NCBI GenBank assembly: GCA_026419785.1
Contig: JAODTK010003444.1
Span: 1 to 64,000, forward strand
Direction of reading: 5' to 3'
Source of the DNA: Sclerodactyla briareus
Taxonomy: Eukaryota; Echinodermata; Holothuroidea; Dendrochirotida; Sclerodactylidae
DNA: 64,000 nt
In this document: positions 1-64,000 of the stretch, piece after piece
How the letters are laid out: the number at the start of each line of letters is the position of its first letter
Numbering within the stretch: the stretch's first letter is position 1
The notes under the pieces: generated by a model
Told to the model about the DNA's origin: nothing
The model's database searches: none
Seen by the model: only the letters and a program-made list of their open reading frames with translations
Translations under genes and position numbers: made by a program

Positions 1-299
1 TTGGTATAGTCCAATCATTGTATTTGTAAAATATTACAGCTTTACTTGACGAAATAATAAGGCAGCGTTGAAATATGAAACAATTAATACAAGCTGGAAA
101 GTCTTCTTGATTGTAGAAGAGTGTATCTTAAAAACTATCAGAAGTGATCGAGAAATTCAGGAAACTGAGAAGTTCGCTTCAGTACTGATGAATTCCTTTT
201 CATACCTTTTCACTATTTTAGTACGTTGATGTTGAGCTAGTACGGAGTAAATATGTATGTAGATGCGGAGAACGGACAATTAACAATGTTAAGATTTTT

Positions 300-400
300 T
301 AAAAATATTATGATTATTATATATTATTATCTTCATTATTAGTATTATATTATTATTATTATCAGCATCATTCTATATTATTAATATTATTAGTATGCGA
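300..400. repeat. ATT-rich microsatellite
   Basis: Imperfect TTATTATTATT repeats. No LINE text was recognised immediately upstream, so I do not call it a tail. Confidence 0.85.
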
Positions 401-579
401 AAAGGAAGGCTGTGATACAAAGCTCTTATTTTATTCCGTGCCCCATTTCGTATATTTGTGATTCGTTCACACGCACCATGTGTATAGATGTTTTCCAGGT
501 TTCCGACGGGACTGTGAAGAAGTATGTTCGAGTGAAGATTGTACTTTAGTAATTGCTCACTGGTTTTATCCTCCTATAT

Positions 580-830
580 AGCCGTCAGCCTGGGCTAAAG
601 TCAGATTAGGGATTCACCGCGACTAATTGGCCAGTGATTGTTGACGAGGGTTGTGCATGTATAGGGGATACATTATACCTCAAGAATAGCGGAAACTGAT
701 AATCTAAAAAACACCATTGTTACCCTAGTGGCCAGGGATTTGACGAGGGTTGTGCATTGTATAGCGGATAACAATTATACATCAAGAAATAGCGGAAACA
801 CTGAGATCTGAAAAACACCATTGTACCGTA
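580..830. repeat. ~97-bp tandem duplication
   Basis: Two divergent copies (about 630-725 and 730-828) share GGCCAG-GATT, GACGAGGGTTGTGCAT, then GCGGAAAC and AAAAACACCATTGT in order, differing by many small indels. No gene is seen around them. Confidence 0.8.
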
Positions 831-1744
831 TTTCAAGAATACGCTGAATTACTTTGACTGAAACTGGTACAGTTTTCACCTCAATGATTTCATGTTAACA
901 AAACGAGGGATACGTACGCGCTGACGGTTGCTAGTTAGGGAAAATGAGATACAGTACAGCACTGGAACGGGAAACAATATAGTCGTGCGTTCCGTTGCCG
1001 TGATAGTGTCAGGCACCAAGTTCACCAGATTTCATTCGTAGGGAAAGACGTGACTGTTAGTACTTGTCACGGGCGCAACTACCGGGAGAGGGGTAGTGGT
1101 CGTGACCTCACAACTTGAGGAAGGCCTCTAACATGAGATTCTCTTTCAAGTAAAAAACAAGCGCAAGTCGAAACGTCTTGATAGCTGCGGACGGCAAAAA
1201 ACTCTGTGGCGAATACACTGCAATATGTTCTTCACCAATCCACCATTTATTGTTTTTCCATCATTGGACTTTACTGACATCTGTCATAACTTGGAATGGC
1301 TTGAAACTGTCGACAACATTACCCATAATAAATTGCTATCAGTGCCAGCACGAGTACAAACTAACTCATTCATAGGCCGTATATTAGTATATGTACCCAG
1401 CAAACTCCAGGACGGTATCAGTGGAACAGTGGAAATCCCCCCCTCCCTGTTTGCAGCATCCTCAGTGTGACAGACAAATTAAACGCCCCACCCAAAACAG
1501 CCCCCCCCCCCCCCCCAATGCCCCATACCAGCAGCAAAGTCTGCAGCTCGAGGGAATAATGAAACAACCACTCTCAACAAGAGTTTCATAGAAGGCTGTG
1601 GTAGACAAATTGGGGGGGTTTAATTGATTTAATTGAAAATCTAATCAACACTAAGCAAACAAAATGTAGCTCGCCTATAGCCATGCATCTTTCATCCACC
1701 CACAAGTTTTTTTCAATCCTGAACGCATGTACGGTTCAAAAGTT

Positions 1745-1815
1745 ACGAATGAACGTGACGAACGGAACGGACGAACGAACGAACGAAACAACGAACGAAC
1801 TAACGACGAACGGAC
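1745..1815. repeat. (CGAA)n microsatellite
   Basis: Runs of ACGAACGAACGAACGAA with interruptions. Overlapping short frames encoding NERNN-type residues are shadows. Confidence 0.85.
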
Positions 1816-4384
1816 TGAGAGACATGAGGACTTTAGAGCTGCTTACCCGCAGCTTACCCGCAGCTTGACCCGCAGCCAATCGCTCTTTTGGACCCCCCCC
1901 CCTCCTCATTTTTTCTGGCCGCCAACTTTGACAACATGTGGTTTGCGCCCTTGCAACTTTGAATGAGAGAATTAGCGTTAGCGCCCTCAAACAGAAGTGT
2001 TTTAGTACTGTGCAATTGGCAACGTGATTCATTTCAAAAGAATACCAGAATATATTCCTTTCAGCAGCTCCCTCTAGTTCCAACTTCACCATCATTTGTT
2101 TGGTCCACCCTCCGTGATGTTCAGGTCCCAGATGATGTTTCTGCCTGTCGTCAATCGAGTTGTCTTTCGAAATAATTATGTTTTTTCTGTGGCTTCCGTA
2201 GTATTACGGGGAACATACGTGTCCCGTCCTATGTCATTGAATAGGATGGCCTAACACTCTCTAAATATGTTCCGGAATCTCGCACTTTGACATTAGTGAA
2301 CGCTGTGAGCAACCGGGTATGCGGTCGTGGTCATAATTCGTCTGTCACGGTAATTATAGAGAATCAACATGACGGGCCCTAGATGAGGCCTAATGATGCT
2401 AGGGAATAACCCAAACTAGATACCTAAAACTCGGGTTAATTAAAAAATATATTAACAATTATGACTGCAGTTCTCTCTTGTCCAAAAAATCGTGCAACGT
2501 CATATCTTCTTAACCAATTGCGCTTTTACCATCTTAAGTTGTCAGACAATTCCCGAAACTATCTCTCAAAGCATTATTTGTGAAACAATGCTACAGATCC
2601 TGAAATTTTAATATAAGAGAGCCCCAACCAAATGTGAGTTCTCATCAACAATAACGTTTACGTGCCTTAGGACTACAGTTGCTCTTCGCATTCCTGGGAT
2701 TTCGATATAGAGTGGACGCCGAGAAACCAAACGCTAATACTTTTGTATACTAGACACCCAATTTCCCTTGGAACTAGAATAAAACAATACTAGCCGGTAT
2801 TCCACGCTCTTAGAAGCTCGCGGAAAGAAAAAAAAACATGTTACGAACATGTAACAAAACTACACGCAGCGCGAACCATTAGGAAGCATTGTTTGAAATC
2901 AACTGTGACAATCGCCCAACACATCCGTGAACAAAAATGATGTATTTCATGATTGTAGGGACACAAACAATCGAGTTTATGGTTCTCTTCAACAGGGTTT
3001 CACACGTAGGCGCACTACACCAGTCATATGATAGCTCAATGGTGGGTACTTCAATAGACTGACGAATTGCGACGATAGCTAGCGGCATTACGGTTATATC
3101 AATAGGCGACTATACAGTTTGCAGCGTTGCATGGTAAGTCCAATCCAAAATGGGAGCGAAAGTCACAAGCCAAGCGAAACAAGTCTTGTAGGCAAGATGG
3201 ACGCTCTTGGCGTTGATGAAACTGACGTAAGTTACGACGTTATGTCGAGTTACCAATCAGAAGCCCTAAATTTGGTTTCGATAGCGCTGTTCCGTTGGTG
3301 AGCTCACACGCGTGCGCTAGATGAGTTACAGTAGGATTCTACTATTTAGGTTTACAGACGCGTATTTAGTGAATTTGCTTTTGAACTCACTGCAGTAAAT
3401 AGCGAAACAAAACCCCTACACCCAACTTTCTGAAGTTGAAAACCTATGCAGTGCTGCATCATTACAATAGACTATGTTTTGTGAAAAATCACTGGGAAGG
3501 GGGACCATATGGACCAAAGTATATAATTTTAGATGATTTAACTTATAATAGAATTCAGCAAGTAGTAAACCCAAATAGCGGGTTCTATCTGTGAAAGAAA
3601 TGTAAAGACTGTTTTCAAATGAATTGTGTAGGTGATGGTGTCTAAGTTCACCGAAAGGAAAAGATGCCGCCGGTACATGATGGCGAACCTGATTTTTTTA
3701 ATGGTGTTAAAAATGGCCGCCGATTAGGGGAAAATCATAGAAAATGCATTTGAGCATCGCAAAATTATGTAAATGTCAAACAAACTATGGTACACATTTT
3801 TTCGATTATGCCGAGCACATACGTTGACCATTCCGTGTTGCAGTATTGCCAAAACCAAGATAGCGGCCAAAAATGGCGGTCCAATTCCCTGAGAAATTTA
3901 AACAAAAATTGATATAACTGCAATAATCTGTCGAAAAAATGAGCAAGCTCAAAACAAAGTGCAGTCATAAATACCAAGGATATCTACAAGAGGATTTCCC
4001 AAGTCTGTAATAAGTCTTTCATTGACTGTTAGCATTAAGCAAGCTGGGTAAAAGCCAAGAGGTCAAGTATAGATTTGGGCCCAACAAACTCTTGAGGGCG
4101 ACTCGAGACACACCAATTCCTGAAACAGGCAAGCAGAGAGAAGATAGGTCCAGGCAGCCCCGGACATGCTGTACTGAAGCTCCTATTACCACACCGAGTC
4201 AGTGTGGAAACTGTTGCAATCTGTACAGGCCCTCAATATAGTAGTGCTATAGTAGTGCATCCTTCTGTCTCGAGAGACAATGGTGTGTGCACCCTGGAAA
4301 GTCAAATCAGTCCTTGTTGAGAGGCACGTCTCCAACAGTCCAATCCTGGCGTGACGGTCCCTTCCTGCCGCAAGTTGTTGTCAA

Positions 4385-5190
4385 CAAACTTGAGACTGTG
4401 GGGTGGTAGAGATGCTCTGTTGTCTCTCTTTCCTACGTGCCCTCCTTTCTTCTAGCTGTAAGGGTCCTTTTCTCCTCTCCCTCTTGATGCCAGCCCGGAC
4501 GCAATGGCGCCATCCGTCACGATCATCTGCAAGTTGCTCCCATTTGGACGTGTCGATGCCCGGGAGTTTGAGGTCGCGCTTGCAGACGTCCTTGTCGCGT
4601 AGTGCTGGGCGACCCGTTGGGCGTCACTCCTGTACCAGTTTGCCATAAAGGAGGTCCTTGGGAATGCGACCGTCCCCATGCGGTGTACGGGTGGCCGACC
4701 ACGAGGCCGACTGTTGTACAGAGCAGGAGATGCATGCTGAGGAGCCTTGCGTTTCCCCAGTACAGCAGTGTTGGTGACTCTGTCCTGCCATGTTATGCTC
4801 ATGATGCGCCGGAGGCAGCGAAGAATGGAACTTTCCAACGGTTCTCCTGTCTGGCGTAGGTGTCCAAGATTCACTGTCCGTACACAGGGTCTGGAGGAGG
4901 CATGCCTGATATACCTTGGATTTTGGTGTTCGAGTTTAGCTGCTTGTTCTCTCCCACACACGCTTGCTCAGCTTTGACATGTACAGCAGCAAAGCTTGGC
5001 GATGCGCTTGCGATCTCTGTATCAAGCGACAGGTTGCTGCACAGTGGAGCCAAGGTAGGTGAAGTGGTGGCGACCTCAAAGCTACTCTTCGCCGCTGATG
5101 TTGATTGATGGCTGTGTAGGAACGTCTTGGCCATGGCCATTGGTTTCTTAAAGTAGTGCGATAGTGCTTGATTCGGGCGACTGGTTCCAT
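4385..5190 (-). mobile_element. LINE relic, reverse transcriptase C-terminal part
   Basis: Minus-strand frames carry LRCLRRIMSITWQDRVTNTA, GHPYTAWGR-like text, then FPRTSFMANWYRSDAQR, and upstream SLDTEIASASPSF and NTKIQG. These correspond to the well-known Jockey/CR1-type sequence after the polymerase core (S-x-D-EI..., LRCLRRI..WQD..., HRM...PK..L). It is spread over several frames, so it is inactive. No 5' end is seen. Confidence 0.85.
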
Positions 5191-8100
5191 TTCGTCAGAA
5201 GATTGGAATTTGTTCCGTGATGTCATATTTTCCGCCTAGATGGTGATGCTGCCAGACGCAATCATTCGTATCCCAAATTAAATCATGTCGTGTTCTGGCT
5301 TCCGTAATAAATCGTCTGATTTTTCCCGCGTTTTTCTCTGAAAATAGGTAACACTATCACTGAAAGATGTTGCAGAATCTGTCATATGATATCCCATCTT
5401 TACTATGGAGACGGACGGTATTTTTCGGGGTCTCGTGGTCGAAGAAATTCGCGAATAGAGAGTAAACAAACGACTATGTTTTTACGATGTTACACACAAT
5501 AGGGTGCGCTCACTTCGAGTTTGTGTTCTCTGAACGGCAATTGGACAGGCACACAATAGTGCTCTGTGTCCCCTCCCTGTCATATGAGAGCTCCATGGTA
5601 CAGGCAGACTCCCACCAAAAAGAAGATGCCACCGCAACAATTAGGAACAGGAGACTATGGATACGGCGATATTGAGCACTGTTGAAGAGGTTGGGAATTT
5701 GAAACCAGTATAAGTTACATTACCGTACAATGTGAATGGTTGCGCCTAATCATGAAAGCTGTATGCTGTAACGCAAGATAGCGTCAATCATTGCGGCATG
5801 AGGTGGTGTTCCGAGGTGAATCAAGCGTGTAATGAGTATCACTGCAACGTTAACCGAGAACAGCCGACAGGAGGTCGGCTATTCAATGTCATTGACGATC
5901 TCTTGTGTGTTAAAGGAAGGCACCCCAGTCATATTCTGCAACAGCATAAAGGACGCCGGGGCCATGGCACAGAAATTCATGAATTTCTTCGATGTAAAGA
6001 TCGCAAGTGACGCAAGACTTCCCCGATGACAACCCGTGAGAACTACACCGACGTGATGTGGCTGACCAGGCTTCCTCTCCCCAGCGCTAGGATTCACTTC
6101 AGTAACGAGAACTCGTTTCCAAGCTTCTCTTTCCTGGACAATAAATCATGTTCCTTGGATCCTATACCGACCAAGTATTGAAGATCGGTCTTCCAGCTAT
6201 GATCAGTGACCTGGGGATAGTGTTAACCACGGTCGTTAAATCACAGCAACAGTTCCGGATAGATGCAGACACGCTGTAGTTCGACCATGCTCAAGGAGCC
6301 AGGAATGGATCCGGAAGTATTGGCCAACTATCGACATACATATTAGTGTCGAATCTCTGCTACCGGCTTCAACCAGATTGACGATCATCTCAGTGTTAGT
6401 TTATCATTATATTCAAGGTTTCAGGTAGCATACCCCAGCGTAATCACTCAACATGCAGAGATGCGCTCATGCGGGTGCACAATGATGTATGGAAGCCGTG
6501 GACGATAATTCAAGTGCTGATAGTCCTTTTAAATTTGAACAAACGCCCGTCGAACATATGCACCTATATATTCGAATATATACACGTTTTAAATCGAATA
6601 TATGCACACTATATATTTCGAAGAGATCCACGTATGTAATCGAAATATGACCTTATATTCGAGGTATATACCGTATTGAGATCAACCAATCACAGCCAGC
6701 GGCATATACGCACGTATTAAATCGAATATATCCACGGATATATCGATATAAATCCATATAAAATCAACCAATCACAACGACTTTCTCATCATTTGTTGAT
6801 CAATGACCGCTACAACCCTACAACCAATCAAGAGTATTGCACGCGCACAGAAAATTCAGCGCATTATTTTCCCCTAGTTTTCATACCATATTAAAAATAC
6901 ATGAAACGATGGGAGAGTGTTTCTCTTTCGGAATATGGTTGATGGTTCTTCGTAAAAAATAGCGATTGTTGTTCAAAATGAGTCATATCTAGGAAGGACA
7001 GTCTGAAAATTCTGGTTCTGAAGTGTACGTTTAATTACGTCCCCATACTACAGTGTTGTTCACTGGGTATATAGGGGGATCCACACAGTGAACTATAAGA
7101 GCATCGCCAGGGGGTAAAACGCCAACGTGTATATCCCGACTTTCGATCAATCAGAGGGGGATATTGTTCGCCACGTTTTTTTATCAGATGCAGGAGCGTA
7201 GCGAGAGGGGGAGGTGTTGGGTGTCACAACCCAAATAATTTGGTCACTGTCAGTAATCTGGGGGCTGTCGGCAAAAGAAGGAAGTCTGGGAGGAAAGTTG
7301 AAGAGAGCGGATGAGGACGAAAAAAAGGACAGTTGAACAGAGAAAAGTAGAACGGAGGCTTCTTTATCGGTGTTCCTATTTTCCAGTTCTTCCATTTGAT
7401 AAACTCGTTTACCAATTCCAATCACCCGACGCCTGCTAATTGAGAAACCTGTCGCAAAATAAATGATAAAATCAAAGCCACCAGTATAGGCTAGCCTCAG
7501 ATAGATGAGTGCCAGAATCGCCAGCAACTCAGTGAAAGTAATGGAATTGAAGGCCCCGCATAGACGGCCCAGCCCCCGAGTCGGAGGATGCCGCGCACCA
7601 GGCTAAAGCAGCTGGTCAGTGTCAAATTACTATCTCCAGATTTGTACATTGCTTTCGGCGAAATGACTCAACCTCCTTGTGATGTTCTAAACCAATGGAC
7701 AAATGAAAATGGGGAAGAGATGGTGCAGTAGTGAGTCACTTAGCCTATCAGGTAAAAACGGCACTGACTGTGAAATACATGCTCGGTATTTCATCTGTGG
7801 AATGATATATCGTGACCCAAAAAGTATAGGATACAAAAAGTAACATCCAGCGTTGGACAATGGCAGATGTAAGCGAGTTTTTCAAGAACTATTAACCTGA
7901 AATGTATGGAATTTATTAGTAAAAATCACACCTCAGAAATAACCCTATTTTAGCCATTAATTGCATATATATACAGCATGTACAGGAAGTAATTCAATAC
8001 AGATGAGGGCCTATATATTAAAGAAATGGTTTGTATTCACATTATGTCTCCTTAAGGAATTATGATTTTGAAGCAGCCTCACTAACCGGGGTCGAATCAA

Positions 8101-8389
8101 ACATACACGAATTTGCAAACTACACGAGGCTACCATCTAGCATGTATCAAACAAAAATATAGTTTTTTTTTTTCAATAGAACCCAAGACTATGATAAAAC
8201 TACATAATTCCAGACAGAAGGATGCGTGTTAACAGTGTATGTCAGCCGGTACTTCATATTCTTAGAAATGTACACAACCATCTCTTCTCGCTCATGAAAC
8301 TGGGCGTCACACAGGGGAACAGATGCCATTATATGCGGGGCACTTAAACTAGAGGAAACAATGGTTCAGTACTCAACACCGGACAAATT
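5191..8389. other. No gene recognised
   Basis: Contains the AT-rich CCAAT array (6.5-6.8 kb). A 65-codon plus-strand frame at 5832-6029 includes GTPVIFCNSIKDAGAMAQKF, which loosely resembles motif IV of superfamily 2 helicases, but nothing adjoining supports a helicase. Frames at 7147-7527 are serine-rich shadows. Confidence 0.5.
6535..6785. repeat. AT-rich array with repeated CCAAT-type motifs
   Basis: Degenerate ~30-base units around TCGAATATAT and CACG followed by A-T-A runs. ATCAACCAATCACA occurs twice (about 6681 and 6763), with another CAACCAATCA near 6820. No promoter can be assigned because no gene is recognised next to it. Confidence 0.6.
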
Positions 8390-9241
8390 TTAAAGGTAAT
8401 GGACTGGTATGATGTGTTATCGGAGTTGTGCATTGATTTCATTATTACTGACCGTGTGGACACTGACGCAGCACCATGAGATACAACCTTCATTTGTGAG
8501 AGGAGATAAATTAGTTGTTCACATAATAGCCCATTAGGCTCCCTCAATGCCCTCAATGACTTTGACCATTGACATTTGGGTGGTAAAATGTCACCCAGCG
8601 TCAAGGATATATGTACAACTTGGTCAATGTCCATCCAATGCATGAGGTTTTTTTAAGCGCCAAAAACATGCAAATTGAGATATTGTACAATATGAACAAA
8701 ATTGCTAGTACCCCCTTTTGATGAAACTTCCAACTACAAATATGTGCGACCCATGTTACGTCTAGTCAAATGATATAACTGTTTACATATCATGGCAATC
8801 TGAATTAATCTGAGGAGAAGTAGCGTTTTCAGTTTCCAACATCATGGTCCACTGTGCCCCTTTAATGCCTTTGACCTTGACTTTTAGGTTGTCAACACAC
8901 TGATGACCCAGTGGCAATAAACCAGTGTGACCAAGCGTGGTCAAATCCATCAAGGCATGAGTATTAAGGGGCGCGAACAAACCTTACAATTTGCATATTA
9001 TTTTACACTTTGAACCATAATGCCTACTACCCCTTTAATGACCCCTCACCTTCCAATTCCCTGAACAATGCATAGGTACCACTAATCAATGATTACATGC
9101 GTCAGTGAATAATGGCAATCCGACATAAATCTGCAGAAGTGTCCATTTTGCAGTTAGTTTTCCACATCATGACCCATTGTGCCCCGTTAATGCAATTTGT
9201 CTGATGACGCATCGGTCAATAAACATTGTGACCAAGTTTGA

Positions 9242-9279
<38 letters not shown>

Positions 9280-10640
9280 GATAGGATAGATGGATAGATG
9301 GATAGATGGATAGCTAGCTAGATAGATAGATAGATCGAATCGACATGGGCATACATCGCCCAACCAGAATAGCGTGGTGCTAATGAAACGCGGCCCTGGG
9401 ACAAAGTGGGCCTAGGCCCATATTCCGAACACCCCCACCAAAGACCTCACCCAAGGGACCACACATGTTTTGCAGAAAATCAATTGAAGATGTGGAGAAG
9501 AAGATGAAGTCAGTACTCTTATGTGGAATTCATGAAATGGGTCTGCGGTCCCAAGTTAGCCTGCTAAGCAGACGAAATGGAGAAGCCGTTCCTAAAAATA
9601 GGGGGGCTATCGCGCTTTAGTATATATACCCAGGTCGAATATCACCAACAGATCGTCTGCAGGGGATTCGTTGGAAAAATCCCAAAAAACAATTGGGATT
9701 TTGCTCATTACGAGTCAGGTGACGTAGATGTCAGTCACAGCAAGCACACAAGCGTTGATACGGATGGGAGCAACCCTGAATTGATTCCGCGGAAAAAAAA
9801 CATCGCCCATTATTTAGGTCATGAATATTTACAGACGACTTTCAATAACTTCACACAACACCGAAATGAGAATTATCGGAGAATGAGCATTTGAAGCCTA
9901 AAATGGACCGAAGGCCACGTTACGACGGCTATGCGCATGCGGATTGTGCGGCTTGTTTGGTACGCCGCAGACGTTCAGAAAAATAAGAATCCTTCAAATG
10001 GGCAATAACAAGAATATCCATCTAACGTTAGCCAAACCTGGTTTGAGGTTGTCTAAACAATTCCAAATCATATCAATAGAGTAATTTTCCTCCATCAGAC
10101 CATGGCCGTTTTCCCGTAATTTAGTGTAAGAGAGAATGTCGATTGCGCAATCACGTGGACGTCGCACCCCGCCAACAAGTACCGCCCATGATTTAGCTCG
10201 ACATCGAGCAGAACGACGTCGCACAGCCGTTTTTTAGGCAAAGCACCGATTGGTTACAGGGCCACTCTGCACATATGAGTGATTGGAGCTGATACGAGGT
10301 GAACAACAAACGCTGTTTCAACATGCTAGTCCCAAGTGGGACCTTGAATAAAACACATTCCTGAACACACCCAAAGGTACGGCTGTTGGACCATAAATTG
10401 ACTGAACATCAGAACTTTGCACCAAAATTTGAAGGAGAAGTACGTTTGCAGTTTCCCACTTATTGGCCCATTTGACCTTGAAGTCAGCTGGTCAAACACG
10501 ATGACCACCATCGTCAATAAACATTGTGACCAAGTCTTGATCGAGATTCAATCAAAGCGCGCCCTTTTTGTGGCCCCCAACCAAAGTTTCAGATGGATGA
10601 TATGTGATAAGGAAGGAGTAATAAAGGATAGATAGACCGA
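8390..10640. repeat. Dispersed ~200-bp module, at least three copies
   Basis: Copies at about 8790-8985, 9110-9245 and 10415-10645 share, in order, a GAAGTA-C-TTTGCAGTTT-type start, CCCATTGTGCCCC or similar, TTTGACCTTGA, GATGACC-C-T-G-CAATAAAC and TGTGACCAAG. A related but weaker stretch lies at about 8460-8640. Between copies sequence is AT-rich with no gene recognised. This is probably a short non-autonomous repeat family. Confidence 0.65.
9241..9335. repeat. (GATA)n microsatellite
   Basis: ATAGATAGATAGATAGATAG followed by GGATAGAT variants. It directly follows a copy of the dispersed module whose text ends TGTGACCAAGTTTGA, and the 10.4-kb copy likewise ends in GGATAGATAGA. Confidence 0.95.
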
Positions 10641-10869
10641 ATGCCATGGGGTATCACAACAGCATCACAATTTTCATTTATCGTATTGGCAGAATACACA
10701 GAATTTTCAATCGTGGGGTAGGGCTCTGACAGTTTGATTCACGCTCTCATAACACATAGGTTTATTGGTAATGGATGCCCAGAACATTGCACGTCTACAG
10801 AGATTCAGAATTCATTCAGCTGCACCGTATTGTCACGGAGCACACGACACATGATCCCAAGATTCACAT

Positions 10870-11610
10870 CATCCCTCGTTGATTGATTTACACTGGCTGC
10901 CTGTCGTTGCACGGATTGAATTCAAAATTGCTGTGTATGCTTTCACATTCGCACACACGCCTCTCCTACCTATCTCTCTCCTCTGGTTGGTGGCCGCCAT
11001 ATCCCCCGCACAATGTTCATGTGGCCAGCGCGAACGCAGAGGGGGGTTGGGAACGGTTTGGGGGCATACCCCCGTGACTCATGCGTCAATTTTTTTCACA
11101 GAAACCCCTTCCCCCCTTTTACTGTTTAGTACGTTTACAGCTGTTGTTTATAAAATGTTTGCGACAGCATATGTCATAAAGGGCCCATAAATAGCATTTA
11201 TTTGCCAATAGGGAGGGTGAGGCAATATGAGGGCGCACTTTTTTATAAGTTCCCCGCGACCTCAACCCCCCACCTCCACGACAAATCTGTCATTGCGACC
11301 ACTACATGTGACTCCTCTCACACGTCGGCTTGTGCGCCATATCAGGAGGTGGGCGGCTGGAGCCTGGCGACTAATAATCAGAGCTACTTAGGTGCGCGGT
11401 TATACTGCCACTTGGCACCACTCCGTTGAACGCTTCACTTTCTAGACATCCGCACTTTTGCACCAACATCTTTGCCTTCTTTTAAGGACTTCGTTTGAGA
11501 AGCATTTGTGGAGCACTTTGAGACTGCTGTCGCTGTGAAAAGCGCTATATTATAAGAAATGCTACTTTTATTATTATTATTTTATTAATTATTATTATTA
11601 TTATTAATTA
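10870..11610 (+). mobile_element. LINE relic, 3' end with ATT tail
   Basis: Begins with DLHWLPVVARIEFKIAVYAF, the standard 'hWLPv..RI.fKi' block near the end of CR1/L2-type reverse transcriptases. Much later it has AFVEHFETAVAVKSAI-like text and a 3' tail of TTATTATTATT repeats. The middle is replaced by unrelated or degenerate sequence. Confidence 0.8.
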
Positions 11611-11614
11611 TGTT

Positions 11615-13560
11615 TTAATTAGTATTATCTATTTTACTTCTCACACCTTTGCCCTTGTTGCCAATGTATTCATAGATACAATGTCCCGCGTACTTCTCGG
11701 ATCCTAACCGAATTCTGGGCCGTCTGGACTCCACCGATGATGTGGGCAAACCAACTTCGAGATAGCTTGTTTGACCACTGTTTAGGTGTCTTTCGCTGAT
11801 TCTTGGAAGGTGGCCCATCCGTTGAGCTACTGGCCCCCGAGCTGCACCGATCACTACTGCAACCACCTCTGCCTTCACATCATCCCACAGCCTTTGAAAC
11901 TTCAGGTCTTGGTACTTCCTGGTCTTCTCTTGTTCTTCACTTCGATGTTCAGTCAGCTTGGATCGCCACATCTATTATTATTATTTTTTTTTATATATAT
12001 TATTATTATTATTCTTATTATTAGTATTCTTATGACACATCATTCTCTACACAACTCTCATTCATTTGGACTTCCTCTGGCTGACCTCGGAACCTCGCCT
12101 CCTAAACCCGATTCTGGGAGATCAGTACCCTTCCTATAAGGCCTATGTGGGCGGCTTCCCCTAGGATCGCTGCTTACTAGTTGGTTGTGTCCATGAAATT
12201 CCTGGTATCTTATAAGGTGCTTTTCACGTGTTGCTCACCGCCACAATTGCCCTCCACCCCGATCACACGGGACACTTCCTCCCTCTGGTTGTTCCACAGC
12301 GCTGTATCTCAAGCCTAGGTCTTTGGGATTTTCTATTTCTCTGTTCCTTGTCCTTGATGTTCTTAATCGTTGGGGATTGCAACATCTATTATCGTAGTGT
12401 GTGTTTTCTGTTTTGGCCAGACTATTAGGTCGGGTCGCCTTGCAAGCTATGATCCTGTCAGTGGGTATTTCGAAGTCGTACAACAGCTTGACTTCATCTG
12501 TCTCATCTAACCCGCATTCGGATGGTGTAGCCATGCGATCAGCGACCATCATGCCGGTAGTGCTTGCATACTTTCCAATGAAGGGCTGATACACCGGAAG
12601 ACTGTTGGACGATTTACGTACTCCCCGTGGGGCTAGCTTTCTGGTCCTCCACCAGGTGGTTGACGTTTCGTCCTGCCCCCCACATTCGGCACTTATTGCT
12701 GTCGGCCTCTATCCCTATGAATTTGTGGCTTGGTGGGCAGTTCGTGTTCAGGGCTTGGTCTTGGGCAGCTGTGATTAGAGCCTCGGTCTCTATCTCGACC
12801 CTTCCGGTGAAAGCCACTTTATGCCATTCCCGGCGGGTATTTCCTTTACTTGTCGAGGTATTGCCATATAGTGGCTTTCTTTTTCCCCTTCTCTTCACAC
12901 CGACGCTGCCACTCTGCCTTCCATTCTTTCTCCTTCGCGACTGTCCAGCCTCGTCTTGTGCCATCTGCTCTCCAGTAATGGCTCTTCAATCATTTAACTG
13001 GTGTATGTATTCAACGGATCCCACTTCCTCGCTGGTTATTGTGACTTCCACTTCTTTCATCCTCTACCTACCTCCTTGTCTCCGTGGGAGGTAGAGTCTG
13101 TGTAAATCACTCTTAGGTTGAGGCCCCCATTCCTCTTAAGGAGTTTGCGAGTCCTGCGGTCCACTCGGACTTCTCTTTTCTTTGTCAGTCTATCACACGC
13201 CTCTGTGTAAGCTCATCACTGCATTGCTATTAATTGATCGCTTGGATTTTGTTGTGTCCGTTGAGTTTGGACCTCAGTACTTTGTCTCACCCTCTTGGTG
13301 TAGGTCTTGACTGCTCCATCCTTCACTTGCTTCTGCAAGTTCTCCATCCCTTGCAGTATTCCCATGTATTTGTATCCTTTTGTGTACGTCGACGTCGTGG
13401 ACCTTCCCGACGTCGAGGGTGAGCCCCTGGGTGGCCTTTATTTTGCCTCGTTGAACGATCAGTCTCATCCTTTTTCTCAGCCGAACTCACACATCCTGAT
13501 TCTTCGCTGAAGATCCGTACAGTGTTTGTCATAGAGTCTATGTCTCTCTCACTCTCCCGT
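11615..13560 (-). mobile_element. LINE relic, reverse transcriptase C-terminal part with zinc-knuckle-like end
   Basis: From right to left the minus strand shows LTLDVGKVHDVDVHKRIQIH, then EALITAAQDQALNTNCPP with KCRMWGAGRNVNHLVED (a degraded C-x2-C...H...C knuckle), then DEVKLLYDFEIPTDR, and finally SEEQEKTRKYQDLKFQRLW with VVAVVIGA. This is the order in a LINE family common in invertebrates (…YLG…, AAQDQALRTN, W.F.IQTD, EKYQDL, VVIGALG). It is split over frames and interrupted by an ATT microsatellite at 11974-12030. Confidence 0.82.
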
Positions 13561-13593
13561 ACAGCTTCAGGTCGTCCATGACATGAATGGTGG

Positions 13594-13706
13594 ATTATTC
13601 TTATTATTATTGTTATTATTATTATTATTATTAATTATTATTATTATTATTTTTATTATTATTATTATTATTATGATTATTTTATTATTATTATTATTAT
13701 CATTAT
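13594..13706. repeat. ATT microsatellite
   Basis: Long (TTA)n run giving leucine/isoleucine frames on one strand and asparagine/isoleucine frames on the other. It lies just right of the minus-strand LINE relic. Confidence 0.95.
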
Positions 13707-13993
13707 TAGGCAGACGCAGACGAAGGCAGACAAGTGGTACGGATGTTTTTTCAATCGGTTTTTGATAGGGAGTCCCTTTACTATCAGTATAAGTTTCTTG
13801 GGTGCTATGACCTCGTTTTTTTGATAGGAAGTTCACTTTGCGGGAATTTATGCAGCCGTGTTGGCCTCCCTCTTAGTTTCTCGAATTCATTAGCAACACG
13901 ATAATGTTGTTTTTGAAATAAATTAATGTACCATGATTGCATATACATATAGGTTACAATATTATCATAGATGCCTGAAACTTATACACTATT

Positions 13994-14278
13994 TCAACTG
14001 GTATACCAGCTCTCTAATTGTGTTATGTCTTTATGGCCCTCTCCGTTGTTTTTAACATCTCTAATTTGGGGCCCATCTTGGTTCTGGGCTGCTAACAGCA
14101 TTGAAATGTTTTTTTGTGTGTTAGCAACAACGAACAGTAATAATCCCTTTTGTTGAAGAATTGTATCACTGTTTTGTGCGTCGACTGATCTGTGGCCATG
14201 TTTGTTAATCACACTTTCCCCATTTGCACCAACGGCAATTTTTTTCCCTGTAGCTAGACCACCTTTAAGCCACCGCAA
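13994..14278 (-). CDS. Weak 94-codon frame with tectonin-like phrase
   Basis: Begins MRWLKGGLATGKKIAVGANG, ESVINKHGH. The pattern W-x-G-x-L followed by K-I-x-V-G-A-N-G and then I-N-x-x-G resembles one blade of tectonin / fish-egg lectin beta-propellers. The rest of the frame does not continue that pattern. No splice context was established. It may be chance or one decayed repeat. Confidence 0.2.
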   Translation of the reverse strand: MRWLKGGLATGKKIAVGANGESVINKHGHRSVDAQNSDTILQQKGLLLFVVANTQKNISMLLAAQNQDGPQIRDVKNNGEGHKDITQLESWYTS

Positions 14279-15004
14279 TCCGTTGGAACCGATTCTTTAC
14301 AATTTTCCCGCAGATTGGTAAAAATCCTCTAATTTGGGGTTACTACAGTTTCTATCTATGTTGTGAAAATCTTGGTGATGAAACTGTAATCCAGGGAACT
14401 CAGTAAACCCCAGATTTTCATTTCTGGTGATCTGTCAACTGGGATTTGATTTCGCGGCAAGAAAAAATCCACTATGATTTTAAGACAAGGGGCGTTCGAG
14501 GAATCGATTCGCATGTCTTTAATATCGAGTAGTATAACCCAGCCCTGTTAAGTACTACAATGTCTTTTCATCCCCTGAATAGATAACTATAATCATACGG
14601 AGGTAGGATTTCTTTACGTACATGGCGCCTCTTAACAAGTGTAGTCAAGCTTCTTGTATTCAATTGCGCAGATTGGCTTATGACGTTGTTGTCTTAGCTG
14701 ACAGAGATTTGCGGGTGTGGAATTGCGCGGTCGGCGACTCCGGAATGGGGTAAATATGTGTGTTTCATCCTGTTGGGAATTAGCCTAGAATTACATAGAT
14801 GGCGATTGGGATTCGACTCGACACACGATAGCGGATCCACGCCAAGTACAGATAGAACAATATCTCAATCATCTGCAATTGGTTTTGCCGACAGAGATCG
14901 AGGGAAAGAGAGAGAGAGCGCAAAATTCATCCAAACCAGAAAGCGCAAAAGGTTTAGTGATTCCTTCTACTCTTGTTCTTCGACCTTGTACTAGCTCATT
15001 ATGG

Positions 15005-15552
15005 GCCACATAACTTCTTCCAAATTTCCCAGTTTGCCAACCAACCAATAGGTTCCTATACTCTTGATAAGAAAGCTACAACAACACTAAATTCCACGCT
15101 CTCAGATCTTTGACCTCTGCTGACCTGACCCCCAACACAATAGAGTCCATTTTTCCATCGTGGGGAACACACCTACCAAAGTATGAGCTTGATCCATCCG
15201 AGTGGGATCGAGTTATCGGTTTACAAGCCAAAAGTTGGCCAATAAATCGTCTTTCACAATTTTTTATATTTTTGACCAAAGTGCACCCCGACCTGAACCA
15301 AAAACAATAGGTTCCTGTACTCCCATAAAGAAGCTATACCACAAAATTTAAACGTGATCAGACCACACATTCTGGATTATCGTGTTCACCAGATTTGCAG
15401 ACTCTGAACTCCAGGTGACCTTGGACCCGACACAAAAGCAATCGGCGTTCATGTATTCATCAGGGGGAAAACACAAACCAAGTATGAGCTTATCCATTCC
15501 AGGTGGGGTCGAGGTGAGCGTGTTACCGTGGGCGTAACATACGCACAAAGAT

Positions 15553-15583
<31 letters not shown>

Positions 15584-15600
15584 AACACACACACGTCAGA
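15005..15600. repeat. Two ~250-bp related modules followed by a CA microsatellite
   Basis: Modules at about 15055-15300 and 15305-15545 share AATAGGTTCCT-TACTC-ATA, GACCTGAAC/CTGACC-CACA, CAT-G-GGGGAA-ACAC, and CAAAGTATGAGCTT or CCAAGTATGAGCTTATCCAT. The (CA)n tract is at 15552-15594. No coding frame is supported. Confidence 0.7.
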
Positions 15601-16129
15601 CTGCATAGATACGTCTGACTTCGTCAAGAATCAATAAAAACGAAACGGAGTAGGAAAAAATAACCACGTGCAAGGAAGCCGTTCCACACAAGTCACTTTA
15701 TTCTTCACTCTAGCGACACTAGTTCAAACGTCAAAAACCATGAGTACGTCTTGTCGATGCTGTTGGGGGGGCCGAGACAATAGTTATGGTCTTCCTGCAC
15801 ACCAACAGTGAACCACTGTTCCCAGAAATATCTTCGGGGCCTTTGGGTGAATGAAGATGAAGCAATGTCACACTCAGGGAAAAACGATTATACGGAATAT
15901 CTTGCCTAAAATAATTATAAGGGTGGGTGGGGTGGGGGTGATGGGCCTTTTGAAACGAGAATAACTGCGTGAAAAAGTTAAAGTCAATGGGAGCATCGCC
16001 AAGCGTTGAGGGGGGCATGAATTTTGTTCAACCCGCGGGATTGGTGCGCCCATGATACGCACCCCTACGGAAGGAAGCAGGAGAACGGTCGCCGGGAAAG
16101 CCTGCCATATGCTAAGGAGCGCAATGATG

Positions 16130-16681
16130 CTACAATCCCAAAAGAAAGGCCAAATCATCCGACCATTCCCACCTCACGAACAACCTGGTGATCGATAGCC
16201 ACACCAGTCCCGCCAGCCGGTAACCGGATGCAGCAAATTGCAGGATAGTCATACCGAACGCAGTCTTTGTCTGAGCCGCCACAGGCAGGCGAAGTGTCGG
16301 TTCCTCACAAACAGAAAGACATGAAGAACCATGCGCATATGGAATCGAGACCAGGTTCTTCGTGACACTGCAGGTCACCATGACTCGAAGTTCAGTCTCA
16401 GGCGAGGATTCCAGAAATGAAGATGCGGTGTCAATGTTAAAAATTCCACTTTGAGGGGGGGGGGGTTGAAGTATTCGCAACGTTTGCACTGTATGATGAT
16501 GTGGAAGGGCCATAAATTCTAGCGACGTTAACTTGCTCATTAGGAAGATAAACATTTCAGAAAATGGTGTTGTGGCACCAATATCGCATTGGTACATGTG
16601 GTAGATTCGCGTTCCCAGTGTTGGTACGTTTAATTTTGAAGAATTTGTCGATACGGAACTTGCATCTCCCGATCTGAGCAA
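16130..16681 (-). CDS. Unidentified 183-codon open frame, possible gene fragment
   Basis: The product starts MLRSGDASSVSTNSS, contains FSEMFIFLMSKLTSLEF and RLAGLVWLSITRLFVRWEW, and has a balanced amino-acid composition, unlike the low-complexity shadows elsewhere. Two more reasonable frames lie in line on the same strand (16736-16978 with RFANLLVDATEALNQEF, and 15874-16158 with IIALLSIWQAFPATVLLLP), suggesting one longer coding stretch broken by indels. A G-run at 16456-16466 is inside the frame. I recognise no family. It could be an unlabelled transposon gene or chance. Confidence 0.3.
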   Translation of the reverse strand: MLRSGDASSVSTNSSKLNVPTLGTRIYHMYQCDIGATTPFSEMFIFLMSKLTSLEFMALPHHHTVQTLRILQPPPPQSGIFNIDTASSFLESSPETELRVMVTCSVTKNLVSIPYAHGSSCLSVCEEPTLRLPVAAQTKTAFGMTILQFAASGYRLAGLVWLSITRLFVRWEWSDDLAFLLGL

Positions 16682-17340
16682 AACGATTGCAGCTTGAAAT
16701 TATGTTGTTGGAGCGTGTATCCGCATTACATGGGGTTATGCCACATTCGCGCCTATGGCGTCAACTAATCTTAGGCTACCGTAGCACAGTGCCTCTGCTG
16801 AGGCTTGATGATAAAATGACTCGGCAACAGCCACACTTGACGATGACGATGGACCCAGCCAAATGAACTCTTGATTCAGTGCTTCGGTGGCATCCACTAG
16901 TAAATTTGCAAAACGTGCAGGTACGGACCTTCCTCGACCTGAAGGGGAACCTTGACCTGCCCTAATATAACACCTCACTCATATCGTCGACTCGGTACGA
17001 GCTTCATCGACTATTCATAATCAGCCATAACTATATTTAACATGCTGTTGTGGACAGGACTGTCACACTTTCTAATGCGTTTGATCCAACCTCAAAAGAA
17101 AAATAGGGATCATGCACAGCCATGGTCAAATACTAAAGGTACAAGCTTATTCAGGCAGGCAGGTCGACGTATGATGTTCCCAGCTCAAACTGGCCACAAT
17201 TTCACAGATTACCTCTGAATCTGGGGTGGATCATCACTAAGTTTATGTGGAAAAAATAGAAGGCTGGCCAAGATGTGGGAGTGTCTCAAGGAGTTGTAAG
17301 TCATCAGTGACCGAGGAGTGAGTCAATGAACAATAATATT

Positions 17341-18035
17341 ATGTCCCACCTTTGACAATGTCACACCCTGTCCAGGTTATAGGGGTGTGTCATTAGACCC
17401 ACCTCTGACAATGTCTCACCCTGTCCAGTTTATAGGGGTGTGTCATTATGACCCACCTCTGACATGACCCACCCTGTCAGGTTATAGGGGTGTGTCATTA
17501 TGATCCACCTCTGACAATGTCTCACCCTGTCCAGGTTATAGGGGTGTGTCATTACGAACCACCTCTGACAATGACTCACCCTGTCCAGTTATAGGGGTGT
17601 GTCATTATGACCCACCTCTGACAATGACTCACCCTGTCCAGTTTATAGGGGTGTGTCATTATGACCCACCTCTGACAATGTCTCACCCTGTCCAGTTATA
17701 GGGGTGTGTCATTATGACCCACCTCTGACAATGTCTCACCCTGTCCAGGTTATAGGGGTGTGTCATTATGACCCACCTCTGACAATGACTCACCCTGTCC
17801 AGTTATAGGGGTGTGTCATTATGACCCACCTCTGACAATGACCCCCCCTGTCCAGTTTATAGGGGTGTGTCATTACGAACCACCTCTGACAATGTCTCAC
17901 CCTGTCCAGTTATAGGGGTGTGTCATTATGACCCACCTCTGACAATGACTAACCCTGTCCATTTTATAGGGGTGTGTCATTATGACCCACCTCTGACATG
18001 ACCCCCCCTGTCCAGTTTATAGGGGTGCGTCATAC
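17341..18035. repeat. 54-bp minisatellite, ~13 copies
   Basis: Regular units with core CACCTCTGACAATGACTCAC, CCTGTCCAG, then TTATAGGGGTGTGTCATTAT. The part GACA-TGACTCACCCT, TCC, TATAGGGG, GTCAT is the same skeleton as the 47-bp array 4 kb to the right, so the two arrays appear related. Confidence 0.95.
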
Positions 18036-21000
18036 AATCACGATTTCATTCGTAATTGCATCCTTAGTCATAATACAAATAAATTGCACACCGACCCCTC
18101 CATTGGCCTGTGAAGGCCTAATCCGACCCACATTCAAGTGGAATAAATTGGGATAGCATAACACATAACAACATGTCACAAGATGTGAAAATCAGTGATA
18201 TGTGCTTACATGGTTGTCTGAACTTTTATTCGCAATGAGGGCCTCCCGTGCTGCAGAATACCACACATTTATACTAGAAATATAACTTTGGCAAATGTGA
18301 TGCGGTCAACTTCAATTGTCATTATTATCATACAATACAACATATATACTAGTATGTATACACTAAAACTTGAAAGAAATTGACCGACTAAGTTTTCTGT
18401 TCTGTGCACTTAAGCTTTACTGTCCCTCACTCACACACACACAACACACATCTACAAATATCTCAGAAGAAACAATACTATGATAATTACAGTGATTGCG
18501 ATAAACCAGTTTCTAGAATGTGCAAACGAGAATGGACCACAATGTGGAGTATACTGATATTATATACAGAGTTATTTGTACGTGGTCATAGCCTGCAGCC
18601 AAAAAATCACAACCTATGAAACTGTGAACTTGAAAAGAACTCTTGTAATTCCATGCAGCCTTTTAAGCTGTCCAATATTTGTTAGCCTATATATATATAT
18701 AGAAAGAGAGATAAATCTAGACTACTCACAATAACATGAATACCGATGAAAAGGGATAAATACTGTCCACTACTAATTACAATTAAAAACATCCTAGGAA
18801 CAAAGAGGGCGAAACTGTGTATGCAAATTCAGCTGACCAATGGTATCATTGTGACCATTTCTAGGGAGGATAGGAAGTGAGAATGAGTCCCACAAGAAGA
18901 TATTCACTATAGAGTGCATTAAAACACTATTAGCCAAGGCAAAAAAAAAACACATTTGCATTCTCTACAATAGCTAAACTTGCCAAGTTCACACCCCCTA
19001 CAGAAGCAATTGACGGGTTGAGGGTCGTAAAAGTCCCGTTCACTGCTGGAAATTAGTTAACTGGATATTGTGGAGAATGAACCTGGGGGGGGGTGGAGGG
19101 GGGATGTCCGATGACTGCCACAGTGTGACAGGCCAAAAAGGGAGATTAAGCAAACCTGGTGCACCATGGATGTTTTTGGGTGGCAACAGTCGGCTTTGTT
19201 ATATCGAAAAGTCGACCCGCCATCGCCAAAGATGTCCTCAATATTTTAACCCGTACCAGCTCCAGTGCACCTAGATTCACACTCAAAGCCCATATTGAAA
19301 GGTACCACTGATCAGTTCGAACAACCTTTCCGAATGAATGAGTAACTGAGAATGGAGAATTGGACTGAGCTGCACTGTTCCAATGACCTGCGTTATTTGA
19401 CCTTTGTCTCTGAGAACTATATTAATGGGGAATACATTTCTACTTGGCAGCATGCTCATGTGATGTTTGTTTCTGAGTTTGCCTTCATTTTCTCAATGGT
19501 TACGGGGTTCGTGGTGGATTTAAGCACCTAGTTACCGTGACGCAACATCACTCGTGCCGATGAATTCTAAGGCATGTTGGTTTGATTCCCATGAATACAG
19601 TCAATACATTGATTGGCTCTTTCTTGCAACAGGCATCGCAAGACCCATAAAATAGTGAAACAGGGAAATATTGAGTTTGCCTCTTTCTTGAGACATCTAT
19701 GGGCCCTCATAACAACCTTGTCACACTGAGTGTTGCGATGGGTGTATGGCAATATGTGACTATAGTTGCTGCACCTCTCCTGTGCAGAGGGTGACTGTTT
19801 GCAGATATTGATATAATTCTCAAACTAAAAAAAAAAAACTGCCATCACCTCTCTGGTGATCACCTATATAAAACTGACTAAACAAAGTGTCAACCTGCTG
19901 TACAGCTACAAAGAAAAGAGGAAATACAGAAGGGCATCTATTGGGATATATATATCAAAAGAGCTTCATATAACATAATATGACAGGTCAGTGGGGGTAA
20001 CGTCTTTGCCAAATTAATAATAGAAAAAAGAAATATTATGTATTTATTTCCATAGTTATTAACATATTTACTCAAATGCGTTTACATGCAATTTTTTTCT
20101 CGTAAAATAGAGGCTATTTGCCAAACGTATCAACACACATGTACACACACTATGTCTAATCTCAAGCTCTGTAAAAATGTTATCCAATGTTTTTTCCTAA
20201 TGTTTGGTACATGAAGATATGACACCCAGTCCCTTCAAGAGAACGATATAATACACAGGTAAAGAAAGGTGAGTTAAATATCAGATAATAGTTTTGTTAA
20301 TCTCGGAAATAACGGTATGGATAGCAATATATATATATAGGCACATCTGAGAAAAAAAAAAACACTAAGAAAGCATTCACAAAAAACTCAACTCTCTGAA
20401 TGAAAAACAAGTTTTTCCAATCCCCCACTTCATTTTGGATATTACTAGTCATGTAGCAAGACTCACCCCTTGCATCCCTGTTACCCTCCCCCCCTACCCC
20501 CCCCCCCCCCCCCCCCCCCTCCATGGTACAACCAGAGTGTGGGCAAAGTCGTATTACCATGCCTGGGGCCTAACATGATCAACCAGAAACCCTAATGATA
20601 ACGCCTGTTCAGAGTTTTTCAACACTCTCCCCAATCAAATATTGTCTTTCCCACGTGTATATCCATGATCCACAAACCTAAGAAGTGATCTAAAGTTCTC
20701 CTTCAGGATCTACCGCAATCCTAGAACCTGGTGAGCACTATGACAATCTCAGAGTGAGAGTGACAGCAATGCCCTCAACTCAGGTTCCTCTGGGGGAAGG
20801 GGGAAATTAAAATTGTCACCAAGACATACTTACATGATTTCACCATGAGCACACATATCAGCTAAACCACCCCAACCGCAGAATACCAGTAGTGTATGGC
20901 ACATCTGTAGAAATTTGACTCCCTAATTTCACTTATCAACTCAATAGACGTGTATACCCTTGGAGACAGTCTTGTCTGTCTGTAAGCTGTGATGCTATTA

Positions 21001-21484
21001 ACATCCCAATAGGTAGGCCACATATTTTTTAGGAGTTTCAATTCTCATTTGAAAGAACCCAACATCTATCCCACTTGTTCAGCACTATCACCCAATATTT
21101 CCCTTCCTTCTTTTAAATGAAAAAAAAACATTGCACCGCCTTCGCTGTTGAAACTTCTGAAAACGGGTGATCAATATCAGTGGGATTAGTAAAAAATTAT
21201 TGGGGATTGGGAAACCAAATTGCATATGTAACTATAACCAGGTTGTGAACATTAGTAACTAGCCCGGTAAGGCATTGGCCAGAGTGTAGGTTCTTTTGCA
21301 TAGGAAATCATTTCCCTTGAAAATCAGATTTAGTTAGAGTTTGAATGCCAGCTTGTTTAATAACCATCTGATTCGGTGGGCGCTGTGGTGTTATATCACT
21401 TGGATATTTACAGAATCATGGGAGAGCGGTCTACTGGTGGGTAAATTTCAAGGAATTGTTCGTTCATCTGGAGTCTCAATGTGC

Positions 21485-22605
21485 ACGAATTGACAGTGAC
21501 TCAACTCTCTGGGTATAGGGGGTGTGTAATACAATTGACCGTGCTCATCCTCCCATCCCATGGTCATGGGGGTGCTCATCAATTACAGTTGACTCCACCC
21601 TCTCCGGGGTATAGGGGGTTCAAATCATAAATTGACAGTTACTCCCCTCCCTGGGGAATAGGGGGTGAATCATACAATTGACAGTGACTCCCCTTTCCAG
21701 AGTATAAGTATAGGGGGTGCATTATACATGCCAGTGACCTCACCCCTCCAGGTATAGGGGTGCCTCATCACTTGCCAGGACTCCCCTTCCCGGTAAGGGT
21801 CATCATACAATTGACATTGCTCACCCTCCTCCGTGGTATGGGGGTGCATCATACACTTGACAGACTCACGCCTCCCCGGGTATAGGGGGTGCATCATACA
21901 ATCGACATGGACTCACCCCAGCGGGTTAGGGGGTGCATCTACCTTGACAGTGACTCCCCTCTCTGTGGGTAAAGGGGGTGCCATCATACGATTGGACAGT
22001 GGACTCACCCTCTTCTTCGGGTAAAGGGGCGCATCATACACTTGACAGTGACTCAACCTCATCTGGGTATGGGGTGCTCATAGCACTTTGACAGTGAACT
22101 CCCCCTCGCTCGGGTCTATAGGGGTGCATCATACAATGACATGACTCACCCTCCTCCGGTGTACGAGGGTGCATCATACATTGACATGGACTCACCCTCG
22201 CTGGGTATAGGGGTGCTCATACGATTGTACATGACGTCCCCCTCTCTGGGGTATGGGGCCTAATACAATTTGAGAGTGACTCACCTCTCCGGTCAAGGTA
22301 GAGGGTGCTTGCATACACTGACAGTGACTCACCCTTCTGGGGTATAAGGGAAGTGCATCTACATTGACAGTTACTCACCCTCCCCGTGTTCTAGGGGTGC
22401 ATCATACAATTGACAAGTGACTCACCCTCCTCTGGGGTAAAGGGGTGCATCATACATGACAGTGACTCACACCTCCCCCCCGGGTTAGAAGGGTGCATCA
22501 TACAATGACAGTGACTCACTCATCCCCGGATAATAGGTGTGGCAACTACAATTGACAGTGACTCAACCTCTCCGGGGTCCAGGGGCGCGTCATTCAATTG
22601 ACAAG
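21485..22605. repeat. 47-bp minisatellite, ~24 copies (duplication copy 1)
   Basis: Degenerate units with core TTGACAGTGACTCACCCTCT, then GGGTATAGGGGGTGCATCAT. Unit lengths wander by a few bases because of many one-base gains and losses. It occupies the same place in duplication copy 2 (27545-28675), so it predates the duplication. Open frames across it are shadows. Confidence 0.93.
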
Positions 22606-23189
22606 TGCATGAATGCTCATAAGGTTGGATGTCCATTTTTCTTCAACCTTCAAGTTTACCGGCAGCACCAATTCACCTTATGTTGTCAACACCGCGCTGC
22701 TTTCCCTACATTAACCCCCAGATTATGTTACGCTTTTTATTTAATACATTCTAGCACAATTTTCCAGATATTGGAACATTTTTGACTGACACTTTGATAT
22801 ATGTGAATGATGGTCTTTTATCAGCCCCAGGTAAAGGCCCACGACATCCTTGTCATCAGATTCCAGCTCTAGAGTCCTAGCTCTCAAACATTCTTTTTTT
22901 TGGGACTCATTTGCTGCGATACCTAGTCATGCAGTGATTACTTAATGCAATCCCTGAGAGCACTTTGAGTACACTTTTGTGATTTATGAGTGCACCCCTT
23001 AGTCATTTTATCGAGTGGATTCACTTTTTGGTCTCAAATACGTTACCATTACCACCTGCTAAACTGACATTCATTATTGGACTCGGTTAAAAATGAAGAT
23101 GTAATATATAAAGAGTCATTAAGTACAACAGATAAAAGAAAAAAATATAGTGATGCCCCATTCTGTTACATTAATGTTCGTTATGCTTG

Positions 23190-23440
23190 CCATCCCCAAT
23201 CATAGCAGGATACGCTACCACAAGGTGCATCACGCACAGTTTACCTCGGGAACTAATCAGTAACAAATGACTTTGTCACATGAGGTCTTTCAGAGGAGGG
23301 GATCTCCATCCTGCGGAAGCGCTACAACATATTGCATCACCTTGCCGGCTACTCTTGGCACTAATGTAACAACTGCATCCTGTCACTTAATGTGCTTCTA
23401 GGAATCCCCATCCCTTCGAACAGCTGGCAACTTATCATTT
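23190..23440. repeat. ~110-bp doublet inside the 6-kb duplication
   Basis: Two adjacent units each containing GGAACTAAT or GCACTAATGTAACAA, TGTCAC, TTTAGGGGATCTCCAT or CTAGGAATCCCCATCC, then GCGG. Repeated at 29290-29520 in copy 2. Confidence 0.6.
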
Positions 23441-24900
23441 GAGATTCATAAAATAGGAAACACAACTAGGTGTTGTGCAATTCAGTTCGATCCACAGCAC
23501 ATTATAATAACGACAGTCACAACTGATGTTGATACGAAAGTCACCTTTCACCTTCCCCCTGCCCAATGTGCGATATGATGTGACTGTGCAATTACACTGT
23601 ACTGGCCTTCTCAATGCGGGCCGCATTCAGAGGTGCTGGTCCGGTCAAGGCGCGGTCCAGGCAGGTCCTGCTTAGTACACAACTGACGTGTGCTGGGTCC
23701 TCGGGGGGGAGGAGTTACCTGCTTGATGAAACATTGACTGCAGTTCCGGTTTTGCTGGTTGAAATAGATAAAATCCAAATTGTTTGTACTCATTCTCTGC
23801 TAAACAAACACTTCCTCCATTCACGGCCTTCATTTCAGTCAGACAGATAGATGATAAATAAACAAATAAGCGAGCGCCAAAAAGTATCTCACCTGTTGTG
23901 CGAGCGGTGTTTCTATTTTCACTACACTACACACAACCAACTAGTTTATGAAGACCATCCGTCCATGTCACACAACATTAACCTATTTCCACATATAACC
24001 AGAAAATTCGCTAAAATAACTGACCATAAGTTTGACTCTTAGTACAAAGTCCCCTAATTGCTTTTTCCTTCTCATGGCCCCCCACCCCCCACTCTTCTCT
24101 GCATAGTTTATCGCTCAGTCAACTCACGCCTTGACCCAAATCCAACTTAAAAATTAAAATCCTTAGCATGCCGGGCTCTTTGCTCTTACATCATTTCCTT
24201 CCTTATTCATTGCCTTTTATTTTCCAAGCAGCCAGGACAGGCCTCCCCCCCGCACCCGCCAGGCGCGCACACCCTCCCCCCCCCTGCCGCCTCCCCCACA
24301 CACCAACAGACTCTCCCCACGCAGCAGTCGACGATGTCCCAAAATATGTATCTTTAGAAACCGTCCACATTTGTACCCAGTCCCCAGGCAGAAAGAGAGA
24401 AAGAAAATGTTAACAGTATTTTTGAAGGTCTAATCACTAACAATTGTTGGTAATAGACGGTTTGCTGTGGGCAGCCTTTATAACAAATTGGTCCATGAGC
24501 TGGTTGACTCTTTCCTGCCTCAGAGTGCTTTATTCTTAAAAGAAGCGATTATATGATGAAATTCAAAACTCAATTCCTGAACATCAAATACATCAGAGCC
24601 GAAATGTTAACACCATAGCAACTGAGTTTGGTGAAATTCTTACCAGTTGGATTGGAATATATTTGCAATTAGGCACATTAACCCCCCTTCTTTAAGGGGG
24701 CTACTTCAGGGGGCAACATCCTTACCCTTCTGTCACAGGCAGGATGTCCTCGAGCCAGCCACAGCCCAATACACACACGCTCTACGTACAAGGTCCTCGC
24801 GGCTGGGGAGGGGATAGGTCACAAAGCCGACGCTCCCGAGAGGCCGAGGCCATTGACCCCCCCCCCATCGCATGGGCCACCAGACGCGGAACTTGAACCA

Positions 24901-27900
24901 TTTCTAGGGAGGATAGGAAGGGATAATGATTTCCACAAAAGATCAATTCACTATAGAGTGCATTAGAACAATAATGGAGCCAAGGCAAAAAAAAAACAAC
25001 ATTTGCATTCTACAATAGCTAAACTTGCCAAGCGGGCACACCCCCTACAGAAGCAATTGACATGTTAGGTCGTCAAGTCCTTCACTGCTGGAAATTAGTT
25101 TCTGGATATTGTGAGAAGGACCTGGGTGGGGGGGGGGAGGGGATGTTCAGCTGATGCAAGTGTGACAGTGGCAAGGGAGATAGAGACAAACTGGTGCACA
25201 GTGGGAATGTGTTTTTGGTGGCAACAGTCGATTTTTTAATAAAAGGCTCAAATCGACCTCCGCGCCAAGAGTGTCCTCACTATTGTCACCCTACCCACCC
25301 TCCAGTTACCTAGATTCACAACTCAGAAGCCCATATTGAAATGGTACCAGCATGGATCAGTTCGAACAACCTTCCGAATGAATGAGTAAAAAATGAGAAG
25401 TGAGAATTGACTGAGCTGCACTGTTCCAATGACCTGCTGTTTATTTTGAACCTTTGTCTCTGAGGACTATATTTAATGGGGAATACATTTCTACTTGGCA
25501 GCATTCTATGTGATGTATTGGTGCTGGGAGTATTGCCTTCATTTTTTTCCTCCAATGTTTCGTGGTTCTGTGGATGTTATGGACACCTGTGTACCCGTGA
25601 AGCACCATCATACTCGTGCCGATAAATTCTAGGCATTGGTTTGATTCAGTGATAACGTCAAATCATTGGATTGCTCTTTTCTTGCACACAGCTCGCAGAC
25701 CACATCAAAATAGGAAACGGGAATAAGTTGATTTGCCTCTTTCTTTGAGACATCTAGGGCTCATAAAACCTGTGTCACACTGAGTGTGGCGATGGGTGTC
25801 TGTGCAAATATTAACGCATGTTGCTAAACCTCTCCTGCAGAGGGTGACCGTTGCAATATATTGATATACTTGCTATTATACTTCTAAACTACACAACAAA
25901 AAACTGCCCACTCACCTCTCCTCTGGTGACAAACTATATAAAAACTGAATAAAAGTGTCAACCCTGGCCTGTACTCTTACATACAAGAGGAATAAGACAC
26001 GCACTCTTGTTATATCTATCAAACGAGCTTCAGATAACATCTATGACAGGTATTGTGGGGTAACCTTATTTTCACCAATGGCTAATTCGAAAGAATTAGT
26101 AGGTAATTTTTACATAGTGATTACTATTTTACTTCAACTAGTTTTACAATGCAATTTTTTTCTTCTCCGTAAAATAGAGGCTCTTGCCAAACGTATATAC
26201 ACACATGTACACACCCATGTCTAATCGCATTGCTTGTAAAAATGTTTCCACATGTTTTCCTATGTTTGTACGAAGATATTAACCCCAGGTCCATTCAGAG
26301 ATAACGATATAATACACATGGTAAAGCAGGTGAGTTAATATCCAATAGTTAGTTTTTTAAAGCTACTGAAATACGGTATGGATATATATCGATTATAAGC
26401 CCATCTGGAAAAAAAAAACACTTAATAAAAGCCTTCACAAAAAACTCAACTCTCTTAATTGAAAAAAAGTTTTTTCACATCCCCCCCTTCAGTTGATATA
26501 ACTAGTCATGTAGCAAGGACTACCCCCTTGCATCCCCTGTCCTCCCCCACCCCCCCCCCCCCCCCCCCCCCGCCATGTAACACCAGAGTGTGGGCAGAGT
26601 CGTATTACCATGCTGGGGCCTAAAACTGATCAACAAGAAACCCCTAATGATGAAGCCTGTCATAGTTTTTTCAACACTCTCCCCCCATCAATTTTTCTTT
26701 CAACGTGGTATCCAGGATCACACCTCAAGAAGTGATCTAAAGTTCTTCCACGCATCCTACCGCAATCATAGACCTGGTGAGCACTATGACAATCTCATAG
26801 TGAGAGTGACAGCCAAGGGCCCGCACTCAGGTTCCTCTGGGGGAAGGGTGCATTAAAAATTGGGCACCAAGACATACTACATGGAGGGTTTTTTTCACCA
26901 TGACAGGCACTATCAGCTAAACCACTCCACCGCAGAATCCATATTGGTATTGCCACATCTGTGAGAAAGTGGACTCCCTAATTTCACTTTATCAACTCAA
27001 TATACAGGTATACCCTTGGAATACAGCTTGTCTGCTTACTGTTGATTGCTATTAACGCCAATAGTAGCCCACATAGTTTTAGGATTTCATTTCTTCTCAT
27101 TGAAAAGAACCCACACTATCCCACCCGGTGGATCACGATCATTCTTTTCTTTCTGCTTTCTTTTCTTTTGTAAATGAAGTAAAAAGACATTGCACCGACT
27201 TCGCTGTTGAAGCTTCTGAAAACGAGTGATCCAATAACAGTGGGATTATTTAAAAATTATATTGGGATTGGGAAACCACAATTGCATATCTCGAACTATA
27301 AACAAGGTGTGAACAGTAGGTATGCCCGGTATGGCATGCAGGTTATTGTTCTTGCATCGGAATAATTTCCCTTGAAATATTTTAGTTAGCGTTGAATGCA
27401 CCATCTGGTTTATATAACCATCTGATTCAAGTGGGGCGCTGTGGGGTGTTATAAAATCACTTGGATTTGTACAAATAATGGGAGACATGCCTACTGGTGG
27501 GTAAATTTCAAGAATTTTTCGTTCTCTGAGTAACTCAATGTGCACGAATTGACAGTGACTCACCTCTCGGGTATAGGGGGTGTTTAATACAATTGACGTG
27601 ACTCATCCCTCCCAGGGGTATGTGGGTTGCATCACAATGACAGTGACTCCACCCTCTCCGGTTATAGGGGGTGCATCACTATACGATTACAGTGACCTCC
27701 ACCCTCCCTGGGGAATAGGGGGTGAATCATACAATTGAACAGTGACTCACCCTTTCCAGAGTATAGGTGGTGCATTATACAATTGACATTGACTCACCCT
27801 CTCCAGGGTATAGGGGTGGCATCATACCTGACAAGTGACTCAACCCTTCCCGGGGTAAGGGTGATCATACATTGACATTGCCTCACCCTCTCCGTGTTGG

Positions 27901-30900
27901 GGGTGCCTCATACACTTGACAAGTGACTCACCCTCCCCGGGTAATAGGGGTGCATCATACAATCGACGTGACTCAACCCTGCCAGGGTTAAGGGGTGCAG
28001 CATAGCAATTGCAGTGACTCCCCCCCTCCCTGGGGTAAGGGTGTGCATCCACGATTGAACAGGACTCACCCTCTCCTGGTAAAAGGGCGCATCATAACAC
28101 TTGATCAGTGACTCAACCCTCTCTGGGTAGGGGCATCATACACTTGATGGACATTGACTCCCCCTCTCTGGGTATAGGGGTTGATCATACATTGGACAGT
28201 GACTCACACACCCGCTCCGGGGTTAGAGGGTGCCACATACAATTGACAGTGACTCACCCTCTCTGGGGGATAGGGGGTGCATCATACGATTGACAGTGAC
28301 TCCCCATCTCTGGTGTATAGGGGGTGCAGCATCATTGACAGTGACTCAACCTCTCCGGGGTATAGGGGGTGTGCGTCATCACTTGACAGTGCCTCACCCT
28401 CTCTGGGGTATAGGGGGTGCATCATAAATTGGGACGTGACTCACCCTCCCCGGGGTAAAGGGGTGCATCATACAATTGCCAGTGACTCACCCTCTCTGGG
28501 TAAGGGGGTGCATCATACAATTGACAGTGACTCACCCATCCCCGGTTTATAGGGGTGCATCCTACAATTGACAAGTGACTCACCTCCTCCCCCGGAGTCT
28601 AGGGGTGCAACATAATTGACAGTGACTCAACCCTAACTCTCCGGGGTCCAGGGGGGGGCGCGTCATTCATTGTGACAAGTGCATGAAGGCTCATAAGGTT
28701 GATGTCCCTTTTCTTCTTTCATTCTTCCAACCTTTCAAGTTTACTGACACAAAACCAATGTCACCTGATGTTTGTCTAACGACAGACACTCGGCTGCTTC
28801 CCATACATTAAACCCAGATAGGTATCGCTATACATGCTAGCACAATTTTCCATATATTGACATTTTGATCTGACACTTTGATAATGGAGATGTGTGCTTT
28901 ATCACAGCCCCAGGTAAAGGCTCCAGCTACATTCCTGTCAGTCAGATTCAGCTCTAGAGTCCTAGCTCTCAAACATTCTTTTTTGTGGGACTCATTTGCT
29001 GCGATACCTAGTCATGCAGTATTTACTTACGCAATTAATGATAGCACTTTGAGTACCATTTTTGTGATTATGAGTGCAAAACCCTTTAGTCATCTAACGA
29101 GGTGGATTCAATTTTTGGTCCTCCAAAATTACGCTTACATACCCCCCTGCTAAACGACATTCATTATTGGACTCGGTTAAAAATGAAGATGTAATATATA
29201 CAGAAGTCATTAGTTACACAGATAAAAGAAAAAGAATCCTCTGATGCCTCCATTCTGTTACATTAATGTTCGTTATGCTTGCCATCCCCATCATAGCTGA
29301 GACTACACAACATGGAGTGGCACTCACTGCACAGTTACCTACCTGGGAACTAATGTAACAAATGAATTTTGTCACATTGATGTGCTTTTAGGGGATCTCC
29401 ATTCGTGCGGGAGCGTCTACAACATGGCAATCACTGCATAGCTACCCCTCTGCACTAATAGTAAACTGCCTCCTGTCACATAATTGCTTCTAGGGAATCC
29501 CCATCCTTGCAGAAGCAGCTGCAACTTATCATTTGAGATTGCACATAGGAAACAACAACAGGTTTGTGCAAGTCGTGCAATCCACACCTTATAACGACAG
29601 TCACACTGATGTGATACGAAAAGTCACCTTCACCTGGTGCCTCAATGTGCGATAACGATGTGACTGTGGCATACACTGTACTGGGGCCTTTCTCAATGCT
29701 GTGTCCGCAATTCCGAGTGCTTGGTCCGGTCAAGGCGCGGGTCCGAGCATGTTCCGTGCTGTAGTTTAAACAACAACGACTTGTTCTGGGTCCTCAGGGG
29801 GGAGGAGGTTACCACGACCTTCTTGAATAAAAATTGAATAGTTCCAGGTTTGCTTGCGGTTTGGAAATCGATAAAGCCAAAATTTGTTTGTACATCATGC
29901 TTCTTCCGCTAAACAAACAACTTCATCCATTCACTGGCCTTCCAATTTCAGTCAGACAGATAGATAGATACATGAACAATAGGCGATTCGCCCAAAAGTA
30001 TCTCACCTGGTTGTGCGATCGGTGGTTTCTTATATTCACTACCACTCACCAACCAACTAGTTCATGCCGCCATCGTCATGTCAACGAACATTACATATTT
30101 CCAAACATATAACAAATAACATTCCTAAATAACTGACCAGTAAGTTTTGACTCTTATTACAAAGTCCCTATTGCTTTTTCCTTCTTCAAACATGCCCCCA
30201 CCCCCCCAAACTCTTCTCTGCATAGTTTTTATCGCTCAGTCCAACTACTCCTCACTCCTTGACCCAAATTCCAACTTAAAAATTCTAATCCCCCCTTAGC
30301 TACCCGGGTTTTTGCCTCTTAAAATCATTTCCTTCATTTTCATTGCCTTTTATTGTCCAAGCAGCCAGGACCTGCCATCCCCCCCCCCCGCCAGGCAAAA
30401 AGCGAACACCTCCCCCCCCCTCCCCCGCCTCCCCCACACACCAACAAACTAATCCCAGCAGAGTCACCGATGTCCCAAATGTAACCTTTAGGAAACCCCA
30501 AATTTTTCCCCAGTCCCCATGCAAGAAGAAGAGGAAGCAAAATGTTACCGTATTTTTGAAGGTCTAATCAACCTAATCAAAATTGGTTGGGTTAAGAGGG
30601 GTTGCTTGTGGGCAGCTTTAACAAATGTCCACAGGAGCTATGGTTACTCGTTTTTCCTCAGTGCTTATTTCTAACAGAAGCTATTATAGAATGGAATTCA
30701 ATCACATCCTCCTGAACAGCAATACATCAGATCCCATAAAATGTTAACGGACCTACCTACTGAGTTGGTGAAATTCTTACCAAGTTGGAAATTGGAATAT
30801 TTATGCATTAGGCACATTAACAACCCCCCCCTTCGTTTAAGGGGGCCTACTTAGAGGGGCAACTTACCTTCTGTCACAGGCAGATGTCCCTGAGCCAGCC

Positions 30901-31046
30901 ACAGCCCAACACAAGACAACAACACCAACACGCTCTACTAACGAGCGAGGTCGCGGGTGGGGAAGGGGGAGAGGCACAAAGCCGACGCTTACCGAGGGGC
31001 CAGTGACCCCCCGGCGTGAGAGGCCACCAGACGCGGAACTTGAACC
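24901..31046. repeat. 6-kb tandem segmental duplication, copy 2
   Basis: The second copy of the unit, slightly longer than copy 1. It runs on through GCGGAACTTGAACC at 31046 into the body of the DIRS element, whereas copy 1 stops at the same point and joins the start of copy 2. The bases ACC are shared at all three boundary contexts. Contains poly-C (26548-26571), its own 47-bp array and an internal ~110-bp doublet. Confidence 0.93.
27545..28675. repeat. 47-bp minisatellite, ~24 copies (duplication copy 2)
   Basis: Counterpart of the array at 21485-22605, with the same flanks (ATGTGCACGAATTGACAG on the left, TCATAAGGTTG on the right) and the same core. Individual units match their positional partners poorly because of indels. 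Confidence 0.93.
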
Positions 31047-31159
31047 GCGACCCCCGCGAGGGATTAAGCGGTGGCCATGCGGATTCACTCCGCAGGGGGT
31101 CCCGAAGCTAGGAAGCGCTAAAGGATTCTGAGAACTTCCATCTCGCCGCCTGTAGACAC

Positions 31160-32460
31160 TCCTCAACGCACAACCTTTATATTGGCGCGGGAGAGGCCAC
31201 CCCCCCCCCCGCACATCGAGAGCTCGCGGTCGCGACGGGACCGCCCGGCGGAAACACGCTGACGATCCGCGAGAGTCTTATCCCTGGGAGGCGTGTGTGA
31301 GGTCGCTGCGTGAAAACAGACACGACGTACACGGACGGCACGGAGGGGACGGTTCCGATCCAGGTTAACAACCCTAAGGGCCCGAACCGGACCCCCCACC
31401 ATCGTCCCCCTCCACTCCCCAAAGCAGCGATAAAATCGGAGCCGGGCGAAGCTTGACCGACTGCGTCTTTGTGAGAAACGACGGTCAGAAACGCGGCGGA
31501 AACGCATATGGCCGGGGAGGATAGACGGAGCAAGCAAGCCACCACGGCGCCGCCCGATGCCACCACAAGAAGGAACGCTGTCTCAACCAACAGCTGCGGC
31601 AGAGAGCAGTCCGCTCGCAGTTCAATGGGAGGCTCCGCTACTATCCGCAGGACGTCCCCTATGTCCCAGGGCGAACGAGAGTGCGAACCCTAGCACGATC
31701 CAAGCACATGCTACGACGTAGAAGGTCCATGGCTCGCATAAGAACCGGTGACCCTTCCCCGAAACCGCTATGTATAGCCGCACCGCGTAGCAGTACCCCG
31801 GATCGTGTTCACTTCCGCCTAAACGGAACAGTAGAGGAGGAAACGGCCACCTCCCCGACAGTGGACGTGGCCGAGAAACTGGTGGTATCCTCACACCACC
31901 CTCGGTACTCCGAGTCCGAAAGCACACAGGCGAGGGTGAAACTCGCCGACCCCGGCCGCCATCTCGCGGCAGCCTTCTCAGAAAAGGCCCGACGCTCGGA
32001 GGAAATCCCTGACACACGCCACGCACCAGGCCCAGAGCCTCCGGATGCGCGGCTGCGTTCCCAGACCCCCGGAAGTCACCAGATGTCGAGTAAGCCGGGG
32101 AGAATCACACGGCGCCCCCGCCGCAACGCCAGAAGTGGCCGGAAACCACGCTCGTGGTGTCGCCAAAACGTCGCTATCATGGGGACCCAACACGGGCTCC
32201 TTGCCACCCTCTCGACTAGACTGAACGGCGGGAAGCCGTACGCATCGAGAAAGGCCAAACCAGATCTAGAGCCTCGACCAACCCGGCGCCCCTCGACGGG
32301 ACTCGTGTGCAGAAGAGAGGCGCCTTTGGCGTTAGAGGGCGAGCGAACACGTCCCACCTCCGACGATGCAACGCTCGAACAACGCTTGCACAACTCCGAC
32401 GTGAAGAGACCACTCTGTCGGACAGGAGTGAAGCGCGAGAGCATGTCCACTATGGAGTTC
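31160..32460 (-). pseudogene. DIRS tyrosine recombinase remnant
   Basis: Pieces in successive frames read SPWDIGDVLRIVAEPP, then ETAFLLVVASG (the region before the first catalytic arginine), PGHMRFRR, VTVV-like text, and GPVRALRVVNLD, which is the conserved turn before the second half of DIRS-family recombinases. The C-terminal HxxR and tyrosine part is not legible. The upstream half (around FTSELCKRCSSVASS) is weaker. Large plus-strand open frames here are antisense shadows of this GC-rich sequence. Confidence 0.72.
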
Positions 32461-32627
32461 CTCTGAACCCGGAGGTAACCGCCTGAACACTCAACCCCGT
32501 TCGTGGCGGCACCACAGAAACAGATCCTAGGTCACTGACCCATGAACTCCGGAATGCGTCCTCCCTGCTGGGTTAGGTAGGAGCGATACCGAACCAGCCG
32601 GCAGTAACTGTCGCACAGACGCAGTAA

Positions 32628-33060
32628 CTAGACGGCACCCCTCTCTGTTGGCAATAACTTCAAGGTCGGAACAACGCCAGCAACATCGAGCACAATTATG
32701 TTGGTTCCCCGTAACTCCCGACTTCCACCCCGTGAGTCAACGCATCCAGCGAGGCGTCCGCTTGAGGCAAAAGTTGGACGGGAAGGCGGGAACCATCCCC
32801 CCTGCATGACGTTGTCCCGATTCAGCCACCACCGGATTATCGGGTCCGGTTGGCGCCACTGCACTGGCGTCGACAGATCCCTAGACGCCGGGCGCAAACA
32901 CGCCAGAGGTGGATTTGGAGGGGGCGCATGTCCCGCCCGGCAAAATGGGAATAAGTCCACTAGTCGCCATGAAGCCGAGGAGAACCGGCCACCCCGCGCA
33001 GGCATTATTTCGGCCCTGAGCGCCGAACCCGGCTGCAGGGCCTCCTGCATTCTCCCACGG
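32628..33060 (-). pseudogene. DIRS RNase H-like remnant
   Basis: The minus-strand piece STPVQWRQPDP followed by IRWWLNRDNVMQGGWF matches the linker and start of the RNase H domain of DIRS elements (family pattern of a RWWL core followed by a G-x-PF turn). It is followed by a region in a changed frame ending RGTNIIVLDVAGVVPTLK, which resembles the family's N-x-LEL motif with substitutions. It lies immediately downstream of the reverse transcriptase in element sense. Confidence 0.7.
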
Positions 33061-33239
33061 TGGGGGTGGCCAGCCCGTCCGCTAAATCGATCTGCGCTAC
33101 CCCAGAATAAACGATCTTTGGTGACGGTCGCAGGTCGACTGGCGAAGTTGACGGCCCCCCAGGCTCCGCGCCAAGTTTTCCCCCCAAGGGACCGTGCGGG
33201 TGCCTCCCTGAACCTCCGCCGCTGATCTCTCCCACCCCA

Positions 33240-33830
33240 CGATAGCCAGGTCGCCAGATAGTAGAAGATCTGGACCCCCTAATATGCAGATGGCCACCAT
33301 GGCCCTCGAGAACCCTGTAAAACACCCGGGGCGCCGTCGACAACCCAAACGGAGACTGGTAATCGGTAGGAGGAAGCGCGTAGCGGAAGCCTTAGGAAGA
33401 AGGAACTCCTCAACGCCTGCTGGGATATGCAAGTATGCATCCTAGGTCCAGCACCGACGTCGCCCAGAACCCCTCCGCAGTGTTTGAAACTCACCGCTGG
33501 TGTTTCCCCATGCGAAGTGGGTGGCGGACGAACGTTTTGAGAGGACGCAGATTCAATATCGCCGCCACGAACCGTCCCACTTGGGCGTCAGGAGAGGGAC
33601 GCCACAACCGTGGCAAACTGTTTTCCTGTGGGAGGAAGGGAGTAATGGCCCGCTTGTGCCAAAGGGTTTCGATCTCGTCCCTCTCCAACGCCAACGCCTG
33701 GGAGCGGTCCGCGGGACCGGCGAGCCGCCCGAAAACGCCCGGAGCTCGGGGGAGGCGCCGTAAACTCCAGACATACCCCTGGGGGGAGAGCGTGGCCCGG
33801 CATGTCACCTGTCCGAGGTGACAGTTGGGC
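33240..33830 (-). pseudogene. DIRS reverse transcriptase remnant
   Basis: The upstream frame carries ERDEIETLWHKRAITPF and then an LNLRPLKTFVRHP stretch, as in the N-terminal part of DIRS reverse transcriptases. Downstream, in other frames, TSVLDL, STAPRVFYRVLE and LLLSGDLAIVG correspond to the palm motifs of this family, including the position of the catalytic YLDD box, which here is altered. At least three frame changes occur within ~600 bases. It has no function as it stands. Confidence 0.82.
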
Positions 33831-33999
33831 CACTCCCCCGCCAAGTCCCGGAGACGACCCCCCACAGGTGGGTTTCCGCCTGGGGGGTTCCCGGACACGG
33901 GGCGTAGTCACTCCCCCCCCCCCCCGGGCTGGCGGAGGCACATCGCCTCCTCTGCCAGGCGGGAGAATGACGCCCCCCTGCTGCCGGACGCTTGCCGGG

Positions 34000-35455
34000 T
34001 TCCCTTCTGCTTACCGGGGGTTGGGGGAAACCCCGCCCTCCGGGAGGGCCGCGACGCCTGAGGCCCCCGAGCGCGGCGGCTCTGACCAAGAGACTGTCCT
34101 CTAACGGGCAGAAACTTCCGCGCCGTCCTCCAGTCGTTTTCCACCCGGGAATCGTCCTGTTCCAGGACCCGGGGAAACAGCCTCCGAGGAGGTTGGGGAC
34201 CAAAATAAGGGCGCTCTGGAGTACGCCCGCGGCGAGCGGAGTGAGGTTCAAGTCCGTAGGACCATCTCCGCCGCAAATACGTTGCCCTACGCAAAGCGGC
34301 AAACTGAACGCAGGCCGTCTAGTAACCGCCGACTGAACTCTCGCCTCACCTCCCGCAGGAGGGTCTGCCGACGGCGTCACTTGGGCGAAACCCACTCCGC
34401 TAAGAAAAGCCTGGAGAGCCGATACCTTGATACCGAATCTCGCTGCAACTGTCACAAACCGAAATCGGTCACTCTCGGTCCGCCTGGTTCCGAATATTCA
34501 GACGGAAGGAAGGCCTTCCCCCCCCCCCCTCCTTGGCCGGGAGAACCGCCGTCCCCCCCGACAGGACCAGCCTTTCCACGCTTCCAGCGGCAGGGGAGGG
34601 GAATGGCGAATGGCATCGTACTGTGCCTGGGGTACTGATGAGGCGTTCCTCCCGCTGTGGGAACGCTCGACGGTGAACGTCCCGGCCCTATCTGGAATCG
34701 GGAACACGTCCGCGGCCATAGGAGAGTAGGCGCGATCTGAGGCGGATCCCGTGAAAAAGCCAGCCAGTAACCGTCACCGCCGCAGCGTAGTCTTCCTCAA
34801 CGAGGCCGTAACGGGTGGCTCTTCCGTCAACTGAAGGGACCTCCTGGCCCGACGGGCCCCCCTCACAGCAAGGGGGGCAGTGATTCACGGCGACGCTGGA
34901 TCGTCCGACCCTTCTAAACGGTCGATGCGTGCAACCTCATACGATCTCCGACTCGAGGACCGGCGGGGGAAGATCGACGTCTGTCTCCCGCGACGCTTCC
35001 GTTGCCCGAACAACAGGCGGAGACGGACGGGGAGGCACAACCGGACACTGAAAACCATACCGGCTCGCGGGAGTGCAGGTGTTGTCGAGGAGGGTGGAGG
35101 TGGACCAGCGACCCCGGTCCCCGGGCAGAGCGGCCCGTCAACTCCGTGCGTGACAGCCCTTGAGGCCCACACCGTCGTCCAGGGACTGAAGAGCCTTCCA
35201 CTTGAAGCTATTTTGCCCGGCTGAAGCATCGCGCTTCTTTCTAAGGCTTACGTACTTACGAGGATGGGGGTTGCTCCTTTTCACCTCAACCAAGGATGAC
35301 TGCAGGGGGGACCCCCGTTTTCCTCCCGTCGCACTGTACGGGCCTTGTGTCTGGTCTGGGGCGGGATCGGAGGACAACAAACTCCGACCCGTCCCCGAAC
35401 TGTAAAAAAGCAAAACGAAACCAGAAGTTAGTAAATCAGGTACTGTACTCAAACT
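34000..35455 (-). pseudogene. Gag-like region of the DIRS element
   Basis: Proline-, arginine- and serine-rich open stretches on the minus strand (for example 35138-35452 ending GLKGCHARS, and 34885-35229) sit upstream of the reverse transcriptase where DIRS elements encode their gag-like protein. No domain signature is recognised. The assignment rests on position and composition only. Confidence 0.4.
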
Positions 35456-36720
35456 AAGTACTCACATAACAATGTCTCGAACTAGGTCGAGGACCCGGAG
35501 AGACCGCCCGAGGGGTCCCAACAATGACCCCTGCGCCCTACTCAAAATAAAGTTCAACTTTGGGAACCCCCCTAGGCTTACGTTTACGAGATAAGGGCAA
35601 ACGTGAAAACTGCACGAAACAGTAAAGGCCAACCCCCCCACTTACCGAGGTGGGTGGGGAGGGAAAAGCATGAACCGGTCACAGGGCCCCTTAGCGGGAA
35701 CCCAAGACACCCAAACCTCTGGGTCTACGGCCCCCCAGGCCACCAGGAGGGAAAAGCCCCCGACGGTCGAAAATAAAGATGGCCGCCAACTAACTGGCGT
35801 GACGATCACCTCTCGAAGATGCTCATCGAATGAGGAACAAACTACTACAGGTCCTGACCAGAAAAGAAAACTTTTGCCCCTACCCCAGCTATATCCCGCC
35901 ACAGCGGACACCATATGCGTGACATATGAATAAAAATAGGACTATGACCACACACATATCACCCCTCCATAGGCATCCGTCGCGAATTCTAAAATGGAAC
36001 GGCGGGAGGCCTATTGATATGCCACCTTAGTGCAACGGCCTGAGAGCCAAGCGCTCCCGACGCCTAGCCACAAAGCCGGACCCCAACCGGGGGGGAACAA
36101 AAAAAAAAACAAAACACAAAGTCAACGGAGGAAACCCCCATAGCCACAGTGTGTAAAAGTCCTAGTGTCAAAGCTATCGATAGGCGAAGGAGTGGGAAAA
36201 CCCGCTAACGAACTAGTGAGGGACACAACCCCTCCCGGAGCCCAAGAGGGGCCGACAGAGCCCAGAAAGGGCTCACAAACGAACCGAAACAAGATAGGGT
36301 CGGGAAGGATAACGCACCTTCCCGGGTGGTGAGGGAGGGAGAAAAAAACCCCGCCCCCACGGAAGAACAGGAACGGCCCGAACGAAGCCCAATACAAAGA
36401 CCCGGGCACAGACAAGACCGCACTGGCCCTCTAAATCGAAAGTTACGATCCAAGATGGGCAGGAAAGAGTGAAGTAATTACAGAAAATACACCCCCAACC
36501 CAAAAAGAATTATAATCACCTGATAGTGGTTGGAATAGTGGCAGAAGTGGCGTGAGAAGCGTAAACCTCAAGCGAGATCACCGTAGCCGTGTGTTGCTGT
36601 GCACACACAAAAGACCGAAAAGAATGATAGTGCACACCCGCGTACCGCTCCCAGTAGTTACGCTGCGTTCGGTCCCCGGGGCTGTGCTTCACTCTTTTGT
36701 AGTGGTATAGGGTGTGTTGA

Positions 36721-38462
36721 AGCGGCCGTTTGGCTTAAAATGCAATTTGTAGTAAGCCCAAAGGTAAGTGCCTGAAGTAAGTACATGACCTCTACTAACC
36801 CCAGCTGTACCTTCAAATGATCAGGGGATCAAGTGGCTCCATCTCATCTTGTTGGAAATCCAACAACTTTCAAAATTCCACTAAATTATGCACCATTAAA
36901 CCTTAAATGACCTCCAGTGGACTCCCTAAACCTTCACTGTTTAATTGCTTGGGGAACCATGGGACCCCATCCCAGTTTTGTGAGAATCCGACAAACTTGA
37001 AATCACCTAAATTATGCAAATTATAGACTAGACCACTCAATTAGCATATTTAAAAAGCTTAAATCTAATCAGTTCATCTACTACCTGTCATCCTGGTTCT
37101 ACATGCCAAACTCATCAACTGTAGCACATACTTTATTTTGCGTAATCTGCTAACACAGCGTAAACAATATTTAGCATGAAATGAGCTAATTACCCCACTT
37201 AATTAATGACTTTGCTGCTCAAATCTTAATCTAGATCGTGTCACACCCCAACCCTCCCGGTGCTACCCACAAAATATTTGTATATCGGCCTCACGGTTTG
37301 CTTGAGACTCCTGCTATCATGACAGGTGCGACACAGCCACACCTACACACAAACTCACACGCCAATCTGACAAAATACGACAATGACACATTTATACAAC
37401 TGTGTAGAATTTAGGACAAATTAAGAATTCGAATTACAAGAATTATAAGTTGAACAACAAATACACATTCATATAGATGGAATGATGTCAGAAGATAACT
37501 ACTGTGTTGGCATTTATTGGGATTAGCCCCCTCAAAACTATCATCTTGTCAAAGAATGGCTGGCTGAATGGACAGCACGTATGGTTCTCTAAACTAAAGT
37601 TTGCTAAACTATGGTTTAAGAACAACATGTGGGTTACGACTGCTAGTCTCGCTTTTTTGGCGCCTCAGTGGTTGATTAATTGTTTTGTGATTTGCATTGA
37701 ATATGTTTAGACCTGATCTTAGAGATCAAAGAGAGCAGCCTGAATGATATAACAACAAGATCTAAGAGCATATAGAGGTAGATACAGCTCGCTAGCCCCT
37801 AAGTGTGGGCTACCTATGAATGGCACTACAGTGACTATTTTTCAAATTCATTAGGACTGATGATCGTTGAACATATCTACCAAAGCGACGTGATACCATG
37901 AAGGTCCCCGCCTGGTTGCACAACCCCAAAGATGGATAATATCAGCAAAATCAATGGAAATTTGGTCAATTTCTGCAATTGACACCCTTGATGATGCCCA
38001 GTGACCCCTCTGGTTTCACCACCTAAAACTCTCACACTGAAGATGGACCACATCTCAGAATTCCATGTGATCAGAGAAACTTCCAATGAAAATCACTGAA
38101 ATGTGCAAACTAGTCACATTAAATGAACTTCAGTAACCTAGGACCTTCTTTTGATTATCAGGGCTGATGGTAGACTATATCTACTAAGTTTTTGATGAGG
38201 ATCCAGCAAACTGAAATCTGTTTTGTGTACACTCCATATTGTCATATACAAGCGAATTGCATGCATCACTGTTATCCTCCCGAACATGAGATATTCTGCA
38301 CACAGTTTTGGGGGTAATGTTCAATTATTATGGGTTTCCATGCAAATTTTGGCTGATCTGGCTGAAAAAGAACCTTGACCATTCATCTCAGGATAGGGCT
38401 TCAACCATCTCAGGAAATATCGAGATCCAAGGAACCCCCCCTCCCCAACCATTGTGTGACAA
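36721..38462. other. Region 3' of the last recognised NF1 exon
   Basis: Repeat-like text with recurring AATTCCACTAAATTATGCA and ATCCGACAAACTTGAAATC at about 36850-37020, and a similar stretch at 37860-38220 (GATCAGGG, ATCCAGCAAACTGAAATC). If the NF1 stop is at 38463, the 3' UTR would start here. I see no convincing polyadenylation signal. Confidence 0.45.
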
Positions 38463-38822
38463 TCAATAACCTGTTAGCTCGGTCTTCTTGGTAAGTGCCT
38501 CTCGAGGCAGTTGTCTTTTGGCCCCGAGCAGTGCCGGAAGCGGAGGGCCCCCATCAGGATGAACAGTTCCCCGAGTGCTCAGCCTCGACCGCCCACTGGG
38601 AGCGGAGCAGAGCGAGGACATAGAGTTGAGATTGTTGGTGGTGACGAGTATGTCTATAAGGGCAGGGTCAGGGGCACGCTCCGCCATCTTCTGCTGGGGT
38701 AGAGTGGCCGCACTGTTTGGTCCAGGTCTCTCAGCAAGCTTCACGAACAGCCTGCGCTCGCGTGGAGTTGTGGCTTCTCGGTGAATGGACTGGAGAACCT
38801 CCATAGGGCGCCAAGCCGATAC
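38463..38822 (-). CDS. NF1: NF1 last recognised exon, frame-broken, possible C-terminus
   Basis: After acceptor CATTCTTCAG the join gives S-I-G-L. One base over it reads [11 protein letters not shown] (human LWRFAGPFSKQ), and after another shift [12 protein letters not shown], later [17 protein letters not shown] (human ITANLNLSNSMTSLATS). The open frame then ends in a TGA at 38463-38465 after TKKTELTGY. This stop may be the true end of the protein. Alternatively CAG/GTTATT just before it is a weak donor and a further exon (human ends NSIKKIV) is unrecognised. No clear polyadenylation signal was identified downstream. At least two one-base indels are needed. Confidence 0.85.
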   Translation of the reverse strand, partial: VSAWRPMEVLQSIHREATTPRERRLFVKLAERPGPNSAATLPQQKMAERAPDPALIDILVTTNNLNSMSSLCSAPSGRSRLSTRGTVHPDGGPPLPALLGAKRQLPREALTKKTELTGY

Positions 38823-41800
38823 CTGAAGAATGGGAAAAGGAAATAATTATAGGAGGTGAAGAATCCAGAAGACTTCATACAGTTTACAGTACTAAACCCT
38901 GTTCACCTAACTGCATGACAGTTGTATCACATTAGTAGTGTGATGGCAGTCATGCACATTCATAAGGCACAAAATACAAAGGTTCAATTGCCCTGGAAGA
39001 AGGGACAAAGAACCAACGAGAACCACAGAAGATGATTGGCACTAGATGAGCATGAACCTTTCAAGCCACTTGAAGATGTCAATATTTTGTGAACACAAAT
39101 TTCAAAAGGAGGGTTATTTCAAACTGTTGGTGCAGCTACAGCAAAGGTTCTAGTGCCACAAAAGTATTTTCATGCGAGGTCCAGGTTTAACAAATCGCAG
39201 TAGAAGACCAAAGACTTGCAATAAGTTTTACAGCATCTGGACTGAGAAATCACACATAACAAACCTAAATGAAAGCAGGTACTAGAACTAGCTGAAGACA
39301 AATATAAAATAATTTTGAACACAGGTGAACACTCTACTGAGAACCATCTTGTTGATTGACTTACTCTGTAGGAATGTTGTCTGTTGAGGCAGTGGCTCAT
39401 CACTGGCCATCGTGATGATGTTCTGTACGGCCGCCAGGATGGCCTGGTTGTGGCAGTCACGTAAAACACTTGCATTTTTTGAGTCCACCGCGTGGGATAC
39501 CTGTAAGAATGAAAGAGAAAAAAAAACACATAATGGATAGTGAAATTGTATGCAGAAGATTTATATAGGTTCTTTTACACAGTGATTACTAACCTTAGGA
39601 TTTAAAATGGGATGTTCTCCTTACTTCATGCTTTTGTTGAGCACCAAACACAATGGCAGATTCGCCTTTGTGAGAGGCATCCAGGCAAATTGTGGCATAA
39701 TAATACCCTCTCCCAGTTCTAACCCACCAGTCTTCGGTTTACCCCTGCAACCTCAACCATACTACCAGACTGTTCGTGGACATCCCAAATACGTAGTATT
39801 GGGGTTTCATTTTCTGGGAAATTCGCTGCCCCTTGCATTAAAAAATGGGCCAACTCTTCAAGTAGTTCAAGAGCAAACTAAAAATCACTTGCTGGAACAT
39901 AACACTAAAACCAGACTTGAACAAAGCAACTCATGCTAAATGTTAGACCTAACTCCTTGCCCCCGCCCCTCCTTAAAAATCACACCATTTACGTCCTGTA
40001 AGTTTTATGCTATGTTACGAAGGGTGCCAAGACTAGAAAAGTTCCCACTTATTTCTGGTTCCTCTACTCCCTCAATGTACGTTATTTAAGCCGACACTAC
40101 ATTTTCTGATTTTTATTGTATATGTTAGGTGATTTGTTGTAAAATGTTTTGGGGATAGTCGTAAATAAACTTGAATTGAATTGAATTGAGCTATGTAAAT
40201 GACGGTATACTGACATATATTGACAGCTGGCAGTCATAACATCAAGTCTGGCCCTGGGCGCGCTCCACGTAACTTTTCTAGCCAATAGTAGAGTCTGAGT
40301 TGCATGTTGCACACAATCGTGTTGAATATTCAGATCGTGCTTGATGTTCCATCTAACCAATCAGAAACAGGTTACTAAATCAGTAGCAGATTCAAAATGA
40401 GTTACACACAGCCTTGTCCATAATGTCCAGTCCAGAGAGTCCAGAGAAGCTTCAGGGTCTGTGAAGCGTGACACAGTAGGATCAATTGAAAGGACTGCCA
40501 ATCATAATAGTAATAAGTGTGTAGGAATGGCTGAATCAAGTGAACCTATGCCAGGTTCAATTTTTCAAATCCTTTGTATGAGCAGAGTAGTGGCCTGATT
40601 TGCAGACTAGAGGTTCTAGGGGTGTCCAATTTGCGGCGTCTTCAGGAGAACTCTGTCCAAGTGGTAGTCATGGCTGTGCAGGTGAGACATCAATACCAGG
40701 CACTGCGGCCACAGCTGTTTCTGTAAGGTCCCCTCATTGTTATTCTAATAATTAATTTGTATGGCGTGACTTGGAATTTTGGTTTGGCATCTCGGTATCT
40801 CCGTAGTATCTAACACAGAGTGACTGGACGGGCACTTCAATCCTCCTCGCAGCTTCTTCTACACAAACCCCGGTGATGGATCTCGAACTTAATGTAGTGG
40901 TTTATTCTCGGTTGCCGCTCCGATCTTGTGGAACGAGCTCCCGTTACAGCTCAAGTCGGCAACTGTACGTTAACATCTTAAGAGCCAAGCTTGTGAGACT
41001 GTTTAGTTTCTAAGGCATATTTTTTAGCACAAGTGCCTCCGAGCATTGGGTTCCTCTGGATTTTGGTGCTATATAAATGTATATTTATTACTATTATTAT
41101 TATCTTCAGGTCTGATCACTGATGAATATTGTTTAGCAGGTGGGCCTTATATCCTATTTCATGTGATGGAAGCCTACGATGCTATACATGTGTCAATACC
41201 CTGGGCATAGTCAGTCAAAATATGAGTCATTGTCAAATCAAATTGACTCCATGCATACTCTCCCTGAATGATCATTCGCAAAGCTGACTCTGGAGGGTCA
41301 CTTACTGGGAATGGGTATGAAACCCTGAGAAAAACTGGTCTACTAGCTGGTCTATACTAGCCGGTCTACTAGCCGGTATATACTAGCCGGTCTACTAGCG
41401 GTCTACTAGCCGGTCTATACTAGCCGGTCTATAGTAGCCGGTCTACTAGCCGGTATATACTAGCCGGTCTACGAGCCGGTCTATACTAGCCGGTCTATAC
41501 TAGACGGTCTATACTAGCCGGTCTATACTAGCCGGTCTATAGTAGCGGTCTACTAGCCGGTATATACTAGCCGGTCTACTAGCCGGTCTATACTAGCCGG
41601 TCTATACTAGCCGGTCTACTAGCCGGTCTACTAGCCGGTCTACTAGCCGGTCTACTAGCCGGTCTACTAGCGGTCTACTAGCCGGTCTATACTAGCCGGT
41701 CTATACTAGCCGGTCTATACTAGCCGGTCTATACTAGCCGGTCTACTAGCCGGTCTACTAGCGGTCTACTAGCCGGTCTATACTAGCCGGTCTACTAGCC

Positions 41801-44800
41801 GGTCTACTAGCCGGTCTACGAGCCGGTCTATACTAGCCGGTCTACTAGCCGGTCTACTAGCCGGTCTACTAGCGGTCTACTAGCCGGTCTATACTAGCCG
41901 GTCTACTAGCCGGTATATACTAGCGGTCTACTAGCGGTCTACTTGCCGGTCTACTAGCTGGTCTATACTAGCCGGTCTTTCTACTAAAGCCGGTCTATTA
42001 CTAGCCGAGTCTACTAAGCTGGTTATAGTAGTACGGTCTTTTTTTTTTTCAAACAAAGGACATGAGGAAGGGCGAACCATAATTGCCGAAACAAAGGCAC
42101 CCCCAAAGCACCCAATGAAACTAAAAGAAAGAGAGAAGAGAGCAGCTTGTTGTGATTCTACTTGAACCGTGGAGTCAAAATCAGGAGGAGGATACATCCC
42201 GAGGAAGCATATCCAGGCACGCGAAGGCGGGAAAAAAGGACGTGCGCAAGGTTTCGGGCAGATGACGTGGAAGAGCAACCGAACGGGTGGCTGGAAGAAG
42301 AAGAGCGAGTGAGTAAGGCGAGTAACCTCGAGTAACGGAGGAAACAGCATCCCCAAGCTCAGAAGAACATTGACCATAAAAGTAACGGGTAAAGGAGGCA
42401 GAGATGATACAGATCGGCGATGGGATAGAGATTGAAGTGAGGAGTAAGAGACCATCGTGATGAGACGAAGGCCTTTCTCTGGGAACGATCAAGGGGACAA
42501 GGAGAGAGGATGGCGAAAGACCCCCCCAATATATGGCAACCATTATTCCATTAGGGAGCGAATTTAGGGCTTTATAAAGCAGAAGTAGGCTGTTGTGGGG
42601 TGGAAGTATTTCCTTGGCAGAATAAGAAGCCCAACTTTCTAGAAGCTAGGTCTATACTAGCCGGTCTACTAGCGGTCTGACTAGCCGGTCTACTGGTGTT
42701 GGCTTACTAGCGGTCTAATAAGCGGTCACTAACTGGGTTCCTAGCTGGTCTTACTAGCTGGTCCTGGTCTACTAGACGGCTCTAATAGCCGGTCTACTGC
42801 TGGTCTATATAGCAGGTCTATATAGCCGGTTCTACTTTAGACGTCTACTAGCGGTTCTACTGGCTCGCGTCTTACTACGGCCTACTAAGCTGGTCTACTA
42901 GCCGGTCAAATAGCTGGTTCTACGAGCGGTCTCTACTTGCCGGTCTACTAGCTGGTCCTGGTCTACTGGCCGATCTACTAAGACGGTCTACTAGCTGGTC
43001 TATACTAGCCGGTCTACTAGCCGTCTAATGGCTGGTCTTACTAGCCGGTCTACTAGTGGTTACTAGCGGTCGACTGGTGTTCCGGGTGTTACTACTGCCG
43101 GTCTACGAGAGGGTCTCTAGATGAGTCTACTAGTGTCTACAGCCAGTTACTAGCCGGTCTACTAGCCGGGCTACGAGATGGCCATCCAAGGAATTGTAAG
43201 TCATTGAGTAGTACTCACGAATAATCAATGTATGAGGGAGCAAAATATCTCTGAGAGATTTTGGGAATATAAACTGGATAACAGTGTGATGGACTTAAAC
43301 AGCTGGGGAAGGACGATGTGGAAAACTTGACTGGCTAGAGAGGTATACTCATAGAGAATCCCAGCATCCTGCTCGTTCATGTTCATGACCAAAGTGGCCT
43401 GTGAGTAGAGAAATGTTAAAAATGGATATGTAAATCAGTGGACTGGAGTAAACAGGATTAAGTAGACGTGAGATTGGCAGGAGGGGAGTGTTCCAGTGCT
43501 GGGATACTGGGAGCCACAGTGAAGAAAAAAAAAATTCTGTAAAAAAAATAAGGCCAAGGTGGATGGACTCTAGGCACTCTAGGTTAGGATATCTTAAATA
43601 AAGATGCAGACATTGAGATCTCATAATGTAGGAATAGGCAGAGAAAGAAGTTTTAGTTTACATCCCACAAGAATTTATAAGAGGAGCAGTCTTCGTTTTT
43701 GGAGGTAGTTTGTTTCCCAGGCTTGGTCAAACCAATGAGCATTACAATCTCCAAAAAGAGATCAGTTACCCGCTGACAGAGCTTTGGTGAATGTTTGACA
43801 TGTGCAATTAATGTTATCGTTTTATCTTTCCATGTGCATATGCAAATTGCGGCCAGACTGGTTTAATTGTAAACAAATAGGTCACATCATCACAGCTGTT
43901 TTCACTGGCCCGAGTAGTAGATTAATTGCTACATGCTATCTATCAATGAATCTGTCGTTACACTCTGAGAATTTTTTTTGAGGGAAATTAATCTGTTGAA
44001 TGAAGATGCATGTGGGGTAGGAGGCACCTGCAAAAGGCCTCACTGTGGCGCCTACGGCCTCAGGTTTAGGTACTCAGGTTGAGCATTACAAAACTAATCA
44101 GATTCTCAAGGTTTGCCCATGTTTGTCCTCAGAAGCTGGCCCCTAACACAGTACATCAATCCTAATAGGGAGAAGGATATATACATGAGATGTGCATCCA
44201 CCTTAGGCCAGAAACTATTCAACAAGCACGGCCAGTGAGCCACACAAGCATACATATTGAGATACATATGGACATGACTACACAGAGTTTCAAGTACAGT
44301 CAGGCAGAATAAGAGATAATAAAATATCACAGCTTTGGTGGCCATTCCAAAGGGGTACCTCCATCCTCAGAAGAGCAGGGCTAGACGACTTTGTATCAAA
44401 AGCTCGAAATAGCAAAGTGAAATAGGACTATCAAACCCCACATCTCAAATGTGGGAGTTCTTGAATGTTGCCTTGTTGAGATGTTTCATTTACTTTCAGA
44501 AATTTGAGGAATCTACGACATCACGGGGGAAATGATGCATAAGTGCCACCCATAGTCCCTATCACAGTAAATGCTGCTTTTGCGCAATTGTTAAACAGGA
44601 AAGACGAAGCAAGGGTATCACTAGGAAAAAATGACACATTATTGAATATTCGTGAAGATTTGAGCTTCTATTCTGACCCAATCTATGTGTGTCGGTACAG
44701 GATAAAATACCATGTATATATTGACTGTTGTAGTATAGGAATCCCGCGGTGCCCCCAGTGATTAAAGCCACATTTTGAATTTGGATGGGTTTCAGTTGTC

Positions 44801-47800
44801 AAATGTGAATAAACCGGACGTAACCAAAAGTCCAGGTCTTATATACTGGACCCATTGGCCTTTAAAGCTGAGTTGCGCATGCAATGCGTTTCAGCAAGCT
44901 GCACCATCATCCCTTGCTGTGATACCCAACAGGGGGAGATACAGGGATCTACAAACAGATGCAGAAGCTTGGGCTCTAAACCTCCTAATCGGACCACTCA
45001 CATAAAAGTGAGCAGCAGCTTGTATCCTCGGCTTTAAACCTAATCAGAGCATACCAGTCAGTGAGCAGCAGTACTGGATACGTGCTTTGAACCTCCCCAG
45101 AGCCACTACCTAACAGTGAGCAGCAGTACTGGTATACCTCATGCTCTGAACCTATCGGAACCCACTGACCATAACAGGAAACAGCATACTTGTGGTATGG
45201 CTTTATTTAAACCTAACTAGGAGCCACGACCATAACAGTGAGCAGCAGAGTACTCGTATCCTCGTGCTTTAACCTAATAAGAGCCACTGACATAACAAGA
45301 ACAGCAGTACGTATCCTTGTTGCTTTAAAACCTAATCGGAACCAGTACCAGTAACAGGAACAGCAGTACTTGTACCGGTGCTTAAACTAATCGGAACCAC
45401 TTACCATAAACGAGTGAGCAGCAGTACTTGTATCCTCGTGCTTAAAACCTAATCAGAGCCACTTACCATAACAGTGAACAGCAGTACTTGTATCCTCTTG
45501 CTTTAAACCTAATCAGCGCCACTTACCATACAGTGAGCAGCAGTACTTGTATCCTTGTGCTTTAAACCTAATCAGAGCCACTTACCATACAGTGAGCAGC
45601 AGTACTTGTATCCTCTTGCTTTAAACCTAATCAGCACCACTTACCATAACAGTGAGCAGCAGTACTTGTATCCTCGTGCTTAAAACCTAATCAGAGCCAC
45701 TTACCATAACAGTGAACAGCAGTACTTGTATCCTCGTGCTTAAAACCTAATCAGAGCCACTTACCATAACAGTGAACAGCAGTACCTGTATCCTCGTGCT
45801 TTAAACCTAATCAGAGCCACTTACCATACAGTGAGCAGCAGTACTTGTATCCTCGTGCTTAAAACCTAATCAGAGCCACTTACCATAACAGTGAGCAGCA
45901 GTACTTGTATCCTCATGCTTTAAACCTAATCAGAGCCACTTACCACAACAGTGAGCAGCAGTACTTGTATCCTCATGCTTTAAACCTAATCAGAGCCACT
46001 TACCATACAGTGAGCAGCAGTACTTGTATCCTCGTGCTTAAACCTAATCAGAGCCACTTACCATTACAGTGAGCAGCAGTACTTGTATCCTCGTGCTTTG
46101 AACCTAATCAGAGCCACTTACCATAACAGTGAGCAACAGTACTTGTATCCTCGTCCTTTAAACCTAATCAGAACCACTTACCATTACAGTGAGCAGCAGT
46201 ACTTGTATCCTCGTGCTTTAAACCTAATCAGAGCCACTTACCATACCAGTGAGCAGCAGTACTTGTATCCTCGTGCTTAAACCTAATCAGAACCACTTAC
46301 CATACAGTGAGCAGCAGTACTTGAATCCTCGTGTCCGTGAGGACCTCCTCGTTCAGGAGCACATTCTCTGAGGGGGTCGAGACCTTCCTCTCCTTTCGCG
46401 ACTTGGGTACCTCCATACTGCTGCTCTCCGCTGGTCCTGCGCTCATGACGGAGCCTCCTCTCTGACAGGGTCAGGTCCCCGCTAGACCCGCTCACCAATA
46501 TCTCTGGGCTCCGCCCCGAACGAGTTGAGGCACCCTGGTAGGGAAGGTTCAAAGTTCAAGATATCAACCAAAAAGACAGTGGGATTGACTCGAAATAAAC
46601 CTAAGCATAACCAAATTAAACAACCTGCAGTGCTATACTAAGCTTCATCTTCAAGATAAGGAGTTTAACAGTTGGGCTCTTTTGTATTTCTGATTGAGCT
46701 ATTTGACCCATGGCCTGGGGTGTGAATAAAATCAGAGTGATGGTCTGCGGTCTTGTTGGTGTTTCTGTCATTGGCTTTGTCCTGTTCTGTTTGCGGTTAG
46801 TAAGTAAATTAAGGGCCAGTATGGACAGTTTCCTCTCTTGGCAGTAACTTGTTTTTACTGTCCTTGCATCCACTGGCTGCATAGAAGGCATAGTGCAGGC
46901 ACAGGAAATTTAAATTCTATTTTGAATTGGGTGTTATGATTGTGGGGGTGAAATCAGTGTACCTTCGTAAAAGCTGGTGGGAAAGTTTTCCAATTTAGGT
47001 AATAATACCAGTGTGTGCACAGGGAGGGGGTCGGAGGAATGGGGAGAAGAACTATGCAAGGAAAATTAGAAGTGGGTGGAAAAATTAGAAATGGGTGGAA
47101 AATGAGAAATGGGTGGAAAAATTCAGAAAGATTCTGTAACTGCTCACTTCCTGTGTTTCCTTTACATGTGAAGGAGAGGATTTTAGGCATGTCATGAGAA
47201 TTTTTTTAGGCAAGTGTCACAAGTGAGCTCTATGGCCGTGAAATTCAGCCACTGAAGGAGGAAGATTAGAAAGTAATGATATGAGGATGGTCGGGCAGGT
47301 GTGTGCGTGTGTGTGGCATAGCAATAACTGTCGGATGAGTAGAGAAGTCACTCAGGTCTGCCTGAACACAGGATCGGGTTCACAGTCATAGACCGTGGTG
47401 GATTGGTATGATGAGAGGATGGATGGTGACTGGGTCAGAAAATCTGGAAAGACGATTATAGCAGTTGCTTGACATAGCAGAGGTGAGCAATGAAGATTTG
47501 GGACTGCTAGAATGCACCCTAGCTCTAAATAGAAGCTCAATAGAGGAAGGTGCACCATGCAGTTGCAAGTTGGATGTGTACAAATCGCGCTACACATACC
47601 TGTGAGAGGTCCAAGCTCTTGTACTGTTTCAGTGGAGACTTGTCCATGCAGAGTGTGTGTGCTTCTGGAGTGCTGAGTCGAGGCTCCGATGTGGTCTTAT
47701 TGCGTTCTGGACACCAGGGCTCCGGTGAGGGGGACTTGAGCTTCTTGGAGGGGGACCGGGCTGGGCGTGGTGGGTCATTGCAAACACAGAGTTGTCGATT

Positions 47801-50800
47801 TCTATTGACTCGGGAGTGATGGGTGGGCAGTTCTTCCTCATGCTGCAGCGGCTACGGACTTCCTCAGAGTAGGGCAGGAGGGCTGCCAGATAGGGGACGC
47901 TCTCGACATAACCCCCAAAATCAAACTGGTCGCTAAACAGGGGAATCGAGAAAGAAATGGGTGGAAGATGAAGCGTCCCCACATTAGTCTTGACTTAGGA
48001 TGTAATAATATAATATTGATAAAATATCTACACAGCACCTCAAGTGAAGTTGCTCCATAGCGGCTTCACAGATATATTAATCTGATAATAGGAGCTGGTA
48101 CGCACTCTGACAATCTAAAAAGGTTATGTGGCAGGAGTTACTACAGCGCTGGTTGTACTGAAGCTCCTCGCCCCTCACATGTCCCCATTTAGCACCTCGG
48201 TGGAGAGGGGCATGGAGCGTATTGCCCAAGGACACCACAGAAAAACTGATTGGTCTGTGGGATCCGATCAACAGTCTGAAGTCTACCGACTGAGATAATC
48301 AAATCCCCATCGGTCTTCTCTCGGTATAAGACAATTTCGTAACTAAGCCCAAAATATGTCATATGGTTCTCCAGTGTCCATATCAGTGGGGGAGGGGGAA
48401 GTTGCTGACAGTTGTGCAAGCTTTTAACACCCTGTGTGTGCAGAGGAGCAGATCCCTTTGCAGTGGAGGGGGGTTCATATTAGGGTGACAGCCCTTTTGT
48501 TGAGTGGCTATTGTTTCTTGGGTGAAGGCCACCTCCCTGAATCCTGTTCTATGGAGAACACTACCATAGGCTAATATTGGCTATAATGGGGACCAGTGGG
48601 CTATATAGACAGAAGTGTTACTCACAGTTTCACCAATGGACAGTATGATGATACATGCCTACATCGTAGTGAGAACATGCTTTATAGATGTTTTCTTTCA
48701 CAGCGCAATGTTAGACTGGAGCTAGACAATGGAGCTCAATGTTGAAAGTAGCCTGCAGGATCGTTCACACGATACAATCCACACAACTTTTGTTGCCACT
48801 CATACACCCTTGTGGGTCGATGTTAGTCATGTTCGTAATGTACGCGTACATTTCGTCTGTGGGATCAAATCAAACGCCAGAGTGTACAAACGAGTAGAAA
48901 TATCTTATCATGTATCTTTACATTATGTCCTTTCTGCCCTGTCATGTTGGGCCATAGTGCTTCTGGAAAATTATTGGGCACTTATGGGGGAGATGGGCAC
49001 TTACAAGAAGGAATTGGCGAGAGGCATGAAGGCTCAACATGACAGATTCTGAATTCGGTTGACGTTTTACCGTGTCTGCCATGCCCTTCAATGAAGCGGA
49101 ATAGCGCTCTCAGGAGCACGTTTGAGAAGTGTTTTCGTTTGAATACCTCAACATATAAAGCCATATGTAAGTGCACAAGTGCTCAGAGAACATTCCAACG
49201 GGCAAACCTGTATAGTTAGTATCACTCTGCCCAGTGTGTAGGGTATTCATTGTAGTCACAAGTGAAAGAGATAGCGACCGACCTATGTACAAGTACTTTA
49301 ACCCCTTTATGTACAGATATTGTGTGCAGTTGTACTATAGTGTATTGGATTTGAAAACTACTCACTCAATTTAGGGGCAAATTGTTAGTATGAACCTCTA
49401 TCGATGAGAGATATGAAGAGACAAACCCCAAAATGTAAAAAATGGCGCAGATGCAATTATGTTGACAGATTTCCCAACAGGAAATATGCAAAATATGGAA
49501 CATTGTGAGCATGTCACCAATATTGGAGCCAATTTTCCTTGGAAGAGATCTCAAAAATGATCAGTTTACACTGGTGACACGGAGATCAGGCTGACAAACC
49601 ACGTTTCCCTGTATTTTTGGACATACATATTTAGCCTGATCCCCATTGCTGAAGGGCACTAGCTACCACTACGGCAACACAATGTAGAAAGTTGACCTAA
49701 CTTAGGCTTTGGCCTAGTATGATGCCACGCCTCGGTGTGGGCTCGGTTCTTCCATGACCGTGGGCCCACCTCATCATAATCACTGGAATCTCCGCTGTCC
49801 AAGGAAAAACAGGTGGATCAATGCCCTCTCCTTCTGTTCACAAGCTCCAGTAGGCGGTCAATGTTCCTTCATCTGACAGCTTTCCCATGCAATTTGCATC
49901 CAATAGTGTAGGGAGTGAGTGCCTAAAATTGTCCATCTCAATCAACGTACATGACCAGATCATTTACTTGTTTCTGGACAAATTTTCCAGAATTGGTGTT
50001 TATTGTATCACAATAGTTCAATGTAGTGTACTGTTCTCTGCAAATTGAGACCTGCCTGCACAGCAACGATCAAAGCTAGGATCAAGGAGAGACAACTTTC
50101 TGGAACTGCGCTAAGAATTAGTGTGCCAAGTGCTAGGATTTTGCTCTAGTTTTTGGAGTATAGCTCATAAAAAGCAGGATAATCAACCGTAGCTAGGGAA
50201 ATTACTTCAATCTATATGTGAAGGGTATCTGAATGAGATATCACATTTTTGTGAACTCTGGTGGGGTGTTTCTGCATCAAGGTCAAAAGAACGTCACAAT
50301 TTTGGTCATTTTTTCAATGTAATATTTATTTGTTTACTTTCTTTTCTTCCTTCAAATTTGGCCCACAAAGACTCAAATTTTGTTTACAGTTCCAATCCTT
50401 GGAAGACTTGGGCCTTCTCTTCAAAATAAGTGAGTTTTGAAGGTTGTGGGGTGTCAGGAAGTCATTTGATTTAAAGTAATGAGTCAAATGTGAGGTGAAC
50501 ATATACATAAAGGGCCTACATTTGGTTAATAGTGCATCTGCACCGTTTCCTGTGCTGGAAACTGCAGTATTCTGTAAATGTTCACTAAAGCAAGAACATG
50601 AATCGAATACAGCATTGAAACTTCTCAGGCTGGTCCTAATAGCACAAACCTGGTTCAGGATCAACTCACCAGTTACGGTGCTTGGAAACGATCTCAAGCA
50701 TTAAGTTAAGAATACGTATTGTCCTCGATACAACAGCTTTCGCCAGATGCCTGAAGCCTGTCAGAGAGAAAATGAAAGAAGATGATTTTTGTTGAGTAAT

Positions 50801-52579
50801 CATTAGGGAATAATGCCGATGCAACATATAACCCAGTTGTGATGATTGTCCCTGGAGGGGACAAAATACTGAAGCTACGATGATAAGCAACCCCTCAGCC
50901 TTATTTTCTAGACATTCTATTTCTTAGAGTCCAGAAACCTAGGCCAGCTCCCACAATTTTCTAAGAAGTGCTGGTCAAACACCTTGTGTAAAGAATCAAT
51001 AAACTGCAAAGCAGCAGCTCAGACAAGAGAAGTCTCAACTCCCATAGACTAAGGGTGGGGGACTGAGAGCAGGCGATCCAGATTCCGCACACACAACGGG
51101 TATCAATTCTCTCATTTGGTATAGAGACTAGGCCTGACGTGCAATGTCAGGGAAATTGTCTCAAGAAAGAACACCCCTATCTTGGAGTAACTGTCACTTC
51201 AAAGCTCTCATGGTCAACTCATATAAACAATATAGATGGTAAAGCTTACAAGATCATCAATCTAATCCGTAGACATCTGTATGACTGTGATACTAAAACG
51301 AAGGACATTGCCTGTAAGTCCCTGGTTCGTTCCTGTTTGGAATATAGCTCCTCGGTTTAGGATCCTTACAAAGCTTGTAACATTAAAAAGCTGGAAACGG
51401 TTCAGCGCTAAGCTGCCAGATTTGTTTGCAAGGATCACCACCGGTCAACCAGTGTTGCAGGGCTCCTGCAACATCTTGCCTGGCCTACTTTGCAGGAGAG
51501 AAGGCGCAATGCACGACTCAAGCTGTTTCATAATTCTATTAACGACATACTGGCTTTACCGGTTCCTGATTTCATGGAGTAACAGACTAACTATCGCACA
51601 CGTTCACCATCAGTAAATGGACTTAACTATAGACATGTTTATTGTTAATACCGACGTCTTCAGGTGGTCATTTTGGCCCAGAACAATTCCAGATTGGAAT
51701 GCATCTAATCTCACTATGCAGGAATTAAGTGGTACTGGGGTGTTTTCTGGTGGTGGTGTAAATCCTTCATTATCATCTTCAACTCTGACTCTTCAATAAG
51801 CTTGTGCCTGTTGTGTGCTGTCCCCTATGCGGTGATAACCACTAGTTGTGTTTGCCATAGTACCAGGACAAGACAAGAAGACAAGACATATTCTAGGCTG
51901 AAAATCCCAAGCTAACAAGCATGGCTAATGATATAATAGCAGCATTTTTAGAAGGATATTAAACCAAAAGGCCCACAAACATTGCAGTAATATTGATCAT
52001 CTTGACTCATACATAGATCAAACATCTTAAAAATTATTCTGCACAGCAGTGTTTGGCCAACTCCTCACAAATTAAGATATGAAAGCACTCATAACTGTTA
52101 AGCAGGAACCAAATTCAGAGCCAACTCTTCTCAGATTAAGATATGAAAACAATCAAATGTTCAACCAAGAAAGTATTTACTTCATTTATTTGTATGTATG
52201 ACATTAACAAATTCTAGCAATACTGTCACCCACCTTTCAGGAGATGCCCTACAAGGGCAAAGTTAAAGTTGAATTTGAAGCTGAGGCCCACAGCATGGTC
52301 CATCTGTTTGAAGTGCCACTCCTCCAACGGCTCACGAACGTGCATCAGGACCTTCTCTGGGCTCTGGTAACGAAATCAGATGATCAGGATAAAGGCTGCA
52401 GATCGATTAGGCTCGGTTAGCTGCCTTAAAATAAAACTATCGTTATCGCAACAAATGATCAGTTTTTCTGCTTTGCATTGCCCTATATAAGGATTTTTAT
52501 AATTTTCTCACAGATAAGTTGCTCTCCCTGATTTCTCAGATGCATTTGGTATATGACAAATCAATGCCAGTGAGTCAGT

Positions 52580-52623
<44 letters not shown>

Positions 52624-55600
52624 GTTCCGTATAGTGCAAAAAACAGTAAAGAACGTCTTAATGTGCTGTGAAAAAAAAGTAACAAACAAAACAACACATA
52701 AAACTGATGGAAGTTAGGTTACAAATTTGAGCTCTTCGTATGCTACCATGTAGAGGAATGTTTTAAGTTGTTTCTTGAAGTGTCCTATAGGTGTCCAATT
52801 TTGAATGTGAGTAGGTGTGGCATTCAAAGAATGGGGGCCGAACCGAGAAGGAGCATTCTCCATAGGTTTTGGTACGAGCATGAATGGGAGTTAGGCTATT
52901 GAGGGGTCTCACATTCCCGGAGAGGAGTCTTCGAGGTGGAGTATACGGGTCAGGCGATCAGAGATGTACACAGGAGCGGAACCATTAAGTGATTTGTAGA
53001 TCAGGAGAAGAAGCCTGAAGACGATTCTTTGTTGGATTGGAAGCCAGTGGAGCTGAACTTGGAGAACTGGGGTTATGTGGTCTCGTTCTCAGTCAGTGTA
53101 ATGAGACAAGCAGCCATGTTTTGTATCCGTTGTAGTTTTGCGAGATCCTTTTTACTGATACCATATAGTAAGGAGTTACATGTGTCCAGTTTAATGATTA
53201 CAAAGGCCTGTATAAGCTTCTCAGTTGTTGCTTGGTTGCAACAGTTTCTGATTTTTCTGATCTTGTTCAAGGCAAAAGTGGCACCACAACAAATGTTTTT
53301 ATTTTGCTGGTCAGGTTCTGGTAAAAATTATGCCAAAGTCACGAACATTGGCAGCAGGTTTGATAGCAGAGGGACCAACAGTGATCGGAAGTAATGGATT
53401 GTTGTAGGATTTTGCGGAGCGAGATATGAGGTGGATTTCGGTTTTTATTTCATCGGTCCCGAAGGGCCGGACGAGATATTGTAGTCAGTTTGCCATTTCA
53501 CCTATATTTACTATTGCTGGTTGCCATAGCAACGGTTGCTATGGTAACCATAGTGGTCGTTTGGAACTATCCACTGAGGGGTCCCCTTTGGTGGGGTACC
53601 CATGGGGTGCCAGGTGATCCAGCAATGAGGTGCACTTGCAAAAGTGTCAGTTTGTGTGTGGCGTTCTGTGTGTGTGTGTGCGTTTGCGTGTCTGTCAGAT
53701 TTTTTATGGGTTTTCGCAAATATCTCCATTTTGGAGTGGCTGAAAGAGTGAAATTTCGCACACGCTTGAATAGTCACTAAACATAATTGCTCTCAAAATT
53801 AGACGGAAACTATCGAAATTGGGGAATTTAAGGAGTCAAAAGACGAATTTTGGGGCAATTTCGTCTGTTTATTTTTAAAGTTTTTCACTAAATTTCAAAG
53901 CTATTCCCTATTTTTTTCCAATGGGTCAATGATTCAAACTTTGTAGCAATGTGAAAAGGCACAAAAAACAACTTCTCCCATGCAATCAGCCCAAAATTAC
54001 CAAATATGTCAATTTTAGGGGGGAAGAAAAAATAGATTTTTGGCCAAATTTGAGAATTTCTGGAAATCTGTTCATTCTTGGTATATTTAGAGATTGGGAG
54101 GATTGAATGATTCCAAATTTCCGAAGATGGCACAAAGTATCAAAACAAAGGGTTCCCAGCAGTTATTGCTGTAAATACTGAAATTTCCATGAATATGAAT
54201 ATTTTTGGGGGAAAATGGCTGTGTTAAGACAATTTTGATGAAATTTGTCCATTTGCAACTCGCGAAAAAGGTAGCAAGTAGAAACAAGAAAAGTTCTAAA
54301 TTTGCCGGGATGAGATCCTGCAACTCCGGGGATTGCCCTCTTGTTTCATTGTTGAGAATAAGAAGGGGTCTGTCATCCAAGATTTAATATCCTGGATGCA
54401 GTCTCGATTTTCTCTGCCGTAATTTGACGCTCTTCTGTATTCATGCCGATGTATAGTGTAGCTATCACACGATCTACACAAAATGTGATTTGCGTCTAAA
54501 GCAGCCTATATCGTTGATTTTTTCAATAGGGGTAATAACATTTTCTTTTTTGCAACAGGCTACTTCCATCTTTGTGCAGACGGCCCCACGCAACAGACAT
54601 TTGTATTTGCTTAGATTTGGAAAGTCTACACTGAGCTGGCAATGTGGTACCATGAAAACACAATTGCACAAATTAACTCTATAGATGGAGGGATAGTGGG
54701 ACAGAGAATTGCCACACAGGAACTGGGCAACAAGTTTACTGTCCCAACCCACTACCTCAAACATATCGTTCCTCTTGCTCGAACAGAGGGATCTGATTGA
54801 CATTCGCTGTGTCAGAGTAGTTCAAAGCACCGTCATTAGTTTGTTTTCTGGGTTCATAGGACAAAGCACCGTGCATCAGTCTTCTCTGCAGTTGATAGGG
54901 GCATGTTATTACAGGGTGTTTTATTATGCTTTTGTTTAACATACTTTGTTGTTGAATGCCCCCTTTTCATCGAAGGCAGGTGTATTTTTTGTTTTCCATC
55001 ATCTGCAGTCCTGCAGCAAGAGACTGTCCATCAGCTGGCAGAGCACGGCCACTGCCCCAGAACAACAGCTTGGCAGGAGAGTTCCTGAAAGAACCAATGA
55101 TCAACCAATTATAGAATTTTTTCAAACCAGGGACAAACTCTAGACCTATGGGAATGAACAAAATAACAATAATAATGATTTTATTATAATTATCAACCTC
55201 CATAGCACCCATAAGCGCTCAAACAAATATGACACCCATACACACAACATACGATCGAAAACAATGAGCACAGCTTGCAAAGCCATCAATGCTACTGCTA
55301 CCAAAAAAGTTATTTGAAAAAGATGGGTTTCGACTCGGTTCCGAACAATACAAGTGAGTTTCGAGAGTGCACAGACAGGTTTGCAATCACATAGGAACTC
55401 TGATGTATACTTAGATAGTCAATACACAATTTCTTCTGCAAATTCTGTACCTGAGATAGTCCAGTAATGGTGCATCAATGCTAGAGCCATTCAACCAGTA
55501 CAAGCAGAGGTATAGCAAATGCCAGGAGCCATTCAACCAGCGCAGCAGAGGCTGCAGCAATGTCAGAGTTGTGTGCCAACCATTTTAAAGACATAAAATT

Positions 55601-58600
55601 CAGTAGCTACCATCACACCAATGTCCACCACCTGCCCCACTGTTTTGGGGCACCATGCAGTGACCCCTCACATAATTTACTCGCCTAGTTCCTAGAGGTT
55701 ATAGTCATTTTAGGGGCAATTAACGATGCTCTCCACCAACATGAGTCCAACTGGCTGGTGGTATGACTGCCACTCTGAGCTGATTAAGCCAGTAAGTAGC
55801 AGGCCTGTCACTACTCGTGACCAGTCTTGAAAAAAAGCCAACCCCCCCCCCCACTCCCATAATTCTACTCACCCGTTCCAGTAGTGGCTGTAGTCGTGTC
55901 AGGGCAATCATGATTATCTCCACCAACATGAGCCCCCCTGGCTGTGGTCAGCCTGCCACTCATGTGTCTGAGATGGTACATCCGCAGTACAGTACCAGGC
56001 CTGTCATTTTACGTCTGCCCAACCCCCCTAAACGCCCGCCCCCCCCACTCCCATATTTTACTCACCCGCTCCAGTAGTGGCTGTAGTCGTGTCAGGGCAA
56101 TCACAATGCTCTCCACTAACTGAGTCCCCCTGGCTGGTGTCAACGCCACTCCATGTTCTGGACTGACTCGCCAGGTACAGTAGTAGGCCCCTCACCTGGC
56201 TCGTTGATGAGGCCTTACTGATGCCTCCCAGACGCCCCCATCGCCCGGGCTGCATGGGCCGGGTTGTGCTGGAACGCAAACCTGAAATGGGAAAATGAAC
56301 AAAAGTTTTTTGTGATAATCACTATCTAACTACAAAACATAGTTTGTGGCAATAAACTATTCACAAATTTTAACCAGTAATTTTTTTTTTCTGAACTTGC
56401 TCACCTGAAGTTTGGCAAATCAACCCCAAATTGTCATTAGGATAGCTGAGTCCGGCTTTCAATCTACCCTGGGATAGATTTTTTTTGAAAAAAAGCAGGT
56501 TCGAAGCTGAAGCTGTCTGTCCACAAAACCTAGCTTGATACCAGATTTGAAACAGAGTTTGCACCAAACTCTCAAATTATGCTGGAATTAGGAAATTGAA
56601 CAAAAATCATAGAAAGCAGGTTTTATAGATAGATTGAAATCCTGTTTGTCTACAAAAGGAATGGCTGCCAAAATAATTAGTTTTGGACAATGATTCGTCT
56701 TCCAATTATCTGTCACTTTGTTGTCATTGTCTGTACCCATGATCAATCTTTTATGTCTTTACTATCCATTTCACATTCCCACAGCTATGCATAGAACCTG
56801 AAACACACACCTCCTCTCCTCTGCTATGCAGAATGGTAGAGTGGTATCAAGTGACACTTTACACTACCGAAATCTTCTTAGTTTGAATTCCTGGTGCTGT
56901 ATTTGCTTTGGCAATGGCAAGGTCTCGTTCTTCACTTCCACTCTGTTCACCACACTGTTATGCAGTGGATTTTCTGGGTTTATTGGGGTTCCTTGGGGAT
57001 ATTTGCAATAATGTGTCTTGGCCCTGGAGATATGGGACTTGAACTTTCAACGCCTCCGGGTTCCGAGAAAATGGTGGGGTCCTGGAGTTCACTAATGGTC
57101 CTTTCGGATGGGGGACATAAAATGGCGGTCCCCGGAGCATGTTGGGATTGGTTAACCCCCCGCCTCGTTAACATCTGAAGCACTAGCCAAGAAGAGAAGG
57201 CTAGTTATCGCCGGCTCATCCCACGAGCAATACAGCCAGGGTTCCTAGATGCCCCTCATTGGCTTCCTGAACCCGAAGAAATCATATTAAATCGAAATCA
57301 AATGCTATTATCACTCATCAAGGTGATCTGTCTGGTGGTGGTGCAGAGCTTACTGGTTGCTAGGAGCCCAGTTAACTGCACGATTAAGTATGAGGACAGG
57401 TGTGTGCATGAAGAGCTCCAGAATGCAGAGAAAGGCATTTTCACTTTGTCATTATTATATTAACATAAAGCATTATCTTTGTATACAGAAAGTGAATGTG
57501 ACAAAAGCAAGCTGGCAGAGGAAGTTACTGGATACTCCATCAAAAGAGAGTCTGGTCCACTCCTGCAGCCATTTGCAGTCAGGTATATCCCTCATACAAG
57601 CCTGTGGACACATAAAAGTATAGAATACATTTTCAATGAAAAGCAACTCCTTGTAAACCATGGTTCTCAGTACTGTCCTATAATTGTTTATTTTATGCAA
57701 AATAACTGAACAATAACATGTTAACTACAAACATCGATTGAGGTGATGTGCAAATCTGCTGAATTATTTCTTTCAAACAGTTCCTTCTCAAGAATACTAC
57801 AACATGGAGACTATATTCATGTTTTCACTGATCTATCACTCTTTTGCAGACCATCTGTGATAGCCTTTTTTCAGCCCAGAGGCATCATTTCTTGGCATTC
57901 TGAAGGTTGCTAATGCAGAACTCCACCTTAATCAATCATCAGAGAAAAGTGTGACATTTCAGTTCTCTCCTTAATGTCGGTCCAGCAGTATCTATATGGT
58001 GGCATTTATTTCTCTGTACACTTTGTCTGGCTGGCCTGTCTCAGTGGCTATCCCTGAATGTAGTCACCACAGTCAAACACCTTGAGAGTGCATTTTGACT
58101 GACCTCCATAATTTCCAGCAGTGCATCTGTGATAGCTTCAAGGTAGCTCAGGGGCATGATCTCTGCACTCTGACCCGCCGGCCTCTCCCTGTAGCTGGAC
58201 CTGAATGCAGTCACAGCAGCCGACTTCACCTTACTGATGCCGAACATCTGATAGAACTTTGGCAGCGAGAACTCTGTCATCCAGATGCATGATTTTCTGG
58301 GTCTGTCCTCTGGACATGGGTGTGAAAATAGTATGTGACTAAAATTGGCAATTGATTTGTTGAAAACTGCATAAATACCTGTCCTTGTTGTACTTGTAGG
58401 AAAGCAGACTACTGATGCCTTATCTTTTGGGAACAACGCTCAAAATGTCCTTGTCCGAGCCATTGGCAACTTGACAACCCACCTAATAAATAGCCTCAAG
58501 GTATCAGACGAAGGAGCCAATCCTAGTCAAGTCCTGAGCAGGATTGATCCTGAATCTTGGCACTATTACTGTTGGTGTGTAGTATCGTGAGCTGCTGTTC

Positions 58601-61600
58601 CACATTGTCCCTACTTCTCCTTTTGTGACTGTACTCATCTACACAGTCTCTACCTACTACCGGATAAATGTTTTGCCTTTCTCAAAGGGGGGCTTTTTCT
58701 TAGCAGGCAAGAGCGGCATTGCATTTGCCCATTTTTTCACTTAGGGCCTGAGTACAGAAAACAACAGCAGGTCCCTGTTCTACAAAGAGTTATGCTCAAT
58801 CTTACCCTCGATTGTAATCATAACCCCCCCCCCCCCCCATACTCAACGTAAGATGTTCATACTCTTTCGGAATCGGTGCCTAGCTGATATGAGCTCACAT
58901 GAAACAAAATAACAGAGCAGGCGTCGACAGGGTTGCTCGATAATTACAAAGAGGGTTTACGAGACTGGCATTTTACCTGCAATTCAATTGCTAATACCAC
59001 TGAGATTGCTTACAATATTGCTAATGTGGAACATTCTTCACTGTACACCAAAGTCAAGGACAAACAGTACCACTTTTCTGTCGTTTCTACAAAAGGTAAT
59101 GCCTTGGTTCAATCTATTACCTCTAAACCACAAGGGTCAAATTTGTTTTTGAAGGCAGTGTATATAAGGGTATATACCTACCACTGAATTCTGAGGGAGA
59201 ACAGGTGCAGAGAGAGTGTATAATATTGATGACCAGTCCATGGAGGGAGGCCCTGAGAGGCAGAGGACCTGTCGATGCCAGCATCACCACAATGTGGAAC
59301 AGCTTAGGAAGGTTGTGTTGAACTATGGGGAAAATGAATGGAAGTATAACAATGACACAACGGACAGGCAGTGAAACAGGAGACTTGAGTATTCTGATAG
59401 CAATGGATCCTGATTTATATTCCTTAGCTCGTATGGTTATGTTCAGCATTCGATTGCCCTGTCAAGTGGAGTGAGTGCTGGTATGCGAGCTCTCAGAGGG
59501 AGACCAAAAAGCAAACTGGCTGAACACTGTGAACCCAAAAACTGATCAACTGGAAGAATCTCCCTGCTGGACCGCACGGTCTAGAGAACACCAGAGAGAG
59601 ATACCATGAATTGTGGGTACCCATTCTGGGGTGGTGGTATTCATTCAGATGTGGGTGGGGTTGAAGATCATGATTGTTCCATGCCTCATTTTAATACTTG
59701 CTGGTTGAGCCATAGGCTACCTATAGTCGTGGGGAACAGGATTGCTTTACTGCCTATGCATCACACATAACTGAGCTGCCAATCCAACAATTTTGCTTCT
59801 ATCCAATACTGGATAGACGCTGTTATGTAGAATATGGAGATGAAAATGTCATGTTTTTTTACGTTGCGATGTCTATGTGCAAGGCATGTACAACCAACTT
59901 TTGACATGGCTTGCTCCAATGCAATTGATGGTCCTTTTCATGGTTGCCGCTCACCAGGGCCTTTCTCTCTCCAATAGTTACACGCTTTGCCTGCGATTTC
60001 CTCCCCAGTTCATTTAGCTCATTATACACGGCAGCTTTGGTATAACCTAGACCCAACCAGCAGACCTTGCCTGCGAGTAGGTTGCTTAACCTGCAGACCG
60101 TCACTTATATAGCATAGTTCTAATATGGCATAGTACTTTGGCTAATGGATGCTGATCAGCAGCAGGTTTTATGGACCATATTCTGGTCACTCACCATCAG
60201 GCAGTTCTTGAAGGACAGCATGAGGAGGTACCGTGTCAGGATTGCAATATCGTCCCACATGAGGTGTTTCTCCAGGGTAGCGGTGGAGACAGGCATGTCT
60301 TGTTTAGTTTCTGCAATGTGGGAAATATTAATAGGCTCCAGTTATCATATCCCCACAATACAGGTAGTGTTTAGAGATATTGTGGTATAGGGTGTGTACT
60401 TTTAGCATGATAACTCCTTAGCACATTGTCCGACTGACTTGGCATGTCTGCTATAGAAAAAATCTCAGGAGTTTGTAAGTCTTCAACAAAACATGATGGA
60501 TGTAGATTTCATTTGCTTCCAACAAGAATAGAGGTCTTTCAAGGTCAAGTTCACCTAATTCATGAAATTTTCCGAACTTTATCGGACTGGACTACATTTA
60601 GTCTCAACAATTTTGACCACACACTGCAGGTCTAATCTTCCCCTTTTGTCCACTTTTGAAACAGCCAGAGAATATTGTCGGCATTCTCTACAACTCCTAG
60701 CCCACAAGGGGAATCACTAATGATAAATCAAAGATATGTTCACACATACATAGCTACACAAGATGACCTAACTTCAAACACAAAGACCTGTTTTCTCTAG
60801 GACTGGAAGAATCCACTCAAACAATCTCAAGACTATAACCATTATTTCTTCCAGCATTTTTTTCCTTCTTAACCTTGCCCAGAATGTTCGCAAGAAAAAC
60901 TTCCAAACTTTTAAAGTGGGCACTGGTAGAATAGTGACACACACATCTACAATGGACTAAGAGGTTAGGTCTGATGTTAACGTTATCTGATAATCAGACC
61001 ATAGGCCAATAAAGTTCACTATACCTTTTGTGATATAGGCAACGCCTTCTCCCTCCCCTGAACTTCACCTCCAACATAAGCAATCTAATCCCATACATTG
61101 TGACACACATATGCATTGAATATATCTCTGTTCCATTTGTGGTGATAAACTAAGCTGAACAGAACAACTGGTGTTAACATCAACTTTTATTTCATGATTT
61201 TCAAATATCTGCAGTGCTTCCCTGATGGGAGAGATGTAGGAATCGAAGGCTGCCATGGATCAATGTCTAAAGTCAAGCATATATTATCGATAATGTGACT
61301 TCATCGACTCCCATTAGATGCTCTTCACTCCCCATACTAGATTACACTATAATCATCACACAATATACTGGTTCCTTTTAATCGTCACTTGTGCAGTCCA
61401 CCTTTTTCTCTTCTCCCCGAATAAGGGCAAACGATAAAAATATTTCAGCCTAGTGAACAGTAATTTTCACATTTCACAATATCATAAAGTGATGCTTTCA
61501 GGGCAAATACTACCCTTCTTGACATATACCTTTTTTTGACTCCCAAATTTTAGTATGTAAGGTTTTTCGAACAGTGTAGCGCAACCAGACTTGCTGTAGT

Positions 61601-64000
61601 CGATTCGCCATAGTACAAATGGATACATATACCACACAGATTAACAAACCGCCTGTCCGCAATATGTGTGTCGCCCTAACAAAACGACGTGAAAATCTGG
61701 ATACTAGACTCCGATATTGACTCTTGACAGCCTCCAAAAGAGATAAGGCAGTTCAGTCCATTCACTTTGAACACAAAACAAAGTCACTATAAGTCCTCAC
61801 ACACACTTTTGGTGATTTTCAACATAACAGAGCCTCATGCACTATGAATGAATGCAACCACCAATGACTTCACTAACTCAGTCCACCTTGGGTGGAGAAG
61901 ATACTGGTATCTGAGGCAGATACATATATTTGGCAGACACACAGATGACCCTATCTGACACAGCTGTCAATCCAACTGTTGGTCCTTGATAAACAGATAC
62001 ACGTCTGCAAAAGACATACATACAGACACACTGACAACTCTACCTGACAGAGCCTGTCGATTACTTTGGCGGATACTAATCTGACGTTGGCTGAAGCCAG
62101 AGCCACGGCTGTGTCGGCCATGACCTCAACTTTGGGCTGACCACCCCCTGTGACGCTGGTCTGTAGAAATTGAATAAGAAAGAGATCATTCCACAAAAAT
62201 TGTCCCACCAGGTTTTTTTTCCATACATAGTTCTTCCAGCATTTAGAAGGCAATCTGTAGAAAATGAGTTGACTGTAGGTATCTGGACCTGGTAGTCCAC
62301 AAACATTCACTGGACGCATCATGCCAACATTGAGAGTCGGAAGCTGGGTTACTGTTGGGGCCTGGATTGATAGAAACTCCCCATTTCATGTTTAAACTCA
62401 TTTAGGGTTTTACTGTTAACAACCTGGGATGGTAAACAATTCCAATCGCGTATGGTATGTCCTCTTGTAACACATTCGTTCCAAGTAACATAATTCAAGA
62501 GAGGTATGTCGACAGGATGGTTCACCATTTGATACAACGTTGTGACACAGTTTGCCCTTCTTTTTATTTCAGGCGGCTCCCAGCCGACTTATTTGAAGAT
62601 TCTAGTAACAGTTCCTGGTTCTCTACAGTATTCTGACTTGCAAAATTCAGCAGCTCGCTGATGTATATTAGTTAGAGCATTAACTTTCTTTCGATGGTAG
62701 GGATCCCATGATGTAGAGGCGTAATGAAGCATTGGTTTTACTAGAGTACTGTAGGCCGTAGTTTGAACTTTCTGATTACAGTTCCAAAGATTTCTATGAA
62801 TGACACGAAGGTAAAGGTTTACAACAAAATCAGGTCTTATTCTCAAACCACTACCATAACACAGTGATTTTAAACTAATGGTCTAGACCAAGATCTGACC
62901 AAGATTTTATGTTGCTCCGGTATCATATATATCAATAGAAAATGATTTGATACTGCACCTTAACAATGAAGACCAAAGTGGGGTGGTGGTCCCACGTATT
63001 TGTCTGTCAACGATTTGAGATATTAAAATGCATCCACCATTCACCTCAATCTACCCTAACCTATCCCTTCCTATGAAGAGAACCAAGTAAAAACAAAAAT
63101 GGATGTAAAAAAATGACCATGTGCAACTATAGCATTATCTAGTTATGATATACATCAGTGGTTTACTTGATGAAGCTATCAAGCACACAGTCAATGAGGT
63201 CTTCCACCTGTCCAATGGTCCCCCATTAATTTTAGGCCTGGTGGCAGGGTACAGCTGTCACCTCATCGATGGTCATTGATATCAACTTGTCCAAGACCAC
63301 TGTCAACCCAAACCTCTTGCTCTCGTCAGCTCTTTTGCTGAACCTGCATAACAAACCAGAAAGGAACTTGTGACCTCAAAGTAAATTTGTATTATAAAAT
63401 TTGCGGCACACTGTGACTGTTTGGATCACTTTATTTGCATTTTTTTGTTTGGGTGGGGGTGGTGGGGGCTTGCTGAGCAGGGGAATCGAATCCATGCAAG
63501 GCCCGGATACTGACACATTTTTGCTCAGCTGCGAGTTCGTTCACGGGGTGCATTGGAATTAGGCCACGCCACTTTGGGCACACCTTAATGTAGAGGCAGG
63601 GGGTTATCACACACAGATGACATCATCAAATCATGCCTAGTTCTCATTTTCTCTCTGCTCCAGTCTCTGTGCAAAGCGCCCAGAAAGAAGACAGTAGGTA
63701 GCATTTTTTAGTCTTTCGCATGGCCCGACCAGGATTCTAAATGCTGACTTCCGTGGGGGTAAGCCAATTTCCTACCGACTGAGTAGTTAAGCCTGATTGA
63801 CAAACACGGTAATGTGATAGTAGTAATTAATGATCAAGATGTAGAATCTTTCCATATAGTTGGTGCACATGAATACCAATATGAAGGTCACCATTGTCAC
63901 CAATACTAGTCAGCCCACTTACCTGGCCAGGTTTCTCAGCCACGGTGTCATGTACTCTAGGCACAGATGCTTGAGCTCGATGCTGATCTTGCTGAAGCCT
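38463..64000 (-). CDS. NF1: Neurofibromin (NF1) gene, C-terminal part, 14 exons placed, 5' end beyond window
   Basis: Neurofibromin is a large cytoplasmic Ras GTPase-activating protein. This window carries only the region after the GAP and Sec14-PH domains, which is the C-terminal HEAT/ARM-like helical part. Fourteen minus-strand blocks translate to segments collinear with vertebrate neurofibromin, in order, from [15 protein letters not shown] (right edge) to [11 protein letters not shown] and [11 protein letters not shown] (left end). Nearly all are bounded by AG acceptors and GT donors. Introns run from about 0.5 to 7 kb and hold LINE, SINE and satellite DNA. Two expected stretches are not found: the part after [12 protein letters not shown] up to SPEKV, and the part after the [13 protein letters not shown] exon up to DSKN. 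Several exons need one-base shifts to stay in frame. This could be sequence error or a decaying copy. Identity is seen directly; intactness is not established. Confidence 0.95.
39365..39500 (-). CDS. NF1: NF1 exon
   Basis: The acceptor is CTTACAG and the donor GTAAGT. It reads [16 protein letters not shown], then [19 protein letters not shown] plus one base, in line with human VVHNLLDSKINTLLSLC and ESPPQYQTSYLQS. The frame is intact. The expected preceding part (human ATLVKYTTDEFDQRI region) was not found in the 6.8 kb between this exon and 46301, which is largely satellite and LINE sequence. Confidence 0.9.
39600..40190 (+). mobile_element. LINE relic, 3' end, inside an NF1 intron
   Basis: A plus-strand 110-codon frame (39607-39939) includes [20 protein letters not shown] and [19 protein letters not shown], resembling the 'R...F..R....WN.LP......S...FK..L' ending of LINE reverse transcriptases. 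The element ends near TTGAATTGAATTGAATTGAG at 40171-40190, a short simple-repeat tail. It lies antisense to NF1. Confidence 0.65.
40790..41105 (+). mobile_element. LINE relic, 3' terminal piece with ATT tail
   Basis: Reads [20 protein letters not shown] (the 'AF...AP.LWN.LP..LR.A' block at the end of CR1/L2-type proteins), followed by a 3' UTR ending GGTGCTATATAAATG and a TTATTACTATTATTATTATC tail. Confidence 0.82.
41335..42035. repeat. CTAGCCGG short-unit satellite, left block
   Basis: Alternating 12- and 15-base units built on TCTACTAGCCGG and TCTATACTAGCCGG. Very regular until about 41930, then increasingly ragged. The unit contains the palindromes CTAG and CCGG. It lies in the NF1 intron between the exons at 46301 and 39365. 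Confidence 0.95.
42036..42650. other. ~600-bp non-repeat insertion inside the CTAGCCGG array
   Basis: Begins after a T-run, is purine-rich on the plus strand, and is flanked on both sides by the same satellite. The minus strand is open for 174 codons (41931-42455), but the product is compositionally biased, begins within satellite, and resembles nothing I know. It may be an insertion into the array or an assembly join. Confidence 0.6.
42651..43185. repeat. CTAGCCGG short-unit satellite, right degenerate block
   Basis: Same units as the left block but with frequent single-base indels and substitutions (for example TACTAGCTGGTC variants). Confidence 0.9.
43186..45004. other. NF1 intron sequence, nothing recognised
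   Basis: Non-repetitive AT-rich sequence between the CTAGCCGG satellite and the 60-bp array. The NF1 segment expected after the exon at 46301 was looked for here and not found. Confidence 0.5.
45005..46325 (-). repeat. ~60-bp minisatellite, ~22 copies, each containing an NF1 exon end and donor
   Basis: Head-to-tail units of 57-60 bases. Near 46300 the copies are almost identical; toward 45005 they become ragged with many indels. On the NF1 sense strand each unit reads exon end (ATACAAGTACTGCTGCTCAC), then TTATG, then donor GTAAGTGG, then a short intron piece containing CTGATTAG. The unit at the right end is the real exon-intron boundary. Because 60 is a multiple of three, the plus strand shows an accidental 20-residue repeating open frame (46083-46280), which I do not regard as a gene. 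Confidence 0.95.
46301..46534 (-). CDS. NF1: NF1 exon; its donor end founds a minisatellite
   Basis: The acceptor is CCCTACCAG. The first half reads [16 protein letters not shown], then [16 protein letters not shown]. After a one-base shift it reads [20 protein letters not shown] and ends [23 protein letters not shown] at donor GTAAGTGG. It matches human RKVSVSESNVLLDEEVLTDPKIQALLLTV. The final ~33 bases, the donor and the next ~27 intron bases are the first unit of the ~60-bp array at 45005-46325. The innermost copy reads GTATG at its end where others read GTTATG or GTAATG. Confidence 0.93.
47040..47125. repeat. Short tandem repeat of GGGTGGAAAA units
   Basis: Three to four 18-19-base units of AAAATTAGAAATGGGTGG. 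Lies in an NF1 intron. Confidence 0.8.
47600..47932 (-). CDS. NF1: NF1 exon with serine-rich linker, one frameshift
   Basis: The acceptor is CTGTTTAG and the donor GTATGT. The first half reads [10 protein letters not shown], then [19 protein letters not shown], then [16 protein letters not shown], matching human [28 protein letters not shown]. The second half is a variable low-complexity linker. The original frame runs to a stop, but one frame over an open stretch [14 protein letters not shown] ends YKSLDLSQ exactly at the donor, like human KSMSLDMGQPSQ. A one-base indel near HHAQPG is the simplest explanation. Confidence 0.93.
48095..48305 (-). mobile_element. tRNA-derived SINE
   Basis: The minus strand begins with a box-A-like stretch, TATCTCAGTCGGTAGACTTC, followed by ACTGTTGATCGGATCCC. 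The body then reads GTGTCCTTGGGCAA and CCACCGAGGTGCTAAATGGG, the arrangement of widespread animal tRNA-derived SINEs. It lies in the NF1 intron right of the 47600-47932 exon. The 3' end is approximate. Confidence 0.6.
50670..50757 (-). CDS. NF1: NF1 exon
   Basis: Acceptor CTCTGACAG, donor GTGAGT. It reads [20 protein letters not shown], then LEIVSKHRN, matching human GYRHPSPAIVARTVRILHTLLTLVNKHRN. The 88 bases are in frame with both neighbours (two bases carried in, two carried out). Confidence 0.94.
51125..51870 (+). mobile_element. LINE relic, reverse transcriptase C-terminal part
   Basis: Plus-strand frames read [35 protein letters not shown], then (next frame) [20 protein letters not shown] and [17 protein letters not shown], and later [11 protein letters not shown]. 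This is the Jockey/CR1-type sequence after the YxDD core. It is frame-broken at about 51360 and again near 51600. Confidence 0.9.
52234..52363 (-). CDS. NF1: NF1 exon
   Basis: Acceptor ACCAG, donor GTGGGT. It reads [18 protein letters not shown], then [19 protein letters not shown], and ends GHLLK plus one base, matching human [22 protein letters not shown] and onwards. The frame is intact over 130 bases. The exon that should precede it (human segment around HKALFWVAVAVLQLDE) is not recognisable between this exon and 55.7 kb. Confidence 0.95.
52575..53300 (-). mobile_element. LINE relic, 3' end with ATT microsatellite tail
   Basis: The minus strand reads [20 protein letters not shown] and [11 protein letters not shown], the family signature 'LDYCNSLLYG....L.KLQ..QN.AARLIT'. 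Further on, [13 protein letters not shown] appears. The 3' tail is the (TAA)n run at 52580-52620 on the plus strand, that is (ATT)n on the element strand. Same transcriptional direction as NF1. Confidence 0.9.
53301..55689. other. NF1 intron sequence, possible unassigned transposon
   Basis: Holds the X-boxes, a (GT)n run at about 53668-53690 and AT-rich text. Frames at 54474-54803 (minus) and 54490-54939 (plus) are longer than usual but match no family I can name. The NF1 exon for the human HKALFWVAVAVLQLDE segment should lie in this interval or in the LINE-rich part to its left, but is not visible. Confidence 0.45.
53520..53548. promoter_or_regulatory. Two adjacent X-box (RFX) palindromes
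   Basis: GTTGCCATAGCAAC at 53520-53533 and GTTGCTATGGTAAC at 53535-53548 each fit the RFX X-box form GTTRCC-AT-RGYAAC and are nearly inverted copies of one another. They sit in the NF1 intron just right of a LINE relic. They could be regulatory or part of an unrecognised transposon. Confidence 0.5.
55690..56195 (-). repeat. Tandem ~185-bp units (3 copies) made of NF1 exon 3' half, donor and proximal intron
   Basis: Unit 1 includes the true exon end at 56066 (reads [18 protein letters not shown] before GTGAGTAAA). Unit 2 at about 55870-56000 repeats it with changes ([18 protein letters not shown] before GTGAGTAGA). Unit 3 at about 55690-55815 is decayed (LVES survives, then a frame break) but still ends near GCGAGTAAAT. 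Each unit also repeats the intron sequence with poly-G (poly-C on the plus strand) and the AGGCCTG segment. Units 2 and 3 lack an obvious acceptor in front of the exon-like part. Confidence 0.88.
56066..56281 (-). CDS. NF1: NF1 exon whose 3' half is tandemly duplicated downstream
   Basis: The acceptor is CCATTTCAG and the donor GTGAGT. It begins FAFQHNP, continues [14 protein letters not shown], and ends [13 protein letters not shown], matching human FAFQYNPSLQPRA through VIALTKLQPLLNK in one exon. One shift lies near MQPG and one in the G-run before TQLVES. The GTGAGG at 56190-56195 looks like a donor, but the reading continues through it in good agreement with the family, so I keep one exon. 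The last ~125 bases plus the donor recur twice downstream (see the repeat at 55690-56195). Confidence 0.9.
56826..56905 (+). mobile_element. tRNA-like SINE head
   Basis: Box-A-like AATGGTAGAGTGGTATCAAG and, about 45 bases on, box-B-like AGTTTGAATTCCTGG at the spacing of a tRNA gene. The stems do not pair well enough for a functional tRNA. It lies in the NF1 intron between the exons ending at 57529 and 56281. Confidence 0.45.
57529..57601 (-). CDS. NF1: NF1 exon, 3' boundary uncertain
   Basis: After acceptor TGTCCACAG it reads [18 protein letters not shown], matching human ACMRDIPTCKWLDQWTEL directly after LEIME. The donor is unclear. The family exon should end two bases into an arginine codon, but the candidates here (GTAACT after 57529, or GTATCC a few bases upstream) give another phase unless one base is missing. 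The chosen end is the better-scoring donor by eye. Confidence 0.85.
58104..58302 (-). CDS. NF1: NF1 exon
   Basis: Contains [18 protein letters not shown], then [15 protein letters not shown], and ends [13 protein letters not shown] before donor GTCAGT. This corresponds to the human exon with [22 protein letters not shown]. Two acceptors six bases apart are possible (58296 or 58302). With the outer one the first ~10 codons need one extra A in an A-run to join the frame of the previous exon. Confidence 0.94.
59182..59322 (-). CDS. NF1: NF1 exon
   Basis: The acceptor is CCCCATAG and the donor GTAGGT. It reads [22 protein letters not shown] (first codon shared with the previous exon), then [18 protein letters not shown], one of the most conserved stretches of the neurofibromin C-terminal region. 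It ends in FS plus one base. No internal shift is seen. Confidence 0.95.
60195..60310 (-). CDS. NF1: NF1 exon, one base short
   Basis: The acceptor is CATTGCAG and the donor GTGAGT. Translation starts KLNKTCLSP, then continues one frame over as [18 protein letters not shown], matching the neurofibromin segment around [12 protein letters not shown]. The exon is 116 bases where 117 are needed; the missing base falls in the run of C after CTGTCT. The last codons read CLM, and the join to the following exon also needs a G, perhaps lost from the GGG at the donor. Confidence 0.92.
62044..62160 (-). CDS. NF1: NF1 exon, intact 39 codons
   Basis: A clean exon with acceptor TTCTACAG, donor GTAGAG, 117 bases and no shift. 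It begins [10 protein letters not shown] and contains [18 protein letters not shown], very close to the human motif around [13 protein letters not shown], and ends RLCQ. It starts and ends in phase 0. This is the best-preserved exon of the set and anchors the identification. Confidence 0.96.
62345..62870 (-). mobile_element. LINE relic, reverse transcriptase C-terminal part, inside an NF1 intron
   Basis: The minus strand reads [59 protein letters not shown]. After a shift it reads [20 protein letters not shown] and TLNEFKHEM. These are the typical LINE blocks 'L..RP.LEYA..VWDP......L...QRRAARF' and 'F....I..WN.LP......S...FK'. Confidence 0.87.
63166..63343 (-). CDS. NF1: NF1 exon with apparent frameshift
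   Basis: After a TATGCAG acceptor the exon reads [13 protein letters not shown], then [11 protein letters not shown], and later [14 protein letters not shown], matching the neurofibromin segment that follows the previous exon. Between the halves, the bases after CHQA contain extra T and AA residues relative to the family pattern K-I-W-G. They create a stop codon and then restore the frame. The donor reads AAG/TAAAC, one G short of AAG/GTAAAC. Both look like small indels rather than real divergence. Phase is consistent with the neighbouring exons once these are allowed for. Confidence 0.88.
63735..63805 (-). mobile_element. tRNA-like SINE head or tRNA pseudogene
   Basis: The minus strand reads CTACTCAGTCGGTAGGAAAT with TTGGCTTACCCCC, then a TTTAGAATCCTGG box-B-like segment. 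D-arm and T-arm positions fit a tRNA outline but the anticodon stem and acceptor do not. Confidence 0.4.
63923..64000 (-). CDS. NF1: NF1 exon, truncated by the window edge
   Basis: The minus strand reads [15 protein letters not shown], almost identical to vertebrate neurofibromin just after the Sec14-PH module. The exon ends in AG followed by a perfect donor, GTAAGT (plus-strand acttac at 63917-63922), leaving a split arginine codon completed by the next exon. The acceptor lies beyond position 64000. Frame is open throughout the visible 78 bases. Confidence 0.95.

Follow-up and report, generated by a model that had tools for sequence, protein, structure and literature searches.

A minisatellite across an exon-intron boundary of an NF1 homologue forms a large mirage with sixteen donors of equal predicted strength

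The window analysed here comprises the initial 64 kb of contig C2258 (576,251 bases) and carries on its minus strand part of an NF1 homologue, whose pieces, colinear with human NF1, extend between 88.4 and 38.7 kb of the contig. A search of the whole genome with the joined NF1 exon peptide gave six matches, all six of them on this contig, and no second, intact NF1 copy was found by that search. The NF1 exon peptide had no match in PDB, and Pfam assigned no family to any of three NF1 exon peptides. The exon at whose end the repeats described below begin is recognised by its 3' part, in which 21 of 29 residues are identical to human NF1; further upstream the exon is open in a different frame, and an assembly indel is the likely reason. 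The exon at 39365 had been taken in the initial annotation as the next one along the gene. The next exon starts at 43398, and 39365 lies one exon beyond it. The coordinates of these features are collected in Table 1.

Table 1. Features in and around the NF1 array, with coordinates in the window unless the contig is named; a slash marks the exon-intron boundary.
Feature	Coordinates	Strand	Description
NF1 exon	46301..46534	-	3' part 46389-46303; candidate acceptor CTACCAG/ before 46534; G of donor GT at 46300
Unit 1	46275..46332	-	exon 3' end, donor ATG/GTAAGTGG and about 26 intron bases
Units 2-16	45380..46274	-	near-identical copies, donor in each at -10.2 kcal/mol to U1 5' end
Units 17-23	44973..45379	-	decayed, indel-rich; best GT per unit -4.2 to -6.9 kcal/mol
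Next NF1 exon, aligned part	43306..43398	-	acceptor CTACTCACAG/GCC; CACAG/GCC ACT TTG = ATLV
Exon after next	39365..39500	-	weak match to human NF1, 18/53
56.1-kb duplication	55664..56160	-	NF1 exon stretch and donor CGG/GTGAGT; about 187 bp, 3 copies; second 55929-55867, third degraded
73.2-kb duplication	contig C2258 72656-73268		about 161 bp, 4 copies, GTAAG kept in 3/4
76.1-kb duplication	contig C2258 75581-76091		about 110 bp, 4 copies and partial fifth, GTAAG kept in 3/4
Comparison array	41337..42039		period 26, following intron; no exon sequence recognised

The initial annotation had described a tandem array of units of about 60 bp in an intron of NF1, opened by a first unit that holds the true end of the exon with its donor and some intron bases and continued by about 21 further units. 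This array is borne out by two methods. TRF reports it at 44984-46333 with a period of 60, 22.9 copies, 85% match and a score of 1857, and wrap-around alignment lays it out as 23 units in head-to-tail order, each about 60 bp long (46332-44973, minus strand), so that the array itself stands and the count becomes 23 units in total. The first unit does contain the conserved 3' end of the exon, and the 33 exon-like bases that had been ascribed to most well-preserved units are found in the consensus, where another 27 bases come from the intron side; individual units among 1-16 measure 58-60 bp. Alignment of the exon end with the units confirms their homology, the identity to unit 1 being 90-95% for units 2-16 and 71-80% for units 17-23. 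The sequence of the array occurs at a single locus in the 319.5-Mb, 3171-contig assembly, as judged by a search that skips very common words.

At column 9 only unit 1 among the 23 has T, which there gives a synonymous Ile codon, while 21 of the 22 others have A and unit 22 has a gap. Further in, when variants were compared among units 1-16, a T at column 22 was found to be common to units 10, 11 and 15, and a T at column 56 to units 8, 10, 11 and 15. The private base of unit 1, together with inner variants held by separated units, fits the turnover of a minisatellite beside a boundary copy that is under selection. Units 2-16 contain 11 indel bases and 24 substitutions per 900 columns, and units 17-23 contain 45 indel bases and 37 substitutions per 420 columns; the distal units, heavy in both, are therefore probably older and also poorly assembled.

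Frame-aware alignment covered 30 exon stretches of the gene; the 25 with a score of at least 60 gave 24 frameshifts and no stop in 1144 aligned NF1 codons, of which 722 are identical to human NF1; the scoring penalises stops, some frameshifts at exon edges may be effects of the alignment, and the five alignments dropped hold two more frameshifts. This amounts to a frameshift for about every 143 aligned coding bases in the assembly, and so the phase of single bases is unreliable. Plain tblastn gives in-frame stops at some of the places where the frame-aware alignment reads frameshifts. Judged from the sequence, most of these frameshifts look like assembly indels, since the long decay of a pseudogene should also have brought stops and a loss of identity, and the NF1 gene that carries the array is probably functional. 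The same frameshifts, which in the absence of stops suggest indel errors, could lead one to regard the array or its copy number as a product of the assembly of noisy reads, and the rise in indel bases from units 2-16 to units 17-23 would agree with this. Such an origin is very unlikely; non-adjacent units share variants and the units differ by substitutions as well as by indels, which is not expected from read errors, three more duplications of boundaries in this gene have different periods, again unlike read errors, and the indel rate of 1.2% in units 2-16 is near the coding background of about 0.7%.

Single bases bear directly on the reading frame at the array. To be read in its conserved ATLV frame, the exon at 43398 must follow an exon that ends at a codon boundary. 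A length compatible with this is found in ten of units 1-16, six of them ending exactly ...ACT GTT ATG/; units 1, 6, 9, 13 and 14 (5/16) lack one base (...ACT GTA TG/), and unit 16 has two extra bases. Since unit 1 is among those that are short as assembled, donor 1 is out of frame with the next exon. Five of 16 exceeds what the background indel rate would lead one to expect, and the shortage may therefore be a real variant or may have been moved between units by the building of the consensus. A weak donor, ACT/GTATGG (-2.3 kcal/mol), offers the only in-frame joint seen as assembled; it was rejected, an assembly indel being more likely. Alternatively, the clash of one base at donor 1, the frameshifts spread across many exons and the in-frame stops that plain tblastn gives at some sites could all belong to a decaying pseudogene allele of NF1, in which the array would be unconstrained. 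This is highly improbable, as the genome search found no NF1 copy but the one described here, and 722 of the 1144 aligned codons are identical to human NF1, with no stop among the aligned codons (under a scoring that penalises stops).

Each donor, for which a splice-site model had been proposed, was scored by its predicted pairing energy with U1, which is a rough measure of a donor and not a trained model. The donor sequence is ATGGTAAGTGG in 15 of units 1-16 and GTGGTAAGTGG in unit 7, and all sixteen have the same energy. Units 17-23 (7/23) have lost their donors, the best GT found anywhere in the unit reaching only the values in Table 1. As a yardstick, 16 hand-picked donors of NF1 range from -4.5 to -13.2 kcal/mol with a median of -9.95; these donors, the 14 acceptors used below and the 20 donors of the rotation test were picked by hand or by score near the ends of exon matches. 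A row of some 20 equivalent 5' splice sites had been claimed for the array, and a row of equal donors is indeed present, its number being 16 (units 1-16).

If later donors were used, it had been proposed, the protein would gain multiples of 20 codons. On the assembled sequence this is refuted: all 15 unit-to-unit extensions between donors 1 and 16 contain a stop in each of the three frames, and blocks of 20 codons are therefore not insertable by way of later donors. As assembled, TAA directly follows the codon that spans donor 1, whichever of the 14 downstream donors tested is used (unit 7 left out). An mRNA spliced at a later donor would carry an early in-frame stop, which would be expected to lead to loss of function or nonsense-mediated decay and not to a longer neurofibromin. 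Micro-exons of the size of one unit, which had been thought conceivable from an acceptor-like TGATTAG in each unit, are also unlikely. Pyrimidines make up 40% of the tract before TGATTAG, and their median share in 14 candidate acceptors of NF1 is 77%, although these acceptors were taken as the most pyrimidine-rich AG near the exon start, a choice that favours their pyrimidine content. Furthermore, TGATTAG ends 18 nt after the start of the unit's donor, a distance below the usual length of a spliceosomal intron, so that only a donor farther upstream could use it. In phase 0 the putative micro-exon from TGATTAG opens with GTT TAA.

Sixteen equal donors with stops in every extension between them are also what would be found if the array were a splicing switch, in which the use of a downstream donor would give a stop-containing mRNA that is destroyed, and neurofibromin would thereby be lowered in some tissue or state. 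The 11 donor columns of units 2-16 show one change in 165 cells against 17/450 and 14/285 in the other columns, which speaks for this possibility; the low count is, however, unexceptional, as 6 of 60 circular blocks of 11 columns are as low, and selection on the donor copies was for this reason not detected. Moreover, in units 17-23 the donors have decayed at roughly the pace of the remaining columns (14/77 changes in donor columns, 32/210 and 20/133 elsewhere), and the passages on splicing in PMC3087553 and PMC3902484 report comparable arrays in lancelets with undisturbed splicing. A switch of this type is thus quite unlikely.

The NF1 unit spans an exon-intron boundary, and a single authentic boundary copy is followed by an intronic remainder with many splice signals, a donor being present in 16 of the 23 units; at one column, column 9, the boundary copy stands outside homogenisation. 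Arrays of this kind in lancelets are called mirages, for which Canestro 2002 is cited. The relevant passages of PMC3087553 and PMC3902484 describe the mirages of lancelets (amphioxus) as minisatellites over exon-intron boundaries, found in Adh3, the globins BflGb6 and BflGb9, troponin C and PGBD5. As described there, the repeats hold the end of an exon, a splice signal and adjoining intron, as in NF1, and the real splice site likewise belongs to the first or boundary copy; their units measure 10-160 bp, PGBD5 having arrays of 60 bp and 108 bp, and the NF1 unit of about 60 bp falls in this range. In the passages concerned, PMC3087553 reports that copy number is unstable and varies between haplotypes, that the boundaries of the clusters escape homogenisation (in the globins it is the boundary copies that do so, as at column 9 in NF1) and that RT-PCR data for Adh3 and the globins suggest no interference with regular splicing, and it suggests that new introns may arise by way of mirages; those of PMC3902484 state that the Adh and troponin C mirages generate no aberrant mRNAs. 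The NF1 array differs in its size, with 23 units and 16 intact donors in a row against the 2-7 units given in these passages for the lancelet globins and PGBD5, and in its gene and perhaps its lineage, which may not be that of lancelets. In weak tests for lancelet markers, a lancelet fluorescent protein and the GFP family gave no match, with no positive control responding for GFP, and calcium vector protein gave a single match at 45% identity; exon-by-exon searching is insensitive, myosin having yielded eight matches. COX1 was also not found. The best match of the guanidino kinase exons is 3ju5, a sea cucumber arginine kinase, and the animal may perhaps be an echinoderm. It is a large, genuine mirage of the kind already published in lancelets. 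The array suggests that mirages may occur beyond lancelets, in which case the lineage may be new for the kind, and a literature search found no NF1 array of this kind named in titles or in the openings of abstracts. There is also a warning here, as arrays of this sort may mislead gene prediction into false exons; false calls are discussed for lancelet PGBD5 in the part of PMC3902484 that treats that gene.

Two human systems are related to the array. The minisatellite of IFI6 (6-16, G1P3) supplies multiple splice donors according to the passage on it in PMC4526556, which cites Turri 1995, and there, as in NF1, the repeat units add 5' splice sites downstream of the first. Two of the downstream repeat donors of IFI6 are described in the same passage as being used, with different isoforms as the outcome, whereas in NF1 all 15 extensions are closed and no in-frame isoform would come from a downstream donor. 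For human segmental duplications, the relevant part of PMC2812944 describes exon-intron boundaries that carry tandem repeats; these repeats too are expansions of boundary minisatellites that may create or alter introns, but they vary from one paralogue to another and some of them are linked to new introns, while no new intron is evident at the NF1 array.

Three further local duplications span exon-donor boundaries of the same gene, near 56.1, 73.2 and 76.1 kb (Table 1). Local direct duplications were surveyed over 294 kb of the 576-kb contig; they account for 6.1% of the sequence examined and for 13.5% of the stretch from 38.6 to 90 kb. In a rotation test, four of 20 hand-picked NF1 donors lie inside duplications against 2.69 expected, a fraction of 0.25 of the rotations reaching four; special targeting of splice donors by duplication was therefore not detected, at the low power that 20 donors give. 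At eight myosin exon loci elsewhere, a small sample, no duplication covered the matched exon (0/8), and two loci had one in another part of the locus.

Taken together, it is likely that a neutral minisatellite overran a splice junction of NF1 and became a mirage, with turnover in the intron and use of the first donor. A segment of about 60 bp that by chance straddled the 3' end of the exon would have been duplicated in tandem, and its copies would have expanded and turned over within the intron as in any minisatellite, while unit 1, being the exon copy, would have been held by selection on the protein outside homogenisation. Splicing would commit to the donor of the exon, the first to be transcribed and the one that bounds the exon; units 2-23 would leave with the intron. 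Several points count for this reading: the array donors are as strong as ordinary NF1 donors, local duplications are abundant and cover donors about as often as expected, and published mirages are described alike in the passages cited (PMC3087553, PMC3902484). Other points count against it. As assembled, unit 1 lacks one base, which puts its donor out of frame with the next exon. Competition experiments with several strong donors indicate that the spliceosome can favour the one nearest the acceptor; unit 16 would then be preferred, which counts against first-donor use. The array is of value as a test, set up by nature, of what decides when the spliceosome meets many equal donors: the order in which they are transcribed, how near they are to the acceptor, or chance. 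A broader proposal is that, outside lancelets, duplications of junctions recur within one gene (four in NF1), that sixteen equal donors are tolerated as the first one transcribed wins almost absolutely, and that the leakage, through nonsense-mediated decay, tunes NF1 dose by copy number. The dose of NF1 matters in people. This proposal is unlikely; were it true, nature would here have run an experiment on how 5' splice sites are chosen.

Some further repeats were observed. In the 56.1-kb duplication the first two copies are both open over the matched part, and an alternative pair of exons is conceivable. On the same contig, a 19-bp unit is repeated 3.2 times at 65042-65102, starting about 20 nt past the NF1 donor at 65121, and a unit of about 151 bp in about 2.7 copies at 107379-107795 contains a sequence resembling an acceptor together with a short open stretch and may be a duplication at the acceptor side of an exon. 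On other contigs, local tandem duplications lie near myosin exons and outside the matched exons (L035 596-1061 and L037 1056-1394). Within the window, minisatellites are also present at 17338-18033, 21488-22603, 27547-28634 and 42649-43075, besides the comparison array of Table 1; three of these five have 13-21% indels, and the consensus units of those at 21.5 kb and 27.5 kb are nearly identical.
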